Of a DNA stretch of 64,000 nucleotides, positions 1-64,000 are shown piece after piece. This stretch comes from Tetradesmus obliquus (Eukaryota; Chlorophyta; Chlorophyceae; Sphaeropleales; Scenedesmaceae). Location: NCBI GenBank assembly GCA_030272155.1, contig CP126195.1:6059001-6123000 (forward strand), given 5' to 3'. The stretch's first letter is position 1. Every line of letters begins with the position of its first letter. The notes below the pieces were generated by a model that worked only from the letters and a program-made list of their open reading frames with translations, was not told where the DNA came from and did no database searches. The translations under genes were made by a program, and so were the position numbers.

Positions 1-2961
1 CTTGTACTGCATTACACATTGTCCTTACACCTGCCGCAGTTTGTTGTGCAAGGTGAATTTCGACATGCAGGTAGCACCCCAGTGGATGGGCTGCTAGAGA
101 CGCTGGCCTGGACTTTTGTGGCTTTTCATACCTGGCAAGTGACAGCGTGCTGGTTATGTTCCAAATTGCAGGGCGCCGTGCAGAGTTGCTGCCCAAGGGT
201 CTGCTGACGCTGACATGCCCCGTGCTGCTAGCAGTGAGAAGAACAGCAAGTGCCTCTGGTGTGAATGTGTTTTTTGGCTTTTGTGATGCAATGCATGCAG
301 CAGCAGGATTGCTGAAGTGCATGCCTCATGCAGCGCAAGGTGTGCATGATGATGAAGTGATACAATGTGCGCGCATGGGAGCGGCCCACTTGGCAGAACA
401 GTTTGCACAGCTGCTGTGCTGTGGTGTGCAGCTGCACTACGAGCATCTGTACACAGTGATGCAAGTGCATATAGCTGCTGCTAGCTCTGCACGAGCATAC
501 ACACGAAATTTGGTGCATGGCACGGCAGGGTTGGGCGTCACTTGACAGCGTTGCCCAACGCTTTGGGGTGGCTCTACAGCTGTCCTGCAGGATGCTTTCT
601 GCGTTCAGCTTTAGAGGCAGCTGGCGATGAACGCATCAAGGGCTGGCTTGCAGTAGTCTGCTGATTTCAGGCCACTTGCTTGTTTGCTGATGACGTGTGT
701 TGAGCCTGGAGACTCTTGCCAGTAGTGGGTGTGTGCTATCTATGGAGTTTCGGTAGTCAAGTGCCTGGCTGCTACTGGCGTATCGGTAGTCAAGTGCCTG
801 GCTACGATTGGCTGCTTCGACAGGTGGTGATGGCTGCCGTGCTTTTTGTAAAGGGAGAGTTTTCATTGTAGAGGGTTTCTTGTGTTACTGTGTGCTCCCT
901 GGTGAGCTGCAGCCGCCAGCGGCATGCAGCGTAGCATATGGCTGCTCTGGCTCTGGCCTTGGTGAGGTGCAGGTGGGCTGCTTTGATACACGCTCAGCTG
1001 CCGCAGCTGTCACAGCGGCTGTGACAAATGGTATGGCTGCTGTGCTCTGGCTCTGGTCGGCGACCCGTGGCCCGCGGGTCGCGGTGACCCGCCGGCGGGA
1101 GCAGCAGCGCAGTAGTTCACTTACACTGCTGAGGTTATTGACTGTTACACATGTATACTTGGGTGCTTGTCCCAGATGATCAGCAGGCTGCCTGCGCCTG
1201 GTTAGCTGCTGTCTGGCCGGGTGGGGTGCAGCTCTCGGCACCGGCTGTGCAGGGGCGCCGGCGGTGCATGCGCAGCCAGCACAAGCTGCGCAAGATGCTG
1301 TACATTGTGCAGCTGACGTGGCATCGTGCCATGTGGGCGACCCACGTCTTTAGGGTTGCTGGTGGCGGGTTGCTTTTTGTCATGCCTGCAGCAAGGGGGG
1401 GCACTAAAGAAATTCCAGGACATCATCACAAGAAACCCAAACGGGGTCCCCCCCCCCCCGCACTCACCTCAAAAACTTGCGCCTGCAGGCGCCTGACTTG
1501 CTGATATGTTTATTGGTAATAGCAATAATGTATCTAGACGACTGCAGCAGCTGTGTTAAACGTGTGGTTGCAGCAACCTGTCCGCCAGTTTACCCGACCA
1601 AAAAAGTTGCTGCTGCTGGGATTTGACATGCACCACACCAGTGGTCAGTGGATTGTAAGCTGCTCCACATGTAAATAAGTGTTCACTAGCCTTGAAGAGG
1701 TGTGCAATGGTTATATTATGATCTAAGCTTTCAGACAAGCTTATGTGTGTCCCAATCAGGCACCTGGCAAAAAAGTTAGGAAATCCAAGACAACAAGTTG
1801 ACCAGGCCCCTGCCCCCCCCCCTCCTGCCCCCCCCCCCCCCCCCCCCTCCCACTGGGGTTTTTGGCAAACCACGCCGGATGGCCTTAAATTTAAAAACTT
1901 TGCAGTAGGTAATTGTTATGTTATATTACATATCCCAACGTTTTTAGGCGGAAAGGAAAGATGATGCTGTCAGTGGATGGAGTGCCCCCCCTTGCCTGCA
2001 CTGCAGTGCAGGCACTTTTCCGAAAAGTATAGTATAGCATAGAATGCCAGCTGGCACTGCCAGTGCACAGTGTGCCAACAACAGCCTGGCACGCCCGTGG
2101 TGGGCAAGGCATGCTCCGCCTCAGCGCTGTGCAGATATGCATTTACCTTGGTAATCGGATATGATTAAAGATCATGCTGATGATCAAGACGTCTGTGTGT
2201 GTATTGCAGTGCAGTACACATGTGTACACAACTCTACATCTCCTGCCGCCTCCCAGTTCTCAGACTGCCCGCCACCGTCCCTCTGGGATGAATCACGATG
2301 AAACATAGCAGATGTGTTTTTATTTCATAATGATTGCTGCCTGTAGAGGCAGGGATGCCGTCAGTCGGGCCAGGCTTCAAGTTGAAGCAGTACAGTACAC
2401 TTTGCCAGCCAAGTCGGGGGGAACCCTGCGCCTGCACTGCCGCATGATACAAAACCAGAACAGCAGAACCAACGAAATCCAGAGATTTATCTTGCTGCAC
2501 AGCTGCTGGTGGCTGTCGCCATTCAATGACTTGATTTTGGGTCGAAGATTTGGGCTTGAACCGCAGGCGTCAGTCAAACACAGCTCGACGTATTCAGCTT
2601 CACCGTTGCAGCGACACATTGGCTGAGTACAAGGTGAATCAACGCAACTTAGGTCAAACTAGCACAGCAACGTGGCAGAACCAATTGCAGATGAAGGCCG
2701 CTTGAACACGGCAGGCAAGTTGCAGTCTCGGAATCAAAAACATTCCGAATCGATATGATGAGCAGGCATGTAGCCTTAACCTCCGCTACCTGAGCCAAGT
2801 TCCGCAATGAGATGAGGGCCCGCGCTGTGCTTCTCTCCCCGCTGTGAGGCAGCATTGGGCCCATGCATGGCTGAGCTTAATTCTCCTGCTGTGCTGCGCT
2901 GTAGGAACCTCCTGACGCAACCCGGTGGTTACGCACAAGACCAAATATATATGCTCGAAAC
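1..2961. other. No gene recognised (left edge to first gene)
   Basis: I find no exon chain with credible splice sites and no recognisable protein in this stretch. It is TGCA- and CTG-rich like the other intergenic DNA here. It contains C-rich homopolymer tracts, one near 1449-1460 and a longer one at 1807-1850. It may hold the upstream region of the ankyrin-RING gene that starts at 2962. Confidence 0.5.
1807..1850. repeat. Poly-C tract
   Basis: This is a nearly pure cytosine run broken by a few T and G bases. Its other strand is G-rich and could form G-quadruplexes. It appears to be non-coding. Confidence 0.85.
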
Positions 2962-5882
2962 ATGGGCCTGACTAGCAGTAGTCTTTCAACAAAGAAAGCA
3001 GAGTTAATGAAGCTTTCTTGTCAAGGTGCGTGCCGACTAATTTCCTGGCAGTTGAAGCCCAGCACTGCTGTAACCACTGTGCTGGTGGGACAGGGTTGGT
3101 CCGGAACTCTCAGCAGCCTGTCTTGCGACGTGCCTGCTGACTAACGTACTAGCACCAGCAAGTTATACTTACGAGCACCGCGCAGGCAGCGCACCAGCCC
3201 TGATTTATGCCCCTGCTTGGTGTGCTGCTGCACCTGTGCAGGTGATGCTGCTGGAGTGAGTGCGCTGGCAGATGCATACCCAGAGCTGCTGCAGTTCTGC
3301 AGCTCTGGCCGCACCAGTTGCTGGCACCTTGCTGCTCGGGCTGGCGCAGCGGACGTGCTGGCTGTGCTGGTCAGCAGAGCAGAAGACCTCAAGTACAGGC
3401 ACTGCCTGGAGCAGCGCCTCAGCAGGCAGCAGCTGCCAAAGCAACAGCAGCAGCAGCAGAAGGAAAGCCTGATCCAGAAGATGGTGAACGCACGCAACTG
3501 CTGCTTTGTGACGCCGTTGATGATGGCAGCGGAGAGCGGCTGCGCTGACAGCGTGCGCCTGCTGCTGCAGCAGGTGCGGGCGGTTGAGGGGGCTCCCCTC
3601 CATGCGTGCATGTGGCATGCATTCCAGAGCACTGTCCAAGCACGACTGTACATCGAACATCATGGGGCAGCAACGTTGCTGCAACTGCTGCACTTTGCAA
3701 GTTGTCGCTGGTGCGTTGCTGATGTCTGCTGCGTTGCACCACCGCTTGCCTGCAGGGCGCCAACCCTTGGGCTGTCGACGACGTCGGCTGCAGCGCACTG
3801 CACTACGCCGCAGGTGAGGCCGTGCTTGCAAGGCCGTGCTTGGAAAGTGCTGACTTTCACGTGGTCACACAAGTCTAGCAACGTCTGACAGCAAAGAAGC
3901 AGCAACAGGACAACCAGCCCCAGATACGTGCTTCTAGCAACTGCGGTCATCTGCTGCCCACATGGCAGCGCGCCCAGCTGCAGCTGTGGGTGTGGGCAGC
4001 CCAACTGCCTTACCAGGCTGCTCACCACATGGCCCACACACCACACAGCATCACAGCAGCGAGTTCATCGTGCCTGCATGTGTCAGTGCCGACAAGGCTG
4101 CAATGCAGCTGCAGGCATTTGTTGCACACCAGCGCAACACAGACATCCATGCCTGGCTTGTCTGCTCGCTCCTGCAGGTGCCGACAAGCCCGCCATTATC
4201 AGCCTGCTGCTGGGTGCTGCCGGCGACACCGGCCCAGTGAGGGGGCCCAACGCGCCACACACCAGGTGAACACACCTGCCAGCTTATGATGGAAGGGACT
4301 TGATCAAACATGCTGCCACAATATGGAGGGGCCCCGAAGGTCGCAGTAGTCACGTACTACTCTGTTTTGTTTGTCATCTGCATAAGCGCCGCGTGCTGTT
4401 AGCGGCTTCAGGCCATGCGCTGCAACGACAGGCAGCTCAAACATACATCCCGCGGCTGCTGCTTGCATTGCTCACATGCCCGTGACAGGACAGGAGGGTA
4501 CCGCATGTCATGTTGCTCAGCTCTGGCGCATGGCCAGACGCCACACAATCTAGATCTTGGTATTCCAGCATGCCCACTGCACCGCTTGTGAACTGAACGT
4601 GCCCTGCAGGTATGCCAACGTACGCAACCAGGCAGGCCTCACTGCAGTGCACTACGCTGTGCGCGCCGCCGCAGCCCAAGCCCTTGAGGTGCTGCTGCGT
4701 GGTGGCGCCAACCCGGGTCTAGTGTCCTTCATCGACTGCATGTGGGAGGGCCTGCCACGCGGCTCCAGCCCGCTGCACCTGGCTGCAAGGAAGAATGACA
4801 ATGCGCTGGCACTGCAGCTGCTCAGGGCCCATGTGAGTGCCGGAGGGCTGCAAGCAACATGCTTAAGGGTTGAGTTTCAATACGTGCGCCGCTGTCAAAT
4901 GCAGATCTGCTGGTGTTGGTTCAAGCGCTCGCTCTTTATGAAACACACAGGGCTGGCATCATGCTTCCTACAAAGTCCTGTTACGCTGTTTGTGCGTCTT
5001 TGTTCGTGAATCTAACTCTGTTTGTTGGCACTTGGTGCTGAAGCTGCAATGCTGCTTTGCACGCCAGCCAGCCTATCTGTGGATAAACTGATCTTCAGGG
5101 CATGCCTCCTGACATTCCGTTGGAACTGCTCTGCGTATCGCTTGCAGGCCGACCTGTGGCAGCACCGCGGCCAAATCGATCCCCGCACGGTTGAGGACCG
5201 CACCCACCTGCTGCCGTACCAGCTGGCGCTGCGCCACAACAACACGCAGCTCGCAGAGTGCCTGGACCCCACCACACCGCTGTCAACGCTGTTTGGAGGC
5301 GCTGCCCCTCAAGAGCTGCCTGCATCGGTTCTGCTGGGGCCTGCAAGCCTGGCGCAGCTGGCTAGGGGGGCCCTCAGCAGGAAGCTTGAGGCAGAGTTGA
5401 AGTCAATGCAAGATCAGGCACAGCTGGCAACGTCACCTCTGTTACAGGAGGGAATTGAGCAGTGTGTGGCGGTTGCTAGTGTGGCAAGTGCTGCGCAGGC
5501 TGCAGCATGCTGCGCATCTGCTGTGCTGTGCTGCAACAGTGACAGGGTGGCAAGCTCTGCAGTCATGGCAGCACCCTGCAAGGACACAGACACTGAGGAA
5601 GAGACATATGGTGAGGATGGTGAGCCCTGTGATGTTACGACGAGAGCTGCCTGCAAGGCCGAAGATGATGAGACAGCTGCAGGTGATGATGATCAGGATG
5701 AAGAGAATGATGATGATGGTGAGCCCTGCAGGGTGTGCTTGGACGCTGCTCCCGCGGTGTGCCTGCAGCCCTGCAGCCACCGCATCTGCGCAGACTGCTG
5801 CGCCACCATGCTGGCAGCGCAGAGCAGGTGTGTGCTGGTGTGCCCGTTCTGCAGGGGCGGCGTGGCGGCGCTGGGGCCGTAA
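2962..5882 (+). CDS. Ankyrin-repeat RING-finger E3 ubiquitin ligase, XB3/XBAT-like (copy 1)
   Basis: Exons: 2962-3025, 3242-3573, 3756-3813, 4178-4265, 4610-4832, 5148-5882; 1500 nt, 499 residues, all phases consistent. The start MGLTSSS fits an N-myristoylation signal (Gly2, Ser6), as is usual for plant XB3 proteins, so membrane attachment is plausible. Ankyrin repeats fill about residues 22-300, with motifs such as CWHLAARAG, TPLMMAAESG, SALHYAA, TAVHYAV and SPLHLAA. An acidic linker follows. The C-terminus is a C3HC4 RING (about 449-491): CRVC, PCSHRIC, ADCC and CPFC supply all eight zinc ligands. RING proteins of this family bind E2 enzymes and ubiquitinate partners held by the ankyrin domain; the substrate here is unknown. 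Exon 1 was chosen because its phase and 21-codon length match the paralogue at 10517. Exons 3 and 4 are only 58 and 88 nt. Confidence 0.87.
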
Positions 5883-6137
5883 GTGCGTGGAGAGCATTCC
5901 CGCGTTGATGCAGTGCATGCACAAGCAATCTACTTTTTTGGCTGTGCACGCATGGGGTGTATGAACAGGTTCGCATGATGCAAGCAGACATCAGCTGAAG
6001 AACAGGCGTGCTCGCGTGAGCGTTGCTGTATTTACTTAATGGCTGGATGCGCCCACTTTTTGTTTCGCGCTGGTGACACACCAGTGTGCATTGAACGCTC
6101 GAAAGGCTCTTCTGACCTTTCAAAGCCCATTGTACTC

Positions 6138-6215
6138 GTTGCTTGGAGCTAGGCTTGCATGCTAGGTTTGCTTGCTAGGTTTGAATGCTAGGTTTGCATG
6201 CGAGGTTTGCATGCC
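6138..6215. repeat. Short tandem repeat, about 14-bp unit
   Basis: A unit close to GCTAGGTTTGCATGC recurs about five times with small changes. It lies in non-coding DNA about 250 bp past the end of the first ankyrin-RING gene. Confidence 0.8.
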
Positions 6216-8650
6216 GTGCACAATGAACGCGCAGCTTCCAGCTGCACAGGAGCACGTAGCTATAAACGTGGGTGCTGGGCGCAATCAATGTATGATAGCT
6301 CAAGCTCAAACAGGGAGTGCTGTGCACCATCAAGCAGCCCCACTGCATGTGCGCGTGCATGTGCGGTGGAGCCCTTGAAGGCCCGCATGGCGCTTGCCGT
6401 ACATTGCCGTACATTTTGGCTTTTTGTGGTCATAGCTGGGCGCGCATGTATATAAGTGGCACATTATGATAGCAGCATGCACACTTCTGCAAGAAAGGCA
6501 CATGCGGATGGAGACTTGCAGGCTGGCTTGACTGCCCCCAGCATGCACCTGTGGCTTTTGGCGGCTGATAAAGGCTTTCAGGGCCTGAAATGAGATACTG
6601 CTAGCACACTGTGTCTTTTCGGTGCTCACAATCAACGCAGTGAGCGATGCTCTTTACTTTTTAGCGTTGCTCTGTGAAATGGCCGCAGTGTGTTGCCATT
6701 GCCTCTTTGTATGTTGCTGGGAGGGAATGTCTAAGGGTGCCTGTCTAGTGCGGTGCTTGTGCTGCTGTAGTGAGTTGACGTACAAACATGGTGCTGTTCT
6801 GCCTGGCACATCTTCTCTTCCGAGAGCGCATGTCTCGGGATGGCGGTGAAGTTGTCTGCTGCACTAGGCAGCTGGCAACCCAGGCATTGGTTCAAATGCC
6901 ATTCCTTGTTTCAGGAGCGCATGACTTGGACACTTCTGATGCCGCTGCTTCAAGCAAAGTTGCCTGGTGCAAAGTTTGCTTGGCCACGCGGCTGATTGCG
7001 CACATGCTGGTGCTTGCGCCGTGTCCGTTGCAGGGAGCGCTTGCCTAGGGAATGTCTGCTGCATTTCCAGGCCGTTGTTCTGATGTGAGGGCCTGTTCAG
7101 ATTGTGGTGCTTACAGCTGGCTCTAGGCACCATCTGGCAATCCGGTCTGGGCCACTTGCTGGCACAGAAGCTGACTGCGTGTGAGCCTTGATGCATTACT
7201 GATGCGCCCGGTGCAACAGCCGCAGAGCATGCAACCATGGCAGATCACCGGGCTGCTTGTGAGGTTTTGGGAGATGCTGCTCTGCCCACTGATGAGTGCT
7301 TCTGCTTGCAAATGTGTCTGCTTACTGCTCTGCAGAGCAGCTGTGCAGCAGAGACTTGTGCCGCCTGCCTACGGCGTTGTGCTGGTTGCATGCTTGTAGT
7401 GCCGGAGCGGCCGTGCTGCAACTATTGTCGCTGGGAGCACAGTCTCCCGCTTGTATGTACTTGTTTTTGTGTATGGCTAGGCGAGGAACTGTGATGATGG
7501 TCACTGATTGGTGACCTGATGCTCAACATGATGCAGAGCATGATGCCACCTTGCTGGGTGGTGTGAGCACCCAAACAGGTGGCTCCCCTGATTGCCTGCA
7601 CCTGGATATTCGCTGGAGGAGTGGTTGCTTGTGCGCAGGCAGAGCCTGCAGAGCCTGCTGCTGCATCTTTTGTACGTTGAACCAGCAAGATCAGGGCTCC
7701 TTTTGCCTGCATCTGGAGCAGCTGTACTACAGTAGGAGTGGTTGGTTGTATGCAAGCAGAAGAGCCTGCTGCTGCACCTTGTTTGTACCTTAGACCAGCG
7801 TGGGATGCGTTGCTTCTGCTTGCAGTAGCTTGGCGCACAAGATGTGTGGCGCTTTGCATGCACAGCATTTGCAGCACGCAGCAATAGGAAGAGGCCTCGT
7901 GCTCTTCCTCTACCTTGGTGTACCTTGGTGCCTTTTGCCTTTTCATCACCAGAGGTAGTTTGCTGACAGTTGCAAGCTTGTGCCTGCCCAGCTTTGACTG
8001 TACTGTACCGCTTACTGTCATAGAGCCTGCTAGTACTGCACTGCATTGCTGCTGACAATGCAAGGTTGTGCCAGGAGGAGTTCTCGCTAGGCTGGTTGCT
8101 GACTAGTTGAATGGCAATTTGGGTGTTTCAAGTCTTGAACTCTGCTTACATCTCCACATCCTACGTCATTTACGCATCGGTTGCTTGAGGTTGCAGATGT
8201 TGCACATTTTCTGCAGACAGCTTCATGTTTTGTATGGGGTTCCAGCACGGTGACTCATCTCCTGCAACCTTTTTTCAGGTGTTTTTTTGGGGGTGTAGCA
8301 CATTGTGCACATGCAGGGTCAAGAGTCTCTGCAGGCTGAGAAGTTTCTATGCCAGCAGTCACAGCAAGGGCATGTGATACATGTGCATTGCGCTACTATT
8401 GCACTGCGTAACATTACAGTGGCTGTGTTGCACGTGAGTTACGCTACTATGCATTGTATCACCACTGCATTGCAGCGGCTGTGATGCATGTGCATTGTGC
8501 TACTAATACATTGCATTGCATTGCTAGCAAGTGGATAGCTCGAGTGCGTTCCGCAAGCAGCATGGTGTGCATGCTGATCAGGTGACGTGGTGTGCATTTC
8601 CAAGAAGCGCTGCAGCTGAAAGAATCGAAGTGCACAGCCTGCTGTCTGCT

Positions 8651-8820
8651 GGAGGCGAAGCACATTACTGCACACCACATCCTTATGTGCAGAGTACGTG
8701 GGGTGCCTGTTGCTGAGTATGGCAGTGCTGGAGGCGGGTCTGCTAGAGGCGTCGCACGAAACTGCACACCATATCCTCATGTGCATAGTACGTGGGGTGC
8801 CTGTTCCTGAGTATGGCAGT
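8651..8820. repeat. Direct duplication, about 94-bp spacing
   Basis: Two copies share stretches such as ACTGCACACCA, the block GTACGTGGGGTGCCTGTT and GAGTATGGCAGTG, spaced 94 bp apart. No coding role is seen. Confidence 0.75.
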
Positions 8821-10516
8821 GCACAAGCATAGTTGGAGCTGGTGGTTAAGCAGCCAGGGTGGGTGGTTATACTATCACAACATCAAACGTTGTCAACCTG
8901 TGGGAGTTGCGATGTGGGGTGGTTGTGCTGTCATCTTCTAGAACAGCTGGCCATGCATAGAGCATGTGCTGCCGTCTACTGCTTTTAGGCCCTTCACCTG
9001 CCTTCTGCTCGCAGAAATAGGAGTGTGGATCTGTAGTAGTAGTCCGGCATGAGGTGTTGTGTTCTCCCTTGGCGGTGTGGGTGTGCGAACAGCTGGTTGT
9101 TTTGGCAGCACACACATCAGCTGCTGCGCTGGGTTTCAATCATGTGGGCTGCGCAGTGTGATGCAGCCATGGATTGCAGTGCAGCACAGCCATGCCATGT
9201 TTGGCAATCCTGGACAAGCGCAGCATTGGGCTTGTTCAAGCATTGGGCTGGGAAGTTTGCTTGGCTCAGGACTAAAGTGTCAGCAGCCAGCGACGTTTGG
9301 TGGACAAGCGTCAGCAGCCAGCGACGTTTGGACGGCAGTACTGCCGTCTGCGATAGTGGTGTGTGGTGTTCAGCGCAAGCGGTGCCTGTCCTTGTTGCAG
9401 CTGGCCTTGCTGTTGGAAGGCTGTGTGCAGCTGGGAGTGTGGGGCTGGCTTGGAGGTGCCTTACACGGCTCGCAATTTGATTGAGGATTGCGGCGCATGT
9501 ACGTGCGTCTGTGCTCTGGCAGCAGTGCATTGTGCAGCCATGGCCTGCGCTGGCCGTGCCAGCAAGGCCGTCTGTGCAACACAGGCTGCTGTGCAGCTTC
9601 ACTGGACTGCTGCTGCAGCACGTCTGCAGCCGCGGGTGAAACAGCATCCAGGGATGCTGCCAGGATAGCTGCTTTGCATGTATCTGCACAGAGTGGTTGA
9701 TGATCCAGGGATCCAGTACTGGATCCAGTGGAATTGTGAAAACACAATGGTGGTCTGCAGACCGAGCGGTCCACGTGATGACAGCATGCTATCAGTGGCC
9801 ACATCTACCATGTGAACAATCATGCCCAGCAGGCTGTGTTGCTGAAATCCAAGAATTCATGTTTGAATTCTTGTGAGAGCATACACACTGGTTGCATACA
9901 TCGCATGTCACATGCCATGTAAATGGTGACTGCACCTCTCACATATTGATCATTCAAGCAGTCTTCTGAGTTATCAGCACAGCGATGTGAACAGCCGGGA
10001 AAGGTAGCGTATCAGTGACTTGAGCTGTTGCCAGGATCCCAGCGCTTGCAGCCTGTCAGGTACAGAGCACCCAGCTTCTGCAGTATCATTCCTGGAGGGC
10101 CCTTATGCAAAAATCGGCTTGTGCAGTGGTGAACCGGGCGTCTGCATCATTGAACCCCTTCACGCCTCCCTCCCGTCCCCCAAACCCCTGGCCTCCAGTG
10201 AACACGAGGAGCCAGCTAAGCAGCATGCTGACAAGGCCAGCAAACTGCCGACATAACACAGCGCATACTGATTGCTGGGTGTGGTAGCTATCGTTGTGCG
10301 CTTTAAATTACGTTAATCTCGTCATGTTGAGCACGTGGGGCAAGCACGAGCATCTTCGTAGTAGCCCCTACTTGAAAGGGCGCTACCCCTTCTCCTTTCG
10401 CTGGCGCATTGGACATTTGCTTGCTGCCACTGAGTCGTAAAATGCCGCGCGTGTAGGTTTAGTTGCTGCTGTGCAAACGTCATCAGCCGGACGTTTGTGG
10501 CGATCACGTCCTGCCA

Positions 10517-11012
10517 ATGGGCTCTGCCGCCAGCAGTTTGTCTGACAGGGGCACTCAGTTGCTGAAATGCGCTAGTAAAGGTGAGCTGCAGGCCGTGAAT
10601 CGGCCGCACTCCTAGAGGCGGCCTGTGCAGGTTGTGTACTGCTGTTTCTGGCTTGGGGGCCCCTGGTTCACTGCCCGTCTCTCTTTCCGGATAAAGTCAA
10701 GCGCTGGGTGCATCGATGCAGCAACGTTGATTTGTATCTGTCTAGCTTGCGTCGTCGTGCCCAGTTTGCCCAAGATCTGTCAGCTGTGTTGCTGTGCAGG
10801 TGATGCAGCTGCGGTGGATGCCCTCACAGGCGCCTACCCACAGCTGCTGTGCTACAGCAACTTCCTGCAAACCAGCTGCTGGCACTTGGCTGCTAGGGCT
10901 GGCTCATCGGACGTGCTGGCTGTGCTAGTCAGCAGAGCCGAAGACATAAAGTTCAGACACTGCCTAGCCAATGCTCGCCGCCGCAGCAGAAGCAACACCA
11001 GCAATGACAGGG

Positions 11013-11051
<39 letters not shown>

Positions 11052-11555
11052 GAGAAAGCTTGGTGCAGCAGCTGGTCAATGCACGCACCAGCAAAGACAT
11101 CACGCCGCTGATGATGGCAGCGGAGAGCGGCTGCGCTGACAGCGTGCGCCTGCTGCTGCAGCAGGTGTGTTGCTATCCTCACCACAAACCACCACCAGCA
11201 GCAGCAGCAGCAGCAGTTTGGAGAAACAGCTGTGCCTTTTGTGCCTGTGTTACCCATCCGTAGCAGCAGGAAGCAGTTTCTGGTGTGCGTCTTTTGCTGC
11301 CAGCAACATACCTGCCTGGCACTTGCAGCTCTGTCATGGTCGTGGTGATTGCGCAGTCCCTGGCACAAAATTTGCAATGCTGTGCAGCAGCTGTGGATGC
11401 AAGCAATGGTGGCCGGCACCTCCTCTCCAGCCAAATAGAACTGCAGCTGACTTGACTGTTGCCTATCGTTGTGTGCTGTGTGCTGTGCCTGCAGGGCGCT
11501 GACCCTTGGGCGGCAGATAAGCTAGGCAGCACAGCGCTGCATTACGGAGCAGGTG

Positions 11556-11597
<42 letters not shown>

Positions 11598-13612
11598 CAC
11601 AGCAAACAGTGTGCCTAGCCGACTACATAGCTGGCTGGTGCATGCGCACTGCTTGACCAGCTGCTGAGCACTGCTTTGCAGCGCAGTTGCAGCATCCATG
11701 CTGCAAGATAAGAATGCCACTGTGCAGTAGCTGCAGCATGCGGAGCAACATGGCTGTTTCACATGCATACCTGGTAGCAGTAATCTACTCCAGGTCAGAG
11801 ACACGCTGCACAGCGCTGCAGCCTACCCACCAGCATAACTGTGCATCTGTGTATATATATGTTTGCCCATGCCCATGCCATGCACATTTTCATGTCTGCT
11901 GTTGCGCTGCCAGGGTCTGGCAAGCCTGCTGTGCTGCTGCTGCTGCTGGAGGCAGCCGGGGAAGTGGGCCCAGTGCACAGCCCCAACGCTGCGCACACCA
12001 GGTAACACTGCTACCAGTCCGTCTGCAAACCCGCCTGCTTGTTCTGCTGCCATGCTCAGCGTACGTGTGCTGGCAGCCAGCCCTTCTTGAGCTGTCAATG
12101 CATACATTACATTGCATTGCAGCACATTACAATACATTACATGCTCCACTCAAACGAGGAATGCATCGTCACACTCGGCAAGGCTATAGATCACCTACCT
12201 CACTTCCAAATTTAGCGCCACATTCAGCACAGCAATCATTCGCATGTGTCCTGCGCTGCTCCTGGTAATGCTCCTGCACGCTCCTGACAGCTGCACAGCA
12301 AGCACACAGCAAGCGCCCCGACATCACCTGCTGCTCCGTTCACCTGTGGTAATGCACGCTGCTGCTCGTGCCGCGCAACAGATACCCGGATGTCCGCAAC
12401 ACAGTCGGCCACACTGCAGTGCACTATGCGGTGCAGGGTGGGGCACAACAGGCGCTTGCGGTACTGCTGAGTGCTGGAGCCAACCCCCTGATGGCCTCAT
12501 TGTGTGACTGTATGGTGTGCGATAACCTGCCTAAGGGATCCAGCCCGCTGCATGTGGCTGCAAGGAGGAATGAGCCTGCGCTGGCCATGCAGCTGCTCAA
12601 GGCATACGTGAGTGCCGCAGGCGTGCATGCAGGCTATGTCTAGCAACGTAGTTTGCCGATGTGCATGTGGGTGCAAGGAGGAATGAGCCTGCGCTGGCCA
12701 TGCAGCTGCTCAAGGCGTATGTAGTGCCACAGGCTAGGCAACAGCCTGTGTCTAGCGCTTTTGTGGATGGGCCATGCAGCTGCTCAAGGCGTATGGGTGT
12801 AACCTCACCTCACACCGTGCTGTGCTGCCTGCTGCTGCCGTGGTTTCCGTGCCATGCTTGGGCCTTTCGCTTTGCAGGCGGAGCACTGGCAGCACAGAGG
12901 TATGCCAGACCCTCGGCAGTTTGGGGACCGCAACCACCAGCTGCCATTCCAGCTGGCGCTGCGCCACAACAACACACAGCTCGCAGAGAGCCTGCAGCCT
13001 TCTACGCCGCTGGCCTCACTTTTTGGAGCAGCAGGCAGCGCTGTTGACTTGTCTGCAGTGCAGCTCGGTCCCAGCAGCTTGGTGCTGTTGGCTGGGGCTG
13101 TGCTGCGTGCCAAGCTGCAGGGAGAGCTGAGAGCTGTGCAGTTACAGGCTGCGGCTGGGGTGCTGCAAGGCCAACCTTGCTTGCAGGATCACTGTGACGT
13201 TAGTGACGCAGCAGGTGACAACAATGACGCCAGCCTGCCGGAATCCACGCAGCACTTGCAGGAACAGCTTGCAGGAGGAGCAGCAGCAACAGAGGATGCT
13301 GCGCATTGTGATTGTTTATCAGCAGCTGCTGATGGTGCTGCTGCCGCGGCTGCCTTCTGCAGCAGCAGCAGCACCATCGGATGCGTTGCACCAGTAATTT
13401 TTGGAGCGGTTGGCTGTGCTGACGATGAGCCCAGCAGCAGCAGCGACGGAGATTTGTGTGGTGTGTGCATGGACGCTGCTCCTGCAGTGAGCCTGGGACC
13501 CTGCAGCCACCGCCTGTGTGTGGGCTGCTGCACTTCCATGCTTGGTGCAGACAACAGGAGTGTGCTGGTGTGCCCTTTTTGCAGGGCGTCTGTTGGCGCG
13601 CTTGCACCATAG
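10517..13612 (+). CDS. Ankyrin-repeat RING-finger E3 ubiquitin ligase, XB3/XBAT-like (copy 2)
   Basis: Exons: 10517-10580, 10800-11164, 11495-11552, 11914-12001, 12382-12607, 12878-13612; 1536 nt, 511 residues, all phases consistent. Every intron position and phase matches copy 1, and exons 1, 3, 4 and 6 have identical lengths (64, 58, 88 and 735 nt), so the pair arose by tandem gene duplication. It begins MGSAASS (myristoylation-type), continues with ankyrin repeats (CWHLAARAG, TPLMMAAESG, TAVHYAV, SPLHVAA) and ends in a C3HC4 RING: CGVC, PCSHRLC, VGCC and CPFC. A poly-Gln run near residues 65-80 distinguishes it from copy 1. The linker before the RING has diverged strongly, while the ankyrin and RING parts are conserved, so both copies are probably functional. 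The intron after exon 5 carries partial copies of that exon's 3' end. Confidence 0.87.
12661..12806 (+). repeat. Two decayed copies of the exon-5 3' end inside the following intron
   Basis: The last ~60 nt of the exon ending at 12607 recur at about 12661-12722 (including AGGAATGAGCCTGCGCTGGC) and again, shorter, at about 12770-12798. The genuine donor GTGAGT has become GTAGTG in the first copy and GGGTGT in the second, so neither keeps a good donor. They appear to be tandem duplications across the exon-intron boundary. Confidence 0.85.
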
Positions 13613-14495
13613 CTGCTTGACCGGCAGCTAAGCCAGCAATCCGCAAAGTGCGCTGCCACATGCGCGCCTTGAATCTTTTGTTGCGTTGTGAGGCGGTTTT
13701 GTGTGGTAGGAGAGCATGCGCTTGTGTTGGTGTTGGTGATTGTTTATAAACTCAAGGCAGTAGGAGTTGTGAAGAGTTGGCCAGTACAACACTTGAGCAT
13801 TGGCTTGCCTGCTTGAGGGTTGTGTTCTGCATTGCTTGTGCTGTGGCAGCACTTCTGTTGTGGCATCCACCTTTACTCAATCCCAGCAGCTGAATGCAAT
13901 GCTCACTCGTGGCAGCTGGAGCAGCTGAATTCATTGACTTGTGTTGTCACTGGAGCTGGCCCCCTGTTGAGGGGTGCAGCGCTCAAGTTTTGCCCAGAAA
14001 GCCATGTGCCTTAGCTGCTCACGTGGCGAGGCTGTGTGGATCTGGCGCTCGCAGTGTTTGTTACGTGCTAATCGGGCAGCGTTGTTGCGGCAGCATTTGC
14101 TTCAAGCCGGCACATGTCTGGCAAAGCTTACCAGATGGAACATATAAGAAAAGTGGCTGCTGCACTACAAAGCGTGAGCGCAGACAGAGCTCTCCAGGTG
14201 ATTCTCCACCAGTGGCACTCTGCGAGCTAGTGTGTTAGCCATAAGAGTTCCAGCTGTGTGAGCTCATCTGTGCACACACTTGTGGCAGTGCTGCTACTAG
14301 CGCAAGTAGTACTGCTGCTGCGGCATGACAGTGAGGATGTTCTTTGGAGCATCAAACGACTGCTTTGATGCATAGGCATCTGTGGTTGGGCTGTTCAGCA
14401 CAAAGGCGTGCTCTGCTAGAGCTGGGGGTGAGTGGTTAGCATTTTTGCTCATGTTGTTGCCAGTCACACTTGCAGGTGGTGCACATGTGCGCAAG

Positions 14496-14496
<1 letters not shown>

Positions 14497-14541
<45 letters not shown>
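14497..14541. repeat. (CTG)n microsatellite, non-coding
   Basis: About 15 CTG units without interruption. Unlike most CTG/CAG tracts in this window, it lies outside any gene model. Confidence 0.9.
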
Positions 14542-14545
<4 letters not shown>

Positions 14546-15171
14546 CGGTGTGGCTGCTGTTGGTGCTGCAGCTGCTCCACACTTGCCCCTGTGTGGAAGG
14601 GCCTGGCTTTTTGGACATGCCGGTGTTTATTTTTACGAGGTCCGTACTGATGTGTGCGTTGGGGGTTTTGCCTCCTTCTTTATACTAGAGTGTGCTTGCC
14701 TGTCATGCAGCTCACCTCCACCTTCTGTGGTCAGCGAGGCTCGCACTCCTTTGCAATTGTGTTGTCTGGGGTGCGGAGGATATCTCAGCTGCTGCTGCTG
14801 CTGCTCAAAACCGGTGCTAGCAGGCAGTCAGGAGCAGCAAGGCTGGCGAGTCCCGTGGCATGCTTGGCAGACTCGCGCACCTGTGGTCTTGTAACTGTAT
14901 GCTGCATCGTTGGATAATGCGTGTCCTTGCAAACGCACATTCTTCTTGTGGCGGTTTTGTTGTGTTTCAGTGGTGGGCGGTGGTGAGCTGCTGGCGTCGG
15001 CTGCAGGCAGTGAACCACGGCTGCTGCTGGAGAGCCACAGCTAGCTAAGGTAGCAGCACTTCTGGCTGCGGGGCTAGACATCATGCTGGTTGATGCTGTG
15101 GTTATGGCGGATGCAGGCTGTGGGCAGCTGCATCTTGCATGAAGCATGACACAGCCAACCGTGTCATTGCT

Positions 15172-15214
15172 GTTGGGATGACTATGACGGCCAAAAGGTC
15201 ATAGTCATCCCAAC
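15172..15214. repeat. Perfect 17-bp inverted repeat with 9-nt loop
   Basis: Left arm GTTGGGATGACTATGAC (15172-15188), loop 15189-15197, right arm its exact reverse complement (15198-15214). It is isolated in non-coding DNA. It could be a small foldback element or a structured RNA. The stem is short for a microRNA precursor. Confidence 0.85.
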
Positions 15215-16125
15215 TGGCTGGCCGTGTGGGGCACACTGGCAGGGACCGCTTCATGCGCTAGCGCTGCACAGCGTGCAGCCACAGAGCAGGGGACAGAGCT
15301 GCAAGCAGGCAGGGCTGCTTGCTACCAGTTACCAGTTACCAAAGTAGGGCCGCAGGCCCACCCACGAAGGAGCCAGACAAGGCTCATGGGGTCCAACAAT
15401 CATCTTGCAAGTTTGCAACAACCCTGCCACCGCTGCGGCAGCCCTGCGGTGCCAGCCCTGCGGTGCGCAGCTGCTGGCATTCATTGTGCACCGGTTGGTT
15501 CAGGGGCTGTTCTGCAGTCTATTCCCTTTTGTTCGTGGGTGTGTTGATCTTCTGGCTGGAACAGAGCAGCGGTTCTGCCAGTTGAACCCATGGAGCCGCC
15601 ACATCGCTGTGATTTGTGGAAGGTACCCACCGGTGGGAAGTGTGGTGCACGCTTGTGCCTGATGCACGGGGTGTCGATTGCAAGACAGTGGTGTGCTGGC
15701 CTGGTGCATGCGTGTCTTGGCCTGTGTGCGTCCTGCACTCAGCATTACACGCTTTCCTGCGCTGTGCTAGCGCAGTTTGGGCTGTCCTTGAAATTACACT
15801 GAGGTTGCACCATGCCACTGGCCTCCCAGGACGCTGACTGGGCCATCCATGTACGCAGCAGATGTAACATTGAATCAATTTTGAAGCTGAGCTGTTGCTG
15901 CCCGCGGGATCCAAATATTATTACCTTGGGCTCTGAGATCTACACACTAAGGAACACACGCAACAGAACGTCAGTATTATCATCGCATGACATGCTTCCG
16001 GACACAGCCACACCGAGTCAGGGTGTTAGAGTAGCAGAGGAAGAAGTAGCAGAGTGCACAACGTCACGTACCACGGTGGTACGCATGTGGTACGTGGCGG
16101 TACGCATGTACACTGCGGGCGGCCC

Positions 16126-16126
<1 letters not shown>

Positions 16127-16158
<32 letters not shown>

Positions 16159-16168
16159 CCCCCCCCCC
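16127..16168. repeat. Poly-C tract of 42 nt
   Basis: The tract is 29 C, one T, then 12 C. It follows a locally repetitive GGTACGCATG stretch. It is strongly G-quadruplex-prone on the other strand. Confidence 0.95.
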
Positions 16169-16739
16169 AAATCCCGACAACGCAAGACGTGTGCAAGAGC
16201 CACAAACAGAAAACCAACATGAAATGAGCTTGGAAGCAGCTGTGTTCCTGCGCTGCAGGCACACCCCTCTAGGATGAGGGCGGTTTTAAGGGCTGCAGGC
16301 AGCTGCTGTCATACCGCTGCCAGCCAACTGTGTTGACATGTGGAAGGGTTACTTCGTGTGCATCATCAGCACACCGATCAAAATTGCACGATATGTTCTT
16401 TGCATGGTTCGTTGAATGCTTGCTCTGTGTTCCCCTGTCTATGCACCCCGCTGGACTGGGTGCATAATGCAGTGGCTGGCTGCGGGTGTTGACGCGGCGT
16501 CAATGACGCCCCTCAAATAACACCGGACCCGCAAGTACAACGGGCGACACGCCGTGCACGCTGTTGATTTAGTCCGGTAGTGTTTGTTTGAATGTATTGC
16601 ATGTTCTTTCAGGCTGTGCGTCTTCCTATCGGTCTCAGCGTTTATATTTCTCGTGTACGGTCCAACCCACAGAGCTATCCATGCTCTTTGTGCTGACGGC
16701 TCTGCCTTCCATCCCAATAGTACATTGCACTCAATAGCT

Positions 16740-19700
16740 ATGATATCAGCCACTCAAAGCTCCCAGCACTGGGCAGGATCCAGTGATGGTGCTGGTGCCA
16801 CCCGCCAGAAGCAGGCGTTCAGCGACAACGACGCAGACGCTCCTATTTACAGCACAGACGAGTTCAGGATGTAAGACGCTTCGCCTTGCATCGCACCCAT
16901 GTGACCAACTTGAGCAATGGAATATATCAAAGCTGTCCCATAAACTACTGACCCCCCAGCTCCTGCCTTGAACATTTTCGCAGGTATTGCTTCAAAGTTT
17001 TGCCATGCAGCAAGGTGCGTGGTCACTGAGCACATGCCACTTGATCGGCTGGCGACCTGTTGACGGGCGATTGCCGATTAAGTCACGCAGCTGCAGCTCC
17101 ACATCGTACGCATTCAATCAAAGCTTAAGCATCTGCATTGAATTGCACGCAGATGCACAGAGTTTGCGCAGCGTCGACCTGATCTGTCACCACGTGGTGG
17201 CACCAACAGCATCATGCAGTGCACCATCATATGATGAACATGCATGTTCAGTCACCTGCCAAGCAACGGCTGACTGCGCCACACAGCCAAGCAGGCAGTT
17301 TACCGGCTGACTGGATGCTTCATTCCTTATGCTTTGTACACCACTAGCTCTGTGCTTGTGTTGCTCAGCCGAAGCAAACGGCGCTGTTATAGCGAAGTTG
17401 GTCAACAGTGCTCGAGCTACCTTCGACTGTGGAGTGTGACTGCTGTGCTGCCCTGCATCTTGTTCCTGCAAGCAGCGCTTCAGCCACGACTGGGTCAGCT
17501 GCCCATTTGCACACCCTGGGGAGAGGGCGCTGCGGCGCTGCGTGCGCAGCAACAGCTATGGGCCAGCAGCATGCCCAGATGTGCAAAAGGACGGCAGCTG
17601 CCCACGCGGCGATGCCTGCAGCTTCACACACAACGTGTTCGAGTTCCACCTGCACCCGCAGAGGTAGGGCAGCAACCAGCACTGCCGGTAGTGAAGTTTT
17701 ACGCTGCAGGGCCATGCTGCAGATGCAATCTTGCTGCAGAACTGCACTGCAGTGCTGCTAGGCATGCATGCACCAGGGCAGCGGTTGGCGACAGTGAGCA
17801 TACCAGTATGGCTGCATGCACCAAAACATTGCTTGATCCACCTTGACAACAGCACTGATGCAACCAGCAGCTTTAGATGGTGAACAGCATGAGTAACTAT
17901 TTGATGCTTCCCTGTAAGGCGCTCAAATTCGCGCTGCCCTTCTGTGCATGTGCTCAGGTACCGCACGCAGTGGTGCCATGATGGCAGCAAGTGCACCCGC
18001 AAGATCTGCTTCTTCGCACATTCCCTCGAGGTGCGCATTGATGACACAGGAGTATGACAAAGTAACATGATGAAAACGGGTAACAACCTGTTTGAATCTC
18101 TGACAGCATCTGCTCACTTCATCAATGGCATTGTTTGTCCCCACACCAGCTGCTGCACAAGTCTAATACCCATAGCAGCATGCTATACCTGCTATGTTTG
18201 TTGCTACATGAATACTGGTGGCCGCCATGCATCGCATCCACGCTGCTGCACCTACTATGAGCCCGCCATGGCCAGCGTAAGCCCCGCATTGCTGTTGTCA
18301 CTTGGCATGCATCAATAACCGTCATTTCCTGTGGTTGCATTTTTGCCTGCCTGCAGGAGCTGCGGGTACCTGCAGGGACTGTGACAGACGCAGCAGCCAT
18401 GCAGCAGCAGAAGCAGCAGCAAGCAGGCTTTGGAGAGGCAGGCGGCAGCCCCACGGCAAGCAGCAGCAGCAGCAGCAGCCTGGCCAACTGCACCATCTGC
18501 CTTCCAGACGCCCTGTTTGCCGGTGCAGTCTTGCAGGACGGCACTTGCAGCAGCCCTGCGAATGTTGCACACGTCAGCACAGCTGCTGGCAGTGGCAGCC
18601 TTGGATGCATTTACACAGACAGCAGGCAGCTGCTAGCTGCCGTGCATGCATCGGGCCACCCTGCAGTGAGCAGCAGCAGCAGCATGGGCAGCTGGAACAG
18701 CAACAGCTGCAGCTGGGACAGAGCGTCACTGGCCAACTGTGCTGCAAGCGCAATCACGGGCTACTCAGCTGCTGCAGCGGCATGGCCCGCAAGCTCAGCT
18801 TTGCTGCATGCTAGCAACCCCAGCAGCCTGCACATGCAGCAGCAGATGCAGCAGCAGCAGCTGACGCTGCAGCAGCTTGTAGAGCAGCAGCAGCAGCAGC
18901 AGCAGCGAGGTATGCTGACGGGCTGCAGCAGTGACGCTGCTGCCGCGCTGCAGTGGCTTGCAGGACAGTCAGGAGCCCCAGCCCCAGCAGCAGCTGCAGC
19001 GGCCTATTCGGCATCAGCCAGCGGCCTTGCTGACTCAGCTCAGCTGTCACTGCTGCTAGAGGGCACCATGCGCCAGCTGCAGGCTCAGCTGTCGCTCGAT
19101 TCAAACACTGTTACAATCGCACCAGCAAGCCACCCTCCCTTGCGAGGTGGCAGCGGCTGCAGCAGCATTGACATGAACAGCCTGCTTGCTGAACAAGCGT
19201 TGCTTGCAGGACAGCCAAGCTTATCAACACTGCCGCATGCGCAGCAGCAGCTGATGTGCAGTGCTGGCATGCCGCAGTTTGACTATGGTTTGACTGCTGC
19301 TGGCATGCGCAGCGGCCACATGCATGGTGCTGCTGGCATGGCTGGCCACATGACTGTTGTTGGGTCTGCTTGGATGGCCCCGGTGCTTGCATGTACTGGT
19401 GCTGCTGGCAGTGAGGCAGCAAGTGGCATCAATACTGGCATGGCTGGGGTTCCAGTAGCTGCATGGCCTTGCGCGTTACAAGGTAGGTGAACAGTGGTTG
19501 TGTGTGGGTGCCAATCATCATCGCTGATGGTATGAGCCACCCAAGGATGAGGAATACTGTCAGACATTGTGCTTGAATGAGATGAGCACTTGCTGCACCT
19601 TGTGTACGTTGGGTTGTGAGATTATTACTCATATCTGAATGTGTGAAGGCGTCATTATCTCGGTAAGGTTCAGGGTCTGCGCCTGCTGCGTGTTGACGCT

Positions 19701-19783
19701 GTGCTCTTTTGTTGTTGTTATGATACTTCACTTGTGGTATGCTTGCAGCTCCTGGTCAGCCAGATCTGCTCACATTTGAATAG
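16740..19783 (+). CDS. Tandem CCCH zinc-finger protein, plant RR-TZF type
   Basis: Exons: 16740-16870, 16984-17014, 17476-17663, 17958-18030, 18357-19482, 19749-19783; 1584 nt, 527 residues. The plant hallmark YSTDEFRM is followed by an Arg-rich segment with SHDWVSCPFAHPGE, then a C-X8-C-X5-C-X3-H finger, an exact 16-residue spacer and a C-X5-C-X4-C-X3-H finger (about residues 87-136). This is the plant TZF signature. Proteins of this class bind AU-rich mRNA elements and work in P-bodies and stress granules during stress or hormone responses. After the fingers comes about 380 residues rich in Gln, Ser and Ala, probably disordered. The 31-nt exon 2 and the zinc-finger exons are firm. The start (first Met of the exon) and the 35-nt last exon are weaker: the last was chosen because it restores phase and gives an early stop. 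Confidence 0.85.
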
Positions 19784-19927
19784 TCCAAGCACACATTCCT
19801 GTAGAGCTCCACCTGGGCTCCAGATGCATGCAGAACACCTTGTTCTTGCTACCAGCAGCAGCCTGAGCTTGCGTGTTGATGTGCTGGCACGTTACCTCCA
19901 TCACACAGTAGGCATACTTTGGTAAGA

Positions 19928-19961
19928 GCTGTTTCAGTGTTGAATACAGCACTGAAACAGC
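19928..19961. repeat. 15-bp inverted repeat with 4-nt loop
   Basis: GCTGTTTCAGTGTTG (19928-19942) faces CAGCACTGAAACAGC (19947-19961) across AATA. Fourteen Watson-Crick pairs and one G-U pair form in RNA. It lies about 145 bp past the proposed stop of the CCCH gene and could be a 3'-end structure. Confidence 0.8.
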
Positions 19962-22080
19962 CCTCATTCTTATCGCTGCTTGAACTGCAGCGTCAACTGA
20001 GCTGGCTGCAACTCTTGCCCTGGTTGTGATGTGGTTCACAGTCGACCGGAGGACTGGTTGCGCGCAGGGTGCTTGCAGCGGCATGCACAACCATGCTCCT
20101 GAGTGCAGCCTTTGCTTTGAAACTGTGACTGCACCCTTGCACACTACAGCCTGGTATTCCAGCATTGTTGATGGCTTTTCACGCAGAGCACCTTCTTGCG
20201 TGGTCAGCCGTGGCCAGTGCTTGCAGGAGGACTGTGCGTGGCTTGCCCTGGATTCTGCAGCAGCGCTGTGGCCTGCATGTGACTACCATCACTGCATTAG
20301 CTGTTGCTACCCTGCTTGAACTGCAGCGTGGCAACAGCTTATAGATCTTCTGTGTGCCGTGCAAGCGTTGCAGTAGTATCTGTGTCAGTCGGGGTCTGTG
20401 CCATCAGCAGCGGCATGCAGTCAATGTCGGTTCGGCACCCTCTGAGCATGAAACTGCACGCTGGCGAGTGCGAGTGCTTGGCACCCCACAGCATGCTATG
20501 CCTGCACTGTTTCAAGAACTGTGCATGCACACCGCAGCATTTGCAGTGCTATTCTTCCTTGCGACTCTGCAACGCGGGGGTTTGCTTGCATCCGAGACAA
20601 TGCCTTGCTGCTGCAGCTTCGCGGCTTCGCTTGGGCTTGCTGCTGCAACATGTTTTGCTGTCCAATCATTTTCCTGTGTACGACTTGATGGTAATCTCAG
20701 CTGCTTCCTTTGCTGTGAGTTCAGCAGAATCTAGGCGTGTGCCCTGCCTGTGGGTGTATGCTTGAGTACGTGGATGTCTGCATTCGTGGTTGGCTGCATG
20801 CATAGGTTGACATTTTGTGCCAGGGAGCATGCCGGTGTCATGCCATGGCATTCCATTGCGTTTTGGTGAACCACATGCAACGCAAGTGCTTGACGCGCCA
20901 GCGTGATACGTGGGTGATGCTGGTGCTTTGCATGTGAATCTGCACTTGTGGCGGCTTGGATTTTGTGTTGTGCACTGCCGTACTGCACATCATCGTGGCG
21001 CAGTTGAGCTACGCGCCATGTAATGATGCGGTGCACAGCTCTTAATGCTGTTGGCTTTGCTGCTTTAGGCCCCAGCCGACGCCAGACTGCCGTCCTGCTG
21101 TGCGGCCTACAGCATTGCAACTGTTACTAACTTAGTACTGCGCGTTTGAATGCCCAGCACCAGCTGCATCTGCTGCTAGTATGCGTCTGTGTGCAGATGC
21201 TGACACTTCTGCGCACGCCATTCATTGTGATCTACCCTTGAGGAACAGTGGCAGCTGCCGCTCAGGATACGTTTAATGGCTTCCTGAAAAACAGCGGCAG
21301 CTGCGGCTTGAAAAAAGAATAATTCTCATTCAATTTGTTCCTGAAGCTTGGCTTTTTTCATTTGAAGCATGGTGCCTTGCATGGGTTTGAGTGTGGCGCT
21401 GTTGGCTGCCAGCTTCATGCAGATTGTGTGACTGTTACACCGCGCAAAAATCGCGTGTATGCAGATGCCATGGTACCACTGCTGCCTGCCGTTGGCTGGG
21501 TTGTATCGGCTGCTACAGCTATGATTTAGTGCTGTATGTATTTATCCTGAGCTGCGCTGTGTCGGCTGCTACACCTATGGCATATGACACGGTTCTACTG
21601 TGGTTATTGTGGGCTGGGCTGTGTTGGCTGTTATGCCATCTGTGGGTTGGATTGCAGCAGGGTTTGTGGTTTGCGCTCCTGGCTCAGCAGTTCAAGGCAC
21701 AACTTACACAAACACCTGAGGCACTGCCTAGCAGTGCTAGGGTGTGGTGCCCACTCTGCACGCAGGCACGATCAGCACCCGCGCAACACCGTTGTGTCGG
21801 TGCTGTGGGCTTGCTTGCAGGTTCCTTTGTTGAATGCATGACATGTTGTGACTGTGCCGGCAACTGGCCAGCAATTGCAGTTTGTATCCAGTGTCACGCG
21901 CATAGCTGCCCATGTGACGTAATGCATGCTTGATGCCGAGGTTACATGTTGTGCTCAGGTCACGCCGCAGGTCATTTGCGCTTTGGAGGTTTGGGCGGAA
22001 GGGGTGGCGCAATTGCACTTTGCAGTCCGCCAGGGCTCGTTTGTTTGAAGCTATTGCTCTGTGTATGCTTCATGGACCAC

Positions 22081-22200
22081 TGGGACATGCATCTCTGGCA
22101 CAGGCAGCATCTTTTTGGGCTACTGGGACATGCATCTCCGGCACAGGCAGTATCTTTATGGGCTGCTGGGACATGCATCTCCGGCACAGGCAGCATATTG
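22081..22200. repeat. 43-bp tandem repeat, nearly three copies
   Basis: Copies start at 22081, 22124 and 22167 and share TGGGACATGCATCTC and GGCACAGGCAG. No gene model crosses it. Confidence 0.9.
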
Positions 22201-23857
22201 ATGCGAGATTGGTTGTCTGCATGGAATCTCCAGCAAATTTTGCTGTAGCAGTGGCGAGCGTGTCGGTTGTTGACGCCATCTGTGCTGGTTTGTGAGTCAA
22301 CCAGGGTGGTTGATGGCCATCCTTACACCAGCGTTGCTTTTGTGTCTTAATTTGCTTTGCTAGTGTGTGCTTATGCAATCACTACTACCCCCCATGAGCG
22401 GATTAGCGGCTCGCTGGGCTAGTGCCTGGGGCGGGTTCAGTCCCGAAAGTGTATTGTATTGTATTGCAATAACGGCTGGATGTTGCACAGTAACCCTTTG
22501 GCGTGTCTGCAGATATGCAGACGCGTCTGGGCAATTTGCAATGCGGTGTTTTACCTTTTCAGGCAAGCTGTGGTGCTGTGTGAAGGGTTGAGGGTGTGAT
22601 ATTGGTGATTGAATCCCTGTGGTTTTCTCCTCATTAATGGTCGTGTGTACAGCCCTTGCGTGGTTTGCAGCGCGACTGGGCACCAACCAACGGCGGGTGA
22701 ACTGGTGACAGGGAGATAGCAAGGAGCTGCATGTGGCAATGGCCAAATGCTCTGATGTCGTCCACCATGCCCTGATTACTGCCTTATCGTTGTTCATGTA
22801 TATTGTGACGGGTGAATCTTCCCTCACAGTGTGGTATGCATGCCCATTGCCTGATCATGGCCCATTGGAACAGTAACACGGCAAAACAGTGTACAACAGC
22901 AGAGTACAAGCCGATCAAACGTGCTTTGGAGCAAATGATAAAATGAGTATGGAGGCTGTATCTCACTGGTATGCACCAGATGGATGTGGTACATCTGCAG
23001 CCAGGTGCAGCAGCATGCAGCAGTGAACAGCACAGTCTGGCAGTTGCCTGCCAGCTGCTGACTCAGCACATGTCGGACATCTCCATGGCTTGTGTCTGCA
23101 CCTTGTTCGCTGTGTATGTTGATTCAGATGTTGCTGCCGCAATCATATGCTTAAAAACGGCATTAGCCAATGATGACCAACAGCACTGCGTTTTGCTCAA
23201 AAAGAGCTCGACATTCGAGTGGTCAACTGCCTAGGGTTTCGCACTTTTCAGGATGGCAGGTCGCCGCACAACGTTTGATATAGTTCAACCATTTATGCTT
23301 CAGAGATTTAAATTTTGCTACTGTTGAACATGCCGCCACTAGGCTAGCGGTGGTTGCAGGCAACCGAGCATCACAGCGGACTGCTGCTCAGCGTCTCGAT
23401 TTCAAGCCACTGCACGATGGCTGCTAATGATTCCTCCAATGAAAAAGTTCGAGACCATGAAGAACAACATCTAGTGTCAGCCTGCAACACCGTACTGGTA
23501 CTGCCTAAGTAGCAGCAGCACCACCACCTCAGCAGGCACTAGCATTGGCATTTGGCTCACAGCCATCGGTATGCTGCTGCAGGAACTAGTCGGAGTGAAA
23601 AAATGTGTTGCAAAGGATGAGGACGTGCAGGCCTTATCTGCAAGGTGGGCATATGGCATGCAGCAGAACAGCGTATACATAGCGACTGGCATGCCTAGGC
23701 AGCTGCAGGTGACCCATGCCACTGCAGGTGTTGCAAGCGCTTGCAGCAGCCTTAACAGCACCTGATATGCATCAACCAGCTGTGTAGCACCGCGTTACAT
23801 GCAACCAATGCTCAAAACAAGCAACTTCCACATGTTGGTCTGCTTCTTTCCTGCCAG

Positions 23858-26800
23858 GGCCTGCCTCTTTGTTGCTGCAGCAGAAGTGCTACTCCAGCAG
23901 CGGCTCAGCAGGGTGCAGCGATGTGCACAAAACACTGCACAGCGTGCGTTCAACTGTGAACAGGTGGTGAGCACACCTGCAGGGCAGCAGCTCTCTTTTG
24001 GTGGCTTTGGTATTGCGCAGCCACCACTTCTTGCAGGAATGACGCTGCTCACTGCAACATAGCCTTGCCTGCGTTTCTTGTTGAGCAACAGCGCGCGGGT
24101 TGCAGCAGCTTCATACCAGTCAGCTCATGCACAGTTGACCTCATCGAGCAGTAGGAAACCCATGCAAAGCACACCCTGTCATTCCTGCTGTTGCACTGCC
24201 CTGCACGTGCCCTGGCCGGTTGCTGCTGTTTGCTGTGTGCAGCTGTCTGCGCTTTCGGCTGCGCTTCCTGGAGTGGACCTGTCACATATTGCACCAGATG
24301 CTGTGGCGGCCGGAGACATGCAGCACGTTGGAAGCCTGCTGCAACTGCTGGCAGAGCTCAGCCGCATGCCAGAAGGTAGGCACACTGCGCACTAGGCTTG
24401 CAAGCTTCATATGTGTCACTGCAACCGTTGGTAACCAACATGTCACATTTGCAGGAAACACAGAACACAGGTCAGGCAGCTGCATGGGCTACTGCACACC
24501 ATGCAGCAGCCGCATGCCAAGGGGTGGGCCATATACATGTTTCTCTGCCTCTGTTGCTGCTTTCCCCTGCAGCGTTTGACCATTCTGCAGCAACTCAGCA
24601 GGAGGAGCAGCAGCAGTGCAGCAAAGGGCCACCTGCTGGTAAAAGGAAAAAGTCCCCTGCCTGCCGCAGTAGCAGTCAATGCAACAGCAGTCACAGTTTA
24701 CAAGTGCAAAGCAATCCCAGGAGTGCAGCATCATCCGCACATGTCAGGCCACCCAGCAGCCACAAGGCCGCTGCTGTTGGTGAAAAGCACACGGCAGCAC
24801 AGCGGCCGGCAGCAACACAGCAGTGGCAGTGTTGCCCAGGCAATACGAACAAACCAAGCAGTTCGTTGTGCAGCCTAAATGAGGACCAGTTGCAGTCGAT
24901 GTGCATGCAGCCTGCAATGAATCTGGGGGGAGCAGCAGCAGCAGCTGAGCAGTGTTGCCCAGCTGCAGGAATCGTAGACACACACCAAGCGTTGCAGCAG
25001 CTGCAGCATGCCTTGAGCAGCGCAGGGCGGCTTCTGCAGCAGCACAGCCAAGAGGGTGGCGACTGCTGCACTGACGCTGCAGCAGCTGTCCCTGCTGAGG
25101 GGGCTACAGCAGCTGTCGGTCAGCATCAACAGCAAGGCCCAGGCCACTTGGAGCAGCTATCACTGCCATGTGACATGCAAGGTGTGGCTCTTGCACTGGA
25201 TGAGATGCAGGCAGCAAACGCGCAGCTGCAGCGGCTAGAGCAGCACCTGCAACTGGACCAGCATGAGCCTGCTGACCTGCAGCAGCTGCAGATGTGTGGT
25301 CTTGATGCAGCTGTGCAGGCGCAGTTGTGTCTGCAGCAGGAGCTGCACCTTGGAGAGCAGCTGAAGCGGCAACATCTTGGCGGAGCGTTGCTTGCTGCCT
25401 CGGCAGATGCAGCCAACTGCAGTGTTCACTGCACTGAGGTGTCTCCACATACAAGTGGATCAGCAGCAGCACCAGTGGAACAGATGGGAGCTGCAGGTAC
25501 AAGTACATCTGCAATGCTGCCAGAGCTTGAAGGCAAGAGCAGCAGCAGCCACGCGCGGCTGTTGCACCTGCACAAGGTTACACAGGCATTGCTGGCAGGA
25601 GTGCAGGAGCAGCAGCAAGCACTGCAGCTGCAGCAGCAGGAGGCAGTGCAGCTCTGCCAGCAAGCAGAAGCTGCTGCAGCAGCAGCTGCAGCAGGGACTG
25701 CTGCTGGCAAATCCAGCAGCAGGTCTGGTGCCGCTGCGAGTCAGCTGCAAGCGGCTGAGCAGCAGCGATCAGCAGTTCATGCATCTGTGCAGCAGATCAA
25801 TGCCATGGCGCTGCAGCTGCAGGCAACAGAGCAGCAGCTGCTTGAGCAGCAGCGCCAGATCCTTATGCGCTGCAGTGAGCTGGCATCAGCTACAGCAGCT
25901 CAGCAGCAACAGCCACCGCAGCAGGAAACTGGATCAAGTCATTCGCATTTGTCACAAGAGGTCATCCACATTTGCTCTGCACACCAGCTGCAGCAGCCGG
26001 CAGCAGGTAGTGCAGCAAACTGTACTACAGCCAGCATTGTGCACCCAGTGGAGAACCACAAGCGCAGCAGCTGCATAGCAGGCAGCTCACATAAACAGCA
26101 GGCAGCCGCTTCAGAGCGGCTGCGGGCGCAGAAGCCAGCGCGGCAAGGTTGCGGCACCGGCCAGCACACTGCCTCGCCATGCAGGCCTAGGTCGGCACCC
26201 CAGCAGCTGCATCGGTGCAGCACAAGCACCAGCAGGCGTAGCAGCAATGGAGCAGTACGGCGCGCAGCAGCAGCAGCAGGTCACTTGATGCCAGCTGGGA
26301 CCAAGGCAGCAACAGGACCTTGCACAGGCAGGTCTGCAGCCGCAGCAGCAGCAGCAGCAGAGCAGCGCAAGGTGCGGCGGCCTGCAGCCAAGCTGCCCAC
26401 TGGCAGAGCTGCGCACAAGCATGAGGTGCTCTTGGTGGCAGTGCCGGATGCTGCTGCTGTTCCAGCCTTGCACCACCTTGACGCTGCTGGCACGCCTAGC
26501 AGCGACGGCAGCGACAGCAGCTGGGCTGGCAGCAGCAGAGCTTGGGATGAGGCTGCTGCCGATGCAGTGCCTTCAAGGTGAGACAGCAGCTGCGCACTAT
26601 CAGGACTGCAACTTGCATGTGACATGTGGCCGACTCTAAAAGTTCAACATTGCACAGCGCCGTTTGATTGCATGCTTGCAATGCACTGTTGGTATGGGCA
26701 CGGCCATAAAGCCAGGCTGAAGATTCCTCTCTATATTTGAGCCTCTATCTGAGGCTTGCACTGCTCTGTGTGCCTGCAGGAACCCTAGCCCGATGCGCCA

Positions 26801-27722
26801 AGCAGCAGCATCTGCTGCTGCACGTGTGGCGGCAGCAAGGGTGAGCCAGGAGCTACACAGCCAGCGGCTGATGCTGCAGCAGGTGCTGAAGCAGGAGGCA
26901 GCGGCCGCACGGCGGCTGCAGGCGCAGCGGCAGCACCAGCAGCAGGTGGGCTGGGTGTGTGATGTGCTGATACCAGTAGCAGCAGCTAGGGACTCAGCAG
27001 GCAAACGAAGGTGTTTAACACCTTAAGTAAAGGAAGGCTGTTTTGCTGTTGTGCTGCTGAGCTGCAAGCTTTGCACGTTCAATGTCAGCGCACAGTTGAA
27101 GGGCTCTGCCACAGTGCTGAGCACCGTGCTAGGCTAGTAGGAGGCTAACCACAATGTGCCTGATGTGTGCCTTGCAGGATTGTGTCACTGCTGGGACGCC
27201 AGTGCAGCAGGGACAGGATCAAGAAGAGCAGCAGCAGCAGCATGGGCAGTGGGCCTGCGGGCAGCAGCAGCAGCTGCAGATGACAGTCAAGCAGGCGGGT
27301 GCGGCAGTCAGCGAGCTGGAGCACCCCAGCCCTGTGCTGGGCTGCCTCCAGCTGCAGCTAGGGCTGCCAGCAGGCTGAGGCGGCATGGCTATCAGCAGCA
27401 GGATGCATGTGTGACGAGAAGCGCTGGCTCCCCCAGCCCTGTCAGGCGGCAGCAGGCTTTGTTCAAAGCACCAGCAACAGCAGGAGGTATTACTAGTAGT
27501 AGTGATGCTGCGCCACATGGTGCTCCTGCAGGGGCTGGTGGGCTGCAGCTGCAGCTGTCGGACCTGCAGCAGCTGCACGGTGACTATGCGCAGGTGCTGG
27601 GCGTGTTTGAGGAGCTGCTGGTGGCTGAGCGGCGCGGCAGGATGGAGGCTGAGCGCGACGTGGTGCAGCTGATGCAGCAGCTGAGGGCAGAGGGCAAGCG
27701 CCAGCGGAAGCTGCACATGTAG
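23858..27722 (+). CDS. Gln-rich coiled-coil protein with CEP95-like CH segment (5' end missing)
   Basis: Exons: 23858-23912, 24243-24375, 24573-26577, 26780-26945 and a last exon from about 27179 to the stop at 27720-27722. The first two join in phase and encode CLFVAAAEV and then LSHIAPDAVAAGD plus LLQLLAEL. This resembles the end of the calponin-homology-like domain of centrosomal CEP95 relatives, where HI...D-V-GD is followed by a leucine-rich helix. That match is from memory and tentative. The large third exon encodes many Gln/Ala-rich stretches likely to form coiled coils, then a basic Ser/Arg part. The C-terminal QLHGDYAQVL...EELL region is a convincing coiled coil. A basal-body or ciliary role is inference only. 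The upstream exon is not placed, and the last exon reads in a different frame from the preceding splice phase, so an intron or error near 27180-27400 is unresolved. Confidence 0.55.
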
Positions 27723-27863
27723 TGCCAGCCTTTCATCAGCAGGAGCACCTACTAGGTTAATCAAGTAGTTGGCTGCATGTGGGTTGGTCAGCTCGGAGTC
27801 AGGTGGTGTGAGCACCCCCAAGATGAGCACCAAGTCGACACCGGTGACTGTTGACCTCTGAGA

Positions 27864-27868
27864 TGTAA
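27864..27868 (+). terminator. Candidate TGTAA poly(A) signal
   Basis: TGTAA is the usual chlorophyte polyadenylation signal. This one lies about 140 nt after the stop of the coiled-coil gene in the convergent gap of about 350 bp. Confidence 0.4.
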
Positions 27869-28057
27869 CATGCACACTACGTTACCACCTGACGTCTATC
27901 CTTGATGTACACACAGTCAAAAGGTGGACAATCCGGGCTGCGTCCTTGTGTTGACATTCACACACCCCACTCGACGATCTGCTGCACCAGCACACATTGT
28001 GCTGAGTCCCCAAGCGCAGCACAACGCACCACAGCCCGCAACTGCAAGTCAGCCTGT

Positions 28058-28062
28058 GATAA
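28058..28062 (-). terminator. Candidate TGTAA poly(A) signal (minus strand)
   Basis: TTACA on the + strand reads TGTAA on the - strand, about 10 nt after the stop of the SET-domain gene. If used, the 3' UTR would be very short. No other TGTAA was noted nearby on that strand. Confidence 0.3.
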
Positions 28063-28070
28063 TTACACAT

Positions 28071-30045
28071 TCACTCCCTCAGAAAAATGTTGAGCAGCAC
28101 CTGGCATGCCTGCAGCAGCCGCTTGCGCTCAACCCTGTACCGCACCGCTGCCACCAGCCGCACATCCACCTCCCCCTGTTGCTGCTGCTGCTCCTCGAGC
28201 TGCTTCAGCAGCTGCTCATCTTCCTGCAAGCTGCTTCCACTGCCCTGTGCCAGCTGCGCCTCAACCTGCTGCTTGAGTGCATCAGCTAGATCCTTCTCCT
28301 GCTGTGTGGCAGGCCCCAGGCCCCTGCCGGTGCCTGATGCTGCGCCTGCTGCAGCTGCAGCCTCCTGTGCTGGGCCAACGTCGTCTGCTGTGACAAGCAG
28401 CGACTTGAGTGCTGCGATGAGGTAGGGGTTCTTGCCCTGTGCTGCATCCATGAGCAGCTGTGCTCCCAGGGCATCTTCTAGGTAGCTGAGCCGGAAGCTG
28501 GCGCCTTTCAGGCTGCAGGAATGGCAGCAGCATTACAACACAAGCAGTTAGTATGATGTTTTGCTAATAACAGCGTTAGTAGCAAGAGGGAAGGGCTAGT
28601 AACATGTCGAGGTTTCACTTCCATGATACATGCAGCATGGTGAAACTTACAAAAGTTGCAAGGTAGCTGCATTCTTGTACCCAGATTGTAACAACGAATG
28701 TTAAAATCACGCACCTGTCAGGCACTGTCAGCTCCAGCCTGTCAGCAGGGTTGCCCTGAGCAGGCACAAAGCCATACTGCGCCATGAACCGCTGGTTGGT
28801 GTAGCCCTGCAGCCCGCTGTAACTGATGGTCACCTCAGTTCCTGCAGGAATGTCCTTCACTGCTACCAACTCCACAAACCCGCCAGCACCTTGCTGCTGC
28901 TGCTGTGGTGCATCTGCTGCTGACTCAATACCTGCTGCTGTTGGCGCTGCAGGGGCCGCCCGTGTGTCAGCATTTGGGTCTGCGGCATGGTTTGCTATGT
29001 CTGCAAAAGGCACCATACCAAAGGCCTGCTTGCCTAGCTGCAGCGCTCGGCTGCGCACACAGGCAAAGCCCCACTGCAGGTAGCTAGGCAGGCCTGGCTC
29101 GATGGGGTTCATGTATTCTGGAGGCAGCAGTGTCCGCAGGCGCTCCTGCAAGCGACACAGCAGCAGCGCAAACAATACTAGGCGACTTACTGCATGCAAG
29201 GAAGCAGGGAGGAGTGATACAATTTGCACAGTAGGACCGTTGCTTTTGACACAGGGGTTACATGCCGCGCATGGTGCCCTCTTGTCCCTCTGCAGGCCAA
29301 CTTCAGGCACCTGCCAATTGTCTCCATGTGCTGTCGCTGCTCTGCTCACGTCGGTGATGCAGCAGCCACGGTGTTGCTCAGGGAATGCCTACTGCCCCTC
29401 GAACGCTGCCTGTCGCCGTCATCACCGCGCTGTGTTGCAGCTGCTCGCCGCAGCTGCTAGCAGCTCTCCAGTGAGGAGGCATTGCAAACAATACAACATC
29501 TGCCGCATCCAACAGCCGGCCTGCTTGCTTGCTTCCGTGTTTGCTTGCTTGCTTCACGGCCCGTTGCTCTCACCTGCTGCGCCTGTGCGCCCTGCTGAAT
29601 GGCATCGTGCTGCAGCTGCTGCAGCAGCTCAGGGCCCCAGGCCATGGGCAGTGTCACTTCCTCTGGCGGGGGCAGCAGGTGCTCTGCATATAGCTCCCAG
29701 AAGGGGTCCCCATCACCAGCAGTAGCGTCCATCAGCGCTAGGCCTTGCAGAATGTCCCCTGCAGAAGGCATACGAAACATGCAGTTTGAAACATGCAGGG
29801 ATGAAGTATGAGGGGCAGCAGGCAGTGCTGGGTGATAGAGCTCAGCTGCTAGGTCGCACAGGGTGCTGCAGGCGGTATGTCAAGTGCAAGTGTGCACAGT
29901 GCGGGTGTGCATGAGAGGGTCGGTAAAGACAAATTATCTTGGAGGGACGCACCGGGGCTCAGATGGCTTAGCCTGGCTTGCCATCTGCTGCTATTGTTGG
30001 AAACAATGCTGGTGTTGCTGGAGTCAAATCAAGCATGGCAGCAGC

Positions 30046-30079
<34 letters not shown>

Positions 30080-30484
30080 CTCACATGGCAGGGGCTCCCC
30101 CTCCTGCATGATGCCGCCGCTCAGGCGGGGCCAGTCGCCCTGAGGGATGGTCAAGGCGCCCGTGTCGTTGTCGATGACGATGCACATGCTGCGCGGCACC
30201 TTGATTATGGTCTGACCCTTGGCAAAGTCCTGCTTGGCGAATAAGCCGATGCCTCCCGTGCCACTGTCGCCTATCGTAACCAGCGTATCTATGTCGTAAT
30301 GCTTGCACATGTCCTGAAACAGGTTGTCGAGTAATTCAGAGTGCGGGATGGTCTCTGGCTCGACAGCAGCAGCTTTCGCCACCGTCTGCCTATGGCTGGG
30401 TACAGTAACTGGAGCATTGGTCCTTGTCACAGCTTGACCCGACAATGTGCGTCGCTGTGCGCCCAAGTAGCGCCCGTGCTGCAT
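28071..30484 (-). CDS. SET-domain protein-lysine methyltransferase, Rubisco LSMT-like
   Basis: Exons (5' to 3'): 30484-30085, 29758-29574, 29145-28715, 28512-28071; 1458 nt, 485 residues, all phases consistent. The split SET domain spans about residues 70-305: GIGLFAKQDFAKGQ starts it, NHAADPN (about 247-253) is the cofactor-binding NHxxxPN motif, and DIPAGTEVTISYS ends with the catalytic-region Tyr. YGFVPAQGNP and the Gln/Glu-rich helical region after residue 340 fit the Rubisco-LSMT substrate-binding domain. Family members use S-adenosylmethionine to methylate lysines of Rubisco large subunit, fructose-bisphosphate aldolase or other proteins. The N-terminal ~45 residues are basic and Ser/Thr/Ala-rich, compatible with a chloroplast transit peptide, so plastid location is likely. 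A poly-Gln stretch interrupts the insert before the last SET motif. The true substrate cannot be told from sequence. Confidence 0.9.
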
Positions 30485-31635
30485 GCTGAGTGGTTGGTGG
30501 GCTGTGCAGCAGCAGGCTGATCAGGAGCAGCAAACAACAATGTGCTTCACCAGAGCATATGCACCATGGTATATAACAATAATCTTGATGAGAGAGAGAG
30601 AGATACAGCAGCCTTCAAGGGAACCGGTGTGCACCGGTACCATCAAACACACCCAAACCCTAGCACGCCACCAGCACATTGTTGCACCGCCTTGCGGCAG
30701 CCGGGGCAGCTGCCAACACGCAGGCAATTGGTTTGCACTGTATGCCACGTCACCAGCAAAATGATGCTGGCAGATAGACCACACGCACCATATGCTCAAA
30801 ACACTCGGAAGTCACCAAATGCAAGGGCAGCCTTTGACAACAACTGCTTACAAGAATACACGTCGCTTCAACAAAATGTACATATGTGCGCAGCGTCATG
30901 CCGCAGCATCAAGCAAACATGGCTAATTCTGTGGCGTAAGATCGTCTTTGCAGCGGCACAACACCGCAGACCGGCACAACCACTGCCTGCACCAAAGACG
31001 CACGTTGCATTGCTGGGAAACAGCGCTGCCACTCAAACTGCTTTACACGAGTTGCCTAGACGCACCTGAGCACATACAGTGAATATACACTTCTCAATCT
31101 ACATAAACACCACAGAACACAGTGCTGCCGCAAAGCTGATGGCGTATGCTACCACCCCACCAAGGTGCCCAGAGGCACCACAGACTTCCACCCCTGCTCT
31201 TTCACAAATGTCCACGCCAAATCAAAAGAATGGAGGGATATTCCCTCAAAAGCAGGTGCATTGCATACATTCAGTGACAAGATGCAGGCCTCTCCCTTTC
31301 TAGACGAACTGACACTCACTAGACAAGATGATACAGATGACAGAGCCTGGAGGCAGCGCTGGTCAGCAAGCATGCCTGCAGTGCATGCTGCTGCCACCCG
31401 ACACAAGCAGGTCACCAGGCCCCAGATGCGACAAAGTAACTGATACAGCCATGCACAGCATGCCAGGCACGGGCCAGCAGCAGCATCAAATGCTGCTATG
31501 CTGCGAGGTATCCAGCGCGAATGCATGGCCTCAAGCCAGCCGCTGCTGAATCTAACCACGACTCCAGACATCTAGCCATCAGCACTATCACGCGCCGCAG
31601 CGGCAGCACCACCATCAGCATGCAGCCGCATGGCT
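30485..31635. other. Intergenic region with a degenerate copy of a neighbouring exon
   Basis: This lies between the 5' end of the SET gene and the 3' end of the UBZ4 gene. At about 31550-31618 it carries a decayed copy of part of the UBZ4 gene's last exon (for example CATCACGCGCC beside a CAGCGGCAGC block; the original is at about 31657-31715), now in its 3' flank. No other gene is recognised. Confidence 0.55.
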
Positions 31636-32067
31636 TCATCCCAGCTTCCTCTGAATCAGGTCGCGGCTCCAGGCATCAGCCATCAGCGCCATCACGCGCC
31701 ACAGCGGCAGCAGCGCCTGGCGCTTGCTGCGCTGCTCAGCGCGCCAGCGGCCTAACGCCTCCAGCTCCATTGCCAGCACCTGGCAGCAGCAGCAGCAGCA
31801 GTGAGGCAAGCATGCAGGGGTTGGCAAATAAGCACGGGTGCCCCTCAGCGGCCCAACGCCTGCAGCTCCATCGCCAGCACCTGGCAGCAGCAGCAGCAGC
31901 TGCAGCAGCAGCAGCAGCAGCAGTGAGGTGCGCATGCAGGGGTCGATGATAAGCACGGGTGCTGCGCAGTGCCAGGGGTCCCCGGCCGCTCGAGCTCCGC
32001 TGACACCACCACAGCACCAAACACAACACAGCGCTACAAGCACGCACCTGCTGCGCGTAGCCGCCCG

Positions 32068-32103
<36 letters not shown>

Positions 32104-32326
32104 ATCGCTCCTGGAGCCAGGCCTTGCGGTTGTAGCTGCTCCTGAACAGCCACAGCGTGGTGTTGACCAGCGAGGCGGGCCCTAGCCCAGTCAGCTGCGC
32201 TGCAATGGGAGTGCTGGCAGCAGCAGCAGCACGCAGCGCTGCCTGCAGCGGCTGCTGTGCTAAAAGGTGCTCTGTGAGTTTGGACGCCACGTGGAAGTCG
32301 ACTGCTGCCAGGGGGATGTCATCCCT

Positions 32327-32359
<33 letters not shown>

Positions 32360-35300
32360 GCAGCGGCAGCAGGTATTGCTCGACAAGGTTGCAACAGGCG
32401 GTGCGGCAGGTCTGCTAGAGTGCAGCCGTAGTGCATGGATGCATCACATCACCAGCAGCTGGCATGGATCCTGACGCTGTTATTTGGTATCAACAGGGCA
32501 GCAACAGCAGCAGCGCTGCGGGGTTTGCGGATCTGCTCAAATGTTCTCACCGTATGAGTGGGCCCACCAGCATGACGCTGGCGGCTGGTGCTGCTGCGGG
32601 GTTTGCGGATCTGCTCAGGCCCTCCCATAAGTCCTGCAAGGCACACATTGAGCAACGTACACATTGTACGTACACAGTGGACCCACAGGATCAGTGCAAT
32701 AATAGCAGCGTCCAAGGTCAAAAGAAGCAGATGATTCTGCTGACAAGCAGTTTGTACCCTCTGGCCTGCGTTTGAGGCCAGACACAGGCCTCGCAGCATT
32801 GACAGCTGTCCAAACTGCTTCCACACTTCAGCAATTGCCGGGGCCCAGGAGTGCCACAGCAGCTGCAGGAGCCCATAAGCTATGCTGTACATGTAACGCC
32901 TCACCAAGCCAACACCACGCAAGGTACACTTTGCTGCTTGCTTGCTGGTGTGTCTATCTCTCACACCAGTGAGCAAGTCCAATGACCACATAATGCATGC
33001 AGCAGGATGCAGCAGCAGCCCCTACGCCGCACCTGGTAGGCTGTCCTGAGCAACACCAGCCAGGGGCTGACAGCAGCAGGCAGCCCCTCACTGCTGGCAG
33101 GGCCCTTGCGCCCAGCAAGACTGCTGGCCACCTGCTGCCGCTGCTGCTGCTGCTGGGGAGAGCCCTGCTCTTTCTGCTGCTGCTGCTGCCGCTGCTGCAT
33201 GTCTTGCTGCTGTTGGTGCTGGCCTCCTGGTGCTGGTTGCCCTGCACCCTGCTGCTGCTGATGCTGCTGGGGCAGATCTGGCGGCAGCTGTGCCATGCCG
33301 CTAAACCTCGCCAGCCACAGCCCGCTAAACCGCAGCAGCATCTCCTTGTCCCCATCCATGCCGCCGTATGCTGCGCGGATCAGCATGGCGCGCACCAGCA
33401 GCGCTTCAGGGCTGTTGGGCGGCAGCAGCGCATCAACTGCCTGCCAGGTGCGTGGGGCCTGGTAGACCGCTGCAGCGCACGACAGATACAGTGCAAGGCA
33501 GAAAGACAGGAGTTTTGCGAACGTGGTGCAAGCGAAATGCAGGATGTGTACTGCAGCACAGCAGGTGGGAAGCATGCACGCGGGGCCTGGTCGACAGCTG
33601 CAGCGCTTGGCAGCAAGACAGAAGCACAGAAAACAGGCGGGCTTCGGGGGGCTGCCGGGCGGCAGCAGCACAACTAATGCCTGCCAGGTGCGTGGGGCCT
33701 GGTAGACCGCTGCAGCAAGGCAATATGGCAGTAATACAGACACGAGATGTGCCGAGGTGGTGCAGGAGGTTAAATGGGATGCAGGTTGTGTGCTGCAGCA
33801 GAGGAGGCGACAGCGTGCGCGTGGGGCCTGGTAGACCGCTGCAACTCACAACATACACACGGCAGGGCAGAGAGAACTGCTGTGGCGCAACAGGTGCAGT
33901 GAAATGCGTGAGATGTGCTGCAGCACAAAAAATGAAATGCAGGTGCGCGGGGTGGAAAGAAAACACAATACACACAAACACGCACCTGCAGCTGGCCCCC
34001 GCACTGCGTCTGCATCAGGCAGGAAGTCCCGCCACTCCACCGCTGCCATTTGGTATGTAATGGCCAGCAGCGCGTTGGCCAGGCTGCCGCCCAGCACATA
34101 GCCCTTGCCCTGCAGGGCAGCAGCAGCAGCAGAAAAAGAAGCAGAATAGCGAAAACCGCATTGGAGCAACAATGCACCAAGCAGAGCATACAACAGTAGA
34201 CACTGCACCAGAGAAAACCACCTTGCAGCGCTGCTCCCTTTGCTGCTGAGCTGCGTGCGCAATTAGCAGGCAATTATAAACGGCCGGGGACGTTGCTCAC
34301 TCACCCTCGCCTGCATGGCCCCGACCACCAGCGGCAGCTGGGCGAACACCCCTTCGCACAAGTTCATGCCTGCGCGCTGCTACTGCCAACATCCACTATT
34401 ACTGCCACTCTTGCTGTCGCTCATCGTTGCCAGCATGGCCCACACCACCAGCGGCAGCTGCGCCAACACCCCTTTGCACAAGTACATGCCTGCGCGCTGC
34501 TACTGCCAACATCCACTAACACTGCCACTCTTGTTGTCACTCACCGCCGCCAGCATGGCCCATGCCACCAGCGGCAGCTGCGCCAACACCCGCTTCCACA
34601 GGCTCACGCCAGCACGCTACTGCCAACATCCACTAACACTGCCACTCTTGTTGTCACTCACCGTTGCCAGCATGGCCCACACCACCAGCGGCAGCTGCAC
34701 CAACACCCGCTTCCACAGGCTCACGCCAGCACGCTACTGCCAACATCCACTAACACTGCCACTCTTGTTGTCACTCACCGTTGCCAGCATGGCCCATGCC
34801 ACCAGCGGCAGCTGCGCCAACACCCGCTTCCACAGGCTCACGCCAGCACGCTACTGCCAACATCCACTAACACTGCCACTCTTGTTGTCACTCACCGTTG
34901 CCAGCATGGCCCACACCACCAGCGGCAGCTGCACCAACACCCGCTTCCACAGGCTCACGCCAGCACGCTACTGCCAACATCCACTAACACTGCCACTCTT
35001 GTTGTCACTCACCGTTGCCAGCATGGCCCACGCCACCAGCGGCAGCTGCACCAACACCCGCTTCCACAGGCTCACGCCAGCACGCTACTGCCAACATCCA
35101 CTAACACTGCCACTCTTGTTGTCACTCACCGTTGCCAGCATGGCCCACACCACCAGCGGCAGCTGCGCCAACACCCGCTCGCACAAGCGCACGCCAGCGC
35201 CCTGCTACTGCCAACATCCTATTATAAATTTTTACGGCCACCTTGTTGTCACTCACCGTAGCCAGCATAGTCCACACCACCAGCGGCAGCTGCGGGTGCA

Positions 35301-36081
35301 GCAGGCCATCCTCCAGGCAGATGATGCACAGCCGCCGCAACAGCGCCTCAAGGCCGGCTGGGTCCTTGAGCAAATACAGCGCCAGCCTGCGGCGGCGGCA
35401 GCAATCGAAGCAGCAGCAGCATAGTTTCAAGACTGTCAAGGAATTGTTGACGGCAAAGCGACCTTCAGACTTGGCGGGCATTGATTCGCCTCACAACCGG
35501 CTGGGTCCTTGAGCAGATACAGCGCCAGCCTGCAGGCAAGCAACACAGAAGATTATATAAGAGACACTTTCAAACTTGACTGACTTTGGTTCAGCTGGCG
35601 CCTCACAGCCGGGTGGGTCCTTCAGCAGGTACAGTGCCAGGCTGCGGGGCAGCAGCAGCAGCAACAGCAACAGCAAGAATAGCAGCAGCAGCAGCAGCAG
35701 CAGGGTTCACGGTTGTCAAAGGATTGATCAGGCGAGGCCTACAGACTTGGCTGGCAGTGGTCCACCTTGCTCCTTGCAGCCGGCTAGATCTTTGAGCAGG
35801 CACAGTGCCAGCCTGCAGTTCACACCAGCACACCAGCTCGCAGCAGGCATGCAATCGATCAGTGCCTTGGAGCGCCCCTTACCGTGTAGCGCTGGCCGCC
35901 TGTCCCCTCCTGATGCACTTCTGCAGCGCACTGATGAGCACCGAGTGGCCTCCCCGCCAGCGCACTGCTGGCTCGCTGCTGCTGCTGCTGCTGCTATGGT
36001 TGCCGGCTGCTGCTGCTTGAGCCTGTGCACCACCAGCGTTTAGGCTGCCAGCGTCAGCTATGGCAACATGTACCTGCTGAC

Positions 36082-36122
<41 letters not shown>

Positions 36123-37170
36123 CCTTCAGGCCTGTGGTTGCTAGGCAGCTGCTCGTTACTCCAATCAACAGCAGCTCCAAAGCCGGAAGGTAGGTTGGTG
36201 GCAACCTGCAACCGCAGCTTGGTTGAACCATTGGGTATATCCGGCGCTTCGCTGCTGCTGCTGCTGCTGCCGCCTGCTGCTGCTGCCTGCTTTGGTATGG
36301 TTGCATTGATTGTGGCGCTCCATGCTGCTGTGAGGCCTTCCAAGGGGCAAGGGCTGCCTGCGTAACACAACATAAACCATGCTGATGTGATCCATGTGGC
36401 GACGATGTGCTAACTTCAAGTCCATAATGTGATGCAGTGGCAGACTCCCCTTGTTCCGTAACAGCGCGAATGACAGTTGTCAGCGGCTGCACAACATTGC
36501 ACGCCACAAAATGCTGCATGCATCTGATCCACCTTCACTCCACCAGTGTCAGGCCCAGCTGCTATTACTACTGCAACAAAAACACTACACGCAACACATT
36601 GCTGCATGCAGCTGCACAACCCCACCTTCACTCCACCAGTGGCAGACCCAGCTGCCATTACTGCTGCAGCGACCACACTGCACGCAACACATTGCTGCAC
36701 GCAGGTGCACAACCCCACTCTGTCATCCATTAGTGGCAGACCCAGCTGCCACTGCTGCTGCAACAACCACACTGCGCACTACACACTGCTGCACGCAGCT
36801 GACCCACCTTCGCACCGCCAACAGCAGGCCCAGCTGCCATCGCTGCTGCAACAACAACATTGCACGCAACAAACTGCTGCACTCTTGACATACAGTTGCC
36901 AAGCATTTGTATGTACTTGACTGAACAAGTACCAGAGAACATCAGCCACCACGCGATTTGTTGCAGCTGGCCTACCTTCACTCCACCAGTGGCAGACCCA
37001 GCTGCCGTCGATGCGTCCCTCTAGGAACAGTGTGGCCTCCAGAGGCACCTGCGCTGCCTGCGCTGCTGCCATGATGGCAAACGCATTCGGCGCTGCTGCC
37101 ACTTCTGCTGCTGCTGAACCTGCACTCCTGCTGCCTTGCGCAGGGGGTGGCTTGCTTGCTGATGCATAGC

Positions 37171-37207
<37 letters not shown>

Positions 37208-37760
37208 TGCTGCAGGTATGGGGTTGCTTGCTGTGGCAGGCTGAGCGCTCCTGCTGCCTGCCCTGGCACTGCCAGAAGTTCCTGCAAGGCCCGCAGCTGC
37301 AGCTGCAGCTGGGGTTGCTGCTGTTGCAGGGGTTGCTGGGGTGGGCCTTTGACTGGGTTTCACCAGGCAGTCTGATGCATGCAGCTCTATGAATGCCTTG
37401 GGCACAGACAGGCCACAGACAGGGCAGGTGGCATACTTCTCCTGCAAGCGGAACAGCCCACGCAGCAGCAGCAAGCGCTCATGCGCTCTGGCTGGATTGG
37501 CCTTGCAGCAGCTGTGTGCATAGCTCCAGTGACATTACACAGCTGGTTGGAGAGTTCAGGGCGAGTGGCACTGCAGTTGACGTGAGGCACAGGAAGGACC
37601 AGCAGCACTGCTGCAGATGAGCAGCAAGGGCAGAGAGCCATACCTGCTGATCTGAGGATGCCCTACGTTTCCTGCCTGACTGCTTTTGGCTCTGGCTGAA
37701 CTTAAGCCCACCGCTTTTCAGGAGATCAAAGGCGTTCTGGCTTGGCGTGGGTTGGGTCAT
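31636..37760 (-). CDS. Conserved protein of unknown function with UBZ4/RAD18-type zinc finger
   Basis: Exons (5' to 3'): 37760-37644, 37441-36976, 36357-35883, 35386-35257, 34109-33986, 33469-33033, 32633-32551, 32324-32048, 31779-31636; 2253 nt, 750 residues, every junction in phase. Near residues 44-63 a C-X2-C-X11-H-X3-C motif (CPVCGLS...LHASDC) matches UBZ4 fingers, which bind ubiquitin in DNA-repair proteins such as RAD18 and WRNIP1. A basic GRKRR cluster before it could be a nuclear signal. Two NAF-type motifs (NAFDLL, NAFAIM) flank the finger. Later conserved-looking blocks are SALQKCIRRG, LLRRLCIICLEDGLLHP and LAAVDFHV. The SALQK...CLEDG part faintly resembles the C-terminal domain of MgsA/WRNIP1, but no AAA+ ATPase domain is present. 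I do not recognise the family. Nearly all its introns contain tandem copies of adjacent exon edges. Confidence 0.75.
31780..31960 (-). repeat. Copies of the last-exon 5' edge of the UBZ4 gene in the preceding intron
   Basis: The acceptor and first ~35 nt of the exon starting at 31779 (minus-strand GTGCTGGC, then ATGGAGCTGGAGG) recur at about 31848-31890, with the same acceptor context (GCCAG before GTGCTGGCGATGGAGC). A shorter remnant follows near 31960. The intervening CAG runs belong to the intron. Confidence 0.75.
32505..32545 (-). repeat. Copy of an internal fragment of exon 7 of the UBZ4 gene
   Basis: GGGGTTTGCGGATCTGCTCA (+ strand) occurs at 32520-32539 and again at 32599-32618 inside the 83-nt exon 32551-32633. 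The first lies just past the donor, in the downstream intron. Confidence 0.8.
33575..33848 (-). repeat. Copies of exon-6 5' edge (with acceptor) of the UBZ4 gene
   Basis: The exon starting at 33469 begins CGGTCTACCAGGCCCCACGC on the - strand after a TGCAG acceptor. Near-identical copies with the acceptor lie at about 33680-33714 and 33815-33842, and a diverged one at about 33577-33605, all in the upstream intron. Adjacent intron sequence is repeated with them, giving a unit of roughly 100-240 bp. Confidence 0.85.
34311..35262 (-). repeat. Eight-copy 117-120-bp tandem array of an exon 3' edge plus splice donor
   Basis: Copies begin at 34311, 34431, 34551, 34668, 34785, 34902, 35019 and 35136; the parent exon's own copy is at 35263. 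On the - strand each unit holds a version of the last 33 nt of the exon 35386-35257 (encoding LPLVVWAMLAT; the exon has T for A), followed in most copies by the intact donor GTGAGTGAC and then intron sequence. Upstream of the 33 nt each unit has GCGCAG or GTGCAG, a possible acceptor. The array fills the intron between exons 4 and 5 of the UBZ4 gene. Confidence 0.95.
35490..35820 (-). repeat. Three copies of exon-4 5' edge (with acceptor) of the UBZ4 gene
   Basis: The exon starting at 35386 encodes (R)LALYLLKDPAG after a GCAG acceptor. Copies lie at about 35495-35528, 35607-35640 and 35780-35813 (+ strand GGCTGGGTCCTTGAGCA and variants), and each keeps a CAG acceptor. Their translations are LALYLLKDPAG, LALYLLKDPPG and LALCLLKDLAG, so they have drifted only slightly. 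Confidence 0.9.
36529..36850 (-). repeat. Four copies of exon-2 3' edge (with donor) of the UBZ4 gene
   Basis: The exon ending at 36976 finishes with codons for SWVCHWWSE. Its last ~35 nt plus the donor recur at about 36529, 36622, 36711 and 36803, spaced about 91 bp, in the downstream intron. Three copies keep GAAG-GTG at the donor; the one at 36711 has lost it. Confidence 0.88.
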
Positions 37761-38571
37761 CACAGAGGCAGTTGTGCTTGCATGTTCCCTCACACAGATA
37801 CGTGCAGCCCTGGGATGCAATCAAAGCAGCATCTACGAATTTGTAATAATGGCTGTTCATGGTGTCTGATGCGACCAGTGTGTGACCACGACGTTAACAA
37901 TGACGTTCCTCGTGCCAGGGACCCCGGCACATTCACGTTCTTGAGAGAACTCGTAAGAGTGGATGCATTAGCCAACGACTGTCCAGCAGTACAGAAAACA
38001 CATGTACAAAGCATCAAGGACTTCCCTTGTTTCTGTTATCCCTGAAGGGGGAAGCCAGCCTGGCAGCCTGGCTGTCCACCAGCAGGCTGCAGCAGCCTGC
38101 CCGGCAGCCAGTTCAATGAGGCTCTGAGGATGTAAAAGCCCTGACCAAGCCTAAGTAGGTTTGAACCAATGCTAATGTGCGGTGACAGGCACTGGTCAAG
38201 CTGGCTATGCCTCATCAGGGCTCTTCCCCTCAGCGCCTGACCTCAGGTCATGACCTCCTGATCAGGATCAGGCTGGTCGTAGAACAGCAGTGGGTGGCAA
38301 TCCAGCGGGTCCCAACACAGGTTGCACAGTAGACCAGGCCGCAACAACTAGGCATGACACTGCGCACGACAGGCATGCACAGGTTGTTTTTCTGGGATGG
38401 TGGCGAGCACAGTTGAGTTGAACGGAGAAGAGCAGAGTGAGGTTCCCCCCATCGTTGCAGCAGCCAATGCCACCCCGACCACATTAAGCAAGCCAAGCTG
38501 AATCTTGTTGCAAATAAAAACATGGTGATCGTGAAGCAGCTCCGAAACATGAGGCAGCAGAATAAATGTTC
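37761..38571. other. Upstream of the UBZ4 gene; no gene recognised
   Basis: This 0.8-kb gap lies between the UBZ4 start codon and the tRNA-Gly gene. The part next to 37760 should hold the promoter. No other structure is seen. Confidence 0.5.
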
Positions 38572-38642
38572 TGCGCTCGCCGGGAATCGAACCCGGGCCT
38601 GGTCCGTGGCAGGGACCTATCATACCACTAGACTACGAGCGC
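38572..38642 (-). tRNA. tRNA-Gly (GCC), copy 1
   Basis: A full cloverleaf folds on the - strand: acceptor stem GCGCTCG/CGAGCGC, D-arm with AGTCTAGTGG as A box, anticodon stem GGTCC/GGACC around loop CTGCCAC (anticodon GCC), and T-arm with B box GGTTCGATTCC. It has no intron and no encoded CCA. Two identical copies lie in the Dicer intron. Confidence 0.96.
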
Positions 38643-38817
38643 TGCTTGATGGCATCCGAGCCCAGCCAGCATTCATTAACGGCAAATTTCAAAATTTTCA
38701 GAACAGCCAGCGCGAATTTCTCCAAAGCGGGTTCCTTGCGCAGTGCAACTCTCCTTCTTGCATGCTGCAGTGCAATGATGCAGTCACTGCGGTTCATATG
38801 GCTACGGTAACCTGGAA

Positions 38818-39135
38818 GATGTATAGACTGCTGTCACCAACAATGCTTAGAATACTGCATTCACGCCGGAAGATCCACAGATTGCAGCCACATTGCGTGT
38901 CGTAAGGAAGACGGTTATGCTAGCATTACCAATGTCACACCTTACGCACAGAGGTTTTTCTGGTGTTTAAAACCTAAGAGTGACAGCCCGAACTGAGCTG
39001 CTTGCAGCTTCCTATTTCACCAGGTGTCTGTGGTGGCGTATGTTGCATGAACACACCGTGTAACCCCTCTATTCATCTCCAACCAGATGAATACACCATG
39101 CAACCCCTTATCTCTGTGACAGCCTGAGCTGTATG
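38818..39135 (+). mobile_element. LINE 3'-end fragment (severely 5'-truncated)
   Basis: This matches the 3' untranslated tails of the LINE copies at 49325-49600 and 54620-54870. Shared blocks include ATGTATAG...TGCTGTCAC, ACGGTTATGC, CACAGAGGTTTTTC, GAGTGACAGCCCGA, GGTGGCGTATG and GTGTAACCCCTCT with an embedded TGTAA. No coding part remains. It begins about 175 bp on the 5' side of the adjacent tRNA-Gly. Confidence 0.75.
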
Positions 39136-39493
39136 AAGATGAAACTCACAACTCCTGTAACAAGCCTCTCAACTGTGAAATGAAAATTCTCCCTTCACAA
39201 CTGAACGCACAGATGGCGCATCTAAAACAGGCAGCGGGGACCCCTGGAGGTCCATGTCTGGGGAACTTCAGAGCACAACGACTCAACTCACCAGTGAGTT
39301 ATGACCATCATGAAAGAAAAGGTTACTTGTACCGCAGGTCCGAAGTGTCAGAAATTGCAGCAGCTGGGTTCCGTGCTGTGACAGCCGCCACACACCAGCC
39401 AACACACCAAGCAAACACGCAAGTCAGCCGCGTCATTAGCAAACCGCTGGACTGCTTGCATGCAGCCAAATGCAATACCTCTGTCACAAAGCA
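39136..39493. other. 3' flank of the Dicer gene; nothing recognised
   Basis: About 350 bp between the LINE tail and the Dicer stop codon. No gene or repeat family was recognised. It probably includes the Dicer 3' UTR on the - strand. Confidence 0.45.
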
Positions 39494-39695
39494 CTAGCTG
39501 CCACCGCCATGCTGCTGGTTGCCAGGTAGCTGCAGCAGCCGCTGCACCGCACCCCACACCTCCTGCCAGGCATGCTCGCCCCGGCCCACTCCGCGTGCCA
39601 TACTGTCCACATACACAGCCCCAATGGTGCTCTCAACCAGATCAGCAACAACCTTGGGAGCCCTCAGCGGCTTCCTGCGAGGCACCTTGTCATCC

Positions 39696-39731
<36 letters not shown>

Positions 39732-40895
39732 TCGGGCCCTGCTGCTGCCTGGTCTGTTTGCTGTGTGGTGCTGCCAGTCCCATTAGCGCTGACGCTATTG
39801 CCGCTTGCATTGGCTGCATCAGCAGCCGCTGTTGATTTCCGCGGTGCTGCCCACACATCCTGCCAGATCTTCCTGCAGTTGTTGCTCCAATGCACGCCAG
39901 GCGCAACCTCTTGAAGCAGCTGCTGCAGCGCTTGCTCCCGCTGCTGCTCACTCTCTGCCTGCCGATCTGCTGCTGCCGCATCCGGCTCCATGCCTGCCGC
40001 AGCTGCTGCCTGCGCATCTGCAAAGCGCCTGGCAGCGCGCTCCAGCTGGCTGCTGCGCGCCTGCAGGTGCTGCTGCAGGCCTGCTGCTGCTGCGGCGCGG
40101 CCCAGGTGTGTGTTGTTGACCAGTGCTGCTCTGCGCCAGCTCAGCTCCGCAGGGGCGTAGGCCGCGGCACTGCTGCACAGCATGCAACGCGGTGCAGAGC
40201 AGTGTATCGCAGTTCATTGCATCGCATTGCATTGCATTGCATTGCATTGATTGCACTGCATTGCATTGCATGGCATAGCATGGCATCAGAACAAGAGCAA
40301 ACTGCAGTTGCCTGGCAGGACTCTTTGACTGGCTGAGCTGTCGTGTGCAATGGCACTGGTGTGCAATGGAGGCAATCGCAGCTGCAGCGCCACGGCACAA
40401 TACCACCAGTTATCCAGTTATTGCCCCTCTTCTAAACTAGAGAGGGGGAAGGTGGGTCCCGCAAAGGTGTGGATGTAAGCAGCCACCATCCCTTCCCAGC
40501 CCACACCATCCCGTCACTGACCTGCCACCTGCCGCCGCCAGCTGCTGTGCTGTGCGCTGCACCAGCCAGCCAGACACAGCCAGATCCAGCAGCGCATCAC
40601 CAAGGGACTCAACTCGGGTGCACAACAAAGAAAGTCGAGCATGCACAATGATAGTGGAGCATGCACAGGCGCCCACAGCCCAGCCCACACAACCCCATGC
40701 CGCCTCACCTGCCACCTGCAGCCGCCAGCGTTGCCGCAGTCTGCTGCATCAGCCAGCCAGACACAGCCAGGTCCAGCAGCGCATCACCCAGGAACTCCAG
40801 CCGCTGGTAGCTCTGGCAGCCAAACACAGACACGTGCCGCAGCGCCTGGGCCAGCAGGCTGGGGTCATCAAAGCTGTGGCCCAGACTCTGCTGCA

Positions 40896-40927
<32 letters not shown>

Positions 40928-42985
40928 TGCTGTTGTTGAGGCGCTGGTGGCAGCAGGGCGTGCAGTGGCGGTGTGGCGGCTGTTGCAGCGGAGCCTGCGG
41001 CAGCGAGGCAGACAAATCAACAGTGTGAGAGCAGAGATGCACATGCAAAGCAATGCTTGAAGGTGCGAAGCTTTGCATCTTTCATGCTAGACTGTCCATA
41101 CATGCTGGCAGTGCTACTCGTGGGGATGTGTGCATCTATCAGATACGGCAGCTGCCAGAGCGCTCGGCATTGCATCATGCAAAATGCATGCAAGGAATAA
41201 GGCACATGTATGGCTTGTTGAATGTATGTTGCCTGTACCAATGCACACCCCTCACAGGAAGCAGACGACAAAGCAGCACAGGTTCAGGTGAGCCATGTAC
41301 ACATCAAACCCCAGATGCCTCGTCGCCAGATTGTTGTGAATTTGGCGTACTGCATATTTTTCCTGGGCGAGGCATGCATGCCCGGAGACCCTGCATGCTG
41401 CGCACCTGGTGGCAGCACGCCAATTGCTTCACAGAAGGCCGCTGCCGCTGCCAAGCCCCGCTCTGACACAGGCATGCTACTGCCGCTGCTGCCGGCCATC
41501 ACCCCTTGCATCGCTGCACTGCCTGCGGAGCCAGAGGCGCCATTTGGTGCTGCTGCTGCTGCTGCTGTCAGGTAGACTGCCCCAATCAGTGCCTCCACAC
41601 CATCTGCCAGCCGCTTCCCTTTTTCCTGCCGCTCACAGGACTGTGGCCGCCGCAGCCCCACAGCCCATCTGCCACTGCTGCTGCTGCTGCTGCTGCTGCC
41701 AGGGTATGCGCCAGTAGGCGTGTAGGCATCTGCACAGTGAGCCACACTGCTGAAAGGCAGCAGCAGCATGTGGCGGTCCAGCTGCAGCTGTGAGCTGTGG
41801 CCTTGTGCCCTGCGGGCCAGCTCTACGTTGCGCACCAGTGTCGCTTTTTGCACTGACAGCTCGCCCTCATTTGCGTCTGCAGGGTTGGCCTGCAGGGTGA
41901 ATTGGTAAATTAGGTGGCAGCAGCAGCAGCAGCCATGTCAGCAGCAGCAGGAGCAACAGGAGCAAAGATGCTGTGGCTGTTTTCATTGCACTGTGTTTGT
42001 GGGTGCAAGCAGCTGCACATACCAGGCTGCTTCACCGTGTGGAGCTGAACTGCACACCACAAGTCACTGCAACCGCACTTCACACTCAAGTTCACACCTG
42101 CAGGGTGTAGTTCGTCGCCAGGAACTTCAGCACGACATCCCCCAGGAACTCCAGGCCCTCCAGGTCATACGCCTCCTTAGCAGCAGCACCAGTCAGTGAC
42201 ACCACCAGCAGCGGCAGCGGCGGCACTGGGAAACCACTGCTGCTGCTGCTAGTGGTGTGGCCAGAATCTGCAGCTGCTGCTGCTGCAGATGATTTTGCTG
42301 CTAGATCTGTCAGGTGCTGCTGCATGCGGCTTGCGCGCAGCAGGCTGTTGATGCGGTGCATGAACACCGGCAGCAGCTGCAGCTGCGACCATTGCGTAGC
42401 CGTCAGCGGCAGCAGCCAGCAGAGCTCTAGGGGCAGGTATGCCTGGCGCTGCTGTTCTGAATCAGACTCATCAATGTCCATTGCCTCTGAATCTGATCCT
42501 GCATCTGCATCTGCATCTGCGGCTGCTGCTGCCGCTGCTGCTGCTTGATCAGTGCTGCCAATGTGGTTGCCTCCATTGCCCCCTGACACCAGCCCAAACG
42601 GCCGCTTGCTGCCTGGAGACACCTGCCGCTGCTGGGCAGGTCTTACCAGATGCATGGCTTCACCCTGCTGCTGGTGCTGCTGCTGCTGCTGCTGCCAGCC
42701 GCTGAACGTTACCGCTGCTGCTGCGGCCTCAGGTGTGGTCAGGTCCTCTGGTGTAGCTGAGCCTGTCCTGCGCCCCAGGTTCTGCAGCTGCGGCGGATTA
42801 AGTGGGTATGACAGCAGCCCTAAACCCTTGCGCCAGCCCTGACCAGCCACCTTGAGCATTGCCAGGTCACCCCTAAGCCCTGTGACGTTATAACGCTGTT
42901 TGAAATACTCTGCATGGCTGCTGGGACTGTCTGGATGCTTGCGACCTGCAGGTGCTGCAGCTGGCTCTGCTATGGGACCGTTGTT

Positions 42986-43044
<59 letters not shown>

Positions 43045-43425
43045 ACCAAGTGAACTCGCAAGGTGTGCTGGGAGTAACATTGCTGTCAATGCCTGTGCAG
43101 CGGTACACCATGCTGCTGTGGCCTGCAAGCAGCACCCTGTCCTGCAGTAGCTGCTCTGCCTGCAGCACTTGACTAGCAATCAGCTGCTCAGGCGCCGCAG
43201 CAAGTGCTGCTGCTCCTGCAGCAGCAGTAGTGTTTGTGCCAGCGCTGGTCAAGTCAGCGCCAAACAGTGCTGCTGCTGGCTTCAAGCCTTCTGCCATGCT
43301 CTGTATGGCCTGCCAGTTGATGCCTGCACCTTGCTGCTGCTGCTGCTGCTGCAGTGGGGCAAACAAGTAAGCCACCTCCGCACCAGCCAGCACACGAGCT
43401 GCCTCTGCCTCTGCTACTGCACCTT

Positions 43426-43456
<31 letters not shown>

Positions 43457-43607
43457 GCTGCTGCTGCTAGTTGTGCTTGCCAGTGCTGCAGCCAGTGCTG
43501 CTGGAAGGCTGCTTATTGCGGCACCAGGTGCTTGCCAGAAGCCCGCCCTTTGCTGGAATTGCTGCGGGTTGAGTGGCCGGGCTTGGTCCAGCCTGGCCTG
43601 TTCAGGC

Positions 43608-43652
<45 letters not shown>

Positions 43653-45021
43653 ACTGAGCTGTCACCAGTGATCTGGCCGCGCATGCCTAGCAGGCGCTGC
43701 AGGGCTCAGAGGTTTATGGGGATTTGAACGCCCATGGGCCGACAGATGTGCAGGCAGCAGAGCCAAAACATATGCATGCAGCGCACAGTATTGTGGAGAC
43801 AGAATAGAGTGGGTGACATCCACCTGATTTGAAGTGGATTGGTTTCCAAACACGAGTGTGCTGCATGCTGAGCAAGGGGTATACAGCGGGTTCTGTTATC
43901 ATTGGTTTGGTTTGTGCCAGCAACACATGAACGGTGCTTGCGCTTATCCTGCAAGCGGTCAAATCCGCGGCGCCCGGTTGCCTTTTGCAGCCGGTCGACT
44001 GTATGATGCGAGGCTCAGCAGATCAACAACTTGTTGGGTGAACGCATGCAGCAGGTGTCTGCTGTGGTGCATCACACAAGACCCACCCAGGATGGCAGAC
44101 GCCAGTCCCTTCACGCCCTAGATGAATCCAGAATGCAGCGTTACCAACGCAGCCTGTAGGCTCAGTGCATGCCGCAGTTCTCCCGCATTGCATACTGGGT
44201 TTGCCACAGAAACGACACAATAGGTTGATCCCTCCACGTACAACACAGAATGCACAACCACACAACGCACACAGTGCTAGCCACCAACCACATCACGGCC
44301 GCCTCACCCTGCTACTCAACGCAAAGTGCACAAGCACACAACACAAACAGTGCTTGCCACCACATCACAGCACTGCCTCACCTTGCTGCTCCAGTTGAGC
44401 AGGCTGTGCAGCACTTGCTGGTAGTGCAGCAGCTGCAGCAGCTGCACGGCTGTCAGCTGCACTGACCCCTGGTAGCCTGGCGACACCTGGCAGAGAAAAG
44501 CAGCAAGCAGCCAACAGCGGCAGCAGCAGCAGCAATCGGAGCTGTGTCTGCAGCTAAGTGCAGAGTGTGCTGTTGCTGGATGTGGTGAGGACTGAATGAA
44601 ATGTGCCTGATACAAAAAGCATTGGTGCTGATACAAAAAGCATTGGTGCTGCTGGGGCCAGGGTTGCAGCAAGCCCCAGGCATCCCCGTATGAAGATAAG
44701 CTACATACAAACTATGTAGTCTGTTTGTACAGTTTCAGTGCTGCTTCCACTATGGGCGCAGCATTTGCAACACGCACCTTGTGTGGCTGCTGCTGGTCCT
44801 GGTGCTGCCAAGCCGGCCACGCCAGCTGCTGCCCAGCAGGCAGCTGCTCCCACAGCAGCACGCCAAACTCCAAGCTGCTGCTGATGTTGCTGCTGCTGCT
44901 GCTGCTGCCGTTGATTCCGCTGCTGATGTTGCCACTGCTGGTGCCAGGAACGGCAGCGCAGCGCGCCGCAGATCCCACCGCCATGTTCAGCAACCCAAAA
45001 ATATGTGCATCACGCTGCTGC

Positions 45022-45080
<59 letters not shown>

Positions 45081-48000
45081 GTCGCTGCTGTTGCCACAAC
45101 AGCTGAAGCTGTACATGTGCAGTGTGATCTTCCCGCCTGGCCGTGTGAAGTTCACGGTCCTGGGTGCCAGGGGGCCCTCCAGAGTGAAGCTGTAGCTGAA
45201 GGCAGGGGTGGGCTCAGCCTCTGCATTGGCAGCAGCAACAGCAGCAGCATCCACACTCGCCCCAACCTGCATGGCAACGCAATTGCCTTGCAATCCAGAA
45301 CTACTAGTAGCTGCTGCCGTGTGCACGGCTAGCCGTAGCCAAGCCAACCGCTTGCAGCCCTGCATCAATGCGTCAGCCCTCCACAGGACTCGCAGTTGTG
45401 CAGGTGCGCAGCGTGTCCCTTGGACAACAACTATCGTGTGCGAAAAAGAAAACATCTTGCATCGCCTGATGCCGTGCTCACCCAGCTGGCGCCCGCGCCT
45501 GCTGCTGTCCCAGCTGGGCTGCGCTGACCGGGCCCACCACTAGCTTGCATGGCAACGTTAAACCTATGCACGGAAACTGAGTGGGCCCACCACGAGCAGA
45601 GTGTCACTGTCCTGTACATAGCAAAGTGCTGCGTCTGCCTGCTGACGCCTGCTGCCTGCCGCACCCACCCAGCTGCCGGACGCGCCTGCTGCTGCCCCAG
45701 CTGGGCTGCAGCCATCCATCCAGCTTCTTCACCTCCAGCAGCCGCCGCAGCGCAGCCAGCGCTGCTGCATTCTTGGCCGTCTTGCTGTTGCTGTGGAAAT
45801 CGGAGGTGATGGGCTGCAGCAGCACGGCAGCACGTGCGGAGTTGGTTAGGCCGTTGTGCGTGCATTGTAAGGACCTGCAGACAGCAAACCTTGCCAGAGC
45901 ACAGTGCACCATGATGCACACTCGCATGCCTAGATGGGGCCCCCGCCATCATGGCATCGTGCCGTCACAGGAGGTCAACACAGACTGGATGTGACTGTCA
46001 GCTGTCACGTGCACATCACGTTGTCTGTCACATGCACAACACGCAGTGCTGCTCAAGCCAACATTGCAAGAAATAGTCAAACACGCCCAGTGCCACGCTT
46101 GGTGCCGCGCCAAGTACAGCAGACTGTGTTCTTATGCTGATTGATGCACACCAGGAGAACAAGGCGTCACCAACAAAGCTGGATGCGCTTGAACTTGTTC
46201 ACAAAACCTGTGCACATCTTGGGCCACGTAGGCGTGCAGCGCTCACCTCAGTGATGCCGCTGTTGCTGGGCAAGTAGATGGTTGTCTGGAACAGGGGACC
46301 TGCAAACGCTTGTGTGCTGTAGTATGCCTGCAGCAGCACTGTCCTGCAAGGTAAGAAAGCAAAGCGACACGGCAGCAAGGTTGTGGCAGGCCTACCATCA
46401 AGAGTTACGACATGCAGCACTAGCGTCCACAAGGTGCTGAACAAAACAGCTTGCCAGTGTTTTGTGCACCACACAGATGTGCAAATTGGCTCCCAAAACT
46501 ACCACACCCAAATAAAAGCCCAGAACCCTGGATGTGACATGCGCAAAACCCTTATATGCCGCAAGAGCTGCGCTCGCCGGGAATCGAACCCGGGCCTGGT
46601 CCGTGGCAGGGACCTATCATACCACTAGACTACGAGCGCTGCTTGCTGGTGACATGAAAGAAACTTCAGCAGGCCAGCTTTCCAACGCCTGCACTGACTC
46701 GACAGCTGCTCCCCGGCGCGATCAGCAGCAGCATGCGATCGTCTCACGCCTTCTTTAGTGAGAGAGAGAGAGAGAGGGAATATCGCGTCGTCCATGGCCG
46801 TCCCCAGCCACCACACCGTCACCATCCCGAATCTTCGGCGGCCCGTCATCCGCGAGGAGAAGGACCCACTGAGCCCCGTGCGGGACGGCCTGCCGTCCGT
46901 GCCGTTCACCGCGATGCTGCAGGGCAGCCTCGGGCTCGGCAAGACAACGGCCATGGTCGAGCTGGTGACGCTCCTCGACCAGGGGCACTCCATCGATAAA
47001 ATATTCTACTTCAGTCCGACGGCACAGCTCGACGGCAAGGCCAAGCTTCTCATCGAGGGCGGCCATCGATACGAAATCGAGACGTTCGAGGACCTTACCG
47101 TCGCCAACTGGTCGGCGTGCGTGGACCAGACCAAGGCCGTCCTGCAAAAGTGGCGCGAATACAAGCGCCTCGCCAAGATCTGGCGCCGGTTCGAGGCGGC
47201 GCACTTCAACCCGGACCGCCTCGCGTTCGATGAGGCGCTCGAGCTATACGAGCGCGACTTTCAGCCGCCGGAGCCCCTGTACCCGCACGGCATGACGCCC
47301 AGCTTCCTGTTTCTCTTCGACGACCTCATCGGTAACGCCATCCTCTGCCGTCCCAATCCAAGGGGAGACTTCGCAAAGTGGTGGCTGATGAGCCGCCACC
47401 TCAAGACGAGCATCCTCGTCTGCAGCCAGGTCTTCCAGGGCGGCCTCTCGAAGCAGCTACGAGCCAATTGCAACGTCTTCGTGTTGCTTGCCAACAACTC
47501 ACTTCTGGGGTGAGTCTCCTTGAGTGACAGCCTGTTTTGCTGAGTCGTCTGCGGCGTTCCAGTTTTTCGGGTGTTCGTTGCAACGTAGTTGCCTGTGCAC
47601 ACCGTGTAACCCCTCTTCTTCTTCTGCGCGATCGGGTTCTCATAATATGTGAGCTGAAAGAGGGGCAAGTGACTCGCTCTAGGGGAGTTTCACTTTGGTT
47701 GCATCTTGTGGCTTGCTATCGGGTTCTCGTGATATGTGAGCTGAAAGAGGGGCAAGTGACGCGCTTTAGGGCGATAGCTTGCCCACCCCTGTAACAGACC
47801 TCTCTCAGGGCGATAGCTTGCCCACCCCTGTAACAGACCTCTCTCGCGCGACCACTCTCTCACGCGACACACCTCTCCCCGGCGCGGCGTAATGAAACCG
47901 CACCCGCTATGCTGCCCCCTATCACAAGACGCCCCTGTAGCAGACCTCTCTGACACCACCTGGTGCTTCAAGCAGCGTCAATCTCAGCTACTTGCAGCTT

Positions 48001-51000
48001 GTATGCAGCTCTCTATGCCCCTGGCACACCAAGGTGGCGGCAAGAGCATTGCAGGGTATCCCATCTTCCAACGCTAGTTGCAGCTGCTGTGCCGGCAGCA
48101 GCAGCAGCAAGCTGCATTTCTGTGCCTGCAGGCGGCTGCAGCTGGCCTGAGCAATACGGCAGCGCAGCCAGTGACAGCGGCAGCTAGCGGAGGCCATCAG
48201 GTTGCCAGCTATCAAAACTGTTGTTTCGTATGTTGCATGATAGTGGCATGCTTGTCACTGTCAAATTTGTGAGTTGAGCAGGGTGCTTGCATGTTGGTGC
48301 TTGCGGCAGTGGCGGAGGCCTGAAAGGTGCAACACAGCATCCCTGGCAATTCAAACGGACGTGCATCTCGTCGTTTGAAATATTGTCAGTTGCTCCTGCT
48401 CAAGCTCGTTTCCAAGAAGCGATTGTAGACACCTTCAAATACCGCATCGGATGCAAGTTGACAGTGCCCAAACATCTGCCCTCAGCCAGGGCCCGGTTGC
48501 ACACAGCAGATGGGGTGCTTGTGCTCACCAGTAGAGGGCCTACTGGGTGACGCAACACGGCGCTGGTTGTCCAGCAATCACAGCTGGCCAACACTCGCTC
48601 CATAAAATCAGAAAAAGAAGGAAAGATTGAGAGAAAAAGGTTTTGAACGCCACCGCCGGGAATTGAACCCGGGCCTCCTGCGTGACAGGCAGGGATACTG
48701 ACCACTATACTACGGCGACACCAGGCAACTGCTGGCGACTGAGGTTGGACAGCTCCGCAGGGAGCTGGGCGGTGAGGGCGGATGACAGAAAGCAGCAGCA
48801 CAACTGATCATGGGTTTCAAGCCGAAAAAATGGGCCTCTTCTTCCATCTCCTGTATATGGGACATGGTCTGTATAGCAGCTATACATGCATTTGAGCATG
48901 GTCGCCGGGTGGCATGGGCAGTGTCCCACAGACTAAACGTGCCTGTGCTTGTGGAGCAAGTAGCAGTACGAGCGGCAGTTGGCAGTTTTTGGGATGTACT
49001 TGCTGATTTTGCTGCTACAGCTAGGGTACCTAGTCGTTACAAAAACCACCTGCTCACACGACAGCCGTTTATTGCTTGGCACACTGTGTTACGTGGCAAT
49101 GGCTTACGTGTGATCCGCAGATGAGACCTGTGCATATGCATGTCTATGCATGCTCTATCTCCTCCTATACTTATCACATTTGGCAGGTGTTGTAGGATCC
49201 TTACATGTCTGCTGCAACATGCAGCCATGACTGACCCTCAACAGACAGCCTGCCTTCAGAATGCTGCCTTGCCATGATTTGCCTAATCAAATCAGCGGCT
49301 TGAGTTCAGCCTGCCGTACTGTACTGCAATATGTATAGTGTGCTGTCACTGACACTGATTAGAAAAGTGCATTCATGTTCGGACACGAAAACTTTTTGAT
49401 TGCACCAGAATTGCGTGTGATGGGAGAGACGGTTATGCGTGCATGACCAAAGTTGATCTCACACACAGAGGTTTTTCATGGGGTTGAACCTCATTTGAGT
49501 GACAGCCCGAGCTGAGCTGTCTGCAGCTTCAAATCCGTTCAGGTGTTAGTGGTGGCGTATGCCGCGTGAGTACACCAGTGTAACCCCTCTCTCTCTCTCT
49601 CATCTCCTGTAACAAGCCTCTCCTCCATCTTCCGTGGCATCGGGCTGCCTTGGCTGTTGTGCGGCATCCTGCAGCAGACCGGCCCTGGCCGCCTGCAGCT
49701 GTGCCAGACCCGCCATGTATGCCTTCTGCAGCAGAGCAGCATGTTGAGGCCATGTTGGTGGCGAGGCTAGGCTGGCGGAATCATCGCGGCAAGACGGTGT
49801 CTGTTGCACAATTGTCTGTTCGTGAAGCTACCTCACTGCAGCTTGGTCCCCTGCGTGCTGAGCGCCAGGAGCGGCGCACTAGGTTTGTCAGTGTTGCGCT
49901 CGGTGCGGGTGCCCCGCCCGAGGCGTTGACTCGTGGTTTGCAATGTGTGGCAGCCGCCCAGGGCGCACTATGGAAGATGCGCTGGGATAATGCGTACAAG
50001 GCGTATTGGCGGCTGGTCATGGATGGCTTGCCTACGTCGGAGCGCATGCACCAGCAGCATGATACCTGCATGTGTGGCGCTGCGTGTCCTGGTCTGGTGC
50101 ACCATTTTTGGGAGTGCCCGGTTGCGGTAGCGGTGATTGACAGCCTGCTGTCTGCGTTGCCTGCAACATGGTGTACGAGGGCTGTAGGCCGCCCGCCGCT
50201 TGCTATGCGGCATGTCTGGTTGATGCAGCGGCCTCCCGGCCCTAAGCGGCTCCACCAGCGTGTTTGGGGGGTTGTTTGTTTAGCTGCTTTGAATGCCATG
50301 GATGTTGGCAGACGGCAGGCTAATAATCTGCGCATTCCGCCGCCCGCGCCTGCCGCGCCGCGGCCGTCTGCGCCGCCGCCGCAATGGCAGGTACCTATTA
50401 CCGATGTGTTTCAGCCTGCAGCTCTCACTGCTGCGCAGCAACAGCATAACCAGCTGGTTGAGCAGCGTAGGCAGCAGCAGCAGCTGCAACAACAACAACA
50501 GCGACAGCAACTAATAGCGCAGGTGTTACAGGAGGCGAAGCAGCAGGCGGTTTTGCGGTTTTGGGAGTTGCTTGCTGATTTTGTGGCAATGGAGGCTGCG
50601 CCGGCTCATTGGCGTGTTGCGGTGCCTGGAGATCACCCGTTTCTGCGTTCTGATCCAGCACAGCTGCGCATTGTACTGGCGCCCCGCTCTGGTTGACCTT
50701 CCTGCTTTTACGTGATGTGCTGTCAGTAGTTGTCCAATTTTCACTTTCTGGCAAGGCCATGTTGCATGTCGTGTGTCACCGTGCTTGATTTTTCAGCTCT
50801 GTGTGTCGCATTGCGTGCTTCTATGCTTGTCAGCCATGAGGGTTGCAGAAGCAGTAGCACCTTAGTTTGCATGTCACATGCAGTGTCTCCTGTCGGTCCC
50901 GCGGGCTCCTGCTTGCTGCAGTCTGGTGTGTACAGCAGTGCCTTGGTGCAATCATGCCAAACACCTATGGTAAGCAGCACCATTGTGCATCCCGCTTGCT

Positions 51001-54000
51001 GTTTGGACCATGCCTGCCTTCCCTTGTGCGTTTTGTGCCCTGTGCTTTGAGCACCCTGCTGCTTTTCGTGCTGCACTTCGCACATGCTGCACTGCATGTA
51101 CTTGTTGGTTTATGGGGAGATAGGGGCTGCAAGATGCCTCTGGAGTTTTACCTTGGTTGCATCTTGTGGCTTGCTATCGGGTTCTCATGATACGTGAACT
51201 GAAAGAGGGGCAAGTGACTCACTTTAGGGTGATCGCTTGCCCCCCCCTGTAACAGACCTCTTCTTAAAATCTTGTGGCTCCCCCTGTAACAGGCCTCTTC
51301 TTCTGTGGCTTGGTTGGTTTATGGGGAGATAGGGGCTGCAAGATGCCTCTGGAGTTTTACTTTGGTTGCATCTTGTGGCTTGCTATCGGGTTCTCATGAT
51401 ACGTGAACTGAAAGAGGGGCAAGTGACTCACTTTAGGGTGATCGCTTGCACCCCCCTGTAACAGGCCTCTTCTTCCATCTTGTTGCAACGTAGTTGCCTG
51501 TGCACACCGTGTAACCCCTCTTCTTCTGCATCTTGTAGTGTAACCCCCCTCTCTCCCTCTCTCTCTCTCTCATCTTGTAGTCGGTCTGTGCTGAGCTTCC
51601 TGCAGTTTTCCTGTGTTTTCGGGTGTTTGTTGCAACGCAGTTGCCTGTGCACACCGTGTAACCCCTCTTCTTCTTCATCTTGTAGTGTTCGTTGCAACGT
51701 AGTTGCCTGTGCACACCGTGTAACCCCTCTTCTTCATCTTGTAGTTGCCTGTGCACACCGTGTAACCCCTCTCCTTCTTCATCTTGTGGCCTGCTATCGG
51801 GTTCTCATGATATGTGAGCTGAAAGAGGGGCAAGTGACTCGCTCTAGGGCGATAGCTTGCCCACCCCTGTAACAGACCCCTCTCGATTTTTGGCAGGTGG
51901 AGGTGGGCTTGGAACAGGTGGCGCCGTGTGGCCTGCTGGAGCTCCCCAAGCTGCAGTGTTTGGGTCAGGCAGTGTTGCTGTTGTCAGAACTTGAACGTGT
52001 CTGTGCCTTGCCAGGGCTTTCTGCTCAGCGCTCCGCTTATGAGCGCGAGATATGGGGCCCGTGGCTGCGCAGTAGACCGCAGTATGGTGATCGGCAGCAG
52101 GCTCGGCAGCATGTGCAGCATCTGCTGTCGTTTGTGCCGTCTGTGTGGCATACTGCAGCACGCGCGCACCTGGCAGCTGCCCAAGCTGCCGGTACGAGCG
52201 TTGCACAATTATCCTCTGTTTCTCCTGTGGACATTTTGATTGCGCGCGAACAGTTGTGTGCTGATTTGGGTTGGCAGCGGCCAGGGGCAGACGGTTTTAT
52301 ACGTTTGGCTGATCTGCAGGTTGCTGATGCCACGAAGCTACAACGTCTTGCTGCGCTTGATGCCATTGCGCCCCGCCATGCTGCCTTTGTTACTCGGGTT
52401 AGAGCCCTGGATGCCCTGCCGATGGCAGTCAGCCTGCCTGCAGTGCAGTCGGTGTTGTCTCGTTGGTGGCAGGTGCGGGTGGCTAACATGTACAAGGAAG
52501 CGGCGTGGCGCTTGGCTCTGGATGCGTTCCCTACTGCTCAACGTATGCAGACTACTGCTGCGTGTGCAGCATGTTCTGCTGCAGGGCCTGGGGTGGAGCA
52601 TCATTTTTGGACATGTCCTGTTGCTGTGGCGGTGCGGCGTGAGGTGGAAAGTCAACCAAGGGCTAGAGATGAAATAGTGAGAAAATGGTGAGAAAAGCAC
52701 GTCTGCTGCTTAGATCAACGCGTCGTTCGCATCACCATGTGGCAGCCAACATTGCACGCTTTGGAGAAGTCTTGGCTATAGCATTAAGCCAATACAAGAC
52801 GCTGGAGAGGATGTGCGGCCTCAGCACGCTGGATGCCTGGTCCGCGTCAGCTGGATCTGGTTCCTCTGGTCTGCAGAAGACAGTCAAGCAGGCGCGCTGC
52901 CGGACAAATGCAGTGTCTATTTTGCGTGTATGAGCGCCTGCAGCTAGCTCCACGAGCGTCCCGGCCTGATGCCGGCTTGTATGCTGCAGCCTGCACAGCA
53001 GCACACAGTGACAGCAGTAGACAACATCAAGATGCTTTCGATATTGCTCAAGCCTGTGTTGCAGCACCATGCATAGTGCATACTTGCGCGGAGGCGCTCC
53101 ATATTCAGTCTGGCCCTTTGATGGGGCCAGGCTTTGCCACCTCACATCTGCCCTGCAAGATTGCGTGCTGAAAGCAGTAGCACGTCTTCCACAGCAGTGC
53201 ATGGAGGCCTGGCAGGGGCGGCCGACCCGTAGGACATCTTGCTCTTATGTGGCCTGGCAGGAGCAGCCGACCCATGGGGCACTTCGCTCCCATGTGGCCT
53301 GGCAGGAGGAGCCGGCTGTTGGGGCATTCATGCAGCCCGGCGCAGAATGGAGGCAGCAGCAGAGTCGTATGCAGTGATACATAACCACTCCGCAGCGCAG
53401 TGGGAAGTGTGGGCATGTTTCTGCTTGTGAAGCAGCAATGTGAGGCAGCAATGATGGTTGGTGGTGTTGTGCGTTGCCACTCGCCACGTTTGGTGCATGT
53501 ACTGTTTATGCACTTGATTGGTTCGACGGGAGCAGCATGGCTGGCACAGTAGCGACCAGGTCCGCCAACAACAATTGCCGCTTGGTCGCATTGCATGCAC
53601 TGTTCCAGCCAGTGAGGGTTTTTGGCGTTGGCTGGTTCTTCTCTCTCACGACGCTGCCATGATCAGATTTCTTTGTTGGAGCCGTTGTCTGAGCTGGTGG
53701 GGCTTCTTGGAGTTGGTATGGCTTTTTCCATGTCCAAGATACTACATTGATTATAGACTTCTTTATTGGGGCGGCAGGCACTGAGTGTTGGTCGGGTGTG
53801 TGCAGCATGCAATTGAGCTGTAGCACACCAAGGGGGTGTGGGGGTTCAACTCCCCCGCTTATTTTTTTGGTCCGGGCGCTAGGCACCTCCTGTATAGGGT
53901 GTTGTGACGTGTTCTGCTGGTGAGGCACTGCCTCCCGCTCCTGACAATTGGGCTTGCCCAATTGTGCTGTGGTAGCGAGCCAGTAGGATTCCGTCCCCCC

Positions 54001-57000
54001 TGGTAACACGAAAAAAAACAAGGGCGTTCAACTTGTTGCCGGCAGGTGCTGTACTGCCGTGCCGAGCTATATGGTTGGCGTGCCCCCCTCATAACGCTGT
54101 ACATCGGTTGGTGTGGGACATGGTCTGTCTTGCAGCAGTGCATGCTTTTGAGAAAGGCCGCAGGGCAGCGTGGGCTGTGTCAAGTGACCTTGGGGTACCC
54201 CAGCTGGTGGAGCAAGTGGCTGTGAGAGCAGCAGTAGGTGCTTTTTGGGATGCACTGGCGGACTTTGCTGCTACGGCTAGGGTGCCGTCACGGTATAGAA
54301 ATCGGCTGCTCACACAACAGCCTTTTATTGCCTGGCATACTGTGTTGCGTGGCAATGGTTTGTGTGTGGTGCGGCGGTGATGGCCTTCTTCTCACTGTGT
54401 GTGCATGCTTTCTCTGTGAGCTTCTGACACGCCAGAGCTAGCCGTCTTGCTTTGCAGGAGCTGTGAGTTGCCGTATTGCTGCTGCAAAATGTAGTTGTGC
54501 GGCCCTTGCAGCAGCTGGCTTGTTCTCTGCTCTCTTCCCCAGTTTGTCGCCTCAGGCCACCGCCTGCCAGGCTGTGTTTCTGCTGGTGGGTGTTGTTCTG
54601 TGGGTTCAGCCCGCCCGCTGCACTGCATAAAGTGCAGCTTGCTGTCACTGACACTGTTTACACTAGTCCTGACTTTGTTTAGCATCAACACTGCGTGTGC
54701 TGTGACTGACGGCTTTGCCTGCAAGGCCATATGTCAAGTTACACACACAGAGAGACTTTCTGGGGTGAGTCTCCTTGAGTGACAGCCTGTTTTGCTGAGT
54801 CATCTGCGACGTTCCAGATTTTCGGGTGTTCGTTGCAACGTAGTTGCCTGTGCACACCATGTAACCCCTCTTCTGCGATTTTTGGCAAAATTCGACGTTT
54901 TTGCAGCAGTTGCTGCCTCCACTGCGTCTGCTGCTCGCCCTGGATTGCCCCAGGCGCTAGCCTGACCACATTGGCAAACTGTGTGTGAGCTCAGGCGGCT
55001 GCCATACGCAGTACAGAGTGTGCACAATGCAGAGTACCGTCACTGATGCTGTCAGACGCCTCCTACAAACCTGCTTTATGGTTACACTGCGGGGTCCCGC
55101 CCAATATGATCTGGGCAAATCTGACTTGCTTCTGGCAACTACGAACTGGCTGCTGCAGCTGCGGCTGGCAAGGCGATACGTCACATCCAGGGTCTCACCC
55201 AGAGACACTAGGCTGCGTTGGGCGTCCTAAAGCCTGCTGCTCAACAAACTGGCAGTTCCCGGCTCGCTTGCTGTGGCTGCCAGCTGCTGAAAGCTTGTTG
55301 CAGCATAGTTGCCAGTAAGTCCATGAGCTGCTCTTGCACTCCAACGCCTGCAAATGCATTTGCCCCTTCTACTGCAAGCTGTGCCAGTTGCCGCAGCCTC
55401 CCTTATGCAGCGGCAATCCTGCTGCACATCCACCCAGCAGGACGTATGCTGTGTGCGCACCTCCAATGGATTCAAGCAGGTGTACAAAAACATGGGGAGG
55501 CATGATGGTGCAGAAGGGAAGGCAGTTGAGAGCCTGAGACAGCTGTCACCACATGCAAAACAGGCTCAGCTGCGCTCGCCGGGAATCGAACCCGGGCCTG
55601 GTCCGTGGCAGGGACCTATCATACCACTAGACTACGAGCGCTGCTAACTGGTGCTAGTATGGGCAGCAGCAGCCAGCCCCTCTCTTAGCCGCTGCAGGCA
55701 AGCAAAATCAGTCAGACCGCGCCAGGCCTTCTACCACTCGCGCTCGAGGCCGGGAGGTTTACCTTCACCTGAAGTAGGCGGATCGAGATGTGCGGAAGAG
55801 CGCACGCCGGAGCAGGCGTCTGGTGCGCTGGGGACGTATGTCCCTTGTCGGCTTGAGTCTAAACAAGCCCCTGTACAATCCACCCTATCTTCTTCTTCTT
55901 CCTCTCGAGGCCGGTGGACAGCATGACCTAATTTCTGAAACAGCGTTAAGCGCTGGAGCAGCTGGAGCAGGCCTCATGGCGATGCCTAGCGTTGGCCTCA
56001 ACAGCAGTGGATGACTTGCCTCGTTTGGTGCAGCACAGCAGCCGCTTCTGACCCTCATACTTATGCTACTTATGGCAGGCACATTGAACGATGACGTCCC
56101 CATAAATGTCTGCTTCTGGAGCCAAACTGGAGGATCTGCTCCAGGACCAGCAGTCGCAGTGTGATGTAGCAGCAGCAGGAAGCTGGAGGTGCAGCCAGTT
56201 AGTCAGCTGTGCGTGTAGAAGTGATGAGTGCAGCAGTCTGGCGCTGTCTTTGCAGTGTTGTGTCAGCTACCAACTGGCAGATGCTGGTTCTGAATTGCCT
56301 TTAGAAGATCCTGGGTGCCTGCTTGCTGTCAGTGTTGGAGGTTGCGCTGTTGCAGCAGTTGGTGCTTTGGGGGCCCACATTCTACATGCCAGCACCAGTA
56401 GAAGGCGGTGGGCAGGTGGCGTTGTGGAGTTGACTTTTGTCAGCTTTGATTGCAGGCGTATCCAGCCAACTCCTGTGGGCACCATAGGTTAATAGCCGTG
56501 GTCGTGGGACATTGACCTCAAAGTGGCCGGTGTCGTTGTCTGCTAGGGGGCGGTGTTGTTGTCGTGTCAAGGGACCCTTGGCACTGCACGCTGTGATGGG
56601 ACGGGGGTTCTGTGTGCGGGTTGCAGCAGTCCAGGCCTTTTGGCCCCGGGTGTCACTGGTTGTTGTCGAGTCTATTGAGTTAGGCCTGGCCAACCTTTGT
56701 GTTGCATGTGTGTTGTGTTGCCAGATGTTGTGCAGGTGAGTGTTGCAGGGGCTTCTGCAAGCCTGTCGGCCAGCAGCTAACTGTGGGTCGACTCAGGAGG
56801 ATCACCCTGTTTTTGCGTCAGGCGGCATAAGCACACCTGTATTCATTTTTAGTTTGCTTGTGCGGGTGATCGTAGCGTTGTATGCCGGCAGCTTCTGCAT
56901 TCCATGTGCTAGCCTGCTTGTATTGCATGCATGCTTGCGTTTACGGTGGCGTGTTACCGCGGTGTGGGGAACTGGAGGTTGGACAAATACCCACTGGTCC

Positions 57001-60000
57001 TTATGATACGAGGGCTTAGTGTCCTTAAATTCCTTCTGCAGGCTGCTGCAGTTGGTGGCCTGCAGCGGCAGCAACGTGTTGCAGATGATGACCCCTGCAA
57101 CTGCTGCTATGGATCAGTGGATTGCCTGCCAGTAGTGCTGTCTGGGCAGTGTACTTTATTTGGTTTGTGTCTGCTGCGCGTAGGGAGCAGCAATGTGCTT
57201 GCATTCGCATTGCTGTTCTCACATCAGCCGTTGTCAAATGCATTACGTGTCTGGGCAGCTACCTGGGGCTGTGGTGGTGCCCTTACTTGTGGCGACAGTG
57301 TAGCCATCTGGTGGAGTTGCTGCATGTAGGTAGCGGTAGGAGTGGTTTTTGTTTTTGTAGGTCAGCTTAGCTAGCCGCAGCGGTAGGAGTGGTTTTCTTC
57401 TTGCTTGGATGTAGTACAGCCTAGTGCTTGTCGTGCAGCAACAGCAGTGTGGTGTTGCAGCCAGGTCTCTGTAAGTGTGTATGCTTGCATGCCCTATCAT
57501 GCCGTGCGCTTGCATGCTTGCTTGCCATGCCATGCTGTTCCTTGGAGGCGGCCACTCCGTTCTGCTGCAGCATTGTGGTCAATTTGCTAGGCGGGCAGTA
57601 AGGCTGCAGACTTGCTGTTCCGTCGTGATGGTGGTGGGGGACGGAGTTGGAATTGAAACCCTACCTGGCTGGTATGATACGCCAGTTCAAGAGGCTGGAA
57701 TTGCCTGGCCCCCATGTGTAACAAACACAAACAAAAAAAGCCGGCTACTGCATTCTCTGCCATCCTCTTTCCCAGCCCCATCCTCGTCCTGGCCGCTTCC
57801 AACCTCTCACCTCTTGCTTCTCTGTTTGTCAGCAGCAAGGATTGTAAAAGCAGCAGCCCCTTAGTTTGTCTGCGTCAGCCGTCAGTCGTGTGTGAACCTG
57901 ATTGCTACACTCTAGTGTGTACAACTGTGCCTTGATGCGGTCATGCCTGACATTTCCAGTAAGTAGCACCTTCTTTGCAGCTCGCTTGCTGTTTCGCCCA
58001 CGTTTGTCACTGTGTGCGGTTTGTGCCGTCTGTGCAAAACCTGCTGTTTCACGTGCTGCATTTTGTGCTTGCTGCACTGCATGTACCTGTTGGTTGATGG
58101 GCAGATAGTGGCTGCAAGACGCCGTTAGGGTGCATCTTAGCGGTGTCTGGCAGCTTGCTGTGAGTTTTCATGATACGTGATCTGAAAACAGGTGAGTGAT
58201 TCACTCTAGGATGACTGCTTGACCTCTGTCTCTCACCTACCTCTCTTTCTCCCTCTCTCTCGCCTTTGCCTGCAACATGTCGCTGTCAGCCACCCACAAG
58301 TCTCTCCCAGCCCAGCTGTTTGCAGCTCCACACTTGATCATACTGCCGTTACCGTTTGCAGCGTTCACCTAACTGCTAGAACACGCCAAACCTCACTAAT
58401 ACACAACACAGCATGTAGCAGCTAGCGAGGCCAACGACATCGCTCCCAGCACACGTATGACTGTGACCCAAACACAAACCTCACATTGGTGGCATCAACA
58501 GCGCTGAAGCTCACCTGTCACTGCCGGGCAGCTTGGCACAGTAGCCAGCCAGCAGCGCCTGCGCCAGCCGCAAGGTGGCCCTGGCTCCCCAATCTGTGAT
58601 GAGGTGGTCCTCAGGTTCGGGCTGCAGCACCTGCTGCTGCTGCTGCTGCTGCACTGCAGGTACCCCGGATGCTAGTGCAATCCTTGTGGCGGCTGACAGC
58701 TTGGCAGCCAGTCGCTCCTGGTCGTTTGCCTCCCTGCAGACACAGAAGTCCCATGCTATCGCTTGAGCTCTGCTGATGATGATGCGCGTGCCTTGAGAGC
58801 ACACTGTGCACTGCAGCGGTGATGAAGAAGCTGGGCAGACGGCCAACAAGCAAGTGATAACAAAGGGAACAACTGTGGCAAGGCGCCTGCTCTTAAGGCC
58901 CGTGCAGTAACAGTGGCAATGCATCTGCTTCCTCTGGCCCACAGAGGCAAGGCATCTGTCCTTTCTGGCTTACAGCACAGGAGAGTTCTGCCGCGCTTGA
59001 AGACACAAGACAGAAGCTGGCACGTGCACAACATCACAGCTTGAACAGCATGGCGAGGCGGGCGTGAAATCGACCTGCACATTACTCACTTTTTCAGTAT
59101 ACTCCATGGCTTGGTTGCTTGATTGAGTTGATAGATTGCTTCCTCCTCTTCCTCTTCTTCTTCCTCTTCCTCAGCTGTAGGGCTGCTGCTACGCACCAGC
59201 CAGCAGTACTTACTGCCTCGCTTGCGCGCCCTGCCACGCGCCTGCAGGCAGGCAAGCAGCAGTGACAGTGCATCATACACCAAGGGACGCCAGCACTTTA
59301 TGGGAGGGTCACAGCCTGCAAGTTGTTAGTGGTGGCACTTGAAGCATGTGTGTGGCACGCGCTTTGTTTCTTGCGCAGCAATTGTGAAGCAAGCGATGGG
59401 CGGGGCGGTGATGAGGGAGCAGCACAGCACGGTGCTGTGCGCTGCACTGCAGTGCCCTCATAAGTTGTTGAGCTGCACTGAAGGCGCCCAGTGGGCCAGG
59501 CCGGTGCCCAAGCTCTCACCCATGCTGCTGGCACGCTCGCACGCACGCACATAGTCACGCATGTGTGATTTATAACCATAATAAGAAGCAGCACAAGTGG
59601 TGTTGGCGTGTGTTTTAACTTTGTGAGCACAGTGCAAGGCAGTGAACGTCCAGACGCACTTCGAAAGCTCTCCCAACTCACAGCAGCTATATCTTGCAAG
59701 TCTGCAACAGAGCAAGGGCCTGTGATAAGTCAAACAAAAATCACCAATACCATGCAGCACTACCGACAGACGCGCCATCAGCGGCTCACCTGAGTGTACT
59801 GTGTCACATCTGTGGGTGGCTCATATGCGACCACCAGCTCGCACTGCTGGAAGTCCATGCCCTCATTTCCAACATTTGTTGCAATCAGCACATTGAGCTC
59901 TCCGCTACGGAAGCGGCCCACGACAGCTGCCTGCGCCTGTGCATTGGGGAGCCACAATGCAGCAGGGAGGCAGAAAGCACGCAGAATGTTGATAGTTGTG

Positions 60001-63000
60001 GAAGGGTGATCTGATGGTTTGGCAGGCACCCGCAAGCACGGTGTTGACAAGGGAAGCAGCGCAGAGTACTTGCGCGCACTTTTGTGGTTGAGCACAACCA
60101 GCGTTTGTGAGCCGCAGCATTGAGGTATACAGCTAGGCGGGTTGCTGCAAGATATGGTGGCAGTATGGGTCACCACTGCAGCCACATGAGTTTGCACCAC
60201 TCCCCCAAATGTCCAACGCGTGGTACGCGCCTAGCGCAGATCGCAGGTGTAACAGGCCGTGTCATCGACAGCAGGCTAGCAAAAATGCAAGTTGAACATG
60301 CAAGCCGTGCCACCTTTGTGTTCATGGCCAGGGTGCTGCTGCCGCCGCCGTAATCTGTGCCTCCAATCAGGTAGCCAGCCCGCAGCTGCTGGCGGATATC
60401 TGGGCAGCTCTGCAGCAGCTTGGTCAGCACCAGCGCACTCAGCTGCAGGCAGGCACAGCAGAGACGGCAGACAACGTCGGCACCTTTGTTGTTTGGTTTC
60501 ATGTACAAGTAACTGCTGCCTATTGTCCTTGATTGCGCAGTGCAGCAACGGCAGGCGGCAGCAGCCTGCTCAGCAGTCTGTTGCAAGAAAGCACGTGCAT
60601 GTGGATTGCCGCACCTTTGTCTTCACAAACACTATGGCAGACCACCAATCCTCGGGCTGCTGCTGCTGCTGCTGCTGGGGCTGCCAGGCATCTGGAAGTC
60701 CCGCATCATCTTTCTTTCTTGTCAGCAGCAGCAGCAGCGCTTTCACTTTGGCACTCAGCAGTGGCGGCCCTTGCCAAGGAGCTGCTGTGAGGCTAGCAGG
60801 CGAGTAAGGCCACACCTGCAGCACGGACAGCAGCACAGGATGTGATCAGTCAGGGAACAAAACAATTTCTTGAATGACAGGAGCACAGCATTACAGGGGT
60901 GACAGACGCGTGGTCGACTATCAGCTTGAGTTTTGGCACCCTGCTTTGCATGGAAGTTGAGGGCAACCGCTGCAGCAGGCTGCTTGCCGTGATTGTACCC
61001 GAATCTGCAGACAGGTATACATGCTTGCATGTGCTAGAGGCGCCACACCTGCAAGGCACCGCATTGAGGTACGTGGGCTAGCACTCAAGCATACTGTTGC
61101 ATGTGAGCTTGCCCAGGCGTCTTACCTGTGCCTGCAGGGTGTCGAAAGGCACTTGCGCCAGCAGCTGCGTGCTACAATGCTGCAGCAGGCGCGTGGCCTG
61201 CCGCTGGCTGATGGGACCTGCTGCTGCAAGCTGTTGGCCTGCAATGTTCAAGCCAAATGGAGCAGCAGGATTGGGTTGCTGATTAACACCTGTAAGAGCA
61301 AAGCTGCTGTGAAGTAGGCTGTGCTGCTCGTTGCAGCACTGCGTGCAAGCTCGTTTGTAAGCCGCAAGCCGGCACAGTTGCAGGTGCAAGAAGAGGTGTG
61401 CCGCGCTTCACAACGCCACATAGCGCCCACTCCATTTGCAAGAACGGGATCATTGAACGATGGTTGTATGACAGTGGCTGCTGCCACTGCAGTGAGCTGA
61501 GCAGCTCCCACACTTGCCTCAGTATGCCTACCGAGCCAACGCACCACTTGTGTAAGGCGGGACTTGTACCCGGTGCAAACATGGGTTAGGCAGCCATCTC
61601 CTTATAGGGGTGGTTCGCTCCAACGGGTTTTTTTAGCTAGTCGGGCCTTGGGCCTATCCCAGCAGAGCCCAAGATAATCGGGTATCTTGGGCCTGTGTGA
61701 GACGCATTAGTTTGGCTATACATAAGCGACGGTGGTTGCAAGAAGTATAGGTTAAACCCTGGTGGTGATTCACTAGCAATTGGGTCCAGACGATGATGTG
61801 CATCAGGCGCGTGAAGTCGACGTAGAAACGGCCTCCCACTAGTGAACCGTGCCCTTGGGTGCGGGGGGTTGCCGTCTTGCGAGCGTACCTAGCGCGCGCG
61901 GGAGAGCATACGACGATTAGCCCGGAGACGTATGCCCGAACCGTTCTCTCAGCACATTTGTTTCCCCTCCCCATCTAAAAAAGCCTCAGCATGCCTACCT
62001 TGTAAGGTGGCATTGCATCCATGCAGCAGCAGCGGCCACAGCATAACAGAACAACATGAATCATGCACATGCAGCTTTAACATCCTACCTGCCTCCTGCA
62101 GCAGCTGCAGCTGCTGCTGCGGCCGGCCATACATCAGCAGCTCAGATAGCACTGACAGCACCAGCAGCAGTGCAGCCTTGCTGACAAGCGCAAGCAGCAG
62201 CGGCGCTGCTGCTGCCAGCTGTGCCACAGTGCAGCCTTGTGTGCTGCTGTCAGGCAAGCTTGCTGTTGCCTGCAGCAGCTCGCTGCTATTTATGATGCCT
62301 GGGTACTGCTGGCTGGTGGACTGCAGGTAGCTGACAATGCTGCCCAGGTTGGCCCTGCAAGCCAGCAGTGGGAGGCAACATGAGAGCAGCGTCATAATCG
62401 TGTGTTTTGGGTGTGACTACGTGTGTTGATTACGTTTTGCTGCTTGAGATGGAGCCCAAATGAATTATGTCTTCACAACAACGGCATTGGGCAAGATATA
62501 TACACAGGGAAGATGGGCCAAGTACACAGAACTGGACCGCTGCACACGATGCGGCACCCAACTGGCACCATACAAGCTGCAGCTGTGCCATAAAACGCAC
62601 CCAGGGAGTTGTTGCCCCCATGTAATTTTTCCCAACTCTCACATGGTTGCGCATACAAGCGTTGTAGGAAGTGCACAAAAAACGCAAGGTACTGCTGCAC
62701 CGTGGCACCGTACCTGAGCGCTGCAATCATCTTGCTTGGGGCGTTGCCTATGTCGTCAGCTGTCATGCGCTTCATTATCTCCAAATCAACCAGCCCGCCA
62801 GCTGTTGAGCCATTGCCTACGCGTAGCAGCAAAGCACATAACTGATTCAGTGGCTGCAGCACATGCTGCAGCACCTGAGGTCGCCGATCATCATGTTGGG
62901 AGCATCGCCTATGTTGTCCATGTCCTTGCCCATGCGCTTTTACAGCGTCATTATCTCCAGATCAACTAGTCCGCTAGCAGTAGCAGAAGCAGCAGCACCA

Positions 63001-63766
63001 GCGCCTGCATGTCAACAGCAAGCAGTGCGACCTCTGCAAAATTGCCAACCGCTGCTTGGAGTGTGCTGCTGCAATGATGATGGTCTGAGCATGGCACCGT
63101 TGGCATGTCAAGCATGACCACGCCTGTCATGGCTTGTTGCTGCTACAGGATTGACACACAAGCATGCACATCTGCAAGTAGTAGAATCACTCTCCCCACA
63201 CCCACACACACCCGCAGTCTTGCCACATAGCAACCCGCCCAGCAGCTGCACAGCGCACACACATTTGCACCCAGCAACTGCACACACCTGTGCACGATCC
63301 AGCCCTCACACAAACAATCGCACATATCAACTCCCACCCGATGCCTCTGTGCGCATAGTTGCAAGCACACACTCACGCACCCATGCAGCCACGCACGCAC
63401 ACAGGGTACTCAATCCAAGCGTGGTGTGGCTCCCGCACAGCAGGATGCCGGTTCGACGACAGCTTCAGCCCATTGCTTGCATGCTGAATATGTAAACTTG
63501 ATCCACTTGCTCTGCAAACTCTATGTTAACACACCTGGCTCCGGCACCTCCTCTTCATCATCATCCTGCCCTTCCACAACACGCCTGGCAGCATTGGCAG
63601 CAGCAGCATCGCCATCATCTTCCTCGTCCCAAGATCTGCTGGCCATCCCATCCGCATCAGCGTCAGCGTCCTCGCTGTCTGCCATGGCTCTCAGTAGGTC
63701 CAGGTGGGCTGCTGCTGCAGCCGGCCAGGCGCCTAGCTCACCCAGGCACGCGCGCGTGCCACGCAC
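39494..63766 (-). CDS. Dicer-like ribonuclease III (5' end beyond the window)
   Basis: Exons (5' to 3'): 63766-63535, 62816-62714, 62354-62089, 61289-61126, 60815-60615, 60442-60314, 59936-59790, 59241-59090, 58733-58515, 46343-46247, 45813-45669, 45266-44778, 44486-44382, 43696-42098, 41889-41406, 40994-40709, 40172-39494; about 1,800 codons. Domains: helicase C-half (IVFVKTK, VLIATNVGNEGMDF, ARGRARKRGSKYCWLV), dimerisation domain (GYCAKLPGSDR, IYLPSNSG, HSNSKTAKNAAAL), PAZ-like part (HAEYFKQRYNVTG), RNase IIIa (GLEFLGDVVLKFL, RLADGVEALIGAVYL) and RNase IIIb (RLEFLGDALLDL, VVADLVESTIGAVYVDS) with all acidic catalytic residues. Dicers cut long dsRNA into small RNAs for silencing. No dsRBD follows RNase IIIb. 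Long Gln, Ala and Ser runs inflate it. The junction after 45669 is uncertain (phase 1; it needs an acceptor near 45330 or a donor at 45733). The N-terminal DExD part should lie to the right of the window. Confidence 0.9.
40200..40280. repeat. CATTG-rich microsatellite in a Dicer intron
   Basis: CATTG units repeat, with CATCG, CACTG and CATGG variants, in the intron 40173-40708. It appears to be non-coding. Confidence 0.85.
40515..40616 (-). repeat. Copy of the RNase IIIb exon 3' end with donor, in the downstream Dicer intron
   Basis: The - strand reads ESLGDALLDLAVSGWLVQ and continues to a GGCAG followed by GTCAGT. This parallels the true exon end at 40709 (EFLGDALLDLAVSGWLMQ, then GGCAG and GTGAGG). 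The donor is still plausible. Flanking intron sequence is duplicated too, giving a unit near 200 bp. Confidence 0.9.
44255..44381 (-). repeat. Tandem copy of the 3' edge of a short Dicer exon plus donor
   Basis: The 105-nt exon ends at 44382 with AGCAGCAAG then GTGAGGC. About 85 bp downstream the intron has AGTAGCAGG then GTGAGGC, and the surrounding intron sequence (CAGTGCT, GCCACCA, CACATCAC) is repeated with it. Only about the last 10 nt of the exon are included. Confidence 0.75.
45475..45540 (-). repeat. Copy of a Dicer dimerisation-domain exon 3' end plus donor
   Basis: CAGCCCAGCTGG and CAGCAGCAGGCGCG appear on the - strand both at the exon end (45669-45710, followed by GTGGGT) and at 45485-45530 (followed by GTGAGC). 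The intronic copy has the better donor, which may explain the unclear splicing of this exon. Confidence 0.75.
46569..46639 (-). tRNA. tRNA-Gly (GCC), copy 2
   Basis: All 71 nt are identical to the gene at 38572-38642, while the flanks differ. It has anticodon GCC and intact A and B boxes. It lies inside the Dicer intron on the same strand as Dicer. A run of T on the - strand about 20 nt past its 3' end could end Pol III transcription. Confidence 0.96.
46757..47513 (+). pseudogene. Truncated A32-like packaging ATPase from a DNA virus or Polinton-like element
   Basis: Open from ATG 46794 to TGA 47511-47513, about 239 residues. Walker A GSLGLGKTT lies near residues 44-52 and Walker B FLFLFDD near 172-178. 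Between and after them are IFYFSPTA, and HLKTSILVCSQ followed by LRANCN, the order seen in poxvirus A32-type genome-packaging ATPases of large DNA viruses, virophages and Polintons. Its codon use is GC-rich and even, without the CAG/CTG bias of all nearby genes, which supports horizontal origin. A (GA)n run at 46758-46777 precedes it. After ANNS the sequence becomes a LINE tail (CTTCTGGGGTGAGTCTCC, also at 54758), so the natural C-terminus is lost. Neighbouring viral genes were not found. It is probably inactive. Confidence 0.72.
47503..47975 (+). mobile_element. LINE 3'-tail fragments, at least two subfamilies in tandem
   Basis: The first tail (47503-47621) matches 54757-54870, including GAGTGACAGCCTGTTTTGCTG and GTTGCAACGTAGTTGCC, and ends at GTGTAACCCCTCTTC. 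A second type follows twice: CGGGTTCTC(A/G)T...ATATGTGAGC, GAAAGAGGGGCAAGTGAC and CCTGTAACAGACCTCTC. No coding sequence is present. Confidence 0.75.
48648..48719 (-). tRNA. tRNA-Asp (GTC)
   Basis: 72 nt on the - strand with acceptor stem GTCGCCG/CGGTGGC (G-U pairs included), A box TAGTATAGTGG, anticodon loop with GTC in CCTGCCTGTCACGCAGG, and B box GGTTCAATTCC. It is close to plant tRNA-Asp. It has no intron and lies inside the Dicer intron. A T-rich stretch just past its 3' end (AAAACC... on the + strand) is a likely terminator. Confidence 0.95.
48850..49640 (+). mobile_element. 5'-truncated LINE copy A (C-terminal ORF end plus 3' UTR)
   Basis: Open sequence to the stop at 49122-49124 encodes WDMVC, AFEHGRR, VLVEQVAVRAAVG, FWDVLADFAATARVPSRY and AWHTVLRGNG. 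The same segments recur in copy C (54100-54380), and a diverged counterpart ends copy B. The 3' UTR (to about 49640) holds the tail blocks ACAGAGGTTTTTC, GAGTGACAGCCCGA, CAGTGTAACCCC and a CT run, with TGTAA poly(A)-type motifs. It starts about 130 bp on the 5' side of the tRNA-Asp. Confidence 0.75.
49641..51270 (+). mobile_element. 5'-truncated LINE copy B with longest surviving ORF
   Basis: One frame is open from 49650 to the stop at 50694-50696. It encodes the C-terminal part of a non-LTR retrotransposon ORF2. After AYWRLVMDGLPTSERM comes a zf-RVT-type finger (CMCGAACPG, then HHFWECPVAVAV), as found downstream of the reverse transcriptase in L1-like elements. A Gln-rich insert and an RFWELLADFVA motif follow. 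No RT or endonuclease domain remains. The 3' UTR to about 51270 matches 57820-58260 and ends in a CCTGTAACAGACCTCTTC-type tail. The copy begins directly after the tail of copy A. Confidence 0.72.
51271..51890 (+). repeat. Cluster of stacked LINE 3' tails
   Basis: Two tail types recur head-to-tail. One has GGCTTGCTATCGGGTTCTCA through CTGTAACAGGCCTCTTC (51365-51475 and 51785-51885). The other has GTTGCAACG(T/C)AGTTGCC through GTGTAACCCCTCTTCTTC (51482-51525, 51630-51670, 51690-51733, and partially 51745-51775). Each ends in TGTAA plus a CT-rich stretch, and none has coding sequence. Confidence 0.85.
53207..53338 (+). repeat. 45-bp tandem repeat, three copies
   Basis: Units start at 53207, 53252 and 53297 with GCCTGGCAGG followed by AGCCGACCC or a variant. 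The period is a multiple of three and one frame stays open with a 15-residue unit, but no protein family is recognised. Confidence 0.85.
53800..53880 (+). other. tRNA T-arm-like sequence followed by T8 tract
   Basis: GGGGGTTCAACTCCCCC folds as a perfect T-arm with the B-box-like core GGTTCAACTCC. It is followed 5 nt later by a run of T interrupted only slightly (TTATTTTTTTGG), a Pol III-type terminator. I cannot complete a cloverleaf or place a convincing A box, so a tRNA-derived SINE fragment or a chance match are both possible. Confidence 0.3.
55571..55641 (-). tRNA. tRNA-Gly (GCC), copy 3
   Basis: Identical over all 71 nt to the genes at 38572 and 46569. It lies in the Dicer intron on the Dicer strand. 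TTTT occurs on the - strand about 12 nt past the 3' end, a suitable Pol III stop. Confidence 0.96.
55740..56020 (+). other. Compositionally atypical segment of unknown origin
   Basis: Base use differs from the surroundings: few TGC/CAG runs, more CG dinucleotides, and a repeated CTCGAGGCCGG (55742 and 55905). One frame is open from about 55790 to a stop near 56012-56014, with motifs such as LNKPLYNPPY and GGQHDLISETAL. I do not recognise it. By analogy with the nearby ATPase fragment it may be part of a viral or Polinton-like gene. Confidence 0.35.
56021..57819. other. Dicer-intron sequence, no feature recognised
   Basis: TGC-rich sequence like the rest of the intron. A frame is open on the + strand from 56106 to 56492 but shows no known motif or splice context. 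GGTAGGAGTGGTTTT(C/T)TT occurs twice near 57340-57400. Confidence 0.4.
57820..58260 (+). mobile_element. LINE 3'-UTR fragment of the copy-B type
   Basis: It parallels 50845-51240 throughout: GCAGCA(G/-)CCCCTTAGTTTG, GTGTACA, ATCATGCC/GTCATGCC, CTCGCTTGCTGTTT, TGCACTGCATGTAC and TGATACGTGA. It has no coding part and ends in a CT-rich run near 58260. It is the mobile fragment nearest to the Dicer exon ending at 58515. Confidence 0.7.
61560..61970. other. Compositionally atypical island in a Dicer intron
   Basis: About 400 bp between the Dicer exons at 61289 and 62089 lack the TGC/CAG texture and are rich in CG and mixed words. It includes a 10-bp hairpin GCCCAAGATA/TATCTTGGGC (61667-61692) and a T7 run. 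A - strand frame is open for 106 codons but has no recognised motif. An organellar (NUMT/NUPT) or viral insert is possible. Confidence 0.4.
62874..62985 (-). pseudogene. Decayed copy of a Dicer helicase-insert exon
   Basis: The 103-nt exon 62816-62714 encodes GLVDLEIMKRM...IGNAPSKMIAALR. Just upstream in transcription order, 62985-62874 reads GLVDLEIM, then ACG CTG and an in-frame TAA, then KRMGKDMDNIGDAPNMM and ends CTCAG-GTG like the parent donor. The stop and substitutions make it a dead exon duplicate. Confidence 0.85.
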
Positions 63767-64000
63767 CTGCGACCGACAGAGAGCATTTCAGTCAAACTCT
63801 TACTAAGTAAGTAGTAGTTACAGATGCGTGAGGAATGCTAGCGCCGCATTGCTGCAAGTGGGGGATGTGTCAGGTTTGCCCGCTGCAGCTGGAATTGCTG
63901 GATTTGCGTGCACTAGCGTTGTTGCCAGGATCCTGCAACAAGCAGGGAGTGCACCAAAATGGTAGGAGGCGTGGAGGCGCATGAGGTATCCTCATCGCCA
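63767..64000 (-). other. Probable Dicer intron at the window edge
   Basis: On the - strand this precedes the acceptor (GTCGCAG) of the first visible Dicer exon. I see no further exon before the window ends. Confidence 0.45.

Follow-up and report, generated by a model that had tools for sequence, protein, structure and literature searches.

Host gene and array

The window analysed here is a stretch of 64,000 nt of Tetradesmus obliquus DNA (assembly GCA_030272155.1, contig CP126195.1, positions 6,059,001 to 6,123,000 of the forward strand), and its minus strand carries a gene that we modelled by hand, all of its introns being GT-AG and its phases consistent. In this gene the end of exon 4 recurs eight times in the intron that follows it, and the features are given below in window coordinates.

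31636..37760, minus strand: host gene, hand model of nine exons and 750 aa, with open frame and consistent phases
37760-37644, 37441-36976, 36357-35883, 35386-35257, 34109-33986, minus strand: host exons 1-5
33469-33033, 32633-32551, 32324-32048, 31779-31636, minus strand: host exons 6-9
35257..35386, minus strand: exon 4, from the open-frame model and phases, its junction kept in three homologous proteins
34110..35256, minus strand: intron 4 of the model, 1147 nt, containing the array, with junction peptides conserved in homologues
35289-35257, minus strand: true exon end, the last 33 nt of exon 4 and source of the array (unit table)
34305..35162, minus strand: eight copies of the 33-nt exon end with donor region, spaced 117-120 nt (TRF and unit table)
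35162, 35045, 34928, 34811, 34694, 34577, 34457, 34337, minus strand: starts of copies 1-8, each running 33 nt downward
34425..34457, minus strand: copy 7, donor lost (ATGAGC)
34305..34337, minus strand: copy 8, the most diverged and farthest from the exon, reading LPLVVGAMQAR

The name "UBZ4-finger protein" used in the original prediction agrees with the database name (UBZ4-type) of the T. obliquus homologue OEZ85_003222, but a Pfam search of the host protein found no domain. Identity is 88% over the searched region to a protein of Scenedesmus sp. NREL 46B-D3, 91% to OEZ85_003222 and 47% to a Trebouxia protein. In these three annotated proteins, which are gene models, the peptide LPL.VW.M.A. 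is present once and is joined directly to the peptide of the next exon, with MPL at its start in Trebouxia. Since both near relatives and the array read WAM where the exon here reads WTM, the array units may preserve an older version of exon 4. The OEZ85_003222 protein model also repeats ERYQ...GGYAQQ, the end of exon 8, which occurs once in the model here, and a strain-specific exon-edge duplication may have entered that model.

On the minus strand, exon 4 reads ...CTGCCGCTGGTGGTGTGGACTATGCTGGCTACG up to 35257, ends in phase 0 according to the gene model, and is followed by its real donor, GTGAGT, starting at 35256. Run on the window, TRF reported a tandem array at 34292-35294 (period 117, 8.4 copies, 91% matches, score 1492), which together with the unit table bears out the original reading of eight tandem exon-end copies in one intron. 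The spacing is 127 nt from the exon end to copy 1, then 117 nt five times, then 120 and 120 nt. By unit alignment, a unit holds 38 exonic nt, the donor and about 80-90 intronic nt, and it straddles one splice site with exon and intron sequence both inside. Successive copies have flanks homologous along the unit (flank test p 0.007 for edge 35257). The first 38 nt of copy 1 match the exon at 92% and its flanks at about 74%, a difference that tells against an inert array, although selection acts on the exon itself. By eye, the flank past copy 8 resembles that of the real exon (GGCCG...TTTATAAT), which fits a plain tandem duplication.

The 33-nt part is followed by GTGAGT in seven of the eight copies and by ATGAGC in copy 7, in agreement with the donor predicted for most copies. 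The 6 nt before it are GCGCAG in copies 1, 4, 6 and 7 and GTGCAG in copies 2, 3 and 5, as predicted, and GCCCAG in copy 8. The peptide LPLVVWAMLAT, which had been placed in every unit, is in phase 0 as stated but is exact in four copies (1, 3, 5 and 7), the others reading LPLVAWAMLAT (2 and 4), LPLVAWAMLAA (6) or the copy 8 sequence listed above. Whole units of copies 1-5 are near-identical in the unit alignment, and a recent expansion, as in the youth originally ascribed to the array, is plausible. Alternating variants common to units 3-4 and 5-6 (GTGCAG with V, GCGCAG with A) suggest that the array expanded pairwise.

Further edges of the host gene, namely the exon-2 end and the exon-4, exon-6 and exon-9 starts, also have copies in their adjoining introns, and one copy lies in a neighbouring gene.

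36519..37005, minus strand: intron 2, copies of the exon-2 end (GGCAGCTGGGTCTGCCACTGGTGGAGTGAAG, donor edge), five including the exon
35487..35816, minus strand: intron 3, three copies of the exon-4 start with acceptor, identity 91, 83 and 74%
33578..33875, minus strand: intron 5, three copies of the exon-6 start (CTGCAG/CGGTCTACCAGGCCCC), identity 68, 61 and 84%
31846..31883, minus strand: intron 8, one copy of the exon-9 start, 38 nt, 92%
40495..40610, minus strand: neighbouring RNase III-like gene, exon-end copy downstream of the exon, 82% over 120 nt

Identity drops with distance from the exon in intron 3, though not in intron 5. The intron-3 edge copy seems to be present also in another strain's assembly and to be annotated there as exon, since AGAVPAQGPARLRGESMPA in the T. 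obliquus protein model resembles an out-of-frame reading of the copy here, AGAVSAQGPSRL*GESMPA. The neighbouring gene, at 39494-46795 on the minus strand, has two RNase III-like stretches and is one that we take to be RNase III/Dicer-like, and a tRNA-like sequence with an anticodon that by eye is apparently GCC (Gly) lies at 38570-38640 on the same strand.

Splice signals of the array units

We regard the array, with high confidence, as an inert intronic satellite that arose by a straddling duplication and grew by unequal exchange, the outermost donor being spliced and the copies drifting. This explanation draws on the observed sequence of the array, the drift of the copies, their frequency in a genome sample and the single peptide in the homologues; how intron 4 is spliced and how the duplication came about are what we infer from these. 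A duplication of ~120 nt of DNA across the end of exon 4 would have tandem-copied the donor together with ~38 nt of exon before it and ~80-90 nt of intron after it, and later unequal exchange would have enlarged the array, in which units 3-4 and 5-6 resemble a repeated pair. The spliceosome would join the outermost, real donor at 35256 to the real acceptor at 34110, so that the mRNA would be unchanged and the copies could drift. The same kind of event would have taken place at other exon edges of this gene and of the genome.

The original prediction had also proposed that any unit could be spliced in as an in-frame microexon, giving a variable 11-residue repeat. The layout of the units suits such a role, with phase 0, 33 nt, an AG before the cassette in eight of eight copies and a GT after it in seven, and a straddling duplication did make a spliced intron and exon in the potato RNA-dependent RNA polymerase (RdRp) gene (PMC4974935). 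Our own gene finder also called five copies as 33-nt exons and placed a 72-nt exon over copy 8, so the splice signals of the array are not wholly dead. The AG before each unit is explained by the exon codons CCG CAG that were taken into the duplicated unit. By PWM score, the acceptors of the copies lie at the 0th to 20th percentile of predicted acceptors, and their upstream pyrimidine content is 36-44% compared to 56-80% at the gene's eight real acceptors. The real acceptor at 31779 is also weak (7th percentile), and copies 2, 3 and 5, at the 20th percentile, lie above one real acceptor of the host gene, which favours their use. The donors of seven of the eight copies fall at the 40th to 53rd percentile of predicted donors, and the real donor at the 53rd. 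Splicing of a unit would need 84-nt introns, and introns of 84 nt or less are nearly absent (2 of 278 predicted introns, where the predictor accepted introns of at least 60 nt).

Over all eight copies the exon part differs less than the rest of the unit (7.8% against 17.5%), but within copies 1-6 it is not the better preserved, with a mean pairwise difference of 5.5% against 3.8% in the rest. Two of its four variable sites in copies 1-6 alter the peptide (V/A and T/A), which varies among the copies, and these comparisons give no coding constraint on the cassette. The single peptide in the three homologues, the mostly weak acceptors, the rarity of short introns and the drift of the copies led us to reject microexon function as the main reading, and the sequences make it unlikely that any unit is spliced into the mRNA more than rarely. 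The other possibility that had been raised, an inert by-product of a boundary-crossing duplication, is supported, and many other edges have copies of this kind.

About equally unlikely is a decoy role, in which the repeated donors, themselves unspliced, would bind U1 and tune the efficiency or timing of intron 4 splicing. Seven GTGAGT donors of similar strength do lie behind the real one, but the copies show no sign of selection, and edge copies are present in many unrelated genes. The array also poses a splicing question, that of the choice of one donor with seven similar ones behind it.

Exon-edge copies across the genome

The genome was sampled at twenty 10-kb loci over seven contigs, and sixteen of these were used. 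The excluded loci were L004, L007 and L021, mostly made up of a 312-bp satellite in arrays (variants of 335-374 bp also occur) that may be centromeric or subtelomeric, and L005 (C2:500001-510000), which is N throughout. Local duplicate pairs are frequent in the sampled loci, and many of those inspected by eye include a splice site, as in an acetyl-CoA synthetase gene (MLYTSGSTGKPKGVLHTTG/GTGCGC). Exon edges were taken from our home-made gene finder (splice profiles CAG/GTGAG and TGCAG/G; 52 genes, 258 introns), which returned seven of the nine hand exons of the host gene exactly and had that hand model among its training data in every round. Before counting, 20 predicted exons that were edge copies were dropped from the training sample, leaving 238 introns, and eight were dropped in the replicate. 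False host-gene exons remained at 36845-36808, 36663-36626, 34376-34305 and 31880-31845, so a few of the edges counted there are array copies, and counts without the window are given as well. Pfam backs five other gene models that were used; of two transporter models, one lies just above the curated cut-off and one below it.

For search windows of 40 nt starting 50 to 30 nt inside the exon, 9-13% of edges had a copy within the neighbouring intron, compared to 2% at 110 nt inside the exon, 2-6% in the first intron windows and 0.08% among 2481 null comparisons. With a stricter score, a copy in the adjoining intron was found for 66 of 539 predicted exon edges, while a control in which introns were exchanged between loci gave 0 of 10,780. 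The training sample contributed 53 of 462 edges (43 of 357 without the window), and a replicate of four new loci, scored with the frozen model, 13 of 77, ten of the 13 in one gene. The window itself accounts for 10 of 105 edges; outside it the count was 56 of 434, and 12 of 20 loci there held at least one edge copy. The offset was 90-160 nt in 40 of the 66 copies. Hits are clustered, with L011, L014, L019, L020 and L027 holding 46 of the 56 outside the window, and genes differ strongly, from 10 of 20 edges in the CWC22 gene to 0 of 36 at L015 (chi-square 161, 46 d.f., p 9e-15); edge duplications are thus very uneven, taking half of the edges in some genes and none in others of similar size. 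When the CWC22 exons were compared with solved spliceosome proteins, one alignment crossed three of the duplicated edges with no insertion.

Blast returned 68 duplicate pairs at offsets up to 400 nt: 30 at an edge, 19 with both arms in predicted exon, 12 outside genes, 5 intron-only and 2 joining exon interior to intron, where random placement gives.239 for edge,.406 for both arms,.238 for intron-only and.116 for interior. Since similarity fades sooner in flanks than in exon parts, the excess of edge over intron-only pairs need not mark a hot spot at exon edges, and we claim none. Similar units also expand within coding sequence, as a 114-bp tandem repeat at L009:7844-8399 lies in frame within a predicted exon (38-aa repeat LAQVTKPGKPKEAKVADAASISFKRLEKGYAVQSQGRK). 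At L016:1488-1708, the end of the acetyl-CoA synthetase coding sequence, as far as the stop codon, recurs immediately downstream with 95% identity over 81 nt and all four differences at third codon positions, so stop-codon edges may be exposed to the duplication process too.

A flank test of the 44 copies with enough flank gave 17 with homologous intron flanks, which are plain tandem duplications of the array type (class I), 25 without, which share the exon part and splice signal only (class II), and two between. Flank loss was equally common at high exon identity (9 of 14 copies at 0.93 or above, 16 of 30 below), which disfavours simple decay as the cause of the missing homology. Clear class II copies with no detectable flank match are L020:9258 (98% over 47 nt), L011:1200 (98% over 42 nt) and L027:8312 (96% over 53 nt), and by eye the flank at L011 is common to two intronic copies and differs from that of the exon. 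The class II label of L016:4595 is doubtful, as the flank test used its second copy and the flank of the first is homologous by eye.

The two classes also differ in where exon and copy disagree. Differences at codon positions 1:2:3 numbered 17:17:24 in class I (15 pairs) and 14:24:76 in class II (24 pairs), with three pairs between (p 0.002 for the difference). Two pairs, L020:8733 in a doubtful gene and L016:1628 at a stop-codon end rather than a donor, were dropped from these tallies; with them, class I reads 25:20:33. Without the window, class I reads 10:12:17 and class II is unchanged (p 0.014). The third-position bias of class II is stronger than any that even mutation would produce where an exon is constrained and its copy neutral (p 0.0002), so that one version looks as if it came from a diverged allele, a pattern to be expected had the two versions diverged as coding alleles before they became adjoined. 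Part of it could be imitated by third-position mutational bias, by paralogues, for instance of the transporter-type genes at L019 and L020, by haplotype-chimeric assembly or by fast intron turnover.

In the 18 edge families with at least two copies, changes in a single copy were distributed over codon positions as 62:47:69 and changes unique to the exon as 20:11:30 (60:47:69 and 18:10:27 minus two array families). As the copy-private changes are about even, the copies are, by this measure, drifting while the exons are held by selection. A splice signal above the 10th percentile of predicted sites is kept on the edge side in 22 of 29 donor and 26 of 41 acceptor copies. On the far side, 9 of 29 and 9 of 41 copies have the opposite signal, where random positions give 13.5% and 12.1%. 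This is about twice the random rate, a point in favour of spliced units to which the array itself contributes, but the signal is absent in 20 of 29 and 32 of 41, and being found in a minority it suggests that the sampled copies are mostly not complete microexons. Functional alternative edges are disfavoured in general by the spread of copy-private changes over codon positions and by offsets with no bias to multiples of three (remainders 0:1:2 of 6:2:7 in class I and 10:10:4 in class II).

An assembly artefact from collapsed or chimeric haplotypes is very improbable. In principle, copies whose flanks are not homologous could have arisen where two haplotypes were joined into a chimera, but the copies carry private changes, those in intron 3 decay stepwise (those in intron 5 do not) and one of them is apparently visible in another strain's annotation, and edge copies occur in 12 of 20 sampled loci outside the window. 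A mobile, introner-like element with splice signals is scarcely credible and was rejected for the three stretches searched: inspection by eye of some cases showed a GT at the start or an AG at the end of the spacer between exon and copy, but the duplicated stretches derive from the adjoining exon, and the array, a spacer of L020 and a copy region of L016 each matched only themselves in the 104.66-Mb genome, with no dispersed near-identical family found at the search's sensitivity.

Origin of the copies and comparison with known systems

The structures of both classes would fit one break-repair process, and they suggest copying from a sister or from a diverged homologue, the template being inferred. 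We put this forward tentatively, as a possibility that falls short of being probable. After a break near an exon edge, one broken end would invade a homologous exon, synthesis would cross the splice site for roughly 90-160 nt, and the new end would then be joined to the other side. With the sister as template, the product would be a plain tandem duplication, as in class I and the array. With a diverged homologue, an exon end and a foreign intron start would be placed ahead of the old exon end, giving class II, in which similarity would stop at the splice junction, differences would be biased to third codon positions and the intron flank would be unrelated. With repeated rounds introns would grow, and earlier versions of the exon would stay behind in them as a fossil series.

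If this is true, exon-edge break repair could help to explain why introns in these algae are long. Excerpts of a comparative study of Chlamydomonas (PMC8226300) describe, for a related algal group, intron lengths that do not form the usual 60-110-bp peak and leave the driving mechanism open, a question on which edge copies bear. In the sample, such copies lie beside about one predicted edge in eight, even in well-conserved genes (the CWC22 splicing factor, acetyl-CoA synthetase), and they mislead our gene finder and probably the published annotation too. With the exon as a conserved ruler, they may also make the history of intron growth readable.

Our search of the open-access full-text literature found, among the matches listed, no report of widespread exon-edge duplication in a green alga. 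Introners resemble the copies in being splice-signal-bearing sequences that alter introns (excerpts of PMC9860276), and differ in that no dispersed family was found here for the three stretches searched. In Rogers-type intron gain, as outlined in excerpts of PMC4974935, tandem duplication of an exon segment containing AGGT yields a new intron. The array likewise is a tandem duplication around a splice motif, but its units consist of an upstream exon end and pre-existing intron, and an intron was lengthened while none was created; by eye, the exon-5 start (GGCAAGGGCTATGTG) was not found in the units, which in this differ from the Rogers type.

Vertebrate repair-mediated duplications, according to excerpts of PMC2671141, capture proximal DNA and yield closely linked copies that measure 50 to 619 bp and are explained there by synthesis-dependent strand annealing; some duplicate splice sites, and in two cases a duplicated exon was without coding constraint. 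The array unit of 117-127 nt and the sampled offsets of 43-467 nt fall within that range and are linked copies. In human, 4 of 824 donors were partial exon/intron (PMC2671141), and here 66 of 539 edges have copies, counts that differ in method and are not directly comparable.

Short duplications that straddle a splice site are known as single cases, and the nearest of these is the potato RdRp gene, where, in the excerpts of PMC4974935, the copy made by a straddling tandem duplication is spliced, adding an intron and an exon that RNA reads support. Both there and here, a short tandem duplication across an intron-exon boundary carried a splice signal along. The algal case differs in that eight units lie in one intron, that no added peptide appears in the homologues' annotated proteins and that dozens of other sampled edges are affected. 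The array is real, it is probably inert, and taken alone it is an instance of something already known; what makes it interesting is how often edge copies occur and that in one class of them similarity ends at the splice junction.
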